Source of the DNA: Muribaculaceae bacterium
GTDB taxonomy: Bacteria > Bacteroidota > Bacteroidia > Bacteroidales > Muribaculaceae
DNA length: 64,000 bases
Reading direction: 5' to 3'
Assembly (NCBI GenBank): GCA_022508985.1
Contig: JAFLUA010000003.1
Coordinates: forward strand, 124,001-188,000
Each line of letters begins with the position of its first letter. The stretch's first letter is position 1. The notes under the pieces were generated by a model. The model worked only from the letters and a program-made list of their open reading frames with translations. It did no database searches and had not been told where the DNA came from. Both the position numbers and the translations under genes were made by a program. Of this stretch, positions 1 through 64,000 are shown in pieces.

Positions 1-3000
1 CCGCCTCGGCGACGGTTAGTGTTGACGTCGATAATTTGCGTTATACTGTCGATACTGATGCAAAAACTGCGGAGGTTTACGGATTAGCAACTGCATATTC
101 ATCAGCTACGATTAAAGACCTTGTTATTCCGGATTTTATTGAGTACGACGATTCAGACATCCCGGTAATATCTATTAGGGACAGCGCCTTTTCCCCAAAT
201 AAAAATCTCACAGGTTCGTTGACTATCGGCAACAATGTACAGACAATCGGTAACGATGCTTTCTGGAGCTGTTCGGGCTTTACCGGATCGCTAACTATCG
301 GCAACTCCGTGCAGACAATCGGGAACAATGCTTTCGAGGACTGTTCGGGCTTTACCGGATCGCTAACTATCGGCAACTCCGTGCAGACAATAGGTAACTA
401 TGCTTTCTATCAATGTTCGGGTTTTACCGGATCGCTGACGATTCCCGACAATGTTGAAGAAATCGGCAACTATGCTTTTAGGCTTTGTAGCGGCTTTACC
501 GGATCGTTGACAATAGGTGATAATGTACAGACAATCGGTGAGAGGGCTTTCGAGAACTGTTCGGGCTTTACCGGATCGCTGACGATTCCCGACAATGTTG
601 AAGAAATCGGCAACTATGCTTTTAGGCTTTGTAGCGGCTTTACCGGATCGTTGACAATAGGTGATAATGTACAGACAATCGGGAACCAAGCTTTCGATAG
701 CTGTTCGGGCTTTACCGGATCGCTGACGATTCCCGACAATGTTGAAGAAATCGGCAACTATGCTTTCGAGGACTGTTCGGGCTTTACCGGATCGCTAACT
801 ATCGGCAACTCCGTGCAGACAATCGGGAACGGTGCTTTTAAATATTGTAGCGGTTTTACAGGCTCGCTGACAATTCCCGACAATGTACAAACGATAGGGC
901 TGCAAGCATTCTATGATTGTAAAAATTTTACGGGTGAGTTAAAGATACCGGAGTCTGTAAAAGAAATCGGCCCAACCTGTTTTTCAAGTTGTGAAAAAAT
1001 AACATCTTTGGTAATCACGTCTTCCAATACTGTCATTAATTATCAAGCCTTTTTTTGCAGAGCTCTTGAATCCATAACTTGCTTAGGGATCACGCCCCCG
1101 AAATGTGTAGGCGGGAGCAGTATATTCGAGAGTGTATTTTTTACTACAAGCTATAATAAGCCTCTTTATGTACCTGCGGAATCTATAACTCTTTACAAAA
1201 ACGCTACAGAATGGAAAAAATTCCAATACATCAATCCCATATCAACCGAAGCTACCGACATCAAACTGAGTAAATCGGAATTAGAGCTGGCGATTGGCGA
1301 ATCGGAAACTCTTATAGCTACTCTGACCCCCGAAGACGCAACAACCGAAATCGTTTGGTCGGTCGATGATGCCGGCAAGGACATTATCGCTGTTGACCAA
1401 ACCGGCAAGGTAACCGCGCTTGCTGTAGGCGATGCAACAGTAACTGCCACTGCAGGAAATGTATCCGCCACCTGCAAGGTGACAGTCAACCCCATACTTG
1501 CCACAACGGTAACAATCAGTATACCGGATAAGGACGTGTTCGTCGGCGACAAGATTACGCTTACAGCCAGCATAACTCCCGAAAACACTACCGACAAGAC
1601 TCTGGTTTGGACCTCGGAGACTCCGGAGGTTGCCACTATCGACGCAGCAAGCGGCGAACTGACTGCCGTAGCTCCCGGTGAGGCAAAAATCAAGGTGGCC
1701 TGCGGCAATGTGTCGGCAACGGCCACAATCACTGTAAAACCGATTCTCGCTCAGTCTGTTAGGCTTAGCGCAGAAGATATTACACTCTTGGTCGGCGCAT
1801 CTCAAAAGCTGTCGGCCACTATTGAACCCGAAAACACTACCGACAAGTCTGTAACATGGAAGTCGGACAACGAGGCCATCGCTACTGTCAGCGAGGACGG
1901 CACAGTGACAGCCATTTCGGTCGGCACAGCAAATATCACCGCTACCTGCGGCGAAGTATCGGCAACCTGCAAGGTGACCGTCAACCCCGTGCTTGCCTCG
2001 ACAGTAACAATCAACCTGCCTGATAAGGACGTGTTCGTAGGCGACAAGATTACGCTTACAGCCAGTATAACTCCCGAAAACACCACGGACAAGACGTTGG
2101 TTTGGACGTCGGAGGCTCCGGCGATTGCCACTATCGACGCAGCAAGCGGCGAACTGACTGCCGTAGCTCCCGGAGAGGCAAAAATCAAGGTGGCCTGCGG
2201 CGATGTGTCGGCAACGGCCACAATCACCGTAAAACCAATTCTCGCTCAGTCTGTTACGCTTAGCGCAGAGGATATTACACTCTTGGTCGGCGCCTCGCAA
2301 AAGCTGTCGGCCACTATTGAACCCGAAAACACTACCGACCAGTCTGTAACGTGGAAGTCTGACAACGAGGCCATCGCTACTGTCAGCGAGGACGGCACAG
2401 TCTCAGCCGTTTCGGTCGGCACAGCAAACATCACTGCGACTTGCGGCGAAGTGACGGCTACCTGCAAGGTTACAGTAACACCGGTATCGCCGTCGTCAAT
2501 CGAGTTAAACATTAGAGATATGGTGCTCTACATTGGTCAGAGCGAGACCATTCAGGCCATAGTAAGACCGCCTAACACCACAAATCCGACCGTAACATGG
2601 CGAAGCGAAGACGAATCGATTGCAACAGTGTCGGCCGACGGTAAGGTGATAGGTATCAGCGAGGGCACAACAACCATTACGGCAACTTGCGGCGAAGTGT
2701 CGGCCACTTGCGCGGTAACCGTCAAACCAATTCCGGCTTCAAACATCGAGATAACCACGGGCGATGTGACCTTGACTATCGGTAGCACCACCACCTTGGC
2801 TGCCAAAGTGTCGCCCGAAAACACCACGCATCCCGACGTAGAATGGGTGTCGTCGGACACAGACATCGCTACGATAGCGGCCGATGGAACGGTAACAGCC
2901 GTTAGCGTCGGAACAGCTATCATTACGGCAAAATGCGGCAACGTCTCCGCCACTTGTACTGTAACAGTTATTCCTGTGCCATCGGATGGCATTGTGGTCA

Positions 3001-4568
3001 CACCTACTTCGGTTTCGATGTTGTTGGGCGATGAAGTGACACTTAAGGCTACTGTCTACCCTGAAAACACTACCGACAAGACCGTGACTTGGGGCTCCGA
3101 TAAGCCGAGCGTAGCCTCGGTATCGTCGAACGGCGTTGTTACGGCTTTGAGTGTAGGCACGGCGACTATAACAGCAAGCAACGGAACGTCGAAAGCCACA
3201 TGCGAGGTTACGGTTAATCCCGTTGTGGCCACCGGAATTTCGCTTAATGTACAGGATGAAACGATTTTTGTAGCTTCCACCACTCAGCTTATTGCCACCA
3301 TTTCTCCCTTCAATGTAACAGATAAGACCATAACATGGACGTCGAGCAAGCCCGAAATAGCCACAGTGAGCGACAACGGACTTGTGACCGGTATATCGGT
3401 AGGCACTACGACCGTTACGGCGACTATCGGCTCCGTCTCTGCTTCTGCCCAAATAAATGTGGTGCATCGAATTCCCGACATCGACCCCTCGGTGACAACT
3501 TCCGATAGAGATATTAAAACTATTTCAGGGAAACCGGTCAACATGGCCGTGTATCCCGTGGGTGGCGAACCGACAGGCTGGTCTTACACTTGGACTAAGA
3601 ACGGTGAAGTAGTGTCTCAATCCACAGAGCTGAATATCACAGCCATAAATGAATCTGAAAGTGTGATTGCCGAGACATATCGGGTAAAAGTGGAAAACGA
3701 AATCGACAAAGTTGTGATACTCTCCGAAATATTTGATTTCGTGGTTCAAATATATCCCGCCGTTGACGAAAATCTTAATGACGTAGACATCACTATTTCG
3801 ACCGGAAACGGCAGCTCGAACAAGACGCGCGAGGGCAATACGGTCGCTCTCTCCGTAACGACTCCCGCCGGTGGCTATCCCAACGGGTGGGAATATGTAT
3901 GGAGCGACGCTACGGGCGAAATTGGCAACGAAGAGACAGTAGAAACCATTGCGACAATGTCAGCCGGCAGCTCAATGGCGACAGAAGAAAACACCTACAA
4001 ATTGAAGATAACTAATTATGGTCCCGAAGGCGATGTTTGGGCGCAATTTAATCTGGAATCGAATTTAGAGGTATATCGCAGGCCCCAGACTCCTTTACAG
4101 TTGTTGCGTAAAGGCGATGGCACTTCGCATACATTCGTTGTAATGATGCCACTGTCTGATTCTCAACTCGAACAGTTAAATTATAGTTTCGTGTACGGCT
4201 GGACCGACTCGGAAGGTAATGACCATATTTTGGAACAGAGTAAACTCCGCTATTGTCATACCGAGGCCGAAATTTACAATAACTCCTCAAACAAATTCTG
4301 GGTATACTCGCTTTGGAACTATCCTGACGGAAGCGTTGTAAGCAGCGGTCTGTGCTATCTTGACGGTGGCATCGACGAAACATTCGACGCATCGGTGTTT
4401 GACGGAAGCTATGTATTTAATGAAATGTCGACAAAGAGCGGAAAAGCCGTCTATAGAATCGACGGGCTGTATATGGGCGAATCCATAAATAATTTGCTCC
4501 CGGGTATTTATATCGTAATATCGGAATCAAACGGAGTGAAGAGTTCACAAAAAATAGTAATACGCTAA
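1..4568 (+). CDS. Giant surface protein with LRR_5 repeats, nine Big_2 domains and a T9SS-like tail (5' end missing)
   Basis: The reading frame (codons from base 3) is open to the left edge, so the start and probably the signal peptide lie outside the window; the TTG at base 36 is only an internal codon. After a short N-terminal stretch come eleven BspA-like LRR_5 units of 24 residues (about 207-998) plus a degenerate twelfth. Nine Big_2 Ig-like domains of about 82 residues follow (1251-3470), then two PKD/Ig-like domains. The C-terminus contains LLPGIYIV and ends KIVIR, resembling a type IX secretion sorting domain. Such proteins are usually surface-exposed adhesins; that role is inferred. 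The domain calls are firm from the repeated motifs, the T9SS tail less so. A beta-barrel gene follows 13 bases downstream. Confidence 0.88.
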   Translation, partial: ASATVSVDVDNLRYTVDTDAKTAEVYGLATAYSSATIKDLVIPDFIEYDDSDIPVISIRDSAFSPNKNLTGSLTIGNNVQTIGNDAFWSCSGFTGSLTIGNSVQTIGNNAFEDCSGFTGSLTIGNSVQTIGNYAFYQCSGFTGSLTIPDNVEEIGNYAFRLCSGFTGSLTIGDNVQTIGERAFENCSGFTGSLTIPDNVEEIGNYAFRLCSGFTGSLTIGDNVQTIGNQAFDSCSGFTGSLTIPDNVEEIGNYAFEDCSGFTGSLTIGNSVQTIGNGAFKYCSGFTGSLTIPDNVQTIGLQAFYDCKNFTGELKIPESVKEIGPTCFSSCEKITSLVITSSNTVINYQAFFCRALESITCLGITPPKCVGGSSIFESVFFTTSYNKPLYVPAESITLYKNATEWKKFQYINPISTEATDIKLSKSELELAIGESETLIATLTPEDATTEIVWSVDDAGKDIIAVDQTGKVTALAVGDATVTATAGNVSATCKVTVNPILATTVTISIPDKDVFVGDKITLTASITPENTTDKTLVWTSETPEVATIDAASGELTAVAPGEAKIKVACGNVSATATITVKPILAQSVRLSAEDITLLVGASQKLSATIEPENTTDKSVTWKSDNEAIATVSEDGTVTAISVGTANITATCGEVSATCKVTVNPVLASTVTINLPDKDVFVGDKITLTASITPENTTDKTLVWTSEAPAIATIDAASGELTAVAPGEAKIKVACGDVSATATITVKPILAQSVTLSAEDITLLVGASQKLSATIEPENTTDQSVTWKSDNEAIATVSEDGTVSAVSVGTANITATCGEVTATCKVTVTPVSPSSIELNIRDMVLYIGQSETIQAIVRPPNTTNPTVTWRSEDESIATVSADGKVIGISEGTTTITATCGEVSATCAVTVKPIPASNIEITTGDVTLTIGSTTTLAAKVSPENTTHPDVEWVSSDTDIATIAADGTVTAVSVGTAIITAKCGNVSATCTVTVIPVPSDGIVVTPTSVSMLLGDEVTLKATVYPENTTDKTVTWGSDKPSVASVSSNGVVTALSVGTATITASNGTSKATCEVTVNPVVATGISLNVQDETIFVASTTQLIATISPFNVTDKTITWTSSKPEIATVSDNGLVTGISVGTTTVTATIGSVSASAQINVVHRIPDIDPSVTTSDRDIKTISGKPVNMAVYPVGGEPTGWSYTWTKNGEVVSQSTELNITAINESESVIAETYRVKVENEIDKVVILSEIFDFVVQIYPAVDENLNDVDITISTGNGSSNKTREGNTVALSVTTPAGGYPNGWEYVWSDATGEIGNEETVETIATMSAGSSMATEENTYKLKITNYGPEGDVWAQFNLESNLEVYRRPQTPLQLLRKGDGTSHTFVVMMPLSDSQLEQLNYSFVYGWTDSEGNDHILEQSKLRYCHTEAEIYNNSSNKFWVYSLWNYPDGSVVSSGLCYLDGGIDETFDASVFDGSYVFNEMSTKSGKAVYRIDGLYMGESINNLLPGIYIVISESNGVKSSQKIVIR
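207..998 (+). repeat. 72-bp tandem repeat array (LRR_5 coding)
   Basis: Eleven in-frame 72-bp units encode 24-residue leucine-rich repeats built around G-SLTI-x3-V-x2-IG-x2-AF-x2-CS. Two unit types alternate over much of the array (GxNVQTIG and PDNVEEIG), giving a 144-bp higher-order period. The stretch from about 421 recurs from about 565, almost identically and exactly 144 bp away, which points to recent duplication or gene conversion. Confidence 0.9.
1497..2486 (+). repeat. 495-bp tandem duplication of a Big_2 domain pair
   Basis: Bases 1497-1991 (Big_2 domains 2 and 3) and 1992-2486 (domains 4 and 5) are near-identical in DNA and protein. Both begin LA-x-TV and carry DKDVFVGDKITLTASI and then LLVGASQKLSATIEPENTT. 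The other five Big_2 domains are much more diverged, so this pair was duplicated recently in frame. Confidence 0.85.
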
Positions 4569-4581
4569 TTATAGAAAATTT

Positions 4582-5478
4582 ATGAAAAAAGTAATATTAT
4601 ATTCATCTGTTCTTTTGATTTGTGGGCTATTCTCTTTCTCCGCAAACGCTCAGAAATTTGCAGTAAAAGCAAGCGGTGACATAGGTCTCGGCAACGCTTT
4701 GTCGCTCTCTTCCGATTTGCCGGGATTAACGACAAAATCTTCGTCAAACGCCTTTGGAGTCGACTTCGGTTACACATTTTGGCAAAAGGGTAACAACTCT
4801 TTGGCGGCCAATATCGGACTTGGTTATAGAATGGCGTCAGCCACTTTCGACGTTTCGGGTTTTGAGTACAACTATGCCGCCCCGGCAGCTGCCGATAACG
4901 ACGGCAACCCTTATCAGAGATACACGTCTCTTTCAGATGTGAATCAGAAGGTAGACATGGGCTATCTCAATATCCCCGTTTATCTGCAATATCAATACCG
5001 AATCACCAACTGGCTCGGTGTACATGCCGACTTAGGCTTCGGTCTCGGGTTCAAGTGTGCCGGTAAAGTTAGTTCGACCAAAGGTAAGGCCTACTCCTAC
5101 GGCGTATATCCTGAATATGACAATCTGTTGATCGATGCCGATTATCTGAACGATTTCGGAAACCGAGACCTGGCCAATGCAAAGGTGGGAGCCACCGATA
5201 TTAAAGGCTTTTCAGCCTCTATTCTGGCCGGAGCAGGTTTTGAGTTCTATGTCGGCGGTCCCGTCTCGATTGATTTAGGCCTTAGATATAATGCCGGTCT
5301 AACCGGGGTATTTGGCAGCAAATACGCTTTCGGCACAACTTCGAAGATAACTCACGAAAATGCACCAGTTACCTATACGGTGGCCGATGGGCAGCAAATT
5401 AAGGCGTTAAGCAGCTACTCTACCAAAAGTCACCTTAACCCGTTTAGCCTCCATATAGGCGTGAACGTGAGATTTTAG
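4582..5478 (+). CDS. Outer-membrane beta-barrel protein
   Basis: A 298-residue protein with a Sec signal peptide (MKKVILYSSVLLICGLFSFS, cleavage likely after ANA). The mature part alternates short amphipathic strands with Gly/aromatic residues (GYTFWQKG, YLQYQYRI, FSASILAGAGFEFYVGG, DLGLRYNAGL) and ends LHIGVNVRF, the terminal aromatic typical of outer-membrane barrels. It fits the PorT/OMP_b-brl class; a specific function cannot be named. It lies 13 bases after the giant repeat protein and is probably cotranscribed with it, so a role linked to that protein is possible. A hairpin follows at 5501. Confidence 0.75.
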   Translation: MKKVILYSSVLLICGLFSFSANAQKFAVKASGDIGLGNALSLSSDLPGLTTKSSSNAFGVDFGYTFWQKGNNSLAANIGLGYRMASATFDVSGFEYNYAAPAAADNDGNPYQRYTSLSDVNQKVDMGYLNIPVYLQYQYRITNWLGVHADLGFGLGFKCAGKVSSTKGKAYSYGVYPEYDNLLIDADYLNDFGNRDLANAKVGATDIKGFSASILAGAGFEFYVGGPVSIDLGLRYNAGLTGVFGSKYAFGTTSKITHENAPVTYTVADGQQIKALSSYSTKSHLNPFSLHIGVNVRF

Positions 5479-5500
5479 GCTACTCTATTATCGATTAATC

Positions 5501-5533
5501 AAAGAGGGTGTCCCAAATGAGGCATCCTCTTTC
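5501..5533 (+). terminator. Hairpin terminator after the beta-barrel gene
   Basis: AAAGAGGGTGTC pairs with GGCATCCTCTTT around an 8-base loop. Related hairpins occur at 41559 and 58754. Confidence 0.7.
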
Positions 5534-5982
5534 GTTTGCTAACGTGTTGTAAAACATGAAACAAAACCCCGTCTTTGTGCCTATCAAATAAGAGTGTTCA
5601 GACAGGCAAACACGACCATAAATAGGAGAATAATTTCCATAGCAGACTCATTTTAATTATTTGCAATATTGCATCGGCAGCTCAAGCGATACTGCGCTTC
5701 CTGTAAAAAGAAAGCGCAGACTTTCGCCATACGCTGTCCGGGCCCACCACAGGCCACAATCTACTATGGGGAAATAGTCCGCGCTATATGGCACGAACCC
5801 CAATGTAAATTGTTTATGCTCTCTCTTTCGGTCGAGGTGGTGGTTCAGACAGCGATTGAGCTTATATATTTTGCGGTATTGTATTTCGGCCAACACTGCC
5901 TCGCAAAATTAACAAAAAAATTTGACACACGGCTGCTTATTGCCATAAAAGCGGAATTTAACGAATATTAAGTTTTAGCAGG
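5534..5982. other. Intergenic region without a supported gene
   Basis: Overlapping short ORFs on both strands (5669-5971 plus, 5657-5896 minus) show no recognisable motif and look like chance frames. An 8-bp inverted repeat (CTGCGCTT at 5692, AAGCGCAG at 5712) and the palindromic TGCAATATTGCA near 5661 are visible. No tRNA-like fold was seen. A small RNA cannot be excluded. Confidence 0.4.
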
Positions 5983-6013
5983 TTGGCGTTATCCGAAAAA
6001 GTGCCTAAATTTG
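5983..6013 (+). promoter_or_regulatory. Bacteroidota-type promoter for greA
   Basis: TTGG at 5983 and TAAATTTG at 6006-6013 are separated by 19 bases, matching the TTG/TAnnTTTG consensus. This leaves a leader of roughly 90 bases before greA. Confidence 0.6.
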
Positions 6014-6110
6014 CAAGCGATAATAAAAGAATCATGTTCATAAGGGCTCGACCATCGCTGGCTGCGGAGTTGAGTTTCTTTCTTTTTTTTGTATTTTAGA
6101 CATAGAAATT

Positions 6111-6581
6111 ATGGCAATAACTTATATGACCAAAGATGGCTATGACCGAAAACTCGAAGAAATAGCCTACCTCGAAACGGTAAAGCGACCCGAAATAAGC
6201 CGCGCTATAGCCGAAGCTCGCGATAAAGGCGACCTGTCGGAAAATGCCGAGTATGATGCTGCTAAAGAAGCGCAAGGCCTTCTCGAGATGAAAATAGCAC
6301 AGTTGAAAGACCTCGTGGCTAATGCTCGCATTATCGACGAAAGCAAGCTCACAACCGATGAGGTGCAGATGCTCAACCGTGTTCGCATTCGCAACGTGGC
6401 TACCGGTATGGAAGCTGAATACACCATCGTTGCCGATAGCGAAGCCGACATGAAAGCTAAAAAAATAGCAATATCTACGCCTATTGCGCGCGGGCTGATT
6501 GGCCATAAAAAAGGCGACGTAGTGCAAATTACAATACCGGCCGGCACCGTAAGCTTTGAGATTCTTGAAATAAGCCTCTAA
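6111..6581 (+). CDS. greA: Transcription elongation factor GreA
   Basis: 156 residues, the usual GreA length. GreA stimulates the RNA-cleavage activity of stalled RNA polymerase through its secondary channel. The N-terminal coiled-coil hairpin carries the signature RPEISRAIAEARDKGDLSENAEYDAA (shown in pieces: residues near 23-48, with the acidic DLSENAEY tip). The C-terminal FKBP-like domain includes TPIARGLIGHKKGD and ends VSFEILEISL. It starts at ATG after a long pyrimidine-rich leader and is followed 12 bases later by the HIT protein, a common Bacteroidales pairing. Confidence 0.96.
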   Translation: MAITYMTKDGYDRKLEEIAYLETVKRPEISRAIAEARDKGDLSENAEYDAAKEAQGLLEMKIAQLKDLVANARIIDESKLTTDEVQMLNRVRIRNVATGMEAEYTIVADSEADMKAKKIAISTPIARGLIGHKKGDVVQITIPAGTVSFEILEISL

Positions 6582-6593
6582 CTATTATCTCCC

Positions 6594-6989
6594 ATGCCTT
6601 CTATCTTTTCTCGTATTATAGCCGGTGAAATCCCTTCATATCGTGTTGCTGAAGACGATAAGCATTATGCTTTCCTCGACATCAACCCTCTTTCTGAAGG
6701 TCACACCTTAGTAGTGCCCAAACGTGAGGTCGATTATATTTTCGATCTTAGCAACGACGAATACACAGCCTTGCAGCTATTTGCAAAGCGCGTTGCCGCC
6801 GCCGTGGAAAAAAGCACCGACTGCCGCCGTATTGCAACGGCCGTCATAGGTCTTGAAGTGCCGCATGCTCACATCCACATCGTGCCAATAAAAACCGAAG
6901 GCGACTTGGATTTCCGCAAAGAAAAATTAAAACTCACGCCCGAGCGTATGGCTGAAATAGCCGCCGCTATAGCATCTAATTTTGAATAA
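6594..6989 (+). CDS. HIT family nucleotide-binding protein
   Basis: 131 residues with the histidine-triad motif HAHIHIVP near residue 90, in which the middle His acts as the nucleophile of nucleotidyl hydrolases and transferases. The N-terminus (SIFSRIIAGEIPSYRVAED, AFLDINPLSEGHTLVVPK) is typical of Hint/HinT-like proteins that hydrolyse purine nucleoside phosphoramidates. It is cytoplasmic and probably cotranscribed with greA. The exact substrate is not evident. Confidence 0.93.
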   Translation: MPSIFSRIIAGEIPSYRVAEDDKHYAFLDINPLSEGHTLVVPKREVDYIFDLSNDEYTALQLFAKRVAAAVEKSTDCRRIATAVIGLEVPHAHIHIVPIKTEGDLDFRKEKLKLTPERMAEIAAAIASNFE

Positions 6990-6990
6990 T

Positions 6991-8070
6991 ATGAAAGCAA
7001 AATTTATATTTGGAGCTATTGCCGCCTTGGCAATGACATCGTGCGGTGGTGCAGGATGGAGCGTAACAGGTACGGTTAATGGTGCTGAAAAGGGCACAAA
7101 AATGGCCGTCGAAGCTTATAACGCAGGCATCTGGTATGTTGTCGATTCTGTTGAAATAGGTAACGACGGCAAATTTGCTTACAAAGCAAATGCGCCTATG
7201 CCTTCAATCGACATTCTACGCCTCACATTACCTGGAAAAGGTAGTGTTTGCTTCCCCATCGACTCTGTCGATGCCATTACCCTCGACGCCGACGCCGCCA
7301 CTTTTGGCACCGGCCATAAACTTGGAGGTAGCGATATTGCGCACACCTTTGCCGTTGTCGACAGCATTGCCGCATCAACCACCGATGTAGCAGAGTTACA
7401 ACGCAAACTTGCCGGTTTTATAACAACCGACACTACCGGCATCGTTGCATACTACACCGTGGGCAAATCGGTGGGCAACACGCCCGTATTCAACCCGGCC
7501 GACAACCTCGGCAATCGCCTCTATGGCGCTGCAACACAAGTATATGCACACTATCGCCCGAACGACCCCCGAGGCCTGGCTTTGCAGCAAGCGTATTTCA
7601 ACGGGCGCCAAGCGCTCGGGAAAATTATACCGGAAGCGCCGGAACAGGTTTTTGAAGTAGAAGAAACAGGTCTTATCGACATTAAACGTTATGACAACAA
7701 AGGCGTGTTACAATCGCTGAGCGAAGTTGCGCAGAAAGGCAAAGTTGTCCTTCTCAGTTTCACCGATTATAGCCTGCCAAACTCTCCTTCTTATAACAAT
7801 ATCCTTAACGACCTATACACTCTCTATAGCGCAAAAGGGTTTGAAATTTATCAAATCGCCTTCGACGCCGACGAAGTATCGTGGAAAGAAGCGGCCCTCA
7901 ACCTCCCTTGGATAACGGTTTGGAATTCTTCAAGCGACGGGGCTGGGGCTCTGGCTTCGTATAACGTAGGTGCGTTGCCAACAACGTTTATCATCGACCG
8001 CAAGGGCGATTTAGGCACTCGCGTTGTCGACCCGGCAGACCTTCCTAAACAAATTGCAAAATACTTCTGA
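6991..8070 (+). CDS. DUF4369/thioredoxin-like lipoprotein lacking the CxxC pair
   Basis: The ATG at 6991 gives a 359-residue lipoprotein with signal and lipobox (AALAMTSC); an upstream TTG that overlaps the HIT stop codon is less likely. The N-terminal half (TGTVNGAEKGTKMAVEAY) resembles DUF4369, which often precedes TlpA/ResA-like thioredoxin domains in Bacteroidota. The C-terminal half has the thioredoxin fold outline (GKVVLLSFTDYS, then VGALPTTFIIDRKGDL with the cis-Pro loop). The expected WCxxC site reads YSLPNSPS, without cysteines, so disulfide chemistry is unlikely. Probably an envelope protein of unknown role. Confidence 0.8.
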   Translation: MKAKFIFGAIAALAMTSCGGAGWSVTGTVNGAEKGTKMAVEAYNAGIWYVVDSVEIGNDGKFAYKANAPMPSIDILRLTLPGKGSVCFPIDSVDAITLDADAATFGTGHKLGGSDIAHTFAVVDSIAASTTDVAELQRKLAGFITTDTTGIVAYYTVGKSVGNTPVFNPADNLGNRLYGAATQVYAHYRPNDPRGLALQQAYFNGRQALGKIIPEAPEQVFEVEETGLIDIKRYDNKGVLQSLSEVAQKGKVVLLSFTDYSLPNSPSYNNILNDLYTLYSAKGFEIYQIAFDADEVSWKEAALNLPWITVWNSSSDGAGALASYNVGALPTTFIIDRKGDLGTRVVDPADLPKQIAKYF

Positions 8071-8078
8071 TAGCTTTT

Positions 8079-8111
8079 GATACGGACCGCAGATTTTTTG
8101 CGGCCCGTATC
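8079..8111 (+). terminator. Rho-independent terminator
   Basis: GATACGGACCGCA and TGCGGCCCGTATC form a long stem around a T-rich loop, followed by TATTTTTA. Confidence 0.75.
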
Positions 8112-8137
8112 TATTTTTATAAACCTAAACCTATATT

Positions 8138-10402
8138 ATGAAATCGAAACTACTCTTAGCTGCTGCGATTGCCGTATGCACCGGTTGGGCTTCGTGCTCT
8201 GTGAAATCGGCCGACGAGCCCGCCGTAAAAGTACACTGGCAAAGCGAAAACCTGCCCGTAGATAGCACCGGCGTTCAGTACTACAAGCAGACCTACACCA
8301 TTACCGGCGACCTCTCCGATGTTGAGCGACTGGGCTTTAATATGTTTGCACGCCGCATGGAAATGGTAAATCCTGCCGACACTCTCATTGAATTTGTTCC
8401 CGGCTACTATGCTATCGCATCGCCTCGTTTCAAAGAGACGCCTGCCGGCGAGTCGCTAATAATCGAGATTATCACACGCGGCAGCATCTGGTCGACTTGT
8501 TATGGCCCTGATGGCGTGCACACCGTCGATAAAGACGGCAATACGGCTGCTGTCGCTTTGACTTATATGGACCTCAGCGCCGACCCGAAAACATATGCCA
8601 CCGCTACTCGCGACCAAATGCCTTATGGCGACGCTGTATATGCTGTTAACGAACAAATCGCCGGTGGAGCAACGCCTTCGCCCTACGATGTTGTCCCTTC
8701 GTTCAAGCAAATTGAACTTACCGGAGGAGAATCGAGCATCGACCCCTCGAAGATTGAATTCATCGCACCGACACGCCAACTCAACGATGGCGGTTATGCC
8801 ATTACTGTTGCCGATGGCAAAATGACGGTTGAGGCCGACGCCAAAATGTGGCCGCAGCTGCGTCATCGCCTATCTCACATCTTCGGCTCCAAGACCATCT
8901 CTCTACCCAATGCGCAGATATTAGACTGGCCGTCGCTCCCTTATCGCGGCATCATGATTGATATCTCACGAAACTATCAGACTCCCGACGAAATTCACCG
9001 CATAATCGACCTCATGGCTGATTACGGCTTGAACCGCTTCCATTTCCACATTGTCGACGACGAGGCGTGGCGCCTTGAAATTGCAGAACTGCCCGAGCTC
9101 ACAGAAGTCGGTGCCCGTCGCGGCTACAACTTTGACGCAACAGGCGAATATCTGCCTCAGATTTTTGCAGGAAACGGCGACCCCGACAACACCCAAGGTA
9201 CTGCCAACGGATATTTCACTCGCGAAGACTATATCAGCGTATTGCATCACGCCGATAGCCTTGGCATTGCCGTAATTCCTGAAATAGAATCACCGGGACA
9301 CGCACGCGCCGCCATTAACGCTATGGCATTGCGCGCAAGTCGACTCGGCGACGAGTCGCTAATCCTTAGAGAACGCGACGATGAATCTACATTTACATCG
9401 GCTCAATCGTTCCACGACAATGTGATGAACCCAGCCCTTGAAGGTCCGTATAAATTGATGGATATCGTTGCCGACGAACTCTTAGCAATATATCGCGAAG
9501 CCAGTGTACCCTTGTTGGCAATACATATCGGCGGCGACGAAGTGCCCCACGGCGCTTGGAACGGCAGTAAGGCCGTTGCAGCTCTCATGGAGCGCGAAGG
9601 ATTTAAGAGCGACAAAGAAATACACGCATACTTCGTTAAACGCATACGCGATTTATATGCTACGAAAGGCGTTAAAATTTCCGGATGGCAAGAAGTAGCT
9701 TTGCGCCACCCCGAAGACTATAACAAAGAAGTAGTGCCGTCGGTTTATTCTATTAACTGCTGGCAAACCTTACCCGTAAATGGTGTTAGCACCGTAACAA
9801 ACGATATCGCAGGAGCCGGTTATCCTATCGTGTTGAGTAATGTACAACATTTCTATTTCGACATGTCGTATAGCTATCATCCCGAAGAACGCGGTCTTAG
9901 CTGGGGCGGCACCACCGACGAATTCTCAGCTCTTCATGGCTATCCCGCACGTCTGTGTACTACACCTAATGCTAAAATTGAAGGTGTGTCAGGGCATCTA
10001 TGGGCTGAAACGATTCGCAGTGCTGCCGGCCTTGAGACTCTTCTCCTGCCCAAAATGTTAGGTTTGGCAGAACGTGGATGGAACCCCGACAGTACTTATA
10101 CCGACAAAGATTTCCACGCCGTTATTCTCAACGAGATTCCACGCTGGGAAGCCAACGGCTTGACATACCACGTACGCCAGCCGGGTATCAAACTACTCAA
10201 CGAGGGCTCTCACTTTACCGTTAATTCGCCATATCCCGATGCCGTTATTCGTTACACGCTCGACGGCACCAAGCCTACAGAGAAATCTGAAGTCGTTAAA
10301 CCGGGCGAAGAAGTAGCTGTGGGCGACGCTTCTCGCATTCGCGCTACTCTATGGCTAAACGGTCATCCTTCGGTAACTTCAATTTTGTTTACCGGCAAAT
10401 AA
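8138..10402 (+). CDS. GH20 beta-N-acetylhexosaminidase lipoprotein
   Basis: 754 residues with a lipoprotein signal (VCTGWASC). The order is a GH20b N-terminal domain, the GH20 TIM barrel (YRGIMIDISRNYQTPDEIHR, FHFHIVDDEAWRLEI) and a C-terminal beta domain with YTLDGTKPTEKS, as in CHB_HEX_C/FN3-like tails. The catalytic Asp-Glu pair is visible in HIGGDEVPHGAWNG at D467-E468. The family removes terminal beta-GlcNAc or GalNAc from glycans by substrate-assisted catalysis. Probably surface or periplasm-facing. The GH18 and GH89 genes in this window act on related amino-sugar substrates. Confidence 0.95.
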   Translation: MKSKLLLAAAIAVCTGWASCSVKSADEPAVKVHWQSENLPVDSTGVQYYKQTYTITGDLSDVERLGFNMFARRMEMVNPADTLIEFVPGYYAIASPRFKETPAGESLIIEIITRGSIWSTCYGPDGVHTVDKDGNTAAVALTYMDLSADPKTYATATRDQMPYGDAVYAVNEQIAGGATPSPYDVVPSFKQIELTGGESSIDPSKIEFIAPTRQLNDGGYAITVADGKMTVEADAKMWPQLRHRLSHIFGSKTISLPNAQILDWPSLPYRGIMIDISRNYQTPDEIHRIIDLMADYGLNRFHFHIVDDEAWRLEIAELPELTEVGARRGYNFDATGEYLPQIFAGNGDPDNTQGTANGYFTREDYISVLHHADSLGIAVIPEIESPGHARAAINAMALRASRLGDESLILRERDDESTFTSAQSFHDNVMNPALEGPYKLMDIVADELLAIYREASVPLLAIHIGGDEVPHGAWNGSKAVAALMEREGFKSDKEIHAYFVKRIRDLYATKGVKISGWQEVALRHPEDYNKEVVPSVYSINCWQTLPVNGVSTVTNDIAGAGYPIVLSNVQHFYFDMSYSYHPEERGLSWGGTTDEFSALHGYPARLCTTPNAKIEGVSGHLWAETIRSAAGLETLLLPKMLGLAERGWNPDSTYTDKDFHAVILNEIPRWEANGLTYHVRQPGIKLLNEGSHFTVNSPYPDAVIRYTLDGTKPTEKSEVVKPGEEVAVGDASRIRATLWLNGHPSVTSILFTGK

Positions 10403-10442
10403 CAGATTCGATTTATAGCCGACTCCTCGGCTAAGCATAATT

Positions 10443-10472
10443 AGGGCTGACACTCATCGCAGTATCAGCCCT
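10443..10472. terminator. Bidirectional terminator
   Basis: AGGGCTGA and TCAGCCCT pair around a 14-base loop, followed by ATTTTTTG. It separates the convergent GH20 and helicase genes. Confidence 0.75.
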
Positions 10473-10493
10473 ATTTTTTGCTATAATGCTGGT

Positions 10494-13400
10494 TTATAGA
10501 CTCTCCATAATTTCATCGATAACCAACTCGGGATTATCAAACCAATCCAAGACATAAACGCGCTGAATGTGCCAGCCCAAACTATGAAGGATATCAATCG
10601 ACGTTATTTCGCGGTCGCGCACAGTAGGCATCGATGCATAATTCTCGCCGTCGACTATAATTCCCGATTTATAGCTACCGCCATGCTCCATATCGATTAT
10701 CGCTATATCAACCTTGAAATCACTCCGGCCCACACCGGTTTCAACCTTAAGACCTCTATTTTCAAGCGCCTCGGCTATTTTATTGATTACAAAATCTTTA
10801 CTACACTGCACCTCGCCACTTAGCACGCTACCGCTCTCGGCATACTCCAGAAAATCGCGCAACGCTTCGGCGCCCTTGCTGAGCGGGTTATCGCTGACAA
10901 TATGGCGCGCTTTTAACGAACTGAAAACATACATCTCTTCTCGAGCCCTTGATGCGGCAACATTTAGACGCCGCTCACCGCCCTGTCGGTTTAAGGGACC
11001 GAAATTCAACGATACTTTTCCATTTCTATCCGGGCCATATCCTATCGAAAACAAAATAATATCGCGCTCATCACCTTGCACATTTTCAAGATTTTTCACG
11101 AAAATAGGCTCTAAAGCTTTCTCGGCTCTCTCTGCCATTTTTTTGTTGCGCGCCAACTTATTCATAAGGAGGTCTTCTATAAGGTCGGCTTGCGGTCGCG
11201 AGAATGTTACGACGCCTATCGACGGCAACGTATCACCATCGCCATCGAGTATTTCTACAATCTTATTCACTACCGCTTTCGCCTCGATATCGTTTGTGCG
11301 CGACTCGCCATAATCGTACACTCCTTCCGGGTCGATCAGCCACACCTTTTTGTCGCGGTCGTTAACCGACGGGAAGGTCATGAGCTTGTTATCATAAAAC
11401 TCACGGTTGCTAAAAGCAATGAGGCTTTCATGGCGTGAGCGGTAATGCCGCGAAAGATAGCGCGAAGGTATGCCCAACGCAATGAAATCTTCAAGAACAG
11501 AATCGGCATCTTCGCTGTCGGCATCGTCATCAACACTTATAGTCGTATTCATAAAAAAGCGTGTTGGCGGCAACTGCTTGGGGTCGCCTACGACAACCAC
11601 CGTCTTCGACCGAGCGATAGCGCCTATGGCATCAGCCGTCGACATCTGAGAGGCCTCGTCGAAGACTACTATATCGAAAAACGCGTCGCTCATATCGAGA
11701 TATTGAGCCACCGAGATAGGGCTCATCAACATGCAAGGGAAGAGCTCGGAAAGCACATGGCTACTCTCCGATATTATTTTTCTTAACGAGACGCCTCGGC
11801 CTCCATTAGCCTGTCGGCGCGACAATAACAGCCATTCTTTTTCATATTCCTTGGGAAGGGAATAGCTTCGGGCCCTATCGAGCAACACTTCTTGCAAATA
11901 GCGGGCACTAACTTCGTGGAAATGGTGGGCCTCGTGTCTATAATTTTTTAATTTTAATTGGAAAATAGCGCCATTGAATCCTCTAAGGGCTTGATCTTGC
12001 CCTATTATGTTTTCAGCCAAGTCTCTATAGTAGCTTTTCTTGAATGCTTCCGACGTTTCTATGCCCGAATGTCCGGCATAGAGATAGTCGAGCACGGTCG
12101 ACGATGAAAGTGAAAGAATTCCACTTTCGATGATGCACGTAGACACATAATACCATTTACGCAATTGTTTGAGCGATTTTTCCCATTTGTCGGCATACTC
12201 GATGAGCCTTTCGATATTATCTTCGTTTTTAATATCGGATTCTATTTCCGCTAACTCAGTCAGGCCAATCCATGCCCTGTTTTTTGATAGGAAATACTGC
12301 AGGTCCTTCTTGAAAATATATCGGTTAAGCCATCGACTCTGTTTTTTCTTTATTCTTTCAAGCTCTACCGGAAGCTCTGAGAGCACCTGCAACAACGCGT
12401 TTTCATTGTCGGCGGTATTTTCCAACGGATATACTCCTCTCAGCGGCGATTCCGCTATATGAGAGCCGAATATCGACATCGCTTTATCCAATTTTGCCAA
12501 GGTTTCGCAAATAGTGTCGACATCACTGGGGGTGAGGTGTGATATCGATTCGTAAGGAAGGTCGATGAGCATGCCTGGTGCCGATTCATAGCGACTTATG
12601 ATATCAAATAGCGACAGCCCGTTATCTCTTTTTGCATGCATCGCGTCGGTAAAATCCTTAATAGCATACCTTTGGCTAAAAAGAATGTTGGATTTCTGCG
12701 TATAATTTTCACTTCCGCCCTGCTGCTCGTGCACCCGCTGTATCAAATCGATATTTGAATTACTAAGTTGCGCGAAAAACGACTTTTTATTTGTCTTATT
12801 GGAGTGCAACTCAAGGCAATAAGGAGATAGCCCTATTGCTGCCAATCGCTTGTTAACGACATCTAAAGCAGCACGCTTTTCTGCTACAAAGAGCACCTTT
12901 TTGCCATTGAAAAGCGCGTCGGCTATTATATTTGTTATGGTCTGACTCTTGCCCGTGCCCGGAGGTCCGTGCAGCACAAACGATTCACCGCTCGTCGCGG
13001 CCATTACCGCTTCGAGTTGAGATGAGTCATAGGCCAAGGGCAGCATGTGAGTGGCAGGCGAATCGCTCTCTGCCGACGACGCCGTCTTTATACACCTGTC
13101 GATTTGCGGTATCCTATTCTCAATCAACCCCTTTAGCAATGGGTGTCGGCCTATGATATCATGCGAGGTGTGAATATCATTCCACATTAAAAACTTTGTA
13201 AACGAGAACAGACCCACATACGATTTTAGCGGCATGGTCCATTTCTTATCGTCAGGCTGATGCGCATTGATTGCCTCGACATGCTCGCCGAATTTTGCAA
13301 ACAGAGGCTTCCAGTCGGGGATTCCCGTGTCGTCGGTTTCGACACTCACAAATTCTCGCAAATCGATGCCAAAGGTCTGACGCATATATTCCAACAGCGT

Positions 13401-13823
13401 AAAATTAAACATCGATTCCTCGTCGCGCAACCGTATCTCATAAGTTTTGGCCTTCGTCCTTACTATGTTTAGCGGTATGAGCAACAAGGGCGCCAAATGC
13501 TCTTCGGCCTTCTCTTCATCAAACCATCGCAATGTCCCCACCGACAAGAACAGATTGTTGGCGCCATTCTCTTCTATTGCCGAGCGCGACGCCCTATACA
13601 ACTCCTTGAGGATAAGCTCGTTGTCGCCCACATCTTTGCTCGTCGCAGTCTTGCCACCTACAATCTCGGCCAAGCGTCCTGCTTTCAGCGTATCGATGAT
13701 ATGCGACACATCAACCTCCGATAATTCTACTATCGTCTTACCCGGGCGCAAATGCAACAGGCTATTTCCCATCGACAAGTCTAAGAGATTGCGCTCCCAC
13801 GTTTGTATCTTTAAATCACTCAT
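10494..13823 (-). CDS. DUF4011 / SF1 helicase / MTES_1575-type nuclease, probable defence protein
   Basis: 1109 residues. The N-terminus (KIQTWERNLLDLSMGNSLLH) matches DUF4011. An SF1 helicase core follows, with Walker A GPPGTGKS at residues 286-293, Walker B VVFDEASQM, motif III GDPKQLPPT and late motifs (NVQGDERDIILFSIGYG, LNVAASRAREEMYVFSS). The last 110 residues carry VDIAIID, VDGENYASMPTVRDRE and LGWHIQRVYVLDWF, typical of the Vsr-like REase_MTES_1575 PD-(D/E)xK domain with its acidic residues present. Proteins of this architecture are associated with antiphage defence, but cleavage by this one is inferred. It is compact for the class. A small membrane-protein gene lies 68 bases upstream on the same strand. 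Confidence 0.88.
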   Translation of the reverse strand: MSDLKIQTWERNLLDLSMGNSLLHLRPGKTIVELSEVDVSHIIDTLKAGRLAEIVGGKTATSKDVGDNELILKELYRASRSAIEENGANNLFLSVGTLRWFDEEKAEEHLAPLLLIPLNIVRTKAKTYEIRLRDEESMFNFTLLEYMRQTFGIDLREFVSVETDDTGIPDWKPLFAKFGEHVEAINAHQPDDKKWTMPLKSYVGLFSFTKFLMWNDIHTSHDIIGRHPLLKGLIENRIPQIDRCIKTASSAESDSPATHMLPLAYDSSQLEAVMAATSGESFVLHGPPGTGKSQTITNIIADALFNGKKVLFVAEKRAALDVVNKRLAAIGLSPYCLELHSNKTNKKSFFAQLSNSNIDLIQRVHEQQGGSENYTQKSNILFSQRYAIKDFTDAMHAKRDNGLSLFDIISRYESAPGMLIDLPYESISHLTPSDVDTICETLAKLDKAMSIFGSHIAESPLRGVYPLENTADNENALLQVLSELPVELERIKKKQSRWLNRYIFKKDLQYFLSKNRAWIGLTELAEIESDIKNEDNIERLIEYADKWEKSLKQLRKWYYVSTCIIESGILSLSSSTVLDYLYAGHSGIETSEAFKKSYYRDLAENIIGQDQALRGFNGAIFQLKLKNYRHEAHHFHEVSARYLQEVLLDRARSYSLPKEYEKEWLLLSRRQANGGRGVSLRKIISESSHVLSELFPCMLMSPISVAQYLDMSDAFFDIVVFDEASQMSTADAIGAIARSKTVVVVGDPKQLPPTRFFMNTTISVDDDADSEDADSVLEDFIALGIPSRYLSRHYRSRHESLIAFSNREFYDNKLMTFPSVNDRDKKVWLIDPEGVYDYGESRTNDIEAKAVVNKIVEILDGDGDTLPSIGVVTFSRPQADLIEDLLMNKLARNKKMAERAEKALEPIFVKNLENVQGDERDIILFSIGYGPDRNGKVSLNFGPLNRQGGERRLNVAASRAREEMYVFSSLKARHIVSDNPLSKGAEALRDFLEYAESGSVLSGEVQCSKDFVINKIAEALENRGLKVETGVGRSDFKVDIAIIDMEHGGSYKSGIIVDGENYASMPTVRDREITSIDILHSLGWHIQRVYVLDWFDNPELVIDEIMESL

Positions 13824-13891
13824 ATCAAATTGTAGTTATATGCTTTTTATAATACCATTTTCTGCCGAATTGTAAACGCTCTTCCGGCGTG

Positions 13892-14155
13892 TTAATCTTC
13901 TTCATCAATAACAGATTCGACAGCAACCCAATTTTTAAATTCATTAGTATGAATTAAACTATCATACCAATAAGTATTACAATCAATAAAAATCCTGTCA
14001 ATAAGTTTATCATTATGCTTATAATATTCTCTATAAAATTGTAATTCTTTTGTAGAATAATAGTTATTGGCAAATGATGCTCCTAATAATATTACTAATA
14101 AAACTATTACTATTGATAGGAATGTTTTATTGTCGTCAATATTCCACTTCTTCAT
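13892..14155 (-). CDS. Small AT-rich single-pass membrane protein, unknown
   Basis: 87 residues: a short cytoplasmic start (MKKWNIDDNKTF), one hydrophobic helix (LSIVIVLLVILLGASFA, about residues 13-29) and a charged, Tyr/Asp/Glu-rich tail of about 57 residues. I recognise no family. The DNA is visibly richer in A/T than the genes around it. It ends 68 bases before the helicase-nuclease start on the same strand and could be cotranscribed with it, which would make it a candidate membrane partner of that defence protein. That link rests on position alone. Confidence 0.55.
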   Translation of the reverse strand: MKKWNIDDNKTFLSIVIVLLVILLGASFANNYYSTKELQFYREYYKHNDKLIDRIFIDCNTYWYDSLIHTNEFKNWVAVESVIDEED

Positions 14156-14422
14156 AATAATACTACTGAATTAATCGTTATCAATAAATCTATTTTCACA
14201 CAAAATTATTTAATCGCCTGCCAATATATTGTCTTTATTTTGCCCATTGTATATACACCCCCTTTGGCTGTACGAAATGAGTATTGCCCCTCTTTTCAAT
14301 CCTTCAATCAACCCTTTTCGGACCCACGTTTCGCGTATTTATCATAAAAATACTTGCCTGTCTCAATAATTATTACGAAATTAGTCGGGAAATTTAATTT
14401 ACACGCACAAATATCTGAAACA

Positions 14423-15490
14423 ATGAAAAAGATTAGTAGCTTATTGCTTATTTTAGGAATGCTCTTTAGCATCGTTTCGTGTACTAATGAGCCCGGACCC
14501 GGTGAAAAAGATGACGATGATAACAACAACAAATTTGAGAGTATTGACGCTCCCGACCATAATGTTATCGTTGCCTATGTTACTTCTTGGAGCTCGGGTA
14601 AACCCGACCCAAATCTCATCACGCACATCAACTATGCTTTTGGCGACGTTAATAAAACCTTTAATGGCATCACCATTAATAATCCGGCACGCCTGCGCGA
14701 AATGGCTTCGTTGAAGAAACAGAATCCTCAATTAAAAGTTCTGCTCTCGATTGGCGGATGGGGCAGCGGCGGCTTCAGTGAAATGGCTGCTAACAAAACT
14801 AATCGCCAAGCATTTGCGGCCGATTGTGCCAAAATTATAAAAGACTACGGCATCGATGGTATCGACATCGACTGGGAATATCCGGGCAGCAGCGTGGCCG
14901 GAATCTCCAGCAGCTCGAGCGATATGTCGAACTTCACTCTATTGATGCGTGATATCCGTAGCGCTATCGGCCGTGATAATTTGCTGACAATAGCCACTAT
15001 AGCATCGGCTAAATTTATCAGCTTCCGCGATGTAATGCCTTACCTCAACTACGTAAATATTATGTCGTACGACTTAGGCGAAGCTCCTTTACATCACTCT
15101 GCCTTATATAAATCAAAAAATACCCCGTCGCAAACATGCGACAGCTCTGTCAAAGCCCACCTCGCTGCTGGTATCCCTGCCGGCAAGCTCGTAATGGGTA
15201 TGCCGTTCTATGGCCGTGGTAAGGCCGGAACGGCTGCTGTTAACTACAAAAGCATCGTTATTCCCGATGATTGCTCCGTTTACTTCGATGAAGAAGCAAT
15301 GGTACCTTTCATCGCCGATGCCGACGGCGCTTTGATTTTTGGTTTCGACAATCCTTCGTCGCTGACAGCTAAATGCAAATACATTATGGATAACGGCCTT
15401 TTAGGCGCAATGTATTGGGAATTTGGAGGCGACAACGACAAAAAAGAATTGGCGACGGCCGTTTATAACGGCATATTTGGCCTAAAATAA
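14423..15490 (+). CDS. GH18 chitinase-like lipoprotein (first of a tandem pair)
   Basis: Start set at the ATG at 14423, which begins the lipoprotein signal (MKKISSLLLILG, lipobox IVSC); a longer in-frame start at 14354 would bury it. 355 residues. The Asp-rich linker PGEKDDDDNNN precedes a GH18 barrel with the SIGGWG substrate motif and the catalytic DxxDxDxE motif DGIDIDWEYP (E152 as acid, D150 assisting), then NIMSYDL and GAMYWEF. The family hydrolyses beta-1,4-GlcNAc linkages. Likely surface-anchored. Whether chitin, peptidoglycan-like or N-glycan substrates are used is unknown. Confidence 0.92.
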   Translation: MKKISSLLLILGMLFSIVSCTNEPGPGEKDDDDNNNKFESIDAPDHNVIVAYVTSWSSGKPDPNLITHINYAFGDVNKTFNGITINNPARLREMASLKKQNPQLKVLLSIGGWGSGGFSEMAANKTNRQAFAADCAKIIKDYGIDGIDIDWEYPGSSVAGISSSSSDMSNFTLLMRDIRSAIGRDNLLTIATIASAKFISFRDVMPYLNYVNIMSYDLGEAPLHHSALYKSKNTPSQTCDSSVKAHLAAGIPAGKLVMGMPFYGRGKAGTAAVNYKSIVIPDDCSVYFDEEAMVPFIADADGALIFGFDNPSSLTAKCKYIMDNGLLGAMYWEFGGDNDKKELATAVYNGIFGLK

Positions 15491-15509
15491 CACAAACTGC
15501 CACCGATAA

Positions 15510-15539
15510 GAAAATGGACGGCTTCGGTCGCCCATTTTC
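15510..15539 (+). terminator. Hairpin terminator
   Basis: GAAAATGG and CCATTTTC pair around a GC-rich TTCG-containing loop, followed by GTTCTTT. Confidence 0.65.
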
Positions 15540-15620
15540 GTTCTTTACTTGCAGATATCAATTTTTATTGCTAAATTAGTGAGGAATTTGTTATTTACAT
15601 AATATAAAACAACTAAATCT

Positions 15621-17108
15621 ATGATAATCAAAACATTGAGTAAAGTATTTATTCCCATTGGAGTAATACTGGCTTGTTTGTCTTGCGTCAAAACCGATGC
15701 CGAAAAAGTTGTTGACAAACCGCAGTCAAAGGTTGTCGCAGCCTATGTAACAGCGCGCGGAGCAGTTTTACCCGACCCTACGCTCGTTACGCACATCAAC
15801 TATGCTTTTGGCCATGTGAACGAAAACTTCGATGGCGTCAAAATTGCAAATGAAACTCGCCTGCACGAGGTTGCCGCCCTTAAAGAGCAAAATCCCGACC
15901 TGAAAGTGCTTTTGTCGATTGGTGGCTGGGGTAGCGGCCGTTTCAGCGAAATGGTGTCGAATGATACTCTCCGACAGTCGTTTGCCAACGATTGCGCTCG
16001 CATTGTAGCCGACTTCAACATCGACGGTATCGACATCGACTGGGAGTATCCGGGCAGCAGCGCCGCCGGCATATCAAGTAGCGAAGACGATTGCGACAAT
16101 TTTACCTTGCTGATGCGTGATATCCGCAACTGCATTGGCGCTGATAAATTACTCACTATTGCCAGCGCCGCATCGGCTAAGTTTATCGACTTCCCGAGTG
16201 TTTTGCCCTACATCGATTTCGTTAATATAATGTCGTACGATTTGGGACATGCTCCTCTGCATCAAGCCGCGCTATATCAGTCGGAAAACACTCCCGAATT
16301 TACGTGCGACTGGGCCGTTAAAGCACATGTCGCCGCCGGTATACCCGTAGGGCGCCTCGTTTTAGGCATGCCATTCTACGGACGCGGTCCGGTAGGAACT
16401 CCCGGTGCTAAATATAAAGACATCCAGGTGCCGGAAAATTGTACTGTCGTATTCGACTCAATAGCAATGGTGCCGTTTATAGCCGACTCCAAAGGCAAGA
16501 TGATTTTTGGTTTTGACAACCCCGCATCGTTGGCCGCAAAATGCAAGTATATCGAAGAAAACGGCCTCCTTGGTGCTATGTATTGGGAATATAATGGCGA
16601 TAACGATGAAAAAGAATTGGCCACCACTGTCTTTAATGGCGTCAATAGCCAAGCCATCGTACCTCATGTTATGGCTTTGAATGAGAGCGAAGACAATGAC
16701 GATTTCGTTACGGCAGCCATGGAGTGGCTCCGCAATCACGCTAAAACCAACAACTATATACTTACAGAAGTATATTCGTCGGAAAACATCAGCGATGAGT
16801 TTCTTAAAGACTATTGCCTCGTGGTGCAACTCAACCCCGTGGCGTGCCAATGTCGTGATAATGGCAATTCGGTATTTACTGATTACATCAATAACGCTAA
16901 CGGTGCTTTAATCGGTTTTACGACTTGCAAGAAATGCAAAGCAAAGGAGCTCGGTGCCAAGTCTGAGCAATCTCCTGATAATAGGACAACTGCACCAAGC
17001 GACAGCTGTAACATTAAAATACATATCGATCGCAACGCCAACCCATTCGGCTGCGACGACTTTATCCAAGAGCTCTCCAATGCCATCGAGCGCCGACTCT
17101 TAAAATAG
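15621..17108 (+). CDS. GH18 chitinase-like lipoprotein with C-terminal extension (second of pair)
   Basis: 495 residues with a lipoprotein signal (VILACLSC). Residues about 35-340 are a close paralogue of the preceding GH18 protein, with SIGGWGSG, DGIDIDWEYP (E142) and GAMYWEY. The extra 150 residues at the C-terminus begin near NSQAIVPHVMALNES and contain FLKDYCLVVQLNP, FTDYINNANGALIGF and several cysteines (CQC, CKKC). This outline loosely resembles ThuA-like glutamine-amidotransferase-fold domains, an uncertain inference. The pair probably arose by tandem duplication. An intervening terminator suggests separate transcripts. Confidence 0.88.
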   Translation: MIIKTLSKVFIPIGVILACLSCVKTDAEKVVDKPQSKVVAAYVTARGAVLPDPTLVTHINYAFGHVNENFDGVKIANETRLHEVAALKEQNPDLKVLLSIGGWGSGRFSEMVSNDTLRQSFANDCARIVADFNIDGIDIDWEYPGSSAAGISSSEDDCDNFTLLMRDIRNCIGADKLLTIASAASAKFIDFPSVLPYIDFVNIMSYDLGHAPLHQAALYQSENTPEFTCDWAVKAHVAAGIPVGRLVLGMPFYGRGPVGTPGAKYKDIQVPENCTVVFDSIAMVPFIADSKGKMIFGFDNPASLAAKCKYIEENGLLGAMYWEYNGDNDEKELATTVFNGVNSQAIVPHVMALNESEDNDDFVTAAMEWLRNHAKTNNYILTEVYSSENISDEFLKDYCLVVQLNPVACQCRDNGNSVFTDYINNANGALIGFTTCKKCKAKELGAKSEQSPDNRTTAPSDSCNIKIHIDRNANPFGCDDFIQELSNAIERRLLK

Positions 17109-17128
17109 CAAGTAAATAGCTATAGATC

Positions 17129-17165
17129 GAAAAAGGCGGACAATCTAACCGATTATTCGCCTTTT
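17129..17165. terminator. Hairpin terminator between convergent genes
   Basis: AAAAGGCG and CGCCTTTT form the stem, followed by CGTTTTGT. It lies between the second GH18 gene and der. Confidence 0.6.
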
Positions 17166-17193
17166 CGTTTTGTATTGCTATACTTATTGGTCG

Positions 17194-18513
17194 TTATTTC
17201 TCGCGCATGAACACGTTAATGGGGGTGCCGCTAAAATCCCAATGCTCGCGAATCTTATTTTCCAGATAGCGGCGATAAGGCTCTTTAACCCATTGCGGAA
17301 GATTACAGAAGAAAATAAACGTGGGCACAGCAGAGCCTTTGAGCATCGTTATATATTTAATTTTCACAAACTTACCCTTGTTGCTTGGCGGTGGATATGC
17401 GGCTATATCCTCCTGCAACACCGTGTTGAGTTGCGATGTTGGCACTACGCGCTTACGGTTGTTGTAAACGTCGACTGCCGTTTCAAGAACCTTAAAAATG
17501 CGTTGCTTTGTTAGAGCCGATGTAAATATGATAGGGAAATCGGTAAATGGCGCAAAGCGTTCTCGTATCGTATTCTCGTAGTGTTTAATAGCAGCTGTCG
17601 ACTTGTCTTCGACCAAATCCCATTTATTTACAACAACTACAAGGCCCTTTTTATTACGCTGTATAAGAGAAAAAATGTTTACATCCTGGCTCTCAATACC
17701 GCGAGTGGCATCTATCATAAGAATACAAATATCGGAGGCCTCAATAGCACGAATAGAGCGTATCACTGAGTAATACTCGATGTCTTCGTTTACTTTTGTT
17801 TTCTTCCTGATACCGGCAGTATCGACAAGGTAAAAATCGAAGCCATATTTATTGTATCGTGTGTAAATAGAGTCGCGCGTTGTACCGGCAATATCCGTTA
17901 CGATATGGCGCTCGGCGCCGATAAAAGCGTTGATTAACGACGATTTACCGGCATTCGGTCGGCCTACGATAGCAAATTTGGGGAAATCTTCAAGACCGGC
18001 GGCATCGTCGTCGGTTTTCTCCGGTAATTTAGCCACGACATCGTCGAGTAAATCACCTGTTCCATAGCCATTAACGGCCGATATGGGATATGGGTCTCCG
18101 AGGCCGAGGGAGTAAAACTCCGGCACATTGTACACCCATTCGTTTGAGTCTACCTTGTTGGCGACAAGCAGCACCGGTTTGCGAGACTTCCGCAATATCT
18201 CGGCAACGTGGTCGTCGAGGTCGGTAACGCCATTCATAGCATCAACCACAAACAAAATTTCATCGGCCTGCTCTATGGCAAGCTCCACTTGCTTATTAAT
18301 TTCGGCCTCAAAAACATCTTCGGAGTTAACAACCCATCCGCCGGTGTCGACGATAGAAAATTCTTTTCCATTCCAGTCAACCTTTCCATATTGGCGGTCG
18401 CGGGTAGTGCCTGCCGTGGGGTCGGTAATGGCCGTACGCGATTGCGTCAGCCTGTTAAAAAGCGTCGATTTACCCACATTAGGGCGCCCGACAATTGCTA
18501 CAAGTTGTGCCAT
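17194..18513 (-). CDS. der: Ribosome biogenesis GTPase Der (EngA)
   Basis: 439 residues from the ATG at 18513 ([17 protein letters not shown]); a frame extension 14 codons upstream overlaps the promoter and is not used. Two GTPase domains are present with P-loops GRPNVGKS and [16 protein letters not shown] switch motifs, NKVD and NKWD specificity motifs, and a C-terminal KH-like domain ending near NVFMREK. Der is an essential 50S subunit assembly factor. It is transcribed divergently from the Lrp/AsnC gene. Confidence 0.97.
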
Positions 18514-18528
18514 GTCTTTATTTTTTTG

Positions 18529-18560
18529 CAAAAATAGGCAAAAAGAGCCAACCAAACAAA
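18529..18560 (-). promoter_or_regulatory. Promoter for der
   Basis: On the minus strand TTTG (18560-18557) and TATTTTTG (18536-18529) are 20 bases apart. Confidence 0.55.
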
Positions 18561-18642
18561 TACTTTATCAACCCGTTAACTTCCACTATGCACAGACAAA
18601 ACGCCGATTTGTGCGCATTTTATTATCTTTTTGCTAAAAAGG

Positions 18643-18673
18643 TTGTACATTTTGCAAAAAAATCATATTTTTG
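18643..18673 (+). promoter_or_regulatory. Promoter for the Lrp/AsnC gene
   Basis: TTG at 18643 and TATTTTTG at 18666-18673 with a 20-base spacer match the Bacteroidota consensus. Confidence 0.6.
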
Positions 18674-18701
18674 CAGGACATTTGATAAGAACGCAAGAAC
18701 T

Positions 18702-19172
18702 ATGCTGGAAAAAATTGACAATCTCGACCGACAGATCTTGAAAATTGTTATGAACAATGCAAGAATCCCCTCTAAAGACGTTGCACACATGTGTGGCGTT
18801 TCGCGTGCCGCTATACACCAACGTCTTCAGCGCCTTATAGAATTGAATGTAATTACGGGTTCGGGCTATCATGTTAATCCAAAAATTTTGGGCTACGCTA
18901 CGTGTACTTATATCGGAGTGACCCTCGAGCGTGGCGCAATGTATCGCGATGTCGTTCCCGAAATAGAAAAAATACCCGAGATTGTGGAGTGCCATTTCAC
19001 TACAGGCCCATACACTATGCTGCTTAAGCTATATGCTCGCGACAACGAGCACCTTATGGAACTTCTGAACAAGAAGATTCAGATAATTCCCGGCGTTACG
19101 GGTACCGAGACCCTCATATCGCTCGATAATTCGATTGCGCGAGAGATTCCCATCAACATCTTGAAAGACTGA
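18702..19172 (+). CDS. Lrp/AsnC family transcriptional regulator
   Basis: The ATG at 18702 gives 156 residues, the standard Lrp length; the longer open frame reads through the promoter. The N-terminal winged helix-turn-helix (DNLDRQILKIVMNNARIPSKD, then SRAAIHQRLQRL) precedes an AsnC_trans_reg/RAM effector domain (ECHFTTGPYTMLLKLYARD). Such proteins bind amino acids and control metabolism or transport; the target here is unknown. The kinase-like gene starts 10 bases downstream, so the two are probably cotranscribed. Confidence 0.92.
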   Translation: MLEKIDNLDRQILKIVMNNARIPSKDVAHMCGVSRAAIHQRLQRLIELNVITGSGYHVNPKILGYATCTYIGVTLERGAMYRDVVPEIEKIPEIVECHFTTGPYTMLLKLYARDNEHLMELLNKKIQIIPGVTGTETLISLDNSIAREIPINILKD

Positions 19173-19182
19173 ACAACCGAAT

Positions 19183-19980
19183 ATGACCGACAAGACAGCA
19201 CGGTGGACCGAGATTGAACACCTCCCCGAATGGGACGAGGAGTTTTATCACATTTACACGGCGAAAAAATTCGGCAAATGGGTTATGATGAAAACCCTCC
19301 GGCCGGAATATGCCGACGATCCTCGTTATCAGGCTATGATAGAACAGGAATTCGATGTACGTTATAGCTTGGCACACCCCAACATCATCATGATAAATGA
19401 TTTTGAGGATATCCCCGGTGTGGGGCGCTGCATTGTAACCGACGACGTCTATGGCGACAGCCTGCGTAAGCTCATCGAGCGCAAAGCCGTTACCCCAGCT
19501 GTCATAGAGCAGCTGCGACACCAGCTCGTAAACGCTCTCGAGTATATCCAGAGCAAGCATATCGTCCACCCTCCGCTGAGTCTCGACAACATACTGTTTA
19601 CCGAAAATATCGGCAACCTGAAACTTATCGACGTAGGCTTTGAGCAACGTCCATCGTTATCACACCAATCTACGGCCGACGACATCTATAACTACGGTAA
19701 GGTGCTGACAGAAGCGCTCAATGCCGCCGGCTCTAACGACATAACTTTGCGCCGCGTGGCTCGCAAATGCACCGACCCCGACCCCAGAAGGCGCTACCGC
19801 GATATGCAACAAGTGCATCTCGCACTCGAAAACAGAGGAAATCGACATCTCTATTTCGTTGTCTTGGCCTTCCTGGCCCTAATGTTACTCCTAATAATCT
19901 GGCTTAAATCGCCTTATGCGCCACAACCCATCATTAAAGGCGCCACCGGTTTTGTATTCAACTTATTATCACTTTGCTAA
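19183..19980 (+). CDS. Membrane-anchored Ser/Thr kinase-like protein, probable pseudokinase
   Basis: 265 residues with a protein-kinase fold: VAIK-type lysine at K37 (WVMMKTL), a catalytic-loop equivalent HPPLSLDN at 129-136, a DFG equivalent DVG at 150-152, then a C-lobe (DDIYNYGKVLTEAL, DPDPRRRYRDMQQV). A single transmembrane helix lies near 225-245 (FVVLAFLALMLLLIIWL) with a short tail. The catalytic Asp of HRD is Pro and the following Lys is Ser, so phosphotransfer is doubtful, while the metal-binding Asn136 and Asp150 remain. It may act as a binding or scaffold protein. It overlaps no neighbour but the GNAT gene starts 4 bases later. Confidence 0.8.
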   Translation: MTDKTARWTEIEHLPEWDEEFYHIYTAKKFGKWVMMKTLRPEYADDPRYQAMIEQEFDVRYSLAHPNIIMINDFEDIPGVGRCIVTDDVYGDSLRKLIERKAVTPAVIEQLRHQLVNALEYIQSKHIVHPPLSLDNILFTENIGNLKLIDVGFEQRPSLSHQSTADDIYNYGKVLTEALNAAGSNDITLRRVARKCTDPDPRRRYRDMQQVHLALENRGNRHLYFVVLAFLALMLLLIIWLKSPYAPQPIIKGATGFVFNLLSLC

Positions 19981-19984
19981 TACC

Positions 19985-21115
19985 ATGTCTGTACACGTTC
20001 ATCCGATAAGCCCCGATTCCGACCATCTTCATCAATACGTTCAATTTGGTATCGATTTATACCGAGGCAACCCTTGTTATGTGCCGCCATTGATTCTTGA
20101 CGACGTCAACACACTTACGCCGGAGAAAAATCCGGCATTCGACTTTTGCGACGCTCAGTCGTTTATGGCTTTTCGCAATGGTGAGCCCGTGGGCACTATA
20201 ACGGCTATCATAAACCATGCCGCCAACGAAAAAATAGGAAAAAAAATACTGCGATTCGGTTTTGTAGAATTTATCGACGACGTTGAAGTTGTCGACGAGC
20301 TATTCGCTGCAGCCGAACAATGGGGTCGCGAACGCGGCATGACGGAAATTGTCGGCCCGATGGGCTTCAGCGACATGGACTACGAAGGCATGCTTATCGA
20401 GGGCTTCGACGAAATGGGAACGATGGCCACGATATACAACCATCCCTATTATCCCGTCCACATGGAGCGTATGGGCTTTGTGAAAGATGCCGACTGGATA
20501 GAGTTCCGCATGACAGTGCCCGACGCCATCCCTGAGAAATATGCTCGAATAGCCGACATTATTGCGAAGAAATATCAACTGTCGGTAAAGAAATTTACTT
20601 CACGCTCAAAGATTAAGAAGCAGTATGGGCGCGCCATTTTTGAACTTGTCAACGAAGCATATAAAGACCTTTATGGCTTTGTTCCTCTCACCGACAGCCA
20701 AATAAATCACTATATCGACCTATATATCGGCATGTTGCGCCTCGACGACGTGTCGCTCATCGTCGACGCCGAAGGCACGCTTGTTGCTCTTGGCATCTCA
20801 ATGCCGTCAATGTCGCAGGCCCTGCGTAAGGCAAAAGGTAAATTCTTCCCCTTCGGGTGGTATCATCTGCTTAAAGCTATTCAAGGGAAGACCGATGTTG
20901 TCGACCTGCTTCTTGTTGCCGTAAAGCCGGAGTATCAAAGCAAAGGTGTAAACGCTCTCATCTTTAACGACCTCATTCCTCGATATATAGCCAACGGATA
21001 TAAATATGCCGAAAGTAATGTCGAGTTGGAAGACAACGAAAACGTTCAAAAACAGTGGGAATATTTCGAGCGTCGCCAGCACCGCCGTCGCAGAGCTTTC
21101 AAAAAGGACCTCTAA
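19985..21115 (+). CDS. GNAT-superfamily N-acetyltransferase
   Basis: The ATG at 19985 gives 376 residues; a longer frame overlaps the upstream gene. The protein has a GNAT-like core (FMAFRNGEPVGTITAIINH, AAEQWGRERGMTEIVGPMGF) and a second region with LLLVAVKPEYQSKGVNALI and YKYAESNVELEDNENVQ. Proteins of this length and layout are common in Bacteroidota and usually annotated only as acetyltransferases; the substrate is unknown. The C-terminus is strongly basic (RRQHRRRRAFKK). Possibly in the same operon as the kinase-like gene. Confidence 0.78.
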   Translation: MSVHVHPISPDSDHLHQYVQFGIDLYRGNPCYVPPLILDDVNTLTPEKNPAFDFCDAQSFMAFRNGEPVGTITAIINHAANEKIGKKILRFGFVEFIDDVEVVDELFAAAEQWGRERGMTEIVGPMGFSDMDYEGMLIEGFDEMGTMATIYNHPYYPVHMERMGFVKDADWIEFRMTVPDAIPEKYARIADIIAKKYQLSVKKFTSRSKIKKQYGRAIFELVNEAYKDLYGFVPLTDSQINHYIDLYIGMLRLDDVSLIVDAEGTLVALGISMPSMSQALRKAKGKFFPFGWYHLLKAIQGKTDVVDLLLVAVKPEYQSKGVNALIFNDLIPRYIANGYKYAESNVELEDNENVQKQWEYFERRQHRRRRAFKKDL

Positions 21116-21158
21116 AAAATATCCTGAAATAAATAGGGAAATGTGTCGATGAATGCTC

Positions 21159-21185
21159 TTGGGCGCAAAATTTATCGTAACTTTG
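21159..21185 (+). promoter_or_regulatory. Candidate promoter for the RNA methyltransferase-purD operon
   Basis: TAACTTTG at 21178-21185 is a strong -7 box. TTG at 21159 lies 16 bases upstream, shorter than usual. Confidence 0.45.
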
Positions 21186-21207
21186 TACTCAGAAATCATC
21201 GATAATT

Positions 21208-22716
21208 ATGAACTCCCGTTTTGAAATGGTGGCAAAGACCTTCCAAGGGTTGGAAGGCGTCTTGGCTGAAGAATTGCAAAGTCTTGGTGCTGAAGATATT
21301 GTGGCAGGAAAACGCATGGTCTCATTTTGGGGCGATCTTGCAATGCTCTATAAGGCAAACATGTGCTGCCGCACTGCGCTTAGAATATTAAAACCTTTCT
21401 ATACCTTCGAGGCATCCAATCCCGACGAACTATACGCAAAAGTAAAAGAATTTGATTGGTCGACGCTGATGTCGGTAAATCAAACCTTTGCAATCGACAC
21501 GGTGTCGTTTGGAGAAGAGTTCCGCCACTCACAATTTGTAACCTATCGAGTTAAAGACGGCATAGTCGACTGGTTTCGCGATAGGCTTGGCGACGACCAA
21601 CGTCCGCGCGTGCGCCTCGATGGCGCCGAAATAATGTTCAACGTACATATTGCGGGCACGAATGTAACACTATCGCTCGATTCCTCAGGCGAATCTTTGC
21701 ATAAACGCGGCTGGCGAGCAGCCCAAACAGAAGCTCCGATAAACGAAGTGCTCGCCGCCGGAATTATACTCTTGTCTGGCTGGAAGGGCGACACTCCATT
21801 TGTTGACCCAATGTGCGGCTCAGGCACATTCCTTATTGAGGCCGCTATGATAGCCGCCGGAATAAATCCCGGTGTTTACCGCAAACATTTTGCCTTTGAG
21901 AACTGGGCTGATTTCGATGCCGGTCTATTGGAAGAAATTTATAACGACGACACTAACGAAAAAGACGTTGTAGTACCTATCCTGGGCGCCGATATCGCAC
22001 CGAAGGCTATCGAAATTGCGCGTGCCAATGCCAAGAGCGCCGGAGTAGACCGATATATCACCCTCGACACTAAGGCTATTGTAAAATGGACCGAAGCGCC
22101 CAAACCGGCCGGAGTACTCATCTCAAATCCACCTTATGGCAAAAGAATAAGTGCCGACGATATGAATGCGCTGTATAGCTCTATCGGACGCACTTTCAAA
22201 CACACTTTCGCAGGTTACCACTGTTGGATTATAGGCTATGAAGAAGCTTATTTCCACGAAATAGGGCTTGCTCCCTCTCAAAAAATTGCCGTGAACAATG
22301 GCGGCCTCGAGTGTGAGTTGCGCGAATATGTTATTTTTGAAGGCAAAAAAGCCGATTTCCGCGCGAAAGGCGGCTCAATAAAAGATAAAAAGCAGCCTAC
22401 ACGCACAGCAAAACCTACCGACAAGCCTCGTAGAAAAGAGACATCTCGTAAGAATGGCAGTGAAAAATCACGGAAATCAGAAGAGCGTCAGCGACGAAAC
22501 ATTGCCGAAAGGCCTTTTGGCGCTTCAACGCCCACTAAAAATGACGATCGCCAAGAACGGACCGACGGACGACGACCCTTGCGTCTCGAGCTCTTTGGGC
22601 GACAACCATCGATACCCGCCGACAAAGAAATTGTGGTAAATCGGCCTGTATGGAGGGTGCGAAAGAAAAAGCAGAATAATAGCGAAAACACAACCGATAA
22701 ATCCGACAATCAATGA
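21208..22716 (+). CDS. THUMP-domain class I SAM-dependent RNA methyltransferase (RlmL-type)
   Basis: 502 residues. An N-terminal ferredoxin-like/THUMP region (LEGVLAEELQSLGAEDI) is followed by an RlmKL-like catalytic domain with DPMCGSGTFLIEAAMIA and the N6/N2-guanine methylation motif NPPYGKR. This matches the family that makes m2G2445 in 23S rRNA in other bacteria; the target here is inferred. The last 115 residues form a Lys/Arg-rich, apparently disordered tail, as seen in many Bacteroidota homologues. Its TGA stop overlaps the purD start (ATGA at 22713). Confidence 0.9.
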   Translation: MNSRFEMVAKTFQGLEGVLAEELQSLGAEDIVAGKRMVSFWGDLAMLYKANMCCRTALRILKPFYTFEASNPDELYAKVKEFDWSTLMSVNQTFAIDTVSFGEEFRHSQFVTYRVKDGIVDWFRDRLGDDQRPRVRLDGAEIMFNVHIAGTNVTLSLDSSGESLHKRGWRAAQTEAPINEVLAAGIILLSGWKGDTPFVDPMCGSGTFLIEAAMIAAGINPGVYRKHFAFENWADFDAGLLEEIYNDDTNEKDVVVPILGADIAPKAIEIARANAKSAGVDRYITLDTKAIVKWTEAPKPAGVLISNPPYGKRISADDMNALYSSIGRTFKHTFAGYHCWIIGYEEAYFHEIGLAPSQKIAVNNGGLECELREYVIFEGKKADFRAKGGSIKDKKQPTRTAKPTDKPRRKETSRKNGSEKSRKSEERQRRNIAERPFGASTPTKNDDRQERTDGRRPLRLELFGRQPSIPADKEIVVNRPVWRVRKKKQNNSENTTDKSDNQ

Positions 22717-24020
22717 ACAAGCACATCAACGTATTGCTTCTTGGCAGTGGTGGCCGCGAAGCAGCTTTAGCATGGAAAATAAGCCAAAGCCCGCTCCTTG
22801 GCAACTTTTTTATAGCACCCGGCAATGCCGGCACCGCGCAGTATGGCACCAACCTGCCGTTGAAGCCAACCGAATTCGACGCCGTCTACACCGCTGTAAA
22901 GGAGCATGATATCGAGCTGGTTGTTGCCGGAAACGAAGACCCGTTGGTGCTCGGTCTGCGGGAAAAACTTCAAGCCAAAGCAGATGCCGACAATCGCAAA
23001 ATTCTCATAGTAGGCCCCGGCGCCGATGGTGCCGCCCTCGAAGGCTCTAAAGACTTTGCTAAACGCTTCATGGGGAAATATAATATCCCCACAGCGCGAC
23101 ACCTAACCGTTACGGCCGATAATATATCGGAAGGATATGCTTTTCTCGACACCCTTTCAGCTCCCTATGTCCTTAAAGCTGATGGCCTTGCCGCCGGCAA
23201 AGGCGTCCTTATCATCGACGATATATGCGAAGCAAAGAAATCGCTTCAACAGATGCTTGACGGCCAATTCGGTGCCGCCTCAGCTAAGGTTGTGATCGAA
23301 GAATTCCTGTCGGGCATCGAATGTTCGGTATTTGTGCTCACCGATGGCTCCGGTCGCTATATTGTTCTTCCTCCGGCAAAAGATTACAAGCGCATAGGCG
23401 AAGGTGATACGGGGTTGAACACCGGTGGCATGGGCTCGGTGTGTCCGCCACCGATTGCCGATGAAGAATTTATGAAAAAGGTCGATAGCCGGATAATACG
23501 CCCCACCCTCGACGGTCTGCAAAAAGAAAACATCGATTATCGCGGTTTTATATTCCTTGGGTTAATACGTTGCGGCGACAATCCTTTTGTTATAGAGTAT
23601 AACGTGCGTATGGGCGACCCCGAGACAGAGTCGGTTATGCCGAGAATAGCATCCGACCTGCTGCCTATTTTATTAGAAGTGGCAGAGGGTAATCTCACGA
23701 ATATGAGCCTTGACATCGATTCGCGAACAGCGGTGGCTGTTATGGCCGTTTCGGGCGGATACCCCGAAGCATACGTAAAGGGCAAAAAAATCGGCGGGAA
23801 CCTGTTGCCGGAAGGCTCTATAATATTCCATGCCGGCACTCGCGTTGACTCCGACGGCTCCGTTCTGACTGATGGCGGCCGCGTACTCGCCGCCGTATCC
23901 TATGGCGAAAGCATCGAAGAAGCTGCTGCAAAATCGTATTCAGCCCTCGGCGAAATAGACTTCGACGGGATGTATTTCCGCCGCGATATAGGCAAAGACC
24001 TCATATCACTTCTTAAATAG
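22713..24020 (+). CDS. purD: Phosphoribosylamine-glycine ligase (GAR synthetase)
   Basis: 435 residues, normal for PurD, which joins glycine to phosphoribosylamine in purine synthesis. Visible motifs are LLLGSGGREAALAWK at the N-terminus, an ATP-grasp region (APYVLKADGLAAGKGVLI, KVVIEEFLSGIECSVF), LNTGGMGSVCPPP, and EYNVRMGDPETESVMPR. It overlaps the upstream methyltransferase by four bases and is followed by a membrane protein gene, so translational coupling is likely. Confidence 0.97.
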   Translation: MNKHINVLLLGSGGREAALAWKISQSPLLGNFFIAPGNAGTAQYGTNLPLKPTEFDAVYTAVKEHDIELVVAGNEDPLVLGLREKLQAKADADNRKILIVGPGADGAALEGSKDFAKRFMGKYNIPTARHLTVTADNISEGYAFLDTLSAPYVLKADGLAAGKGVLIIDDICEAKKSLQQMLDGQFGAASAKVVIEEFLSGIECSVFVLTDGSGRYIVLPPAKDYKRIGEGDTGLNTGGMGSVCPPPIADEEFMKKVDSRIIRPTLDGLQKENIDYRGFIFLGLIRCGDNPFVIEYNVRMGDPETESVMPRIASDLLPILLEVAEGNLTNMSLDIDSRTAVAVMAVSGGYPEAYVKGKKIGGNLLPEGSIIFHAGTRVDSDGSVLTDGGRVLAAVSYGESIEEAAAKSYSALGEIDFDGMYFRRDIGKDLISLLK

Positions 24021-24056
24021 ACTACCGTTTTGACGCTGTCGTTTATAACCAAGTTC

Positions 24057-25010
24057 ATGCACACGCGCTCCTTTGGCGTTGCTGTTGCTGTGTGCGCTTT
24101 TATTGCGGCGGCATCTTATTTCTTCTGCGGTCTTTCCGAACCCTTGACAGGCGAACGAGGGCTGGCGTTGGCCTCGGCAAACGGCTGGATTACGATCCCG
24201 TTTTTAGACTTCATGGCAGGCATCGCTGGTTGTGCTGTACCTGTTGTGGCTATGTACTTTCTGAACAAAATCTACAACGTACTACGCTCGATAACATCGC
24301 TATATATCGCCTTATATTCGCTGATGATGCTGGCGAGCCCCGACCTGCTCACTCAATTTTACACCGGTACCCTATTGGCCGCCACGGTGCCCCTCTGCAT
24401 CCTTTTTCTTTTCAGCTGCTATCGCGAGCCCGAATCATCTAAACACATATTTATAATTTTTCTGCTACTATCGTTTTTTGCAGCAACGCAATACTGTTTC
24501 CTGTTTTATTTGATAGTATTTATCGTCGGGCTTGGCCAAATGCGCATATTCAATGCCAGGGCGCTTCTTGCAGCTGCTTTCGGTATTATTACGCCCTGGT
24601 GGATAATGCTCGGTTTCGGCATTATCAGTCTGCAGGAGATAAAAATGCCTACATTCGTAAGTATTTTCGCGGTCTTTGACGATGAAGAGGCCGCCATACT
24701 GCTTTTAACGATAGGTATTACAATCTTTGCTATGTTTGCATGCTATGTTCTTAATTTCTTCAAGGCCATAGCATACAATGCCAAGGCGCGCGCTTTCAAC
24801 GGCACCTTCACCGTGCTCGCCCTTGTCACCATCGTTGCTATGTGTATCGATTACCCCAACATTATAGCGTATATACCACTGCTAAACTTTAGTGCCACGA
24901 TGGAAATTACGCACTATTTCTCTACACACCGCTCCGATAAATCTTTTGCTGTCATTTTCGTTATATTGGCGGTTTACGCTTCTATTTTCGCATGCCAAAC
25001 AATAATATAA
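24057..25010 (+). CDS. Multi-pass membrane protein of unknown function
   Basis: About 317 residues from the ATG at 24057; an in-frame TTG at 24030, nine codons earlier, is an alternative start. There are roughly eight or nine hydrophobic helices (VAVAVCAFIAAASYFF, VPLCILFLFSC, IFIIFLLLSFFAATQYCFLF, FIVGLGQM, LLLTIGITIFAMFACYV). I recognise no named family. It sits between purD and pdxB, overlapping the pdxB start by 19 bases, and is probably translated with them. A permease or envelope role is possible but unsupported. Confidence 0.75.
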   Translation: MHTRSFGVAVAVCAFIAAASYFFCGLSEPLTGERGLALASANGWITIPFLDFMAGIAGCAVPVVAMYFLNKIYNVLRSITSLYIALYSLMMLASPDLLTQFYTGTLLAATVPLCILFLFSCYREPESSKHIFIIFLLLSFFAATQYCFLFYLIVFIVGLGQMRIFNARALLAAAFGIITPWWIMLGFGIISLQEIKMPTFVSIFAVFDDEEAAILLLTIGITIFAMFACYVLNFFKAIAYNAKARAFNGTFTVLALVTIVAMCIDYPNIIAYIPLLNFSATMEITHYFSTHRSDKSFAVIFVILAVYASIFACQTII

Positions 25011-26026
25011 GACTCATCATAGAAGAAAAAGTGCCCTTTGTAAAAGGCCTTTTTGAAAACTTTGCCAGCGTAAAATATTTGCCGCCGGAAGATATCACTG
25101 CCGAAGCGGTAAAAGAGGTCGACGGCTTGATAATACGCACCCGCACCCGATGCGACAAAAATCTCCTGGAAGATTCGGCGGTGAAAATTATAGCAACGGC
25201 CACGATTGGCCTCGACCACATCGACATTGATTATTGTACTCAACGCGGCATTGTTGTAGCCAACGCTCCCGGATGCAACGCCCCGGCTGTAGCTCAATAC
25301 GTGTTCAGCACCTTGCTGCACACTGTTAATCGGCCGCTACAATCTTATACCTTAGGCGTTGTTGGCGTCGGACACGTGGGAGAGATTGTTGCGCGCTGGG
25401 GCGAAACCTTCGAAATGAAGGTTCTGCGTTGCGACCCCCCGCGCCACGACACCGAAGGAGGAAATCAGTGGGTCGATCTCGATACTATTGCTACACAAGC
25501 CGATATAATTACGTTTCACACCCCATTAACCTCCGGCGGCCTATATCCTACTCACCACCTTGCCGGATATGATTTTTTTCGCAAACTCAAACGCGCCCCT
25601 ATTTTTATAAACAGCGCAAGAGGCAGTGTCGTCGATAGCGATGCTTTGATTAAGGCTAAGCGACAAGGGCTTGTCGGCCCGATTATTATTGATTGTTGGG
25701 AGAATGAGCCAACTATCAATCGCCAGTTATTGAGTCTTACTCATATTGCCACACCACACATAGCCGGTTACTCTCAAGCCGGTAAGATTAGGGCCTCGCA
25801 AGTTGCCGTCGATGCGATATGCTCCTTCTTCAATCTGCCTACTATTAAGCTCGATGCTGTGTACCCTGCGCCTGCGGCAACTACTGTTGCAAAACGTGAC
25901 GTTTTAGCAAGCTATAACCCAATGCCCGAGAGCCGCGCATTGAAAGACGACCCCGATGATTTTGAGAAAATCCGCAACAATTACGAGTTGCGAGCCGAGG
26001 TGCCGGACGGACACGACCCATTCTAA
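24992..26026 (+). CDS. pdxB: Erythronate-4-phosphate dehydrogenase
   Basis: 344 residues of the D-2-hydroxyacid dehydrogenase superfamily. PdxB catalyses the second step of DXP-independent pyridoxal phosphate synthesis. The Rossmann motif GVVGVGHVGEIVARW, TATIGLDHIDIDYC, APGCNAPAVAQYV, the catalytic-site segments INSARGSVVDSDAL and IDCWENEP, and the late His in IATPHIAGYS are visible. The APGCNA stretch and C-terminal extension favour PdxB over SerA. It overlaps the upstream membrane gene by 19 bases. Confidence 0.93.
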   Translation: MPNNNIRLIIEEKVPFVKGLFENFASVKYLPPEDITAEAVKEVDGLIIRTRTRCDKNLLEDSAVKIIATATIGLDHIDIDYCTQRGIVVANAPGCNAPAVAQYVFSTLLHTVNRPLQSYTLGVVGVGHVGEIVARWGETFEMKVLRCDPPRHDTEGGNQWVDLDTIATQADIITFHTPLTSGGLYPTHHLAGYDFFRKLKRAPIFINSARGSVVDSDALIKAKRQGLVGPIIIDCWENEPTINRQLLSLTHIATPHIAGYSQAGKIRASQVAVDAICSFFNLPTIKLDAVYPAPAATTVAKRDVLASYNPMPESRALKDDPDDFEKIRNNYELRAEVPDGHDPF

Positions 26027-26083
26027 TTATCCATTTTAACATTTAATAATTTGAAACATAAGACTTATTTGTCGGCTATTTAG

Positions 26084-26091
26084 TAATTTTG
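26084..26091 (+). promoter_or_regulatory. Candidate -7 element for coaX
   Basis: TAATTTTG stands 7 bases before the coaX start, which would give a very short leader. No well-spaced TTG was seen. Confidence 0.3.
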
Positions 26092-26098
26092 TCGCATT

Positions 26099-26863
26099 AT
26101 GCAGTATAAGCTCACAATCGACCGCGGAAACACAGCCTTAAAAGCTGCCCTTTGGGACGGCAAAGGTGCTTTATTGGCAACGGCAAAGGGCGATGAATCG
26201 GTGCGGCCGAGTGAATTGATAGCCCAACTTTTACATAAAGTTGGCGCAACACCCGACACTACTACCATCGATAGTGCTGTATACTGCTCTGTTGTCGACA
26301 CCGATAGGGCTGATGATTTAGCATCTATGAAGCCCCTGTGCGGCAAAATTATCGACCTAAATTCGGATACGCAGATGCCGTTGACAATCTCCTATCACAC
26401 CCCCAGGACATTGGGTGCTGATCGTATCGCTGCTGCACTTGGCGCTCTTGCCGTTGCAGGCGACAGCAGGCCTCTGCTCGTTTCCGATCTTGGCACTGCC
26501 GTTACATACGATTTTGTAGCGCCCAGTCGTGTCTATGTAGGTGGAAATATTGCGCCGGGTATCGATTTGAGGCTCCGCGCTCTTGCCGCGTTCACCGATG
26601 CGTTGCCGGCAGTGGCGTCGGACGGAGGCGACACTCCGACATGGGGCAAAACAACCGCCGAAGCAATGCGCAGCGGCGCCGTAAGAGGGGTGGCGGCCGA
26701 ACTTGAATATTACCACCGTGCTGCCGGCGACGGTGCTCTTGCCGTTCTTACCGGAGGCTCGGCTCAACTTCTTATTCAACAGAATATTATTAATTTTGAC
26801 TATATTCACGACCCATATCTTGTTCACAAGGGTCTTTACAGCATTATACAAAATGAAAATTAG
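26099..26863 (+). CDS. coaX: Type III pantothenate kinase
   Basis: 254 residues of the ASKHA fold. CoaX phosphorylates pantothenate as the first step of coenzyme A synthesis. The phosphate-1 motif appears as TIDRGNTALKAAL (usually DxGNT), followed by TLGADRIAAALGA, the catalytic region SDLGTAVTYDFV and GGNIAPGIDLRLRALAAFT. The motifs needed for activity are present. It overlaps the following outer-membrane protein gene by 11 bases. Confidence 0.94.
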   Translation: MQYKLTIDRGNTALKAALWDGKGALLATAKGDESVRPSELIAQLLHKVGATPDTTTIDSAVYCSVVDTDRADDLASMKPLCGKIIDLNSDTQMPLTISYHTPRTLGADRIAAALGALAVAGDSRPLLVSDLGTAVTYDFVAPSRVYVGGNIAPGIDLRLRALAAFTDALPAVASDGGDTPTWGKTTAEAMRSGAVRGVAAELEYYHRAAGDGALAVLTGGSAQLLIQQNIINFDYIHDPYLVHKGLYSIIQNEN

Positions 26864-28112
26864 CAGGCTCACAGCGGCTTTCGCGCTATTAATCTCGGCC
26901 TTCGGTTACGTAGTGGCCCAGAATGGTACGACAACTCCATATTCAGCTTATGGTTTCGGCGTTTTACGCGACCATGCAACATCGACACAACGCTCTATGG
27001 GCGGCGTCGGATATGCTATGAACTCCGGGCGGCAGATAAACGCTATGAATCCGGCCTCACATGCGGCCATCGATTCTTTAACGTTCTTGTTTGACTTTGG
27101 CTTGGATTTCACCAATCTATGGCAGACCGAGAATCAAGACGGCACAAATGTTAGCGACAACAACTTTGGCGGAGGCCTCGACTATGCCACTATGCAATTC
27201 CCGTTAGGACGCTATATGGGCGGCGCTGTGGGCCTGTTGCCATATTCTTCTGTAGGCTATTCCTTTGGCTCGGAAATAAACAATGGTATTGACACCCGAC
27301 AAGGCTCGGGTAGCTTAAACGAGCTTTATGTGGCTGTGGCCGGCCAACCATTCAAGGGATTTACAATCGGTGCCAATATCTCATACCTATTCGGCACCAT
27401 CATCAACGAAACATATACCACGATTACTTCAAGCGGCTACCAGACTCTGTCGCAACGACAATTGATAGTTCGCGACTTCCATTTGAATTTTGGCGCGCAA
27501 TATTCGCTTCCTCTCAACAAAGGCGACCGACTCACGGTCGGCCTCACCTATAGCCCTGCCAAAACATTACTCGGAACAGGCCGTCGTGTCGACTACGATA
27601 CGGCTCAAGATTCCAAACCGGAGTTCTCAGATGAGCATAGTCTCAAAAACCAGTATTCGCTACCAGAAACATGGGGCGCAGGCATCAACTACCAATTTGG
27701 CCGTAAAGTGATGGTAGAATTTGATTACACTTACCAGCCATGGAGCAAAGCTAAATTCCGCGGCTTTGCCGAAGATGCCGGTATGATGGAATATGCCGAC
27801 CGCTCAAAATTTGCACTCGGCGCGCAATACACGCCCGATGTTCGCGGTGCCTATTACAGGTGCATGACCTATCGTCTTGGCGCATTTTGGAGCGATGACT
27901 ATATGAAGTTGCTTGGCAACCAGCTGCGAGAGTACGGCGTTTCTTGCGGTTTCGGTTTTCCCGTACCTAATTTCAAAACGACAATCAATCTCGGCATCGA
28001 ATGGATGTGTAGGCAGGCTCGCCCCAACCAACTCATCAAAGAAAACTATCTCAACATCACTCTTGGCGTAAACTTCAACGAAATGTGGTTCCGCCAGAGC
28101 AAGATTTATTGA
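26853..28112 (+). CDS. Outer-membrane protein, FadL/OmpP1-like
   Basis: The ATG at 26853 gives 419 residues starting with a Sec signal peptide (MKISRLTAAFALLISAFGYV, ending VAQ). The mature start NGTTTPYSAYGFGVL and the repeating SMGGVGYAM, NPASHAAIDSLTFLFDFG, FSLPLNKGDRLTVGLTYSP patterns fit the FadL/OmpP1-type barrels annotated widely in Bacteroidota. The C-terminus NFNEMWFRQSKIY is aromatic-rich. It sits between coaX and lptC, a conserved Bacteroidales arrangement. Cargo or function is not known. Confidence 0.82.
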   Translation: MKISRLTAAFALLISAFGYVVAQNGTTTPYSAYGFGVLRDHATSTQRSMGGVGYAMNSGRQINAMNPASHAAIDSLTFLFDFGLDFTNLWQTENQDGTNVSDNNFGGGLDYATMQFPLGRYMGGAVGLLPYSSVGYSFGSEINNGIDTRQGSGSLNELYVAVAGQPFKGFTIGANISYLFGTIINETYTTITSSGYQTLSQRQLIVRDFHLNFGAQYSLPLNKGDRLTVGLTYSPAKTLLGTGRRVDYDTAQDSKPEFSDEHSLKNQYSLPETWGAGINYQFGRKVMVEFDYTYQPWSKAKFRGFAEDAGMMEYADRSKFALGAQYTPDVRGAYYRCMTYRLGAFWSDDYMKLLGNQLREYGVSCGFGFPVPNFKTTINLGIEWMCRQARPNQLIKENYLNITLGVNFNEMWFRQSKIY

Positions 28113-28158
28113 TATAGAATCGGCATTTTGAGATTGATATCCTCGGTGCTCTCCAATA

Positions 28159-28932
28159 ATGAAACAACGTAAAATAATGCGTATATTGCCGATAGCGATT
28201 ATCGTTATCGGCCTTGTTATATGGCTATTCATTCCGGCGAAGGAAAAGCAAGAGCGCTTTGTGCCCAATGCCGGCGATGGAGATGTGACCCCTACAATGG
28301 CCACCACCGATGTGTCAACTCTAATCAGCGATTCAGGGTATACCAAATACCACATAATAGCTCCGCTATGGCAAATGTTTGAAGACGCCCAGGAGCCTTT
28401 TTGGCGCTTCCCCAATGGTCTTGAATTAGAGCAATACGACCTGGCAATGAACGTCGAATCAACTGTCGTATGCGACTCTGCCGTCTATTTTTCACGAAAG
28501 CGCATTTGGCGCCTTGACGGCGACGTCGTTATGGTAAACACACAAGCCGACAGTTTTTTGACCCAACAATTGTTTTGGGACCAAGTAGAACGAAAAATCT
28601 ACAGCGATTCGTTTATTCATATAGTACGCACCGACCGCACGATTGAAGGCTATGGATTTGAATCTGACCAAAGTATGTTGTACTATACGGTAAACCGTCC
28701 CACCGCAATCTTGCCGGCTAATCATCGCCCCGGCGAAGGTCGCAACGCAGCAAAGAGCGACACCGTTGCTGCACCGGCACAGGCCCGGTCGGTGCAAAGC
28801 GAGCCTGCCGGAGCTAAAGATTTACAGCGCAGAGTAGCATCGCAACAAGCAACGTCACAACGTCCGGGCGATTCTACAGCAACGCGAAACACTTCCGGTA
28901 AAATCAAACCTCAAAAGATTGACAATAGATGA
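28159..28932 (+). CDS. lptC: LPS export ABC transporter periplasmic protein LptC
   Basis: 257 residues. LptC is an inner-membrane-anchored bridge that passes LPS from LptB2FG to LptA. An N-terminal membrane anchor (ILPIAIIVIGLVIWLFI) is followed by the LptC beta-jellyroll (YTKYHIIAPLWQMFED, FWRFPNGLELEQYD, KRIWRLDGDVVMVNTQ, TRTIEGYGFESDQ-type motifs). The last 70 residues are low-complexity, rich in Ala, Gln, Ser and Arg, and not part of the domain. The stop overlaps the next start as ATGA at 28929. Confidence 0.88.
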   Translation: MKQRKIMRILPIAIIVIGLVIWLFIPAKEKQERFVPNAGDGDVTPTMATTDVSTLISDSGYTKYHIIAPLWQMFEDAQEPFWRFPNGLELEQYDLAMNVESTVVCDSAVYFSRKRIWRLDGDVVMVNTQADSFLTQQLFWDQVERKIYSDSFIHIVRTDRTIEGYGFESDQSMLYYTVNRPTAILPANHRPGEGRNAAKSDTVAAPAQARSVQSEPAGAKDLQRRVASQQATSQRPGDSTATRNTSGKIKPQKIDNR

Positions 28933-30197
28933 ACGTCTGGATTACAATTACATTAGTTTCATTAATCGCTTCAGCACTCTTTTCGGGTGTTGAAATGGCC
29001 TACGTAACGTCCGACAGGGTTCGCGTGGGCCTCGATGTTGCTAAAGGTGGCTTCCTTTCTAAAATCATCGACCGCTTCTATTCCAATTCCGAGTTGTTTA
29101 TATCAACTATCCTGCTGGGCAATAATATCGTGCTGGTGATATATGGTATGGGTGCAGCGACGCTAATAGAGCCGCTCCTGGCTCAGATATACCCAAACAG
29201 CGCTTTTGTCCTTATCGGGCAAACCTTGATATCTACGGCTGTTATACTTCTCGCCGGCGAATTTATTCCTAAGACGGTTTTTGGCATAAATCCCAACAAC
29301 TCCCTCAAGATTGTTGCCTTGCCTATTTATCTTTTTTATATCGTTCTATATCCTATTGCTGCATTTACATCGTGGATATCACGTATTTTGATGCGCCTTG
29401 TTGGAATAAAAGACCCCGACAAACGCCTGCGGCTAATCTCGATAGGTGAACTTAACGACTATATCGAAGAAACTATCGACGATATGGAAGAGAAGAAACA
29501 AGAGGTTGAAAACGAGGTTAAAATATTTCGTAATGCCCTCGATTTTTCTTCAACCCACGTGCGCGACTGCATGATACCGCGCAATGAAATCGTGGCCGTA
29601 AACATCGATACTATCAAGCGCGACCAACTCGCTGAAATATTTACGAAGACTGGGCGCTCTAAGATTATAGTGTATCGCGAAGATATCGACAATATCGCCG
29701 GATATATACATGTGAGTGAATTATTTGATACTTCGATTGACTGGAAAGAACGTATCAAACCGGTGTTATACGCCCCCGAAAACTTGCTCGCAAATGTTAT
29801 GATGCGTCGCCTGCTCACTCAAAAACGCTCGATAGCCATTGTTATCGACGAATTTGGCGGCACGGCAGGAATGCTCACCCTCGAAGACCTGATGGAAGAA
29901 ATCTGCGGTAATATCGAAGACGAACACGACAGCAGCCGCCTAGTGGCCCGTGAGATATCGACAGGCGTATTTGAGTTCTCCGGCCGTTGCGAGATAGGGG
30001 AGATTAACGAGCGTTTCGACCTCGATATCCCCGAAGATGACAGCTATCAGACAATAGCCGGATACATCTTGCACACAACCGGTTCAATACCCTCTCAGGG
30101 CGATTCTATCACAATAGAGCCATATAGATTCGACATCATAAAGAAGTCGGCTAATCGTCTTGAATTAATTAAACTTACGGTAAACGCCCACTCTTAG
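28929..30197 (+). CDS. CNNM/CBS-domain CorC/HlyC family membrane protein
   Basis: 422 residues: a DUF21/CNNM transmembrane domain with about four helices (GVEMAYVTSDRVRVG, GNNIVLVIYGMG, GEFIPKTVFGIN), a CBS pair (VRDCMIPRNEIVAVNID, GRSKIIVYREDIDNIAGYIH, VIDEFGGTAGMLTLEDLMEE) and a C-terminal CorC_HlyC domain (GEINERFDLDIPEDD). The family is linked to Mg/Co transport or, in Bacteroidota, to GldE-like roles; which applies is uncertain. It is translationally coupled to lptC. Confidence 0.92.
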   Translation: MNVWITITLVSLIASALFSGVEMAYVTSDRVRVGLDVAKGGFLSKIIDRFYSNSELFISTILLGNNIVLVIYGMGAATLIEPLLAQIYPNSAFVLIGQTLISTAVILLAGEFIPKTVFGINPNNSLKIVALPIYLFYIVLYPIAAFTSWISRILMRLVGIKDPDKRLRLISIGELNDYIEETIDDMEEKKQEVENEVKIFRNALDFSSTHVRDCMIPRNEIVAVNIDTIKRDQLAEIFTKTGRSKIIVYREDIDNIAGYIHVSELFDTSIDWKERIKPVLYAPENLLANVMMRRLLTQKRSIAIVIDEFGGTAGMLTLEDLMEEICGNIEDEHDSSRLVAREISTGVFEFSGRCEIGEINERFDLDIPEDDSYQTIAGYILHTTGSIPSQGDSITIEPYRFDIIKKSANRLELIKLTVNAHS

Positions 30198-30287
30198 AAG
30201 CCGCTTGGTCTTCTGCTGAGCTCCGGTGCTAAGGATAGACGATATCAAGCAGGCCAATCTTGGACTCACCACTCGATAATAGACAAA

Positions 30288-30322
30288 ACAGCCCCGAAAG
30301 TCATCGAAACAATCGGGGCTGT
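30288..30322. terminator. Bidirectional terminator
   Basis: ACAGCCCCGA and TCGGGGCTGT form a 10-bp stem followed by TGTTTTTA. It separates the convergent CorC and creatininase genes. Confidence 0.8.
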
Positions 30323-30340
30323 TGTTTTTATAAGAAATTC

Positions 30341-31111
30341 TTATTCTTCGTATAGCTTGTCGCCGGCAGCTACAAAGTCGACCACAAAGTCGACAATGCG
30401 AGGTATTACGGCTTCCATATATCGGCGTCCTTTCTCGGCTGTTGCCTTGCGCGGGTCGCCAACACCTGTATCGCTCGTTGTTTGAGCCCAATCGCGCGGT
30501 AGCCATGCCACCTTGGTATTGAGACCTTCGAGAGCGAATTTGTGGAATTTACCGGCACCGGCAAGCGACATATCGACGATTTCGGGGTAGTAGTGAAGCA
30601 TCACAGAAGTCTCCTGCTCGCCTGCATGATCATCTTCTTTTTCCTCGAAGAATGATGTGCGAGGAACAAAAGCAAACCATTCATTGTGGCATATGAGCAT
30701 ATCGGGATATTCAATCATGATATCACGTATCATGCCCTTGAATATATTGCCACCATGTCCGCTCATTATCATCAGACGACGTATGCCTTGTCGGCGAAGC
30801 GAACGCACCACATCTCGCAAGACTGCTATCTGAGTCTCCTGTGAAGTGTGTATGCAGTATGGGAGTTCTATCTGTCCGGGGTTTTGAGACCCCAGAGGGA
30901 TACCCGGAAGAACCATGAGGTTTACACCGCGCACGGTAGCCTTCTCGGCAACTTCGAAAGCAACAGCCTGAGCCGTCAACATATCGGTGCAATACGGAAG
31001 GTGCCCATTGTGCGGCTCTGTTGCGCCCCATGGCAGTATTGCCATATCGTAGCGCGGCATCGTCTTCACGTTGCCCCACTTAGCCGTCGTAATGTCGTAT
31101 TTGCTATACAT
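30341..31111 (-). CDS. Creatininase-family amidohydrolase
   Basis: 256 residues with the metal-binding pattern of the creatininase fold: LPWGATEPHNGHLPYCTDM (Glu, His, Asp ligands), MSGHGGN and AGEQETS. The family includes creatinine amidohydrolase, MftE and the inosose hydrolase IolN, so a hydrolase acting on a cyclic amide or ketone is plausible. It is the last gene of a four-gene cassette with SIS, MFS and ROK genes and lies 3 bases after the SIS stop, so it probably serves the same pathway. Confidence 0.88.
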   Translation of the reverse strand: MYSKYDITTAKWGNVKTMPRYDMAILPWGATEPHNGHLPYCTDMLTAQAVAFEVAEKATVRGVNLMVLPGIPLGSQNPGQIELPYCIHTSQETQIAVLRDVVRSLRRQGIRRLMIMSGHGGNIFKGMIRDIMIEYPDMLICHNEWFAFVPRTSFFEEKEDDHAGEQETSVMLHYYPEIVDMSLAGAGKFHKFALEGLNTKVAWLPRDWAQTTSDTGVGDPRKATAEKGRRYMEAVIPRIVDFVVDFVAAGDKLYEE

Positions 31112-31114
31112 TGA

Positions 31115-31876
31115 TTAAAGACCTTTTACGCGCTCTTTGTATTCGTTGATACAAGCGTCGAGGCGTTCGCCGGCAGTAGTGTCACCGGGCACGTTGTGCG
31201 ACGGGTGTATGTAAAGTTTAACGCCACGTTCTTCGAGGATTTCGGCAACGGTGCAAATTGTCATCCATACTGTGGTGATAAATGCCATTGTCGAAAGCGG
31301 GCCAATCTTGTCTTGGTGCTTTTTGAGCGATACCGAAGCGTCTTGAAGCGGGCAGCAAGTATCTACTACGTAGTCAGCAATTTGGAAGAGATTCTGGCCG
31401 CAGGAGTGACGTGGTTTTTTGTCACCGGTGTCGCCGGCAGAACCAAATACGATAACCTTCATGCCAAGACGTTTTGCCTCGAGTGCCATGTCGATATTCA
31501 CAGCATTGATACCGGTGTGTGAGAAGAGCCAGAGAACGTCGCGTTGGTCGAAGTTCCAGCTTTTCATAATATTTTGTCCGTAACCTTCGGTTCTTTCGAG
31601 GAAAAGGAATTGGTGGATACCCATTTCACCTACAATGTGTGTAAAGAATGTGAGGGGGAGCTCACAGAGAGGATGGAAACCCACAAAACCGCCAATACGC
31701 GGATACATTTCTTCGATAGGAAGATTTGCATGGCCGCATCCAAATGTATGTACCCATCGGCCTGCCTGAATAGTGTCGGCCATAACTTCTGCGACTTTCT
31801 TAATTTGTTCCATCTGAGTCGCTTCAATTTTGTTCATCACGCCAAAGGCGTTTTCTTTCCACTGATTTGCTAACAT
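31115..31876 (-). CDS. SIS-domain sugar-phosphate binding protein
   Basis: 253 residues of the SIS superfamily, closest in layout to the UPF0309/sugar isomerase group. Visible segments are VHTFGCGHANLPIEEMYPR (phosphosugar loop), VLWLFSHTGINAVNIDMALEAK and KVIVFGSAGDTG. SIS domains bind or isomerise phosphorylated sugars. It lies between the MFS and creatininase genes, all reading leftward, and could act on the product of the ROK kinase. The substrate is not known. Confidence 0.85.
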   Translation of the reverse strand: MLANQWKENAFGVMNKIEATQMEQIKKVAEVMADTIQAGRWVHTFGCGHANLPIEEMYPRIGGFVGFHPLCELPLTFFTHIVGEMGIHQFLFLERTEGYGQNIMKSWNFDQRDVLWLFSHTGINAVNIDMALEAKRLGMKVIVFGSAGDTGDKKPRHSCGQNLFQIADYVVDTCCPLQDASVSLKKHQDKIGPLSTMAFITTVWMTICTVAEILEERGVKLYIHPSHNVPGDTTAGERLDACINEYKERVKGL

Positions 31877-31913
31877 GTTTTTATTGTGTTTATAGAGTTA
31901 TTGGTATGTGTAT

Positions 31914-33068
31914 TTATTTTTTCATTCTTTTTGCTATACCGAGCGTTGCCGGCACGAGCAGCATCATCATCACCAAGGCGACACCTAAGGCTATCGGGAG
32001 GAACATATATTGTCCTTCGGCAAAAGCTGCTCCGGTAAAATAGTTGAATATATATTGTCCCACCAAAGCTATGAACAGGGCGATCGAGAATGCCGTGCCC
32101 GACAGCTCACGGAATGTGCCACCGATAAAGTTAAGCACTACAGGGTAAGTGGCTCCAACTCCAAAACCGATCAAGGCCATGGCGGCATATACTGCAACAA
32201 CACTGTCGCTCAGGAATGCGAATAAGCCAACACCTACGGCTGCCGTTAAAAGGTAGAGATAGAGAGTGCCGAGGTCGTGGAGGCGCTTCATAATGGCTCC
32301 GAGCGGAATACGCCCGGCGAGCATTCCTATTGTAAACCATGTCATCGCCAAGGTTGCTGTCGCCTGTGCCATACCGGCATGACCGCCAAGGAACGACACG
32401 GTGAAGCTACCGCTTGCCCCTTCAAAACCGCTTTGGAAGAAAAGGATAAATCCAAAGAGCAACAACACGGGATATTTGAGTAAGCCGAGGCTCTTACGAA
32501 GTGATACACTTTCGGCCGGTTTCGCTTTGGGGAATGAGATAGCACAGAAGTATATGATAAAGAGCACCATAATGCCGGAGATAACATTTAGTGGTATTAT
32601 AAACTCGGCTATGAAATAATTCAGGAGAGTCCATAGCAAGGCCCCTATGCAATAGAAAGCGCCAAGAAGACCGAGCTTACCGCCGCGATGGTCATCATCG
32701 TAGATATCGGATACGAGAGCGTTTGTTTCGCCATTTAGTATGCCGCCTCCTAATCCGAGACAGAACATCGATGCGTGAAGGAGCCCTATTTCACGGAAGT
32801 TGGCAAGCCCCTGCACTCCACAAAGGGCCAATATAGAACTTGCTATCAATAACCATTTATAGCCAAACTTATCAACGATAGGCCCAAAAAGCAAAGTACC
32901 CACAATGATACCTATCGACATGGTCGATGGAAGAGCGTTTGCGCCCTCTACCAATTCGGTAAGAGGACCGAGTATCGGGCCAAGGGAGAGCATGGCAACT
33001 CCGAAGAAAGCCATTCCGGCACATGCTGATATAAATACCGCCGGCGTTGAATAATTGTGTTGTTTCAT
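31914..33068 (-). CDS. MFS transporter
   Basis: 384 residues with about twelve hydrophobic helices. MFS features include the helix 2-3 loop GPIVDKFGYKWLL and a repeated pattern in the second half (IPLGAIMKRLHDLGT). The N-terminus is short, and the protein ends RKRMKK-like (GIAKRMKK) on the cytoplasmic side. Family members in sugar cassettes often import monosaccharides. Its position between the ROK kinase and SIS genes suggests it imports the cassette substrate. Confidence 0.9.
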   Translation of the reverse strand: MKQHNYSTPAVFISACAGMAFFGVAMLSLGPILGPLTELVEGANALPSTMSIGIIVGTLLFGPIVDKFGYKWLLIASSILALCGVQGLANFREIGLLHASMFCLGLGGGILNGETNALVSDIYDDDHRGGKLGLLGAFYCIGALLWTLLNYFIAEFIIPLNVISGIMVLFIIYFCAISFPKAKPAESVSLRKSLGLLKYPVLLLFGFILFFQSGFEGASGSFTVSFLGGHAGMAQATATLAMTWFTIGMLAGRIPLGAIMKRLHDLGTLYLYLLTAAVGVGLFAFLSDSVVAVYAAMALIGFGVGATYPVVLNFIGGTFRELSGTAFSIALFIALVGQYIFNYFTGAAFAEGQYMFLPIALGVALVMMMLLVPATLGIAKRMKK

Positions 33069-33096
33069 AGATATTATCTTTTAAGATACCTCATTT

Positions 33097-34029
33097 TCAA
33101 TGACTGCGTAGCGCCAAGGATGCAGCTCCGATAAGCGCAGCCTCGCCCTGAACAGCCGATGCCAAGAATTCGACGTTGCGCATTGATATGGGCTGACCCC
33201 ATTTCAAGGCCTCGCTGTATATGCGGTCCATAAATTTGGCGGCCGGACCAAAGACGCCGCCTCCGAAAATTATTTTCTCGGGGTTGAACAAGCTCACCAA
33301 ATTGGCAGCACCCATACCCCACATTTCTATGGCTTTGTTTAGCACTTTCACGGCAATAGGATCGCCATTATCGTATTGTGCGAAGACGTCGTGCGATGTG
33401 ATATCAGCGACAGGCTTGCCCCACATTTCAGCATAGCCTGCATCGTGAGCTGCTTTACGCGCTTGCAGCCCGATGCCATTGCCCGACGCATAGTGCTCGA
33501 AACAACCACATTCATCGTATGCATTGTCATAGGGATATTGCAGAGCCATCCACCCTGTAGCACCAACGATATCGCCGGCGCCATGTACGATATGACCGTC
33601 AAGTAAGATGCCGGCGCCAATGCCGGTGCCGACGGCTATGTATATAGCGTTGTCGCAGCCGTTAGCAGCGCCCTGCCATTCTTCACCAAGGATATAGCAC
33701 GTGCGGTCGCTCTCAATAAGCACGGGGATGCCGGGGGCCACCTCTTCTATTACTGCTTTAAGCGGGAAATCGGTCCAACCCGGGATATTGGGCGCCCACA
33801 CTGTGCCCGTGCGCGAATATGCTATACCCGGCACACAGGCTCCGATTGCATCGATTGGTCCGCCGTATTTTTCAATGAGGGCTTTAACTGTCTGTGCGAC
33901 AAGAGCTCCGGCTTCTTGGCCGCCGGCCCCGTTGAGCAGGCATACTTCCTTGAGGAGTATTTTCGCTTCTTTGTCGAATACGGCAGCGGCAATCTTGGTG
34001 CCACCGAGGTCTATTCCTATTACTGTCAT
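33097..34029 (-). CDS. ROK-family sugar kinase with degenerate zinc site
   Basis: 310 residues. The ATP-binding start MTVIGIDLGGTKIAAAVF and AVGTGIGAGILLDGHIVHGAG are typical ROK motifs. The usual GH-x9-CxCGxxGCxE zinc motif is degraded: GW replaces GH and only CGCFEHYASG remains. Non-zinc ROK kinases exist, so activity is not excluded. ROK proteins phosphorylate hexoses or amino sugars, or act as repressors; no DNA-binding domain is present here, so a kinase is favoured. It is the first gene of the cassette. Confidence 0.88.
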   Translation of the reverse strand: MTVIGIDLGGTKIAAAVFDKEAKILLKEVCLLNGAGGQEAGALVAQTVKALIEKYGGPIDAIGACVPGIAYSRTGTVWAPNIPGWTDFPLKAVIEEVAPGIPVLIESDRTCYILGEEWQGAANGCDNAIYIAVGTGIGAGILLDGHIVHGAGDIVGATGWMALQYPYDNAYDECGCFEHYASGNGIGLQARKAAHDAGYAEMWGKPVADITSHDVFAQYDNGDPIAVKVLNKAIEMWGMGAANLVSLFNPEKIIFGGGVFGPAAKFMDRIYSEALKWGQPISMRNVEFLASAVQGEAALIGAASLALRSH

Positions 34030-34049
34030 ACTATTTTGCTTTTATGCTA

Positions 34050-34083
34050 CAAAGTTAAGAAAATATGGCCATTTAACAGCAAA
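34050..34083 (-). promoter_or_regulatory. Promoter for the ROK-MFS-SIS-creatininase cassette
   Basis: Minus-strand TAACTTTG at 34057-34050 is a good -7 box. A TTG at 34082-34080 lies about 22 bases upstream, slightly long. Confidence 0.45.
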
Positions 34084-34133
34084 AAATCACACCAACTTTA
34101 TCGCTTTGCTTAATTTTTTATCCTTTTTATCAC

Positions 34134-35420
34134 TCACTCTTTCCCTTTTATCAAAATTGATATCACAACCATCACACAAAGCACCCACGGATAATAAAGA
34201 TATAGCCATGGGGCGGAAGGGCTAATGCCGGCAAGAGATGTTGCGAATAAGGTCTGCGCGCCGTAGGGTATCAAGCACTGCACGATGCACGATGCCGTAT
34301 CGAGTAACGATGCACTTTGTCGAGGCGCAATGCCATATTTATCAGATATTTCACGCGAGATGCCGCCAACGGTAAGTATGGCTACGGTGTTGTTTGCCGT
34401 GCATAGATTGACAATACCTACAAGAAGTGCAATGGCCCCCATAGCGCCGCGACGGCCTTTTATGCCATGCGATAATAGTTTTAGAAGGAAATCGATGCCG
34501 CCGGCTGCCTTGATTAGCCCGAGCATCCCGGCCGCAAGTATCGTTATCACAATCAGGCTACTCATGCCATCGATTCCATCGCCCATAAAATTGAGAATGT
34601 CAAAAATATCAACGCCCCTCGTTAAGGCAAAAATAAAGGCAAGTACTATTCCCGTGATAAGGGTTACAGTAACATTAACACCCGCTATCGCCAACACTAT
34701 CACGGCAATATACGGCACAACAAGCCAATAATTAACATCTTCGGCAACAGGCACTTCATAGACGGGAAATCCTCCGGCAACATATATGCACAATGTGATA
34801 AGCGCCGCAGGGAGCACTATCGATAAATTGGCCTTGAATTTCTCGTTCATCTTACACCCTTGCGTGCGAGTTGCTGCTATCGTGGTGTCGGAAATAAATG
34901 ATAGATTATCACCGAAAAAAGCGCCTCCAAGCACAACGGCTACAAAAAAAGCATTGTCGGCGCCAACACTCTCGGCATAGTTCACAACCAGCGGCGTTAA
35001 CGCAACGATAGTGCCGACCGACGTGCCTATGGCGATTGATATGAAACACGATGCCACGAAAAGGCCCGGAATAACAAAGGATGGTGGCAATTGTCGGAGC
35101 GTAAGGGCCACGGTGGCATCGACGGCGCCCGTCTTATTTGCCAGCGACGCAAAACACCCGGCAAGGAAAAAAATCCACACCATGTAAATTACATTGCTGT
35201 TACCGGCCTCTCGTACGAAAGCCTCGATACGCTCGCTAAACTTGACACCACGCCACGCAACCATTGCCCATAACGTGGCGGCCAAAAGTGCCACGCTTAT
35301 AGGGATTTTATAGAAGTCGCCGACGATAATCGATAACACGACGTATAGAAACAAGAAAATAAAAAGCGGACTGATAGCTATAATTCCCTTGTATGTGGCT
35401 CTGATATTTTCTTGTTTCAT
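34134..35420 (-). CDS. Na+/H+ antiporter, NhaC family
   Basis: 428 residues with about eleven or twelve hydrophobic helices. NhaC-like segments include FLAGCFASLANKTGAVDATV, GTSVGTIVALTPLVVNYAE, GGAFFGDNLSFISDTTIAATRTQG and NLCTANNTVAILTVGGI. The family exchanges Na+ for H+ or, in some members, malate for lactate; the Na+/H+ role is a family-level assignment. It ends the operon with the nucleoside phosphorylase, dprA and thioesterase genes upstream. Confidence 0.9.
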   Translation of the reverse strand: MKQENIRATYKGIIAISPLFIFLFLYVVLSIIVGDFYKIPISVALLAATLWAMVAWRGVKFSERIEAFVREAGNSNVIYMVWIFFLAGCFASLANKTGAVDATVALTLRQLPPSFVIPGLFVASCFISIAIGTSVGTIVALTPLVVNYAESVGADNAFFVAVVLGGAFFGDNLSFISDTTIAATRTQGCKMNEKFKANLSIVLPAALITLCIYVAGGFPVYEVPVAEDVNYWLVVPYIAVIVLAIAGVNVTVTLITGIVLAFIFALTRGVDIFDILNFMGDGIDGMSSLIVITILAAGMLGLIKAAGGIDFLLKLLSHGIKGRRGAMGAIALLVGIVNLCTANNTVAILTVGGISREISDKYGIAPRQSASLLDTASCIVQCLIPYGAQTLFATSLAGISPSAPWLYLYYPWVLCVMVVISILIKGKE

Positions 35421-35446
35421 AGGTTTTTCTTCACACAGGATGCTTT

Positions 35447-36322
35447 TTATATTCTGTCGAGGACGGTTGATATAAGGTCTTGAATTCCCGACTTATAATT
35501 AGGGTTTGCTTCGGTATTGAAACGATTGGCAATTATAGAGCACACCGTCATGCAGCGATGGCCCATAAGGCGCCCGAGACCGGCAAGCGGTGCGCTTTCC
35601 ATCTCATAATTAGTGATGCGTCGCCCTTGGTATTCAAATTCTTCGAGACGACGATTGAGGTCGGGATTCGATGGTGCAATGCGCACGTCGCGACCCTGGG
35701 GCCCATAAAAACCGATAGCCGATATGGTATTTCCTCTCACCATATCGTCGCGACCTATACGCTCAACCAATTCAGCATCGGCCGACACTATATATGGTTT
35801 AGCCCATAAGGGATTCCACCCCGTATGTTGGCATAGAGCCCGTTCAAAATCGAGGTCGGCAATGTCGTTGCGCCCGGCATAGAAATTAAGGACGCCATCG
35901 AAGCCTATCGACTTTTCCGCTATAACGGGGGTGCCGAGGCTTAACTCGGGCTGTAGGGCTCCCGATGTACCGATGCGCACCATTGTAAGGCTGCGTAGCT
36001 CGCTACGAACTTCTCTCGTTGCAAAATCAATATTAGCAAGAGCATCGAGCTCGGTGATTACGATGTCGATATTATCGGGGCCTATTCCATGGCTGAGACA
36101 CATTATAGGTTTGCCTTTATATGTGCCTCCGATAGTGTGGAATTCTCGAGCTCTTACTTCAAATGTTTTTGTGTCGAAAAAAGATGCCACCATGTCGACA
36201 CGGTCGGGGTCTCCTACAAGGATGATGCGATCGGTAAGCTGCTCGGGACGCAAATGAAGGTGAAAAATCGACCCGTCGGGGTTGATTATAAGTTCTGATT
36301 CCGGTATTGTTTTTGTTTTCAT
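35447..36322 (-). CDS. Nucleoside phosphorylase (uridine phosphorylase-like)
   Basis: 291 residues of the PNP_UDP_1 family. Phosphate-site and ribose-site motifs are visible in DRIILVGDPDRVDMVASFF, MCLSHGIGPDNIDI, VRIGTSGALQPEL and TNYEMESAPLAGLGRLMGH. These enzymes split nucleosides with phosphate for salvage; the uridine preference is inferred from overall layout. It lies between dprA and the NhaC gene on the same strand. Confidence 0.9.
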   Translation of the reverse strand: MKTKTIPESELIINPDGSIFHLHLRPEQLTDRIILVGDPDRVDMVASFFDTKTFEVRAREFHTIGGTYKGKPIMCLSHGIGPDNIDIVITELDALANIDFATREVRSELRSLTMVRIGTSGALQPELSLGTPVIAEKSIGFDGVLNFYAGRNDIADLDFERALCQHTGWNPLWAKPYIVSADAELVERIGRDDMVRGNTISAIGFYGPQGRDVRIAPSNPDLNRRLEEFEYQGRRITNYEMESAPLAGLGRLMGHRCMTVCSIIANRFNTEANPNYKSGIQDLISTVLDRI

Positions 36323-36334
36323 ACGTTTTATAAT

Positions 36335-37453
36335 TTATTTAGAGGGAAGAGTATAGCGACCACCCGGTAGGGCGATTATATAATCATCAATTTCCATTTC
36401 AAAGAGCAGAGCGCTAAGTTGTGCAAATGGCATGTCGAGAGCCACACACAAGTCGTTGATAGTTGCTTCGGGGTGCTTGGCGAGCTGATTGAGAACGGCG
36501 GCGCATTGCGGCGGTATTTCAAATTTCAACTCCGATTGGTCGCCGCTTTTGGGTCTTACGGTCCATTGCATCGCTCTTATAAGGTCGCCGGCATCACGTA
36601 TTATCGAAGCCCTATTTGAGGCGATCAGTTCGTTACAACCACGGCTATAAGTGTCGTTAATTCTCCCGGGGACGGCCATCACCTCGCGATTATACTCTCC
36701 GGCGAGCCGCGCCGTGGTCATAGCTCCTCCCTTAAGATCGCTTTCCACAACGACTGTTACATCGGAAAGAGCTGCCACAAGACGGTTGCGCGCCAAAAAA
36801 TTACCGCGATGGATATGGTCGCTCGTGCGATATTCACTGGCGACAAAACCGCCTGAAGCTATTATCTTACGCGCATCTTGCCGATGGTCGGCCGGGTATA
36901 TAGTGTTGAGGCCATGAGCCAATATCGCTGCCGTAGCCACACCATTGTCGAGTGCCGCACGATGTGCTGCTATATCTATGCCATAGGCAAGGCCGCTTAT
37001 TACCAATATGTTATCGACTGCTTGTGCGAGGTCGGCTACAAGTCGCCGCGTAAAATCGGCTCCATAGGAAGTGCTATGACGAGTACCAACAATAGCAATA
37101 CATCTCGGCAACGACGCTGCCGTCACATCGCCGGCAAGATAGAGCATCGCCGGAGCATCATCACACTCGGCAAGCCGTTGGGGGTATTCTTCTGACGTGT
37201 AATAAATAGCCCTCACTTTCGACGATGATACGAAGTCAAGTTCGCGTCGCGCAAATTCGAGAGCCTCGTTGCGTTTAGAATCGTCGAAGAATGAGGCTTT
37301 TACGCCGCATTGTGCAGCCAATGTAGTCGCCGGTTTAACAAAGAAATCGACAGGCGAAATTCCGAGTTCGCCGAAATGCCGTGCCGTACCGAGATTGATA
37401 TTTCTATATCCGGCAAACGCTATTTCATATAGCAATTCGTCGCTTTGATTCAT
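36335..37453 (-). CDS. dprA: DNA-processing protein DprA
   Basis: 372 residues. DprA loads RecA onto incoming single-stranded DNA in natural transformation, and is also kept in non-transformable bacteria. The Rossmann-like core carries IAIVGTRHSTSYGADFT, LVISGLAYGIDIAAHRAAL, the NRLVAALSD and GSLNT-like (KGGAMTTARLAGE) motifs, and VPGRINDTYSRGCNELI. A C-terminal winged-helix DML1-like domain ends GRYTLPSK. It overlaps the upstream thioesterase stop as ATGA. Confidence 0.94.
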   Translation of the reverse strand: MNQSDELLYEIAFAGYRNINLGTARHFGELGISPVDFFVKPATTLAAQCGVKASFFDDSKRNEALEFARRELDFVSSSKVRAIYYTSEEYPQRLAECDDAPAMLYLAGDVTAASLPRCIAIVGTRHSTSYGADFTRRLVADLAQAVDNILVISGLAYGIDIAAHRAALDNGVATAAILAHGLNTIYPADHRQDARKIIASGGFVASEYRTSDHIHRGNFLARNRLVAALSDVTVVVESDLKGGAMTTARLAGEYNREVMAVPGRINDTYSRGCNELIASNRASIIRDAGDLIRAMQWTVRPKSGDQSELKFEIPPQCAAVLNQLAKHPEATINDLCVALDMPFAQLSALLFEMEIDDYIIALPGGRYTLPSK

Positions 37454-37854
37454 GCCAGATATTCCTTAAACGCTTCTGCTAATTTTTCGCCTCGCGAGAG
37501 ACGTCCGTTTTCAAAAGATACTATTTCCACTATGGCCTTAACCACGCTTTCACCGCTCGGGGTATAGATATCTTGTTGGAAAACAAATACCGGGCCTCGA
37601 CGACTAAGCGCGAGCTTGCTCACCATCGTATCGCCAAGCCCCAAAGAACGCAGATAGCGTATTTCTATGCGGCTGACAACAGGGTCAAGACCAAGCCGAT
37701 GCATTTCTTTGAACGACAATCCGGCTTGCTCGCAGAACTCGTGACGCGTGTGCTCGAGGTAATGCAGATAGTTGGCATTATTAACAATCCCTTCCGCATC
37801 GACTTCGTAATCGCGCACCTTTATGGGTAATTCAAAGATATATATATCGTTCAT
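37450..37854 (-). CDS. Acyl-CoA thioesterase, YbgC-like 4HBT family
   Basis: 134 residues with a hotdog fold. The signature YEVDAEGIVNNANYLHYLEHTRHEF corresponds to the 4HBT active-site helix (in E. coli YbgC, D-x-x-G-V-V-Y-H-x-x-Y); here the equivalent catalytic Asp is seen in the same place. Substrates are acyl-CoA thioesters. It is the first gene of the dprA operon and overlaps dprA by four bases. Confidence 0.88.
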   Translation of the reverse strand: MNDIYIFELPIKVRDYEVDAEGIVNNANYLHYLEHTRHEFCEQAGLSFKEMHRLGLDPVVSRIEIRYLRSLGLGDTMVSKLALSRRGPVFVFQQDIYTPSGESVVKAIVEIVSFENGRLSRGEKLAEAFKEYLA

Positions 37855-38074
37855 AGTGGCTTAATCGTTTAGCAAAGATAGTAATATTATGATAAAAATC
37901 AAAAAAACGCAATCGCCATCGCTATTTTTGGGAATATCACTAATCTCAAAGAACTATTTTGATTTTTTAGTGGACAATCGCAAATTTAGGTAATTTTACT
38001 TCAGGGGCTTTTGATACAGTGGTAAATCCTTCAATAAATTTTATCTTGTATCGCATAATGCGACAAGTGGGTTA

Positions 38075-38082
38075 TAATTTTG
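38075..38082 (+). promoter_or_regulatory. Candidate -7 element before the interrupted repeat gene
   Basis: TAATTTTG lies about 30 bases upstream of the ATG at 38113. No well-spaced TTG was seen. Confidence 0.3.
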
Positions 38083-38112
38083 TGCCATAAACCAATTAAA
38101 ACCTATAAGTTT

Positions 38113-38427
38113 ATGGAAGCTATAACATCAAACGAGTTTTTAAACTCTGTACTTGAAGCTGAGGCATGGAAGGAGTTATCCGGGAAGGCTGCATTTACCG
38201 TGGAAATGTTTGAAAAGTATGCCGACAAGTTAGACTGGGAGGAAATAAGTCGTAACGACGACATTTGCTGAACCTATGAGGGTTTGCGGAAATTCGCGCA
38301 CAAACTTGATTGGGAATCATTCTCGTCAAACTGTCCCGACTGCCTAATATGCGAAACCGCACTCGAAAAGATTAGTCTAATCATCAGAAATCGAGATAGG
38401 GTTGATGCAAAAAAAATTCCGCATTGA
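38113..38427 (+). pseudogene. Small W-x-KLDW repeat protein interrupted by an in-frame TGA
   Basis: From ATG 38113 the frame encodes 52 residues ending SRNDDIC, then TGA at 38269-38271, then 51 more codons in the same frame to the stop at 38425-38427. Both halves carry the same motif: EKYADKLDWEEISRNDDIC before and RKFAHKLDWESFSSNCPDC after the TGA. In related repeats a Trp (TGG) often follows the acidic loop, so a TGG-to-TGA change is the simplest reading. I do not know the function of this family. Probably broken, though the first half could still be made. Confidence 0.6.
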
Positions 38428-38456
38428 ACGCTCTTGTTGGAGTTGCTCAATGCGGA
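38418..38456 (-). terminator. recA terminator
   Basis: TCCGCATTGA and TCAATGCGGA form a 10-bp stem; reading leftward it is followed by an unbroken T-run (the A-run at 38409-38416). It overlaps the last codons of the interrupted repeat gene. Confidence 0.8.
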
Positions 38457-38480
38457 GAAACTTATGGAACAAAAAACTTT

Positions 38481-39638
38481 TTACAAGTCTTCTTCGATTG
38501 TGAATTCGTCGTCGTTGAAGTCGTCTAAATCGTCATCGTTTACAACTTCGCTTTTAGCTTTCGGTGCTACTGATGGTGTCGGCTTTGAGACGCTCAAAAC
38601 TTTGTCATTACCACGCAGGGCATCCATTATCGCTTGCTCGAGCTCTTCGGCCAATTCAGGATTATCGGCTATCACACCTTTAGCAGCGTCGCGTCCCTGT
38701 GCCAGTTTGCTACCGTTGTAGCTAAACCATGAACCGCTCTTGTTTATGATGTCGAGTTCGACGCCGAGGTCAAGGATTTCGCCCGATTTCGATATGCCTT
38801 CTCCAAACATAATGTCGAATTCAGCGCGTTTGAATGGGGGCGCCACTTTGTTCTTTACGACTTTTATGATAGCTCGTTTGCCTATTACATCATCACCATC
38901 TTTAATCTGCCCGCGAGGACGGATATCGATACGCACCGATGCATAGAATTTAAGGGCGTTGCCTCCTGTTGTTGTTTCGGAAGGACCAAACATCTGTCCA
39001 ATCTTTTCACGCAATTGGTTGATGAAAATGCACGTTGTGTTGGTTCGTGCTATCGTGCCGGTAAGTTTACGCATAGCCTGCGACATCAGTCGAGCCTGGA
39101 GGCCCATATTGCGGTCGCCCATTTCGCCCTCTATTTCGCTCTTAGGTGTGAGAGCGGCAACAGAATCGACTACTACAATGTCGACAGCTGCCGAGCGGAT
39201 CAGTTGCTCTGCTATTTCGAGCGCCTGCTCACCATTATCGGGCTGCGAGATGAGCAAGTTGTTAATGTCGACGCCAAGCTGTTGTGCATAGAAGCGGTCG
39301 AATGCGTGCTCTGCGTCAATCATGGCTGCTATGCCGCCACGCTTCTGTGCTTCGGCTATAGCGTGTATTGCCAATGTTGTTTTACCCGATGATTCCGGGC
39401 CATAGATTTCGATTATTCTACCGCGAGGATAACCGCCAACGCCAAGTGCGTAGTTAAGGCCGATTGAGCCGGTGGGTATTACCTCGATATTTTCAATAAC
39501 GTCGTCGCCCATTTTCATGATGGCACCGCGTCCGTATGACTTTTCGATGCGGCTCATCGCTTGTGCGAGTGCCTCGAGGCGCGCCGATTGGGGGTCTTTT
39601 TCAGCCCCTGCTTTTTTGCCGATTTCTTTTTTTGCCAT
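38481..39638 (-). CDS. recA: Recombinase RecA
   Basis: 385 residues with Walker [27 protein letters not shown], Walker [21 protein letters not shown], the L1/L2 loops ([40 protein letters not shown]) and an acidic tail ([18 protein letters not shown]). It catalyses homologous strand exchange and LexA cleavage in the SOS response. A -7 box (TAACTTTG on the minus strand, 39677-39670) stands upstream. Confidence 0.98.
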
Positions 39639-39669
39639 AATTCTATGTAGTTTATTTTGTTTTCCGATG

Positions 39670-39677
39670 CAAAGTTA
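39670..39677 (-). promoter_or_regulatory. Candidate -7 element for recA
   Basis: Minus-strand TAACTTTG about 30 bases before the recA start. The nearest upstream TTG is only 14 bases away, so the -33 box is uncertain. Confidence 0.4.
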
Positions 39678-39826
39678 AAGGCTCTTCGGTGCAACTTTTC
39701 TGCACACCTATGTTAAATAATATTTTTGCGACTTATTTTTTGAACTAATACGCGCACTGTGTGTTATAAATGCAAAAGCAAGATTACTTTTTCCATTGCA
39801 TAAATGTGATAATTGATTGGTTTATT

Positions 39827-39863
39827 CCAAAGAGGCGGCGCTGAGATAGCGTTGCCTCTTTGG
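39827..39863 (-). terminator. Terminator of the tyrS-DUF2007 unit
   Basis: CCAAAGAGGC and GCCTCTTTGG form a 10-bp stem immediately after the DUF2007 stop codon. Confidence 0.7.
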
Positions 39864-40085
39864 TTAATCAACTATTTTTTCATCAGTATTAGAGCTGAGA
39901 ACCTTTAACGCTCGTTCGATATCTTCGTTTCGCACATACAAGTTAATCGGTGCCCAGGTGGCTCCGGCCCCATAAAGCGTTGCCATAGTGTTGGGCTCTA
40001 CCCACGCAGCGATTTCGTTAGCCGCAAGCCTTGCTTTAGCCAAAAAAGCGTCGGGCTCGTTACTGAATTGTGCTACAATTTCCAT
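39864..40085 (-). CDS. DUF2007 small protein
   Basis: 73 residues matching DUF2007 (putative signal-transducing protein): FSNEPDAFLAKARLAANEIAAWVE, followed by INLYVRNEDIERALKVL. The function is not established. Its ATG directly follows the tyrS stop codon (TAAATG on the minus strand), so it is almost certainly translated from the tyrS transcript. Confidence 0.8.
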   Translation of the reverse strand: MEIVAQFSNEPDAFLAKARLAANEIAAWVEPNTMATLYGAGATWAPINLYVRNEDIERALKVLSSNTDEKIVD

Positions 40086-41378
40086 TTACTTCACGATTAG
40101 CAAGAAGTATTGCTTTTTACCCTTTTGGACAATAATATATCTGTCGTTAAGTAGCATGTCGGCCGAAGCCACTGCTTGCGGGTCGCTGATTTTCTCCTTG
40201 TTTATCGAGAAGCCACCTCCTTGTACGAGCTTTCTCATCTCTGCTTTCGATGGGAAGATGGCGGCTTTTTCGGTGAGAAGATCGGCAAGGCGTATGCCCG
40301 ATTCAATGTCGTCGCGCGACACCTCAAATGTAGGTACGCCCTCGAAGACGTCGAGCAGTGTTTTTTCGTCAATGTTGTGGAGCGTTTCGGCGGCCTTGTT
40401 GCTGAATAATATCTGAGATGCTTCAAGGGCAGCTTCAAAGTCGGCAGCACTATGAACCATAGTAGTAACCTCCTGTGCAAGGCGACGCTGCAAAGGACGA
40501 CGACCGGGGTCGGCTTTATGCTCTTCGATGAGTGCCTCAACCTCTTCCTGTGTTAATTCCGTGAAGATTTTAATATATTTTTCAGCATCTTCGTCGCTTA
40601 CGTTAAGCCAGAATTGATAGAACTTATAAGGCGAAGTGCGAGCCGGGTCAAGCCACACGTTTCCACCTTCGGTTTTTCCGAATTTCGTTCCGTCGGCCTT
40701 TGTTATGAGCGGGCATGTAATAGCGAAAGCCTCTCCGCCGACCGTACGACGAATAAGCTCGGTGCCCGTGGTGATATTTCCCCACTGGTCGCTACCACCT
40801 ATTTGGAATTTACAGCCTTTATCGCGATAGAGGGTGAGGAAGTCGTAGCCTTGTACCAACTGGTAGCTAAACTCTGTAAACGACATTCCTTGCTGAGAAT
40901 CGCCCGACAATCGTTTCTTAACAGAATCTTTAGCCATCATATAGTTGACGGTGATGAGCTTTCCAACGTCGCGTATAAAATCGAGAAATGAAAACTCTTT
41001 CATCCAATCGTAGTTATTAACCAAGATGGCGGCATTGGGGGCGTCAGATTCAAAATCGAGGAATTTTGCCAACTGTTTTTTTATCGCCTCCTGATTGTGG
41101 CGCAATGTGGGCTCATCAAGGAGCTTGCGTTCTTGACTCTTCATCGACGGGTCGCCTATCATGCCGGTAGCACCGCCTACAAGAGCTATGGGCTTATGGC
41201 CCGAGCGTTGAAAATGCTTGAGCATCATAACGCCCACAAGATGCCCTATATGAAGGCTATCGGCAGTAGGGTCTATACCGAGATAGCCCGTTGCCATTCC
41301 CTTTTTTAATTCTTCTTCAGCGCCAGGCATAACGGTGTGAATCATGCCGCGCCAATTCAGTTCTTTTATAAAGTCCAT
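40086..41378 (-). CDS. tyrS: Tyrosyl-tRNA synthetase
   Basis: 430 residues, the bacterial TyrRS length. It charges tRNA-Tyr. The class I signature HIGH appears in [17 protein letters not shown], the KMSKS equivalent as KFGKTE, and tyrosine-site segments in [12 protein letters not shown] and [15 protein letters not shown]-terminal S4 domain ([18 protein letters not shown]) ends FLLIVK. A -7 box TAACTTTG is visible upstream at 41424-41417. Confidence 0.97.
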
Positions 41379-41416
41379 AATATTTTATGCGATTACTAAA
41401 TTCACGTTAATGACAA

Positions 41417-41424
41417 CAAAGTTA
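41417..41424 (-). promoter_or_regulatory. Candidate -7 element for tyrS
   Basis: Minus-strand TAACTTTG about 40 bases before the tyrS start. No well-spaced TTG found. Confidence 0.4.
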
Positions 41425-41558
41425 CAAAAAAATCTCATTGAATATATTACGGTTGCCACTTATTGTATAATATAATCGCAAAGGAGCTTAAAGGTAGTTG
41501 CTGACAAATGCACTAAACATGAAACGGATTGCACGCGCAGGCGCATGCAAATAAAAAA

Positions 41559-41584
41559 GAGGGTGCCCAGCTTGAGACACCCTC
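41559..41584 (-). terminator. Terminator after the long DUF6562-like lipoprotein gene
   Basis: GAGGGTG and CACCCTC form a stem around a 12-base loop, flanked on the left by an A-run that reads as a T-run on the minus strand. It resembles the hairpins at 5501 and 58754. Confidence 0.7.
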
Positions 41585-41606
41585 CCGAAAGATTTATTTT
41601 ACACAA

Positions 41607-44282
41607 TCAATCGCGCGTTTTCTTTGCTAATGTATATTGTTCGCCATCAATGGTAACGGGTGTATTGTCTACATCAACGGTGAAATCATAGTCTTTAGTA
41701 AGAGCTTCGCCATTAGTCGTACAATTGGTGAATGTATACGATGCGGTAGCGACTTTCAATGCAATTTCATTGTGGTCTTTCACCTCGCCTGTGATGTTAA
41801 GTTCGCAGCCGGTGAGAACAGAGGTGCCGCGAAGGCCGAGGCCGCCTTCTTTGGCAGCGTTGGTAGAGAATTTACATTCGGTAAACGTAAGTTCAACCTG
41901 ACCGTTAATCGGAGAATAACCTTCGAACTCGCAATTTTCAAAGCTTGCCTTTGCGGGGTTTTCGCCTAAGTGGAGAGCCCTGCATCCTTCTTTTGTTGCT
42001 ATAAACTTGCAACGGGTGAAAGTTACGTCGGAGTGCAAGTAGTAGTTATATAGACCGTCGCCGGAGTCGCCCTTGAACACACAGTCAACAAAATTTCCTG
42101 CGAGGAAACGGTTGCCTGTCGATGTAGTATTGTTAAAGATCGCATTCTTAATCGTTGTAGTACCATCGAACGACAGTTGATTGGCGGCACCCTTAAATTC
42201 AGCTCCTTGAGCATCGATAGTAACATCGGTAGCTGTGAAGGCCGTTTTTGTGTTATATTTAAAAGCGTCGTAAGTGCCGGGTACAAGTTTAATTTCGGTA
42301 ACGCCAGCTGCTACAGCTTCTTCGATATAAGAAAGATCGGGCACTGTCCACTCCGAAGCTTCCGGGTCGAGAACGGTGATGGTAACATTGTTTACATAGT
42401 TGTTGTCGGTGTTAGCCGAGTCTTCTTGAGTAGTAGGAACCAAATTTTTGAAACGATCGGCATTTGTTTGATCGTTTTTGCCAACAGCGTAATAGTTGTA
42501 ACCGGTAACACCAATCAAAGCGCCATAAGTGTCGGCGTATGAGGCTTCTGTGCCATATTTTTTGCTCCAATCGCCCACAATATTGGTATTGCTTACCGTA
42601 CAGTTCTTGATAAAAGTATTCTCTTCAGGACTCTTCATGCCCATAAATTTACCCACGATGCCACCAACATGACGGAAGCCGCGAACGGTAGCATTTTCAA
42701 CAGAGCAATCGCTTACGTGTGTTGTGCATTCTCCTATCATACCGATGAGAGCTCCAACGTCGTTACCTTCGTCATAGCTGCCGCTCTTGTCGATAGGAAC
42801 AACTACGATATTTGCATTGGTTACGTGGCAGTTTTCAACAGGGCCGTAGATTCTACCAACCAAAGCACCGGCATGGCCGTATGCCTTAACGTCGGCATTG
42901 AATATCTTAACGTTCTTTATTGTGCCGCCGGCAGTCGTTACCGAGCCGAAAAGGCCGCCGTAATTAAGGCCTTCACGAGCTACTTTCAAGTTGTAGATAG
43001 TGTGATTGCCGCCGTCGAAGGTGCCGTTAAAGTCACCGTTGACACCACCAATGGGATCCCAGCTTTCATTACCCAGGTCGATATCTTGTGTTAATTTTAC
43101 AACGGTGTTAGCGAATGTTTTCTTAACAACAGTATTTTTAGCACCATATGTTACGTCGTTGCCCTCTGCATCTTTCACGTTTGCGTCGGAGCCTTTAACA
43201 GTATTAGTCAACCAGGTGAGACCGGCTTTGTTAGAGATGTAGAATGTAGGTTTAGCCTCATCACCGGCAGCGGGGTCGTAAGAAACACCGTCGGCAATAG
43301 TTTTGAAGTCGGGAGATGTGTAGTCGCCGCTATATTCAGGATCGATAACAATTACCCATTTCTGCTCGGTTGTAATAAACGATCCAAGAATGTTGGTACG
43401 CCAGTTGCGTTGTACGGGAACATTGGTCAAGCCTTGCATGATAAAGATTTCTTTATCGTCGGCTGTTTTAAGAGTGAACGCAACTTGGTCGAGGGTTGCT
43501 TTGTCGGCCGATGCCAGAATGTAGCTCATCGACATATAGGCATAAGTCTCGGGTTCAATTTTTCCTGTTTCTGGATTCTTAACGTTAACAGTCAATGTCT
43601 CGTAAGCTTCGGGGTCGTCGCCGACCTTAACCAAAGCGGGTATTGTAGCAAAGTTGTAAGCGACAGTAGCTTCGCCGCTTGCCTCACCGGTGAGAAGGTT
43701 GAGTGTGTTGGGGGCGTTGTTGATAACAACCTTTGATGTCTGAATTTCAAAGCCTAATTTCAACGAAGCCTCATAGTCTTCTTCGGTAGCGCCGAGGTTG
43801 ATTTGTGCGAACGGACGACGGAGTGTCGAGCTAAGTGTTTGGCCCGATACGGTGAATGTTTCAACACTGTAGAAAGCGTCGCGTGTTTCGTCGTTGTTGT
43901 CGCCGGTGTAGTCGACTGTTACGGCCTTAAGATCGGCAGTGTTGTAGACTGTCGTATTGCTGTTTTGAGCCCAAAAAGCAATCTTATAAGTTTGGCCTTT
44001 AACAAGACGGAGTGTCAACTCATAGGGGAATGTAACGTTGTCGAGTTGAACACGGCTAAAAGAGCTGAGGGCATTGCCGTCGGCGTCATACACTTGATAA
44101 ACAAGAGTGTTGGCACCGCTGCCATCGCTGATAACGCGTGAATTTACAGCGTTTTCAATACCAACAGAGAAAGATACGGAATTCTCATCCCCGGTCGTAG
44201 ACATTTCGGGAAGGTCTTCCGAACACGATGTTGCAAGAAGCATAGCTGCTAATGCAAATAATCCGAAAATTTTTCTTTTCAT
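41607..44282 (-). CDS. Large DUF6562-like surface lipoprotein with GLUG/beta-helix region
   Basis: 891 residues with a lipoprotein signal (LAAMLLATSC). The first 330 residues resemble DUF6562/fimbrillin-type proteins, including the RNWRTNILGSF motif and IDPEYSGDY. A GLUG-type region follows (WDPIGGVNGDFNGTFDGGNHTI, NYGGLFGSVTTAGG, GALVGRIYGPVENCHV) and then a right-handed beta-helix with repeated Cys/Asn-rich turns. Such proteins may form tips or shafts of fimbriae-like structures or bind glycans; both are inference. It is probably cotranscribed with the 359-residue lipoprotein upstream. Confidence 0.8.
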   Translation of the reverse strand: MKRKIFGLFALAAMLLATSCSEDLPEMSTTGDENSVSFSVGIENAVNSRVISDGSGANTLVYQVYDADGNALSSFSRVQLDNVTFPYELTLRLVKGQTYKIAFWAQNSNTTVYNTADLKAVTVDYTGDNNDETRDAFYSVETFTVSGQTLSSTLRRPFAQINLGATEEDYEASLKLGFEIQTSKVVINNAPNTLNLLTGEASGEATVAYNFATIPALVKVGDDPEAYETLTVNVKNPETGKIEPETYAYMSMSYILASADKATLDQVAFTLKTADDKEIFIMQGLTNVPVQRNWRTNILGSFITTEQKWVIVIDPEYSGDYTSPDFKTIADGVSYDPAAGDEAKPTFYISNKAGLTWLTNTVKGSDANVKDAEGNDVTYGAKNTVVKKTFANTVVKLTQDIDLGNESWDPIGGVNGDFNGTFDGGNHTIYNLKVAREGLNYGGLFGSVTTAGGTIKNVKIFNADVKAYGHAGALVGRIYGPVENCHVTNANIVVVPIDKSGSYDEGNDVGALIGMIGECTTHVSDCSVENATVRGFRHVGGIVGKFMGMKSPEENTFIKNCTVSNTNIVGDWSKKYGTEASYADTYGALIGVTGYNYYAVGKNDQTNADRFKNLVPTTQEDSANTDNNYVNNVTITVLDPEASEWTVPDLSYIEEAVAAGVTEIKLVPGTYDAFKYNTKTAFTATDVTIDAQGAEFKGAANQLSFDGTTTIKNAIFNNTTSTGNRFLAGNFVDCVFKGDSGDGLYNYYLHSDVTFTRCKFIATKEGCRALHLGENPAKASFENCEFEGYSPINGQVELTFTECKFSTNAAKEGGLGLRGTSVLTGCELNITGEVKDHNEIALKVATASYTFTNCTTNGEALTKDYDFTVDVDNTPVTIDGEQYTLAKKTRD

Positions 44283-44319
44283 ACTTTGTTGTTTTTAATG
44301 ATTATTATTGATTTAGAAT

Positions 44320-45399
44320 TTACATAAAAAGGTTGAAATCGCCATCGTAGTCGGGGTCGATGCCTGTGCCGCCATTAGCTTGAGTCATTAGGAAAGAACC
44401 TAAGATAATAGTATGGTAGCTGCGTCGAAGCGGTACTTCAATAGGCTCTGTGAGCGACACTTGCACACCTTCGGCACTATATAGCGCTATCTGTATCGTT
44501 ACCGCCGTCTGCGAGCCGTTGACAAAGACATAGTCAAAGCCGAGCGAAGCATCATCGTCGGAGATGCGAGAGAGCTTAGAGCGGAAGAAAACGCCCGTTT
44601 TCGAGTCGACAGGTTTGTCGGTAAACATGCTATACGCGCATGGCATATATCCGACGTAGGAAAATACTACTTCGTAATCATCGAGGGCTACGCGACTTTC
44701 GGCCGTTGAAGCCGATTGTGTATCATTGTTATCCTCGTTGCCGCTCCTGGCCATACGCGATGCTTCTTTTTCGAAGAACTCTCGAAGGTCGTTGGTGATA
44801 AATTCAAATTTTGCCAATGGCCGCGCCATATCTATGGTCGCGCCTACCGGTTCGTGGAGCTCGATAGTAGCTTCTAAAGTAACGTCGACCCAGCCCCTGA
44901 AAGCATCGCGATAATCGGTGTTGGGCGCATGAGCACCATCGAGCGTTATTTCTCCATAGTTGCCGGTATTGTAGAATTTTTGTGTATCGGAAAATTCGCT
45001 TAAATCGGCCCATACCATAATCCTATAGCTGCCGGGCGCGAGCTCGAGCGTGGTTGTGCAATCATAACCATTGCTTACTTCGCGAGTGAATACAAACTCA
45101 TCGCTATACTCTTTCAGTGGGGTGCCGTCGACAATTGGAAAGGCTCGAAGAATATAGCGCATAACGCCATAATCACGAATACCTCGCGACTCCGGCACAA
45201 CGATGGCACTACTTTCCTTGTCTGCATGGTTGTATACCATTTGCGGCAAATCGGTGTCAAACCTAAGTGTCAAAGCCACCGGCTCAGTATCGTAGCACTT
45301 TGGCCATTCATGCACATGGCAAGAGCTTAGAAACACCACCACAAACAGGGCTACAAGGCCTTTTTGCCGACTAATGCCATACTTTGATAAAAGACACAA
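44320..45399 (-). CDS. DUF6562-like (FimB/Mfa2-like) lipoprotein
   Basis: 359 residues with a lipoprotein signal (VVVFLSSCHVHEW). The C-terminal segment RRSYHTIILGSFLMTQ and GIDPDYDGDF match the equivalent part of the larger lipoprotein downstream, so they share the same domain. The SCHVHEWP start also resembles Mfa2/FimB-type fimbrial anchors. It is 37 bases upstream of the large lipoprotein gene and probably cotranscribed. A candidate promoter stands near 45610. The family assignment is from motif memory and moderately sure. Confidence 0.72.
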   Translation of the reverse strand: MCLLSKYGISRQKGLVALFVVVFLSSCHVHEWPKCYDTEPVALTLRFDTDLPQMVYNHADKESSAIVVPESRGIRDYGVMRYILRAFPIVDGTPLKEYSDEFVFTREVSNGYDCTTTLELAPGSYRIMVWADLSEFSDTQKFYNTGNYGEITLDGAHAPNTDYRDAFRGWVDVTLEATIELHEPVGATIDMARPLAKFEFITNDLREFFEKEASRMARSGNEDNNDTQSASTAESRVALDDYEVVFSYVGYMPCAYSMFTDKPVDSKTGVFFRSKLSRISDDDASLGFDYVFVNGSQTAVTIQIALYSAEGVQVSLTEPIEVPLRRSYHTIILGSFLMTQANGGTGIDPDYDGDFNLFM

Positions 45400-45708
45400 T
45401 AAGCCAGTCTCGCGACAGCTAAGCCACGAGCCACAGCATTTGTATATAAATGTTGCTTTAATAGCTATAATGTGTATTTAAGTTTTCTACAGTTTTCTAT
45501 AGCAATATAAATATACTTGTTTCAACACAAAAAAAGTATATTTAGGAGAGTGAATTCAAGGCTAAAGAAGTACTCCATAGCAACGCTCTTTCGTTTAGAT
45601 TGCAAAAATAGATATAAAAGTTACTTCAACTTGGGCTGTTAATAAATTATTAAATACTTTTAGAGTATTTTAACACAGAAACTCCCGTCCCTGTCCCGGT
45701 ACAAGCAA
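45400..45708. other. Intergenic region upstream of the fimbrillin-like pair
   Basis: Contains the candidate promoter at 45603-45629, a 10-bp inverted repeat (AAATATACTT at 45509, AAGTATATTT ending 45543) that would lie in the leader of the minus-strand transcript, and a short hairpin near 45652-45670 that may end cdd transcription. No gene was seen. Confidence 0.5.
45603..45629 (-). promoter_or_regulatory. Candidate promoter for the DUF6562-like pair
   Basis: Minus-strand TATTTTTG at 45610-45603 with TTG at 45629-45627, spacer 16 bases. This leaves a leader of about 190 bases. Confidence 0.4.
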
Positions 45709-46182
45709 TTAGAATTCAGTAAACGCAAGTGGCAACAAAGATTTTACTGAGGGGAGGCAGTAGACAACATCGCGCCCTACAAGGAGTACCGGCACGTCGT
45801 GTGAAGCCAACACCTCATATTCGAGTAGCGCTTGCCGACAAGCTCCGCAGGGTGCTGTTGGATATTCGCAAATCAAACCATCGGTGCCGATGGCGCACAC
45901 TGCTATCATTTCGAAATGTGCCTGGGGATAGTTGGCGGCGGCCCAGAAGCAAGCACTACGCTCGGCACATGTGCCCGAGGGGTATGCTACGTTTTCTTGA
46001 TTGGCGCCACACACTATTTCGCCATTATCGAGGAGAATTGCCGCGCCAACCTTGAAATTGCTATATGGTGCATAAGCTCCGGCGGTGGCTCTGCGAGAGG
46101 CGTCTACAAGTTTTTTTTCGATGGGGCTCAACTCGCCCTCTTCTTTTGCTTTTACAAGAGTTTTTACTTCGATTTCTTTCAT
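45709..46182 (-). CDS. cdd: Cytidine deaminase
   Basis: 157 residues with the zinc motifs of tetrameric cytidine deaminases: TCAERSACFWAA (CxE) and PCGACRQALLEYE (PCxxC). It converts cytidine and deoxycytidine to uridine forms in pyrimidine salvage. The substrate loop YAPYSNFKVGAAILLDNG is intact. A well-formed promoter lies just upstream. Confidence 0.95.
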   Translation of the reverse strand: MKEIEVKTLVKAKEEGELSPIEKKLVDASRRATAGAYAPYSNFKVGAAILLDNGEIVCGANQENVAYPSGTCAERSACFWAAANYPQAHFEMIAVCAIGTDGLICEYPTAPCGACRQALLEYEVLASHDVPVLLVGRDVVYCLPSVKSLLPLAFTEF

Positions 46183-46203
46183 AATTCAGTGCTTATTTGC
46201 GTG

Positions 46204-46233
46204 CAAATTTAATGCTTTAATACCCTAAATCAA
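46204..46233 (-). promoter_or_regulatory. Promoter for cdd
   Basis: Minus-strand TTG (46233-46231) and TAAATTTG (46211-46204) with a 19-base spacer, a good consensus match. Confidence 0.6.
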
Positions 46234-46274
46234 AAAATTACACCGCAAAATTTCGCTATTTTAGAAATATACAT

Positions 46275-46282
46275 TACTTTTG
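46275..46282 (+). promoter_or_regulatory. Candidate -7 element for the TPR gene
   Basis: TACTTTTG about 90 bases before the start codon. No clear TTG at the right distance. Confidence 0.35.
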
Positions 46283-46370
46283 CAGTCGCGATTGGTGCCA
46301 TATTGCTACGATGTTACATGGCAAAAATGCTCCCAATCTTAATTTGATAATCGAAAAACATTAAATATCA

Positions 46371-47018
46371 ATGAAAAAAGAAAACACGACTGTTGAACAG
46401 GTCGAAAAGACTGAAGACATTCTGGCTAAAGCAAAGGCTAATAAAAAATCGATAATCCTTGGCCTAATTATTGCCCTTGTTATCATCATTGCTGGTGGTA
46501 TCTGGTCGGTAATTCGCCAGTCGGGCAGCAATAAAGCCGACGAGCTTATTTCTAAGGCCGACATCGAGCAAACCGATTCTATTGCGACAGCTCTCTATGC
46601 CGAAGCTGCCAATGCCGGTTACAAAAGCGGAAACCGCGCTAAAGCCGAGATGGGTATACGCTTGTATCGCGATGGCAAATATGAAGAGGCCCTCAAATAT
46701 CTTGAAGATGCGTCGCTCGACGACAAAATAGCAGCTGCCGGTGTTTACACTCTTAGAGGTGATTGCTACGTAAATCTCGATAACTTCGACAAGGCTCTTA
46801 ACTGCTATGACAAAGCTATATCGAAAGCCGATAAAAACCCCGAGTTAGTTCCCCTTATTCTCGTTAAGAAGGCTAATATCTTCCGCGCTCAAGGTAAATA
46901 TGCCGACGAAGCCAGCGCTTACAAAACGATAATCGATAGCTATCCCGAATACGTTTCGAGCATGCGCACCGACATCAAAAAGTATTACGAGCGCGCCATC
47001 GCTTCTCAAAACAAATAA
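46371..47018 (+). CDS. Membrane-anchored TPR protein (YfgM-like)
   Basis: 215 residues: a charged start, one transmembrane helix (IILGLIIALVIIIAGGIWSV, about residues 28-47), then TPR-like helices (YRDGKYEEALKYLEDA, GDCYVNLDNFDKALNCYDKAI, FRAQGKYADEASAYKTIID). This matches the tetratricopeptide family related to YfgM, an ancillary SecYEG partner; that role is a family-level guess. A hairpin follows, separating it from the MATE gene. Confidence 0.82.
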   Translation: MKKENTTVEQVEKTEDILAKAKANKKSIILGLIIALVIIIAGGIWSVIRQSGSNKADELISKADIEQTDSIATALYAEAANAGYKSGNRAKAEMGIRLYRDGKYEEALKYLEDASLDDKIAAAGVYTLRGDCYVNLDNFDKALNCYDKAISKADKNPELVPLILVKKANIFRAQGKYADEASAYKTIIDSYPEYVSSMRTDIKKYYERAIASQNK

Positions 47019-47040
47019 TTAGGATAAATAACAAAGCATT

Positions 47041-47071
47041 AAGGCCGCTGCGGTGTTATCGTAGTGGCCTT
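47041..47071 (+). terminator. Hairpin terminator
   Basis: AAGGCC and GGCCTT pair around a GC-rich middle, followed by ATTTTC. An in-frame GTG at 47064 falls inside this stem, which argues for the MATE start at 47088. Confidence 0.6.
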
Positions 47072-47087
47072 ATTTTCAACCGACACC

Positions 47088-48446
47088 ATGGCCGACAACA
47101 ATTTAGACCGCCTCGCAACCGGCTCCATAGGGAAACTCCTATGGGAATATAGCCTACCCTCTGTCGTGGGCATGATTGTGATGGCACTGTATAACGTTGT
47201 CGACCGCATTTTTATAGGCCAATGGGTGGGCCCCGACGCTATTGCCGGTCTGGCAATCACCTTCCCCGTGATGAATCTTACCACAGCTATCGGTGTGCTC
47301 GTCGGCGTTGGAGCCTCGGCACGATCGTCGATAGTGTTGGGCGCCGGCAACGTGCGTCAGGCTGAGCAGATTCTTGGAAACACAATGACCCTTACTCTTA
47401 TTAACGGCATTGTGTATATTACTGCCTTTGCCTACTTCATCAATCCTTTGTTACAACTATTCGGAGCCAGCGACGTAACACTGCCATACGCCCGCGAGTA
47501 TATGCTCATTATTTTGCCGGGATGCCTACTCACAAATATCACCTACGGCCTTAACAACATTATGCGCGCCTCGGGATATCCCAACCGCGCAATGATAACA
47601 ATGCTCATCGGGGCCGCCTTAAATGTTGTCCTCGATGCCATTTTTATCAATGTATTCAATTGGGGTATCGCAGGTGCTGCGGCCGCTACCGACATCTCAA
47701 TGGCTGTAACGTCGGTCTTTGTATTAGTACACTTTTTCCGCAAAACGTCCACTGTAAGATTTCGCCGCGGCACATTTTCGCTTAAAGCCAAAGTTGTGCT
47801 CGGCCTCATTTCTATAGGTGCCGCGCCGGCAATTGTTAACACGGCCTCCTGCGCCGTAAACGCTCTCGCTAATAATGCGTTGCTGCAATTTGGCACCGAT
47901 AGAGATATCGGAGCGGCTGGCATTATGATCACGTATACATCGCTGATGGTAACCATCGTGCTCGGCATCTGCCAGGGCATGCAACCTGTGATAGGATATA
48001 ACTTCGGGGCAAAACTCCTCCATCGCCTCAAAAAAGCTTATTTTTTATCTGTTGTTGCTGCCAGCATTATCACTTTCAGCGGTGCTTTTTACGGTATGTT
48101 ATATCCCGAAGATGTTGCCCGTATCTTCACATCCGACGCCGACCTTATAGCCTCAACTGGGCGTGCTTTAAGTCAGTGCCTTATTGTCTTCCCGGTAGTC
48201 GGATTCCAGATAATATCAACATCGTTCTTCCAGAGCATAGGCAAAGCGACAGAATCGATTCTTGTCGGCTTGTTACGACAAGTGATATTCCTAATACCTC
48301 TCCTTATATTCTTGCCTCGTTTTATAGGGCTCGATGGCGTGTGGTGGTCGTTCCCGGCTTCCGATGCCGTTGCTACCGTCGTTACGGCCTTGCTCCTGAT
48401 AAAGCAATTCAAGTACTTGAATTCTATGATTTCTGGAACTCGGTAG
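47088..48446 (+). CDS. MATE family efflux transporter
   Basis: 452 residues from the ATG at 47088; an alternative GTG at 47064 lies within the preceding terminator. Two MatE halves of six helices are visible, with LLWEYSLPSVVGMIVMALYNVVDRIFIG and repeats such as GAAAATDISMAVTSVF and ASIITFSGAFYGML. MATE proteins export cationic drugs or flavins using Na+ or H+ gradients. Its 3' end overlaps the convergent AraC-type gene by 23 bases. Confidence 0.92.
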   Translation: MADNNLDRLATGSIGKLLWEYSLPSVVGMIVMALYNVVDRIFIGQWVGPDAIAGLAITFPVMNLTTAIGVLVGVGASARSSIVLGAGNVRQAEQILGNTMTLTLINGIVYITAFAYFINPLLQLFGASDVTLPYAREYMLIILPGCLLTNITYGLNNIMRASGYPNRAMITMLIGAALNVVLDAIFINVFNWGIAGAAAATDISMAVTSVFVLVHFFRKTSTVRFRRGTFSLKAKVVLGLISIGAAPAIVNTASCAVNALANNALLQFGTDRDIGAAGIMITYTSLMVTIVLGICQGMQPVIGYNFGAKLLHRLKKAYFLSVVAASIITFSGAFYGMLYPEDVARIFTSDADLIASTGRALSQCLIVFPVVGFQIISTSFFQSIGKATESILVGLLRQVIFLIPLLIFLPRFIGLDGVWWSFPASDAVATVVTALLLIKQFKYLNSMISGTR

Positions 48447-49329
48447 GCGACATTCCCGTAATGTGCTTGAAGTATTTGCCAAACGACGACTGGTTGGCAA
48501 AGTTAAGGGTATAGGCCACTTGTTGTATATTCTTCCCTGAAAAACGCAGCAAATTCTTTGCCTCCATAATAACAAAATGGTCGATCCATTGTGCCGCTGA
48601 GCGACCTGTGGCTTCTTTTACTAAGAACGACAGATATTTTGGGGAGATATATAGCTTCGACGCATAAAAATTAACGGAGCGTTCTTTGGTGTAATATAGA
48701 TGCACCAGTTTTATGAAATCGTGTACATACGAGCTCCTTTTCGGTCCTATCGAATTTCCGTCGGTAATCTCAATACGTTTATAGAGAAAAATCATCATCT
48801 GGTAAAATAGGGCCGAGGTTAGATTCGAAACCACGTGCCGCGATAGCTGATTGTTGAATTTATCGTTTATAACCGATTGGATTAGTCGTAAATAACGCAC
48901 CAATTGCGACATTTCGCGCTCTTGCAATTCGAAAATAGGGCTCTTGCGGCTTAGCATTGCGTCGCGCGAGATAGCGGCAAATGATATATTCACTTCTTGC
49001 AAAAACTGGGCCGAGTACCCTAATAGATAGGCATCTATCACCTCTAATTTTTCGGTATTAAGCTGCACGACGGTGCCGGGTGGAAAGGATATTGTTGATG
49101 GGCCGTGCACGTCATACTCCTCAAAATTGATGCTGATATTAAGGTCGCCCTTGGCAAGTATTAAAAAAAGCGAGCCGTCGACCTTGAAAGCTTTGTTGCT
49201 CAACTCCGACAACGAATTGTTTATTTCCGACGACAAATGGGCTAATACCACACTGTCGTCTATACAGCAAAACTCAGCAGCAACTCTTTCGAGGAGGCTT
49301 ATTTCGTATGTTTTGATATCTTGTTCCAT
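48424..49329 (-). CDS. AraC-family transcriptional regulator
   Basis: 301 residues. The C-terminal 100 residues form the double HTH: SVNFYASKLYISPKYLSFLVKEATG and KNIQQVAYTLNFANQSSFGKYFKHITGMSP. The N-terminal 190 residues are a cupin-like sensing domain without clear ligand clues. It is convergent with and overlaps the MATE gene; whether it regulates that exporter is open. Confidence 0.93.
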   Translation of the reverse strand: MEQDIKTYEISLLERVAAEFCCIDDSVVLAHLSSEINNSLSELSNKAFKVDGSLFLILAKGDLNISINFEEYDVHGPSTISFPPGTVVQLNTEKLEVIDAYLLGYSAQFLQEVNISFAAISRDAMLSRKSPIFELQEREMSQLVRYLRLIQSVINDKFNNQLSRHVVSNLTSALFYQMMIFLYKRIEITDGNSIGPKRSSYVHDFIKLVHLYYTKERSVNFYASKLYISPKYLSFLVKEATGRSAAQWIDHFVIMEAKNLLRFSGKNIQQVAYTLNFANQSSFGKYFKHITGMSPTEFQKS

Positions 49330-49420
49330 TAAAAACGATATAATATTAATGGCCCAAAATTACAAAATTTTGAGCCATTACCTATGTTTATTAGAAAATA
49401 TTGCTAAAAAATGAGCACTT

Positions 49421-50635
49421 TTAGCAAATATCGAGAGCTTTACAGATTGCCTCTTTATCCATATCTCGACCTATGAAAACGAGTTTGACCATGCGGTCGT
49501 CATATACATCGTCCCAGTCGCGTGCCAACCCGGGTTCTTGAGCCATCAATAGTTTGAGCTCTTCTTCGGGTGCCGTTGCAAACCAATACCCCGACTCGGT
49601 GAGTTTCTTTTGCGTTCCGGCCTGCTCAAAGAGATACGACATATCGGTATTATGCTTAAAATAAAGAATACCCTTAGCTCTAATCACATTTTTAGGCCAT
49701 TGTGTTGCCACAAAATGGTCGAATTTGATAAGGTCGAACCCCGTGCGGCGATAGTAAACAAAGGTGCTGATGCCATATTCTTCTGCTTCGCCTTCATCAT
49801 GATGATGGTGATGATGCTCATGTTCATGAGCATGATGGTGATTATCGTCGTGATCGTCATCATGGTGGTCTTCGTCGTGGTCGTCATCATCGTTATCGAC
49901 GTGCCCTTCGATAGCCTGTACCCACGACGCCGAAGTGGCAACGGCTTCAAAATCGAAAAGGCCGGTATTAAGCAATTCGGCAAGGTCGACATCGCAGTAA
50001 TCGCAATTGATAATCTTTGCTTTTGGCTGCAAGGCGCGGATTATGGCGCGGATACGCCCTGCCTCTTCCTCACTCACCTCCGATATTTTGTTCAGTAATA
50101 TTAGATTGCAGAACTCTATCTGCTCTATTATTAGCTGTTCGATATCTTCCTCATCGAGATTCTCGCTCGTTAGAGCATCTCCGCAGGCAAACTCACTCTT
50201 AAGACGCAAGGCATCGACTACTGTTGCAATGCAATCGAGGCGAGGCACTCCGTGCAGAGTATATTCCGAGCCCATATTGGGTATGGTACATATTGTCTGT
50301 GCAATAGGTGCGGGCTCGCAGATACCGCTCGCTTCTATTACAATATAGTCGAAACGTCCTGTCGACATTATCTCGTTAAGTTGCTCTACAAGGTCCATTT
50401 TCAGTGTGCAGCAGATACATCCATTCTGCAGTGCTACAAGGTCGCCCGAGTCTTTTTTACCGACAATACCGCCTTTTTGAATGAGCGATGCGTCGATATT
50501 TACCTCGCCAAGGTCGTTTACTATTACAGCAAAGCGTATTCCCCTTTCATTTGTGAGGATACGGTTCAGAAGTGTCGTCTTACCGCTGCCAAGGTAGCCG
50601 GTGAGCAGCAATACCGGAGTTTCGTTATTTGTCAT
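49421..50635 (-). CDS. COG0523 (CobW/ZNG1-type) GTPase with His/Asp-rich loop
   Basis: 404 residues of the G3E GTPase family of metal chaperones. P-loop GYLGSGKTTLLNRIL, the CxCC metal motif in NGCICCTLKMDL, and NKISE-type specificity residues are visible. A long His/Asp/Glu-rich insert lies near residues 245-285 (HHAHEHEHHHHHHDEGE in part), then a CobW_C domain (STFVYYRRTGFDLIKFDHFV). Family members deliver zinc or cobalt to enzymes; zinc is most likely given the His-rich loop, but this is inferred. Bcp starts its operon 6 bases upstream. Confidence 0.9.
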   Translation of the reverse strand: MTNNETPVLLLTGYLGSGKTTLLNRILTNERGIRFAVIVNDLGEVNIDASLIQKGGIVGKKDSGDLVALQNGCICCTLKMDLVEQLNEIMSTGRFDYIVIEASGICEPAPIAQTICTIPNMGSEYTLHGVPRLDCIATVVDALRLKSEFACGDALTSENLDEEDIEQLIIEQIEFCNLILLNKISEVSEEEAGRIRAIIRALQPKAKIINCDYCDVDLAELLNTGLFDFEAVATSASWVQAIEGHVDNDDDDHDEDHHDDDHDDNHHHAHEHEHHHHHHDEGEAEEYGISTFVYYRRTGFDLIKFDHFVATQWPKNVIRAKGILYFKHNTDMSYLFEQAGTQKKLTESGYWFATAPEEELKLLMAQEPGLARDWDDVYDDRMVKLVFIGRDMDKEAICKALDIC

Positions 50636-50641
50636 CGCTTA

Positions 50642-51094
50642 TTATCCTTTTAGAATTTGAGAAGCGTGGTCTTTTGTTTTAATCTCTTTAGGTGTGATGA
50701 TGCGCTCTACAACGCCTTCCGGCGAGATGATGAATGTGGTGCGCATAGTGCCCATGTATTTGCGGCCGTACATCGTCTTTTCGACCCAGACACCAAAGGT
50801 CTCAACCAAGTGGTGGTCGACGTCGGATATCAACGGGAAGTTCAACGAGTTTTTCGCGATAAATTTTTTATGCGAGGCCTCACTATCTACACTGACACCT
50901 ATTACTTGGTATCCGGCCGCGTTGAGGTCGTCGCGGTGGTCGCGTAGATTGCAAGCCTGGGCGGTGCACCCCGATGTCATATCTTTCGGATAGAAATACA
51001 ATGCTATCGTTTTGCCGGGATAATCACTCAGCCTAACGTCTTTGCCATCATGGTCTTTGCCGAGAAGATCGGCAACTTTATCTCCTACTGTCAT
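50642..51094 (-). CDS. bcp: Thioredoxin-dependent thiol peroxidase (BCP/PrxQ)
   Basis: 150 residues with the peroxidatic cysteine C43 in TSGCTAQACNL and a second cysteine at C48, the usual C-x4-C pair of atypical 2-Cys PrxQ/BCP. It reduces hydroperoxides with thioredoxin. The catalytic region LYFYPKDMTSGCT is standard. It is the first gene of a two-gene unit with the COG0523 GTPase. Confidence 0.94.
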   Translation of the reverse strand: MTVGDKVADLLGKDHDGKDVRLSDYPGKTIALYFYPKDMTSGCTAQACNLRDHRDDLNAAGYQVIGVSVDSEASHKKFIAKNSLNFPLISDVDHHLVETFGVWVEKTMYGRKYMGTMRTTFIISPEGVVERIITPKEIKTKDHASQILKG

Positions 51095-51143
51095 CGTTTA
51101 TATTTTTTTTGCAGACAAAAATAGCAAATATTTTTTTTAATCG

Positions 51144-51151
51144 TATCTTTG
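51144..51151 (+). promoter_or_regulatory. Candidate -7 element for the GT-C-like gene
   Basis: TATCTTTG about 17 bases before the start codon. No well-spaced TTG found. Confidence 0.4.
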
Positions 51152-51168
51152 CACTCAAAGATTAGTTT

Positions 51169-52806
51169 ATGAAAATAAAAATCAACAAATCGACACATGC
51201 CGACAGCATATTGAGCCTCGTATTCGTATGTATGGCTTTAATCATCCCTCCTTTGTTTATACATTTAAATTTCTATCCGTGGAAAGATGAAGAGTATGAA
51301 CTAATGTTGATGGCCGACTATCGGGCCAATCCTTTGACGGGTCTCACGATGTACTTCGGACATTTGTGGTCGAAACATATCGGTAGCGATACTTTTTTTT
51401 CGTTTCGTCTACTGGCATATATTGTCAACACACTATGTGTAGTGTGTTCTTCGATCTACTTTTACCGTGTAACAAGAAATAAGCTTCTCAGCGCTTGGAT
51501 TTTCCTTATCCTCCAGTTGGCGCAATCGCTATATGCGTGGTATTCTTACGAGTGGGATACTATGTCGAACAGCATCCTTGCTGTATGTTGTGTGATTACA
51601 TATTCTTTCTTCCATCGGCCAACAACTCTAAAGATTATTTTAATCGGAATAATCTGTTCTCTCGGCATTTTTGCACGCGTACCCAATATTGCCGTTTTAG
51701 TGGTAATGTTTTGTCTCATTGCCGTTATGAAGATTGGCCTGCGTGAGAAATTTATCTACGGAGGCACGTTCTGTGTCTCTCTATTTTTGTCATCATTAGC
51801 AATTTGCATCTTGATCTGGGGAAGCATTGGCGGTTTTATCGCATCATGCATTCCCGATAACATCATAACCGGGCACGAATCTATTCTCAAATTAACAATC
51901 GATGGAGTCCTCGGTGTAGCCGTTATGGTTTCAGTATCGGTTTTATCGTGGATCGGTCTTCTGGCTATATTCGTTATTAGCGGACATTTGGTTAAGTCTG
52001 ATGCGCAACGAAAGCTCTCGTATTTCATATTCACTTTAGTGGGCCTGTCGATGTTGCTTTTAATAAGAGCGACAACATATTTAGATCACAACTTCTACAT
52101 TGAACTTTTTTATGTCTGCTTGGTTTTGGCCCCGCTTTTTGCCTATATTAAAAACGAGGATGTGCATGAGCCGCTCGTATCGTCGTTGATTTTGCTTGGC
52201 TTTGTTCTTTCGATGGTTGCTGGCTCGGATGTAGCACTTCACAAATTGCCATGTACGCCCTTATTTGCACTTGTCGTTCTCTCTTTTATGAAACTGCGAT
52301 GCAAGACTGTATTAAGATTTTTGATGATTGTAAGCATCTGTTTATTCGTCACATATCCTATTCTTCGGCTCAAGGACCCTCATACAAAAGACTGGATTAA
52401 TTGCTACACGACCGACTTCGGTCGTATCGAAAAACTAAAAGGCATTAAATCTTCCGAGGACTACGCATCATATGTAAAATCGGTTTACAATTGGGCAGAA
52501 GAGGTGGAAGCTCGTGGCGAAAAAATACTTTTTATCGGCCCCAAAAGATACTTTTTCGATTACATTCTAAACCACACAACCGATAGGGTTGATCGATATC
52601 CCGTACAGCGATATCACGATGATACTGAATACCAATGTCTTGAACAGACTCTTGTCGATGAGATTATTAATCGTTTCGACTTCGTGCATCTTTCTTATAT
52701 GCCAACCGATGAAGAATATGCCTTGATTAAAGCCGACTTCGAGAAGCGCGGTTTTTATATTACCGACAAAAAACCGCGAAGTATAATTCTTCAAAGACGC
52801 CAATGA
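51169..52806 (+). CDS. Polytopic membrane protein, GT-C glycosyltransferase-like
   Basis: 545 residues: about eleven hydrophobic helices in the first 390 residues, then a soluble C-terminal domain (about 400-545). The first loop has an acidic motif (YPWKDEEYELMLMADY), as in GT-C enzymes that use polyprenyl-phosphate donors, so a glycosyltransferase role is plausible but unproven. The last codons (RSIILQRRQ, stop at 52804) lie in a 25-bp sequence repeated at 53998, so the present 3' end may have been made by an insertion. Confidence 0.7.
   Translation: MKIKINKSTHADSILSLVFVCMALIIPPLFIHLNFYPWKDEEYELMLMADYRANPLTGLTMYFGHLWSKHIGSDTFFSFRLLAYIVNTLCVVCSSIYFYRVTRNKLLSAWIFLILQLAQSLYAWYSYEWDTMSNSILAVCCVITYSFFHRPTTLKIILIGIICSLGIFARVPNIAVLVVMFCLIAVMKIGLREKFIYGGTFCVSLFLSSLAICILIWGSIGGFIASCIPDNIITGHESILKLTIDGVLGVAVMVSVSVLSWIGLLAIFVISGHLVKSDAQRKLSYFIFTLVGLSMLLLIRATTYLDHNFYIELFYVCLVLAPLFAYIKNEDVHEPLVSSLILLGFVLSMVAGSDVALHKLPCTPLFALVVLSFMKLRCKTVLRFLMIVSICLFVTYPILRLKDPHTKDWINCYTTDFGRIEKLKGIKSSEDYASYVKSVYNWAEEVEARGEKILFIGPKRYFFDYILNHTTDRVDRYPVQRYHDDTEYQCLEQTLVDEIINRFDFVHLSYMPTDEEYALIKADFEKRGFYITDKKPRSIILQRRQ
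52779..52803. repeat. Left copy of a 25-bp direct repeat flanking an inserted segment
   Basis: Begins AAGTATAATTCTTC and ends GACGCCAA; identical to 53998-54022, 1219 bp away. It forms the last codons of the GT-C-like gene. Confidence 0.85.
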
Positions 52807-52832
52807 ATTGTGCAAACTTTATGGAATTTGGA

Positions 52833-52860
52833 GAGCGTCGAAATTAGCATAACGGCGCTC
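52833..52860 (+). terminator. Hairpin after the GT-C-like gene
   Basis: GAGCGTCG and CGGCGCTC form an 8-bp stem inside the left end of the inserted segment. Confidence 0.5.
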
Positions 52861-52872
52861 CTTATGTAAATG

Positions 52873-53085
52873 CTATTGCATTTCTATATCCTTGAATTCA
52901 TCAATCAAGTCAACAATATGCTTCCTCTCAATCATCACATTTTCTATAAGCTGTATTGGATCTTCAAAACACTCGGATATAGAATTGTTGTCTTCATTGA
53001 TCAAAACACAACTATCTCCATCAGAAGGAATACGATAATAGGTTCCATTATAGGAACTTCTCAGACCATAGAAGTTGACGGCCAT
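52873..53085 (-). CDS. Small acidic protein, unknown
   Basis: 70 residues, acidic (SDGDSCVLINEDNNSISE, DLIDEFKDIEMQ), without a signal or membrane helix. I recognise no family. Its start overlaps the end of the FtsK-like ORF by 25 bases on the same strand, so the two are probably cotranslated. Both sit inside the AT-rich segment bounded by 25-bp direct repeats. Confidence 0.45.
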   Translation of the reverse strand: MAVNFYGLRSSYNGTYYRIPSDGDSCVLINEDNNSISECFEDPIQLIENVMIERKHIVDLIDEFKDIEMQ

Positions 53086-53987
53086 GTCATACTTTTAATA
53101 TGTTCACAGATCTTCAATGTGTCGTTAAAATCTATATAAGCTCCTTTTATGCGTTCAATATTATCATTGAATTTATAAAGCATTTCGCCTCGGCCATTGA
53201 GATTTTCAGCACCCGCTCTACCTAAGATTTTTATTGAGTCACTTTCAAGCTGGACTGTAAATGAAATGCGCGCTTTGAAATTATCTCTGAGGTTACATGG
53301 AAGTTGACGTGAATGAATTTGTTGTGTGGCAAGAATTAAATGAATGCCAGTATTATTTTGTGAGGTTATCTTGCGTATATTTTCATAGAAAATATCTCCA
53401 AGCGCATCTGCAATAAGTTGGAATTCGTAGACAATCAATACTATTCGAGGCAAATAACGATGGTCTGACTCAGGGTTGGGTAAGATGTCCTTAAGCAGTC
53501 GGTTATACTCGTTAATGTTTTTTGCCTTTGCGTTATTCAGCAATTCAGTTCTAAATTTAATTTCATTATATATTGATGCTAAGATTTGAGATGATTTAAC
53601 AGAATCGGTTGCAGAAGCTATGCTTTGGTCAATTTTCAACATGAATTGGCTAATCTCTTCATATTGATGGAATTGCACATCGCGTGGATCAATAAAAGCA
53701 AATTTTAATTCATGAGGATATTTTTTAAATAATAATGATGAAATTATGCAATCTATGAAAAGAGATAGGCCTTGTCCTGTGGCCCCTCCTATTAACAGAT
53801 GAGGGAGAGTGCTTAAATCAACGATCTTTTTACCATCATTTAGGGATTTACCTAAAATTATGGGTAGATCACCTCTAAAATTTTGGAATTCATTAGAATT
53901 GATAAATTCTTTAAAAGCTACAAGATTTCTCTCTGTGGGATAATCATTCAATAAGTCTGAAGGCGGAAGCTTATATATTTTTTCCAT
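53061..53987 (-). CDS. Stand-alone FtsK-type motor domain with inactivated Walker motifs
   Basis: 308 residues that follow the FtsK motor from start to end: DGKKIVDLSTLPHLLIGGAT, SLLFKKYPHELKFAFIDPR, the ATQ block (TGIHLILATQQ), RISFTVQLESDSIKIL and GAENLNGRGEMLY. No membrane domain or gamma domain is present. The Walker A GxxGxGKS reads GATGQGLS (Leu at 74 for Lys) and the Walker B DE reads YE (Y187), so ATP hydrolysis is very unlikely. FtsK normally pumps DNA at division; this copy could bind DNA or host FtsK without pumping, or be decaying. It lies inside the 25-bp-repeat-bounded segment, with no promoter seen in the 35 bases before it. Confidence 0.78.
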   Translation of the reverse strand: MEKIYKLPPSDLLNDYPTERNLVAFKEFINSNEFQNFRGDLPIILGKSLNDGKKIVDLSTLPHLLIGGATGQGLSLFIDCIISSLLFKKYPHELKFAFIDPRDVQFHQYEEISQFMLKIDQSIASATDSVKSSQILASIYNEIKFRTELLNNAKAKNINEYNRLLKDILPNPESDHRYLPRIVLIVYEFQLIADALGDIFYENIRKITSQNNTGIHLILATQQIHSRQLPCNLRDNFKARISFTVQLESDSIKILGRAGAENLNGRGEMLYKFNDNIERIKGAYIDFNDTLKICEHIKSMTWPSTSMV

Positions 53988-53997
53988 TTTACACGCT

Positions 53998-54022
53998 AAG
54001 TATAATTCTTCAAAGACGCCAA
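53998..54022. repeat. Right copy of the 25-bp direct repeat
   Basis: Identical to 52779-52803; the bases before it (CGCT against CGCG) extend the match with one mismatch. Confidence 0.85.
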
Positions 54023-54029
54023 AGTGTTG

Positions 54030-54055
54030 AATAGCGCTGTCGGGAAGGCGCTATT
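54030..54055 (-). terminator. Hairpin at the end of the GH89 gene
   Basis: AATAGCGC and GCGCTATT form an 8-bp stem that reaches the GH89 stop codon. Confidence 0.55.
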
Positions 54056-56232
54056 TAGAAATATTTCTTCAAGAAGGTTCGTGCAAGCTCGACGGGGTCT
54101 TCATCGCTAAGGTCGGTAGCGTCGGAGTGAGAATTGACCCACTCTTCTTCCCATTTTATTATGCGAGCACGGAAATCGGCTTCGTCGAAAACCTCGCCAC
54201 GTTCCATGCACTCGATCAGCTCGCCTATAAACTTGGACCAGCGCACCTTATAGTATCCGGAAATCAGGCCGCTCCAGTGGCGGTTGGCATAGTCGTTAAG
54301 CACAGTCCCTGGATAGCCCCATGTTGTCAATAGCGAGCGGGCATCTTTTTCGTACACGTCTTTTTCACTATCGTCGAGGCCCTTGCTTCGTGCGCTGTCA
54401 ATCCATTTTTTCAACGAATAATCGGCATTTGTGGCCATTATCCTATCGAGGTCGGTTAAGAGTGACTCCATTTGCGCGCCAAGCGCTTTAACCTTATCGG
54501 TGTTATTGTTGTTATAAGCCGCGGTAAGCGAGTCGCGCATCGCCATAAACTCATTGCTGAGCGCTTGCCGGGTGAGGTTCATAACGTCGAAGCGATAAGC
54601 CTTGCTATCGATATTAGGCGCTGCCTCAAGAAGGGTTTTGAGGGCTGCTACCAGGTCGCTGTTGTCGTATGAATAGTTGGCGTTGGCGCACCCCGATGTG
54701 CGGGCCGTCAACGAGGGCCGCACGTTAGTGAGGCCGCCCTGCCCGTTTAGCGATTTCGCAACATATACCTTGTCGTTTAAGATATGCCAGGCCTTATTGA
54801 CGGCCGCGTCGTGCTTGGCACCACGAGTATCGGCCCATAGGTCGACCCACGCGTCGGGCGTCAGCTCAGGGTTCCACACCTTGGCGAGCATAAATTCATG
54901 CATTATGGGGTTTACATCGAGGCCTTCGAGGGTGCCGCCCATGCCACACTTATTATCGCCGCCCTGCTCTAAAAAATCGTTGATACGCTTGTCGACAACG
55001 CCCAAATCGCCTATTAGCATCGTGTTGCCTCCAAAATTGCCGAGATAACACAAGATATAGGGCTTGCCAAAATATGCGTCGGTTAACTCCCACACCGGCT
55101 GCGCTTCGCAATAATAGTCGAGAAGTATCAAGCCTTTGTCGGGCACTCCTTCGAGGAAGGCCTTGATGCGAGGCTTTGTCCAATGCTCGGAGTCGTTATA
55201 GAACGTCCATGTCATCTGGAGCCAACGAGCCTCGGGGTCGGCCGCCGTTAATGTAGAATAGATGTTAGCCGAAACATTGCGCAGAAAATCTTCGCTCCAA
55301 TCCGGAGAATCAAGCTCGTTAAACGGGTCGACGCCGTAGATATGGTCGCTGCCGTAAATGCTGTCTTGGAGTGTTACAAATTTATGTTGTATCTCGGCGT
55401 AAAGAGGATCCGACGGGTCGAGAAACCAAGTGTTGTCGTCGCCTCGAAAGCCGCACCACTGCTTGTGACGCGTTATTTTAGCATCGGGATATAGCTCTTT
55501 CAAGGCACTAGGCACGTGTCCGCTAAACGCTGGTAAGACGGGTTTCATGCCGAGCTGGCGCTCACGCAATAGTATTTGTTTCTGAAGGTCTTCATTTATC
55601 TTGAGCCAATTTAACGATAAGGGTCCGGCATAGTGGTCGATATTGGCCATCCAGTGCCACGGCAAGTGCGACGGCCCGGTAAAAGACTGTAAGATGGCAT
55701 CGCTCGAGAGGCCGAAACTCAGCCATGTTTCATACCATATTTTTTCCTGGCCTGTCATGGCAAGCGGCATATTTATACCGTTGAGTGCCATCCAGTCGAT
55801 GAAACGCTCCCAATCGGTCCAACTCCAATAAGGCATAGTGTAGCCAAAAGTACAATAATTGAGGAAGAAACGCTCGTCGACAACGGCTTTCCCTGTTATG
55901 GGTGCTTCGGGGAGAATAATCGCCTCGGGCAATTCTACCGGCTGAGAGGCAAACCACGACACACTCGTGCCAAGGGTTTGTCGTAGATAATTATTCAGAC
56001 CGACACTCATCGCAATAGCCGAAGAGCCTTGGATAAGAATTTTTTCATTGCGTGACGACACAGAATAGAAATCGTCTACACCCGCCACTTCTTCAAAAAT
56101 AATATTATCTGCCAGGCGTGGCGCCACCCTGCAAGCCAAATCGTAGGCTGCTTTTTCGCTTTCATAACCCATAACTGTAATACAAATGCCGATGAGACAA
56201 CTAATTGCGGCAAATCTACGCGGTATTTTCAT
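54055..56232 (-). CDS. GH89 alpha-N-acetylglucosaminidase
   Basis: 725 residues with a Sec signal peptide (ISCLIGICITVMG). The order is the NAGLU N-terminal domain, the TIM barrel (FLNYCTFGYTMPYWSWTDWERF, MALNGINMPLAMTGQEKIWYE, YGVDPFNELDSPDW with the probable acid/base Glu) and the C-terminal helical domain (LLTDLDRIMATNADYSLKKWI). The family cleaves alpha-linked GlcNAc, for example from mucin or heparan sulfate. A -7 box lies upstream, divergent from the M48 gene. Confidence 0.95.
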   Translation of the reverse strand: MKIPRRFAAISCLIGICITVMGYESEKAAYDLACRVAPRLADNIIFEEVAGVDDFYSVSSRNEKILIQGSSAIAMSVGLNNYLRQTLGTSVSWFASQPVELPEAIILPEAPITGKAVVDERFFLNYCTFGYTMPYWSWTDWERFIDWMALNGINMPLAMTGQEKIWYETWLSFGLSSDAILQSFTGPSHLPWHWMANIDHYAGPLSLNWLKINEDLQKQILLRERQLGMKPVLPAFSGHVPSALKELYPDAKITRHKQWCGFRGDDNTWFLDPSDPLYAEIQHKFVTLQDSIYGSDHIYGVDPFNELDSPDWSEDFLRNVSANIYSTLTAADPEARWLQMTWTFYNDSEHWTKPRIKAFLEGVPDKGLILLDYYCEAQPVWELTDAYFGKPYILCYLGNFGGNTMLIGDLGVVDKRINDFLEQGGDNKCGMGGTLEGLDVNPIMHEFMLAKVWNPELTPDAWVDLWADTRGAKHDAAVNKAWHILNDKVYVAKSLNGQGGLTNVRPSLTARTSGCANANYSYDNSDLVAALKTLLEAAPNIDSKAYRFDVMNLTRQALSNEFMAMRDSLTAAYNNNNTDKVKALGAQMESLLTDLDRIMATNADYSLKKWIDSARSKGLDDSEKDVYEKDARSLLTTWGYPGTVLNDYANRHWSGLISGYYKVRWSKFIGELIECMERGEVFDEADFRARIIKWEEEWVNSHSDATDLSDEDPVELARTFLKKYF

Positions 56233-56273
56233 ATAAAAAGTTGCAACTTTAGTGTGTTTAGTACTCTACGAAA

Positions 56274-56281
56274 CAAAAGTA
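56274..56281 (-). promoter_or_regulatory. Candidate -7 element for the GH89 gene
   Basis: Minus-strand TACTTTTG about 42 bases before the start codon. No clear TTG at the right distance. Confidence 0.35.
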
Positions 56282-56299
56282 CGCAATTTATTTTGTCTG

Positions 56300-56330
56300 T
56301 TGCGAGTAAATAATAAAATAATTACTTTTG
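56300..56330 (+). promoter_or_regulatory. Promoter for the M48 protease gene
   Basis: TTG at 56300 and TACTTTTG at 56323-56330 with a 20-base spacer. Confidence 0.6.
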
Positions 56331-56368
56331 CGGGAGTATAACATGCAAAAATACAAAAAACACCAAAT

Positions 56369-57160
56369 ATGCTTAAAAGACTCATCACCATTGCACTTGC
56401 AATAGCAGTATGCTGTGCAGGCGCCGACGCCCAACTAAAGATTGGCAAACGCACTATTGATACTTCGAAGGCTATCAAAGCCGTTAGCGATGTGGCTTCG
56501 GCCGTAACACTCAGCGATACCGACATCGCCCGCATGAGCCACGAATCGGTGGAGTGGATGGATGCCCACAACCCTATCGACGACGGTGATTACGACGCAC
56601 GCCTCAAACGTCTCACCGAAGGCATTACCGAAGTCGACGGCCTAAAGCTCAACTTCAAGGTCTACAACGTTGTCGACATTAATGCTTTTGCATGTGGCGA
56701 CGGCTCGATTCGCGTATTCTCCGCCCTGATGGATATCATGGACGACGATGAACTGATGTCGATTATAGGCCACGAAATAGGCCATGTGGTGCATCACGAT
56801 GTTAAAGACGCTATGAAAAACGCCTACCTCGCATCGGCGGCTCGCAACGCCATCGGGGCTACCGGCGGCACTCTTGCTAAACTCTCCGACTCGCAACTCG
56901 GCGACCTGGCATCGGCCTTCATGGACGCTAAATTTTCACAGAAACAAGAATATGCTGCCGACGAATACGGCTTCGAGTTTGCCGTTAAACATGGCTTCAG
57001 CCCCTACGGTATGGCTAACGGCCTTAACAAACTGGTAGAGTTATCGCAAGGAGCTAAAGCCTCGGCTATCCAAAAGATGTTTTCATCACACCCCGATAGC
57101 GCCAAGCGTGCCGCCAAAATGAAAGAAAAAGCCGACGAATACACCGCTCAAAACCCTTAA
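56369..57160 (+). CDS. M48-family metalloprotease
   Basis: 263 residues with a Sec signal peptide (LITIALAIAVCCAGADAQ). The zinc motif HEIGH (residues 135-139 in IGHEIGHVVHHD) and the downstream Glu in EYAADEYGFEFAVKH define an M48 peptidase, with the YAADEYG third-ligand region. The layout (single soluble domain, FSSHPDSAKRAAKM at the end) resembles Loi-type periplasmic M48 proteins involved in envelope quality control. The gene is divergent from the GH89 gene. Confidence 0.92.
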   Translation: MLKRLITIALAIAVCCAGADAQLKIGKRTIDTSKAIKAVSDVASAVTLSDTDIARMSHESVEWMDAHNPIDDGDYDARLKRLTEGITEVDGLKLNFKVYNVVDINAFACGDGSIRVFSALMDIMDDDELMSIIGHEIGHVVHHDVKDAMKNAYLASAARNAIGATGGTLAKLSDSQLGDLASAFMDAKFSQKQEYAADEYGFEFAVKHGFSPYGMANGLNKLVELSQGAKASAIQKMFSSHPDSAKRAAKMKEKADEYTAQNP

Positions 57161-57298
57161 CGACAGCTCTCTCCGCAAAAATAAGCCATCGCCGAGCCGT
57201 TTTCCCGAAAGCTATTACGGCACTTTGCTGTTTACTTGCCGTTTCAAGAAACAATTTACAAAATTCCAATATTCCCCGCCGGGATAGGGCCTAAAAAA

Positions 57299-57333
57299 GA
57301 GGTTGCGCTATTATCACACTAACAGCGCAACCT
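57299..57333 (+). terminator. Terminator after the M48 gene
   Basis: AGGTTGCGCT and AGCGCAACCT form a 10-bp stem with a 14-base loop, followed by GAGTTTTA. Confidence 0.75.
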
Positions 57334-57365
57334 CCTGAGTTTTAGCCAATTTATTGATTTTTCAA

Positions 57366-57587
57366 TCAATACTCTTCCTCATCCCATAGAAAATCTTCTT
57401 TGGAGGGATAATCGGGCCATATATCTTCGATTGACTCGTACACTTCGCCTTCGTCTTCGATCTCCTGCAGGTTTTCGATAACTTCGAGTGGCGAGCCGCT
57501 ACGCATTGCATAGTCGATAAGCTCATCTTTTGTTGCGGGCCAGGGCGCGTCTTCGAGCTTCGAGGCCAATTCAAGTGTCCAATACAT
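57366..57587 (-). CDS. DUF2795-like small protein
   Basis: 73 residues with WPATKDELIDYAMRSGSPLEV and a following EDIWPDYPSKEDF, matching DUF2795-type proteins common in Bacteroidota. No function is established. It stands alone on the minus strand between the M48 terminator and the adenosyltransferase gene. Confidence 0.72.
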   Translation of the reverse strand: MYWTLELASKLEDAPWPATKDELIDYAMRSGSPLEVIENLQEIEDEGEVYESIEDIWPDYPSKEDFLWDEEEY

Positions 57588-57633
57588 ACGCTATAGATAT
57601 TTTAGGTGCGCAAAGTTAGTTATTTTATTATTT

Positions 57634-58191
57634 CTAACAAGATTTATCCCAAAATATTTCGTCGCAAGAGTTAAAAAAATTGATAGCACGACCCAGAACA
57701 AAGAGGTAATCGCTAAGTCGGTTGATATAATGCAGTATATTGGGGTCGACAGCGGTTGTCTCCGAGAGTGTTACAATCTGTCGCTCTGCCCTTCTCACCA
57801 CGGTGCGAGCAATGTTGGCTCTTGCGGCATCGGGGTGCCCCGCCGGCAGGATGAATCGATTGTGGCGAGGTAGCTCGGCATCGATGGCGTCGATTTCTGC
57901 TTCGAGTTTTTCGACGGCCTCGGACGGGAAGGGCGCAGGTTGCCATTTCGACTCGGGCTCGGTGGCTAATGCGGCTCCGATGTCGAATAGATGATTCATG
58001 ATGCGCATCAGCGTGGCGTTAGAGCCCTCGGGGAGCGAATCTGACGCGTTTAACAAGCCGAGCCATGAGTTTGCCTCATCAATGCTCCCGTAGGCCTCTA
58101 AACGCACGTTGTTTTTCGCCACGCGAGTGCCGCCAACGAGCGAACTGCTGCCGCTGTCGCCGGTGCGAGTGTAAACGTTACTTTTCGACAT
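57634..58191 (-). CDS. PduO-type cob(I)alamin adenosyltransferase
   Basis: 185 residues. The ATP-binding N-terminus YTRTGDSGSSSLVGGTRVAKN and the signature helices (YGSIDEANSWLGLL, RAERQIVTLSE, INRLSDYLFVLGRAIN) match the PduO/MMAB class, which makes adenosylcobalamin. It overlaps the upstream LOG-family gene by 14 bases, a frequent Bacteroidales pair. Confidence 0.94.
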   Translation of the reverse strand: MSKSNVYTRTGDSGSSSLVGGTRVAKNNVRLEAYGSIDEANSWLGLLNASDSLPEGSNATLMRIMNHLFDIGAALATEPESKWQPAPFPSEAVEKLEAEIDAIDAELPRHNRFILPAGHPDAARANIARTVVRRAERQIVTLSETTAVDPNILHYINRLSDYLFVLGRAINFFNSCDEIFWDKSC

Positions 58192-58723
58192 TGATTAAAG
58201 AGTTTAGCGCGTCGACCAATTGGTCGGTGGTGTGTGTTTCGGTAAGTATTTCGAGGCATTCGGCAGGCATCAAGCCACGCTCTGCCATAAGCTTGAGGTG
58301 AGCCAATACGTGGTCGAAGATTCCATCGGCATTATGTATGATGATGGGTTTTCGCTGCATGGTGAAGTTTAAATATGAAAACGAAGTCATGAATTCATCG
58401 AGAGTTCCATAACCGCCCGGGAGGACGACAAAGGCGTCGCCAAGCATCTGCATGATGCTTTTACGTTCGTTCAGGTCGGAGGTTGGCACCTTTTCATCGT
58501 TAAGGGGTGAGGCGAGGGCTCTTCGTCGAGCCGGAACGATGCCTACAACTTTCCCGCCGGCCTCTTTTGTGGCCAGGGCCACGGTATGCATCAGGCCCGA
58601 GTCGACACCGCCGTAGATTAGTTGAGCGCCGTTTTGTCCTATCCAATGGCCAACGGCACGTGTCGCTTCTTGCCAGGCGTCGGGCAGATTGTCGACCGAC
58701 GAACAATAAACCACAATTTTCAT
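58178..58723 (-). CDS. LOG-family (TIGR00730) nucleoside monophosphate phosphoribohydrolase
   Basis: 181 residues with a Rossmann-like fold. The phosphate motif GGVDSGLMHTVALATKEAGG and PGGYGTLDEFMTSFSY (PGGxGTxxE) define the LOG family, which removes the base from cytokinin or AMP-like monophosphates. The biological substrate in bacteria is often unknown. Its 3' end overlaps the adenosyltransferase start. Confidence 0.93.
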   Translation of the reverse strand: MKIVVYCSSVDNLPDAWQEATRAVGHWIGQNGAQLIYGGVDSGLMHTVALATKEAGGKVVGIVPARRRALASPLNDEKVPTSDLNERKSIMQMLGDAFVVLPGGYGTLDEFMTSFSYLNFTMQRKPIIIHNADGIFDHVLAHLKLMAERGLMPAECLEILTETHTTDQLVDALNSLINVEK

Positions 58724-58753
58724 ATTTGTTTTCTTGCTAAGAGTGATATATAA

Positions 58754-58797
58754 AGAGAGGGTGCCCCTATCGAGAAAAAAGTCGAGGCATCCTCTCT
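58754..58797 (-). terminator. Hairpin terminator of the receptor-lipoprotein operon
   Basis: AGAGAGGGTGCC and GGCATCCTCTCT pair around a loop of about 20 bases. It resembles the hairpins at 5501 and 41559. Confidence 0.7.
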
Positions 58798-58809
58798 CTT
58801 ATTCAAAAA

Positions 58810-60900
58810 TTAGTAATTGTCGCCTTTCCCTACACCGTTTTCCCACCACGAGCATGATACGGGCGAGAATTTACCGGGAGCCACTACTTCGTAGATTGCG
58901 TCGTAGTAGTCGGTGGTAGAGCCGTTGTAGGCGCCGAAGTTGATGGTGTATAGCACCTGTATTCCGTCGACGGGTTTAGCGTCGGAGTGCAGTTTTTCCA
59001 TCGTAGCCAGGAACGATTCGTAGAAGAAACGATGTTTCTCGAGTTCTACCACTTCGTCGTCCGACATTGAGCCATATTCAGCCGGATACTGTGCTTTCGC
59101 AGCCGACGGACGAAGGTCGACGTTGCCTTGGTAGGCCGATGTGCCGGAGTAGTATTCGTTGTTGCCGTAAGATGTTACGTAGTATTTACCGCTCTTTATG
59201 TCGGTGTCGCCGAGCGGGCGGCAAATATTTTCATATACCCAGTCGACGGCTGTCTGGAAGTAAAGCGTGCTGAGTTCTTGATTACGGCCAGCGGGGAGGT
59301 GTACGTAGACGTTGGGGTCGTACATCCATTTTCCACCCGAACGTACAAATTGGTTTGTCTCTTCCACCACGAAGCTGTTTTCGCGCCAGCTGCCGTTTGC
59401 GTCGGCTATGTAAGCGGAGCTTTGATACGAGCTTTTGCCGCTTGCATATTGCACCCAATATACATATTTAATGGTGCCTTCGCTTGCATAGGGGTAGTTG
59501 GTGTTGAGATATTTCGATAAGTACGGCTCTGCTGTCGAGAGGTTGGGATAGCTTTGGCCCATCTTAGTGTAGTCGTCGGGGTTAAGGACGATGAAATCGG
59601 CGGGGATGCTCCATTTCGAGCCGTCGTAGTGGTAGACAGCGTTGAGAGAGACCGTCGGTACTGAAACGATGCCGCGAGAAGCCACTTTGGCCGCTTTTTT
59701 ATTCAGCGCTTTGCCATCGATTTCGGTAACGACAACATTGCAATAGCGGCTGCCGGCGATGGCTATGAAATAGCCGGTGATGCTCTGCTCTGTGCCGTCG
59801 ACAAGCAGTTCGCGAATTTCATCGGTAATGCCGTAAACGCTGCCTTGAGCGGTTTCGGCACCCTCGACTTTGATGTTGATATTATTGCCGTTAACGGCTG
59901 TTGTGCCCGATATTTTGCAGTAAACGCCGAGTTCGTTATCGGTGCGTGTTATAGCTTGGTCGAGCTCTTCGCTGGTGAAAACTTTAGGGCTTGGATATGA
60001 TACGGTTTCTACGTCGAATTTTTTCACCGAAGCCGACGCCCCGGTCACTTGCAGGCCTTTGTTATACGAGCCTATGGCGCCCGTTACTTCGAGTTGCTGA
60101 CCGATGGCGTATGTCGACGGGTCGTAGTTAGAGCCCATATAAACGAATATCGTACCCGTGTTATCGGCAAGCATATAGCCTTGGCTACAAGCCGCCATAA
60201 CGGTGCCGCGAATGGTTACGTTTTCATCACCCGAGGCCACCGATGTGAGGATGGAGGTAGGCTCAAACTCAACGGGCTCTTCGGGCTCGCTATTGCCTCC
60301 GCCCCCGAACACCGGCTCTTGCGTTGCCATGCGATAGTTGACAATGCAGAAGGTGCCGTTGTTGGGCGTGACATAGTCGCTAAGTATTGCCGGGATGTAT
60401 TTTTCGGCCGGCATTGAAGGCGTAAAGGCCAACACATAGTCGTCGCTACCCCACACGTCTTCGAAGTATTGGTCGTCGGAGATTGTGTATTGTTGCACAG
60501 TTTTCGACTCGGTGTAAATTTCGGGTTCGGCTTCGGTTACTTTGTATGTTAGTTTCACCGATGAGCCGTCGGTAAGAGTAAAGTACGGGAAGCTTGTCGA
60601 GCTCAAGAACGCGGGCACATAGTCGGCAGCTGGTATCGTCGCCGAGAAGCGTTTAAGCGAGCCTACGAGCTTGAGATCGTCGATTTTTTCACCGGCAAGC
60701 GCCGTGTTTGTCGCATTCGAAGCGATAGCGTTGTAGTCGGCATCGCTAAGCGTATATTCTATTGATTGCTTATTGGCCTTTGCTTGACTTTCAAACTCCT
60801 CAAAGCCGTCAAGCCCGTTGTTCCACGAGTTTTCGTCGCAGGCCGTAAGAGCGCAGGCCAAGCCTATGGCCACAATAGCGTGGATATATCTTGTTTTCAT
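58810..60900 (-). CDS. OB-fold surface lipoprotein, unknown, paired with a TonB receptor
   Basis: 696 residues with a lipoprotein signal (LACALTACDENSW). The N-terminal 200 residues have two similar repeats (IPAADYVPAFLSSTSFPYFTL and MPAEKYIPAILSDYVTPNNG). An OB-fold-like region follows (SVASGDENVTIRGTVMAACS, GQQLEVTGAIGSYNKGLQV), then a large C-terminal domain with no clear family. It follows the TonB receptor by 15 bases and probably acts as its surface lipoprotein in place of SusD. Cargo is unknown. Confidence 0.75.
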   Translation of the reverse strand: MKTRYIHAIVAIGLACALTACDENSWNNGLDGFEEFESQAKANKQSIEYTLSDADYNAIASNATNTALAGEKIDDLKLVGSLKRFSATIPAADYVPAFLSSTSFPYFTLTDGSSVKLTYKVTEAEPEIYTESKTVQQYTISDDQYFEDVWGSDDYVLAFTPSMPAEKYIPAILSDYVTPNNGTFCIVNYRMATQEPVFGGGGNSEPEEPVEFEPTSILTSVASGDENVTIRGTVMAACSQGYMLADNTGTIFVYMGSNYDPSTYAIGQQLEVTGAIGSYNKGLQVTGASASVKKFDVETVSYPSPKVFTSEELDQAITRTDNELGVYCKISGTTAVNGNNINIKVEGAETAQGSVYGITDEIRELLVDGTEQSITGYFIAIAGSRYCNVVVTEIDGKALNKKAAKVASRGIVSVPTVSLNAVYHYDGSKWSIPADFIVLNPDDYTKMGQSYPNLSTAEPYLSKYLNTNYPYASEGTIKYVYWVQYASGKSSYQSSAYIADANGSWRENSFVVEETNQFVRSGGKWMYDPNVYVHLPAGRNQELSTLYFQTAVDWVYENICRPLGDTDIKSGKYYVTSYGNNEYYSGTSAYQGNVDLRPSAAKAQYPAEYGSMSDDEVVELEKHRFFYESFLATMEKLHSDAKPVDGIQVLYTINFGAYNGSTTDYYDAIYEVVAPGKFSPVSCSWWENGVGKGDNY

Positions 60901-60915
60901 ATAATAAACTTACTC

Positions 60916-63645
60916 TTAGAATTTAACACGGAGTTTTAATGAATAGGTGCGTCCGGTTGTGTAGAATACACCATAGAGGTTATCCCAACGGGCGTCTTCG
61001 GCAGAGTTGCTCCACGCATCAACTATGAAATAGTGGTTGAGCAAGTTGTGGATATTGCCATAGAGAGTAGCTTCTACGCCCCCGAATTTGAAGCGGTAAG
61101 AAGCGTTTACGTCGAGCTGATTGCCCCAGGGTATGCGCCACGGATTGGCCACATTTATCTCCTGATTGAAGCTCGGCACCGAGATTGAATAGTCGGAATA
61201 ATTGCGGTCGTTAACCTTCCAATCGGCACCTATACGGAAGCCTTCGAACGGGCGGAATTGAGCTCCGATAGCAGCTGTCGTTTGAGCCGAGCCACCGACC
61301 TTAACGCCTTTCTGATTGAGGATACCCCAAGCATGGTCTTCGGCCATAATGCCGGAAGCGAGGTTGCCGGCAGAGTCTTTCAACGGTTCGCCGTTCTGAT
61401 TGTAGAAATAGCCCTTTGAATTGCTGTCCCAGATATAGTCGCCTAAAGATAGCATACCTGTTATTTCAACCCATTTAGCGGGGATGAAAGTAGCGTTTAT
61501 TTCAATACCCATGTGTCGGGCGTTGACACCTGTAAGGTTGAGGGCGTAGCGGTCGCCGGCGTGTGTGCCTTGCTCGATAACGCCGCCTCTCACCGACGTT
61601 TTGTCGATCCACTTGGTGAAATAGCCGTTGACTGTTGCCGAGAACATTCTCGAGCGGAAGTTATAGCCAACTTCGGCCGAAATGATTTTTTCATTTACGG
61701 GGTCGGGGTTTACGGCGTTTGAGGTAGCTTGAGATAGGAAAACGCCGTTGGCGAAGAATGGTGCACGCGATATATAACCTACGTTTACAAAAGCGCTGTT
61801 ATGGCGGTCGAAATTATAGTTGGCACCAAATTTTGCGGTACCACCAAGGAAGGAGTAGACGGGCGTTTTGCCGTGTTCTGCGTCGTAATAGAATTTATCG
61901 ATTCTTTGATATCCGGTGTGGCTGAGCGAGCCGGCCAGAACCATATTGAGTTTTTTGTCGAGCAAGTTTAACTCGCCTTGCACATATGCGCCCTCTTGTT
62001 GAGTACGCCCCACATAGTTACGATAAACGATGTCGCCTATGCCTAATTTTTCGTACATCCATTCGGGGTCGGCAGCGGCGGCGTTATTGTACGACTTAAC
62101 GTTTTTACGCGAGCTGTCGTCCATGTAGTATTCGCCGTCGTAGAGGTCGATAATGCGGCTGTCGTGGTAGCCCACGTAGTAGCGCATATCTAAACCGGCA
62201 AGGAAGTTGAGCTTCTTCTCGAAGAAGCTGTTTTGATATGTTGAAACAAGGCCATACCAGTTGTGGGAGTTATTCGATTCGGCCATTACCATGTTAGAGC
62301 CCGTGGTGCTGGCTCTGTTCATAAGCTGTATCTCATCGTAGGCGAAGGTGCCGTCGGGATGGCGGAACAATGTGTTGGCAACGCCGTTTGTAGCGCCATA
62401 CCAGCTTGCATTCGATAGGCTCACACCATTATAATAGCCACGACCTTGTCCGCTATAGCCGCCGCCTTTTGCAAAAGAGGCATAGATGGTGGTGGAGAGC
62501 GACGATTTGTTGTTGATTTGCCAGATGTGTGCTAATGAAATCTGTGGCTTGTGGTAAGTGTTGCGATTCGACGAACGAACTTGTCCGTTAAGGTCGTAGC
62601 CAAAGGTAGCATTATACTTATACGGGCTATCGCTACCCATCACACGCTTGCCGTAAGTTTGGTATTCGATAATCGAAAGGCCGTCTTTATTACCGCGTTT
62701 ATTGTGTGTCTGTGGTGCGCCAAAAGCAGTAAGCGACAGCTGGTGCTTTTCGTTAAGGCGCTTTGAAATATTCACAAAGTAGTTGTAGGAAGAGAAATCG
62801 GTGCCTTGAACGTATCCGTCGCCCCATTTGTGTGAGCCGAGGACTGTCATCGCCCAACCGTTTTTCAGGTTGCCCGACGATACTTTGACACCCATTTCAT
62901 TATAACCGTCATTACCCAAGCCATACCATACGTGGCCGCCTTTTTCGGCATCAAGGCTCTGGGTAGTAACATTGATAGTGCCACCTATCGACGGTGCCGA
63001 AAGCACAGCAGCGCCAAGGCCTCGTTGGGTCTGGATGTTAGCGGCAACATCGCCAAGACCGCCCCAGTTGCTCCAGTACACCCAACCGCCTTCCATGTCG
63101 TTTACGGGGATACCATTTACGAGAACGGCAACGTTGGCGCTCTGGAAGCCGCGCATATTGATTTTAGCATCGCCAAAGCCGCCGCCGTCTTTTGTGGCCC
63201 ACACGCCCGGAGTTGTGTTGAGTATTTCGGGCAACTCTTGAGTGCCGAGTTTTATATCAATCTCAGCCTTATTTACTTGCGATACTGCCACCGGTGTTTG
63301 GCGGGTACGAGCTAACGATTGAGTAACGACAACGTCGTTGAGCATTTCCTTCGAGGGACGCAGTGCTATCGTTCCCATATCAGCCTTAACACCCACTTCG
63401 AGGGGTGAGTAACCGACGTAGCTAATGGTGAGAAGACGGGTCCCGTCGGGAACTTTTACACTGAAAGCACCATAAATATCAGTGGTGCCCAATGGTTGTC
63501 CGCCGGTAATAACGATGCTCGCGCCTATTATAGCCTCGCCTTCTTCGTCTATTACCGTTCCTTTACACGTGATGGTCGCTCCGGCTCCGACTGCATATGC
63601 CATCGTTAGCCAAAGCGCGATGAAAACCGAAAAAAGTCGTTTCAT
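60916..63645 (-). CDS. TonB-dependent outer-membrane receptor
   Basis: 909 residues: Sec signal peptide (ALWLTMAYAVGAGA), a CarboxypepD_reg-like domain (CKGTVIDEEGEAIIGASIVI, LLTISYVGYSPLEVGV), a plug domain (VSQVNKAEIDIKLGTQELPEIL, INMRGFQSANVAVLVNGIPVND) and a 22-strand-type barrel ending YSLKLRVKF with the terminal Phe. It is larger than BtuB-type receptors and not next to a SusD, but an OB-fold lipoprotein gene follows. It imports an unidentified substrate using TonB-ExbBD energy. Confidence 0.92.
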   Translation of the reverse strand: MKRLFSVFIALWLTMAYAVGAGATITCKGTVIDEEGEAIIGASIVITGGQPLGTTDIYGAFSVKVPDGTRLLTISYVGYSPLEVGVKADMGTIALRPSKEMLNDVVVTQSLARTRQTPVAVSQVNKAEIDIKLGTQELPEILNTTPGVWATKDGGGFGDAKINMRGFQSANVAVLVNGIPVNDMEGGWVYWSNWGGLGDVAANIQTQRGLGAAVLSAPSIGGTINVTTQSLDAEKGGHVWYGLGNDGYNEMGVKVSSGNLKNGWAMTVLGSHKWGDGYVQGTDFSSYNYFVNISKRLNEKHQLSLTAFGAPQTHNKRGNKDGLSIIEYQTYGKRVMGSDSPYKYNATFGYDLNGQVRSSNRNTYHKPQISLAHIWQINNKSSLSTTIYASFAKGGGYSGQGRGYYNGVSLSNASWYGATNGVANTLFRHPDGTFAYDEIQLMNRASTTGSNMVMAESNNSHNWYGLVSTYQNSFFEKKLNFLAGLDMRYYVGYHDSRIIDLYDGEYYMDDSSRKNVKSYNNAAAADPEWMYEKLGIGDIVYRNYVGRTQQEGAYVQGELNLLDKKLNMVLAGSLSHTGYQRIDKFYYDAEHGKTPVYSFLGGTAKFGANYNFDRHNSAFVNVGYISRAPFFANGVFLSQATSNAVNPDPVNEKIISAEVGYNFRSRMFSATVNGYFTKWIDKTSVRGGVIEQGTHAGDRYALNLTGVNARHMGIEINATFIPAKWVEITGMLSLGDYIWDSNSKGYFYNQNGEPLKDSAGNLASGIMAEDHAWGILNQKGVKVGGSAQTTAAIGAQFRPFEGFRIGADWKVNDRNYSDYSISVPSFNQEINVANPWRIPWGNQLDVNASYRFKFGGVEATLYGNIHNLLNHYFIVDAWSNSAEDARWDNLYGVFYTTGRTYSLKLRVKF

Positions 63646-63927
63646 TGCAATTAGGTAATTGTGAATAATATTTATTTAATAATTAAGTTGTTATCTCTTT
63701 CACAAAAATCTATTCCACCCAAAGATAAAGCCGCTTACTTAAACAAAAAATGTCTCGTTGGCCTTATTTTTAGCCGGGTAGCGCCCGAGCGTTCAATTTA
63801 TTTGCAAAGTTAAAAATAAATTCTCAAAATTTCACAATTCTAACGAGCCCATGGGCCATATTAAAAAGAAAAATGCATCAAAACAATTTCGTTTCGACAC
63901 ACTTTTCTTTAGGAGGGATATCAGATA
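63646..63927. other. Intergenic region upstream of the TonB receptor gene
   Basis: 282 bases containing the candidate receptor promoter at 63805-63837. No gene was seen. Confidence 0.5.
63805..63837 (-). promoter_or_regulatory. Candidate promoter for the TonB receptor operon
   Basis: Minus-strand TAACTTTG at 63812-63805 is a strong -7 box; TTG at 63837-63835 lies 22 bases upstream. The leader would be about 150 bases. Confidence 0.45.
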
Positions 63928-64000
63928 TTATTTCCGCATTGCTGCTAAAAGCTCTGCGTTGCTATAACTAACGCTACACATTTTCGCGCTCTTGAGACCC
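63928..64000 (-). CDS. Possible C-terminal end of a gene entering from the right
   Basis: On the minus strand one frame is open from the right edge for 23 residues and stops at 63928-63930. It ends NAELLAAMRK, which looks like a natural helical C-terminus. This is too short to identify and may be a chance frame. Confidence 0.25.
   Translation of the reverse strand, partial: GLKSAKMCSVSYSNAELLAAMRK

Follow-up and report, generated by a model that had tools for sequence, protein, structure and literature searches.

A 1.2-kb AT-rich segment at the duplicated 3′ end of a membrane-protein gene carries a putative FtsK-derived pseudo-motor

Introduction

Among ring ATPases, pseudo-versions that regulate their active relatives are known, and FtsK-type domains are present in some transfer proteins. 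For FtsK itself, a limited literature search found no pseudo-version, a result that does not by itself prove absence. Cis-mobilizable elements (CIMEs) are described, in the section of PMC5704250 drawn on here, as elements that have lost their integration and transfer genes and have kept attL and attR; the same section gives a length range of 8–60 bp for att repeats, within which a repeat of 25 bp falls. For the elements that exploit host Xer recombination (IMEX), the relevant part of PMC9765430 ties the stability of the Neisseria IMEX to FtsK and reports a Vibrio element that encodes its own XerD-activating factor.

The locus described here lies in a 64-kb window, by which we mean the whole stretch of DNA that was analysed. 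An earlier note, made from the letters of the window, had drawn attention to a perfect 25-bp direct repeat at the 3′ end of a gene and to the AT-rich DNA enclosed by its two copies. In this study, we describe the anatomy of this segment, the FtsK relative that it encodes and the possible modes of its entry, and we compare the locus with CIMEs, with an integrase-bearing element of the same genome and with cellular and viral FtsK proteins.

Anatomy of the probable insert and its target gene

The features of the locus are collected in Table 1.

Table 1. Positions of the features at the repeat-bounded segment (window coordinates)
Feature	Position	Strand	Remarks
Putative membrane protein gene, 545 aa, 3′ end duplicated	51169..52806	+	Membrane nature read from sequence; no Pfam/NCBIfam match
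Left repeat copy	52779..52803	+	End of membrane gene; 28/29 match if extended to 52775
AT-rich insert	52804..53997		1194 bp, 34.3% GC
Imperfect hairpin between the new stop of the membrane gene and the end of the 70-aa ORF	52830..52862		Stretch z −0.9 and −1.4
89-aa ORF overlapping both minus-strand ORFs	52870–53139	+	ORF list
70-aa ORF	52873..53085	−	Overlaps end of FtsK-like ORF by 25 bp
308-aa stand-alone FtsK beta-subdomain derivative (putative pseudo-motor)	53061..53987	−	Pfam FtsK_SpoIIIE, alignment
Right repeat copy	53998..54022	+	In frame leads to SVE, then TAG at 54032–54034
Terminator-like hairpin, 12 pairs, overlapping the displaced stop	54027..54058	+	Fold z −4.8; 0/200 shuffles fold as well
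Alpha-N-acetylglucosaminidase (NAGLU) gene	54055..56232	−	67 bp upstream of FtsK-like ORF, same strand

The two copies of the repeat are identical, as the earlier note had stated. With up to three mismatches allowed, the 25-mer occurs in its own genome (G000) at these two places only and is absent from all 48 of the other genus genomes searched; an exact copy was not found in viral contigs. By a rough estimate, about 5e-7 exact 25-bp pairs no more than 8 kb apart would be expected by chance in a 64-kb window. The window holds 24 exact pairs of at least 20 bp, and the 23 besides the 25-mer pair fall at 267–3063 or 14621–16026, within one repetitive gene or between two related genes. A 1510-aa protein with long internal repeats, encoded at 36–4568, is the source of 21 of the 24 long exact pairs, and two adjacent related genes at 14354–17108 share exact repeats of 20 and 24 bp; these two genes carry what we take to be chitinase-like motifs.

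The enclosed DNA is indeed AT-richer than its surroundings, its 34.3% GC comparing with 40.5% in the membrane gene, 50.4% in the NAGLU gene and 47.0% in the window as a whole. Through the left copy the membrane gene ends ...QRRQ, directly followed by TGA, whereas in frame with the right copy its product would finish as ...QRRQSVE, with a TAG ending at 54034; both ends are as the earlier note had read them. The 12-pair hairpin that overlaps the displaced stop is probably the original terminator of the membrane gene. A cruder terminator scan also picks it up, with two sites found against 2.8 expected by chance. The imperfect hairpin inside the insert is a possible shared terminator and is not significant against shuffles. 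No Rfam match was obtained in 52500–54300 at E 0.1. Around the two repeat copies similarity ends within ~36 bp, and these abrupt edges support an insertion well, as do the base composition, the doubling of the gene end and the shifted position of the stop and hairpin; on this evidence the 1.2-kb segment is very probably inserted DNA.

The target gene is poorly conserved. Its relatives occur in eight of the 48 other genus genomes at no more than 30% identity (best 27–30%), and no close relative was found in the genome-contig or viral-contig collections. Five distant relatives (21–25%) lie on one strand within one 7-kb stretch of genome G071 (contig C21, 4539–11704).

Two minus-strand ORFs, of 308 and 70 aa, take up most of the insert, and the earlier observation that they include no transposase or integrase held: neither matches a transposase, integrase, recombinase, relaxase or type IV secretion family in a search that covered these two ORFs. 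For the 70-aa ORF, the genus yielded one weak relative, in G005 (31–32% identity; 32% over 66 aa). The weak family matches of this ORF (phrog_3711, E 0.0012; Csm6, E 0.0039; ERCC4, E 0.013) are judged to be noise, and its identification as a phage protein was rejected, phrog_3711 matching 12 of 149 order genomes, its own included, at similarly weak E values. Searches by tblastn at E 10 gave two phage records for the 70-aa ORF and one for its G005 relative; the 70-aa ORF had no tblastn match in plasmids.

Immediately ahead of the FtsK-like ORF there is one sigma-70-type match, which starts in the right repeat, reaches into the start codon and agrees at nine of 12 positions; since such sites are near chance level (10 found, 7.4 expected), a promoter of its own is not supported for this ORF. 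The NAGLU gene is a possible source of read-through transcription.

The FtsK-like ORF

The 308-aa ORF matches Pfam FtsK_SpoIIIE at E 3.6e-25 with 89 bits (cut-off 24) and is 40% identical to the chromosomal FtsK of its own genome. Its mean identity to 51 FtsKs taken from its order is about 39%, as against 69% (range 56–98) for those FtsKs among themselves; this comparison set, with Bacteroides finegoldii FtsK among its rows, which suggests that the order is Bacteroidales, was picked by a pattern that includes the Walker A lysine, and no locus was dropped thereby. The N-terminal YKLPPSDLLNDY aligns with the opening of the FtsK alpha subdomain. After it approximately 100 alpha residues are missing, the beta subdomain follows, and homology stops before gamma, at the end of the motor, so that nearly all of alpha, together with the gamma and membrane domains, is missing from the alignment. 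The name 'FtsK-like' given in the earlier note is borne out by the family match and falls short of what the alignment reveals at the level of sequence, namely a descendant of FtsK that is cut down to the beta RecA-like subdomain and lacks several catalytic residues, though much of the structural core is preserved.

Residue numbers and roles were mapped by alignment to Pseudomonas FtsK and to the portion of PMC7321959 that covers them. Four residues that are invariant in the 51 FtsKs are replaced: the Walker A lysine K74 by L, the Walker B aspartate D187 by Y, the arginine finger R620 (ORF position 211) by N and R632 of loop II by Q. At R661 of loop I, where all 51 have R or K, the ORF has I; G640 is C and K643 is conservatively changed to R, while K657 of loop I is variable even among the normal FtsKs of the order. 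The Walker A Ser, the Walker B Glu and Q222 are retained. Because residues for ATP hydrolysis and for gripping DNA are lost, the protein is, as judged from these replacements, very unlikely to be a working translocase. Losses affect six of eight functional sites against 29 of 89 elsewhere (Fisher p 0.024), which points to a modest enrichment, the sites having been chosen after the motifs were seen. Two structure predictions (pLDDT 33 and 56) were too poor for use.

The ORF resembles mad8 over nearly the full model (E 2.9e-12). The ordinary FtsK of its own genome scores better (mad8, 6.4e-27; SspH, 7.1e-49), so the defence match is generic. An anti-phage defence system (MADS, Ssp) is not supported: a PADLOC scan of the genes in the insert revealed no partner genes, the 70-aa ORF giving the weak Csm6 match (E 0.0039).

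No closer relative of the FtsK-like ORF was found among the 49 genus genomes (E 1e-3), the best identity anywhere being 42%, nor among the matches listed for 393 genomes of the order (E 1e-40), nor in 397 genomes of the family or 395 of the class (both E 1e-57); these sets overlap, and beyond the genus matches weaker than the E limit are excluded. All other matches in the genus search lie in open frames of at least 502 aa, save one 301-aa frame in G010 with 34% identity. PF01580 matches occur in 48 of the 49 genus genomes, and the strong ones reveal no further short frame. Scans of genome contigs and viral contigs, able to detect only close relatives, turned up no better match. Nine sites fitted a DNA pattern written for the dead Walker A, none of them FtsK-like on inspection, and no second copy of the unit was found in the genomes searched.

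Trees built with 29 and with 10 of the 51 FtsKs place the ORF inside the host genus, beside the G005 FtsK (support 96/98 and 97/99), on a very long branch of 9.06 and 2.84 changes per site, respectively. In AU tests, placements outside the host genus were not rejected (p 0.27 to 0.54). Three diagnostic sites agree with the genus, none with the order and five with neither; when the seven-genome host subclade is used, the count is three to three, with 10 neither. Together these results give a hint that the ORF was derived from the FtsKs of the host genus.

Two views of the ORF have to be weighed. It may be a decaying, horizontally acquired ftsK fragment without function, a view that we regard as rather doubtful: the deleted subdomains, the very long branch, the single occurrence, the AT-richness and the lost catalytic residues all suit it, but all 308 codons are free of stops (the maximum open run among 20,000 mononucleotide shuffles being 155) in a protein that differs at more than half of its residues from every FtsK compared, and the 70-aa ORF shares 25 bp with the end of the FtsK-like one, an arrangement like that seen in translational coupling. 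Conservation also tracks the invariant core of FtsK, 62 of 97 near-invariant sites being kept, compared with 36 of 86 intermediate and 15 of 98 variable ones (20 of 98 against the nearest FtsK). Since near-invariant sites persist in any old FtsK relative, this contrast alone is no proof of present function. On the sequence evidence taken together, we lean slightly towards a selected pseudo-motor, as opposed to a dead fragment.

Mode of entry

The earlier note had likened the segment to a site-specific integrant at a gene end. The insertion itself is well supported and the repeat has a length seen in att sites, but no empty site with a single copy of the 25-mer was found in the genomes searched, no integrase could be linked to the 25-mer, and a poorly conserved target gene is unusual for a site-specific integrase. 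An origin of the repeat as the att site of a tyrosine recombinase is plausible, and for an att-type, CIME-like origin of the insert as a whole we put the chances at about even. Of its two further suggestions, an element mobilized in trans or a degraded remnant, the latter fits the missing recombinase, but the cargo, open over all its codons, is not like a freshly decaying copy of FtsK.

Approximately 447 kb of the 2.07-Mb genome was surveyed for repeat pairs of at least 18 bp that lie 300–8000 bp apart. Of 24 pairs, 18 are located at 124–127 kb or 138–140 kb of contig C12, in repetitive or related genes; the others are the window pair, a pair on contig C5 and those at C12:1260, C12:1281, C12:122600 and C1:81256. 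The C5 pair bounds a 7.7-kb element near a tRNA-Thr (~26.0–33.8 kb; L151 3516–11297), with direct repeats of 24 bp and with genes for a tyrosine integrase (402 aa) and for HTH_17, AAA_25 and DUF6371 proteins. By analogy, its repeats suggest that integrases may leave repeats of this length in the host genome.

An unlikely alternative to an att-type origin is an insertion of transposon type, in which an unknown transposase acting in trans, or the repair of a break, would have duplicated 25 bp at a near-random site. Random entry would be expected to hit a poorly conserved gene, and the perfect identity of the 25 bp suits a target duplication, but no inverted pair of at least 12 bases joins the two ends of the insert, and the match, when extended upstream past one mismatch, gains three bases (28 of 29), which is slightly better for an att core. 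A target duplication of 25 bp is also long for known transposases. A self-contained insertion sequence or transposon was rejected, with a transposase absent from the minus-strand ORFs and terminal inverted repeats of at least 12 bases lacking.

Far less probable is an IMEX, for which host XerCD would have integrated the unit at a dif-like site and the FtsK mimic would prevent FtsK-triggered excision. An insert that is recombinase-less and has an FtsK relative aboard would fit such an element, but at best 10 and 11 of 22 positions in the repeat regions agree with the dif arms, and 11 is also the score most often reached when 400 random 100-bp pieces of the window are compared; the yardstick was the E. 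coli dif, which may not be that of the host. That the repeat belongs to a more extensive paralogous duplication of the membrane gene, a possibility which the earlier note had raised against its own reading and which would account for a repeat made of that gene's last codons, has next to no probability in view of the early end of the similarity and of the FtsK-like start codon only 10 bp from the right copy.

Proposed history and significance

The account that we prefer, of a recombinase-less, att-bounded remnant that carries an FtsK pseudo-motor, is one to which we give roughly equal odds of being right or wrong as a whole. A small AT-rich unit would have entered the 3′ end of the membrane gene in this one genome, duplicating approximately 25–29 bp, whereby the gene would have gained a new stop and its old stop and hairpin would have been moved to the far side. 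The unit, being recombinase-less, may be an att-bounded remnant of the CIME kind or may have been moved in trans. Its cargo would be a minus-strand block of two ORFs, the larger of them the FtsK-derived pseudo-motor, which would probably be transcribed through read-through from the NAGLU gene. If active, the 308-aa protein would most likely mimic FtsK without catalysis, by binding to FtsK itself or to its partners. A more specific role, in which this catalytically dead, host-like subunit would act on the chromosome-pumping hexamer of the host as decoy or poison partner and thereby tune division or dimer resolution for the element, is improbable on present sequence evidence. Should the protein bind FtsK, nature would have supplied a dominant-negative tool for a division motor, and the account, if true, would describe a recombinase-less unit of only 1.2 kb whose protein product targets the cell cycle of the host.

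Comparison with known systems

Several viral and phage FtsK-like translocases are short for an FtsK (350–399 aa in L154–L156), and that of the viral contig L152 begins near the KLP-LLNDY motif, as does the window ORF; mycobacteriophage proteins annotated as FtsK-like offer a further phage comparison. In none of the 11 viral loci compared (10 distinct contigs) is the Walker A lysine lost, and in each of them the part ahead of the motor is longer than in the window ORF. The window ORF is 22–35% identical to the viral FtsKs and 38–42% identical to 10 cellular ones. In L152 (IMG/VR, 4620–5426), the FtsK that starts near the alpha motif has an intact Walker A, and the contig ends within the gene.

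With the chromosomal FtsK/SpoIIIE translocase, the 308-aa ORF shares the beta signature (GATGQG, GIH-ILATQ, ARI-F-V, DS, GRG-ML); unlike the ORF, the chromosomal protein has membrane, gamma and alpha parts as well as the Walker A Lys, the Walker B Asp, the arginine finger and the DNA-loop residues. The C5 element resembles the insert in belonging to the same genome and in its similar direct repeats, and differs in having its own integrase and a repeat unrelated to the 25-mer. Compared with a CIME, the insert is only 1.2 kb long, has no related ICE or IME that could be found, occupies a poorly conserved gene and is bounded by repeats that are candidate att sites; it resembles a CIME in its direct repeats at the ends, its position at the 3′ end of a gene and its content, in which no integration or transfer genes are recognisable.
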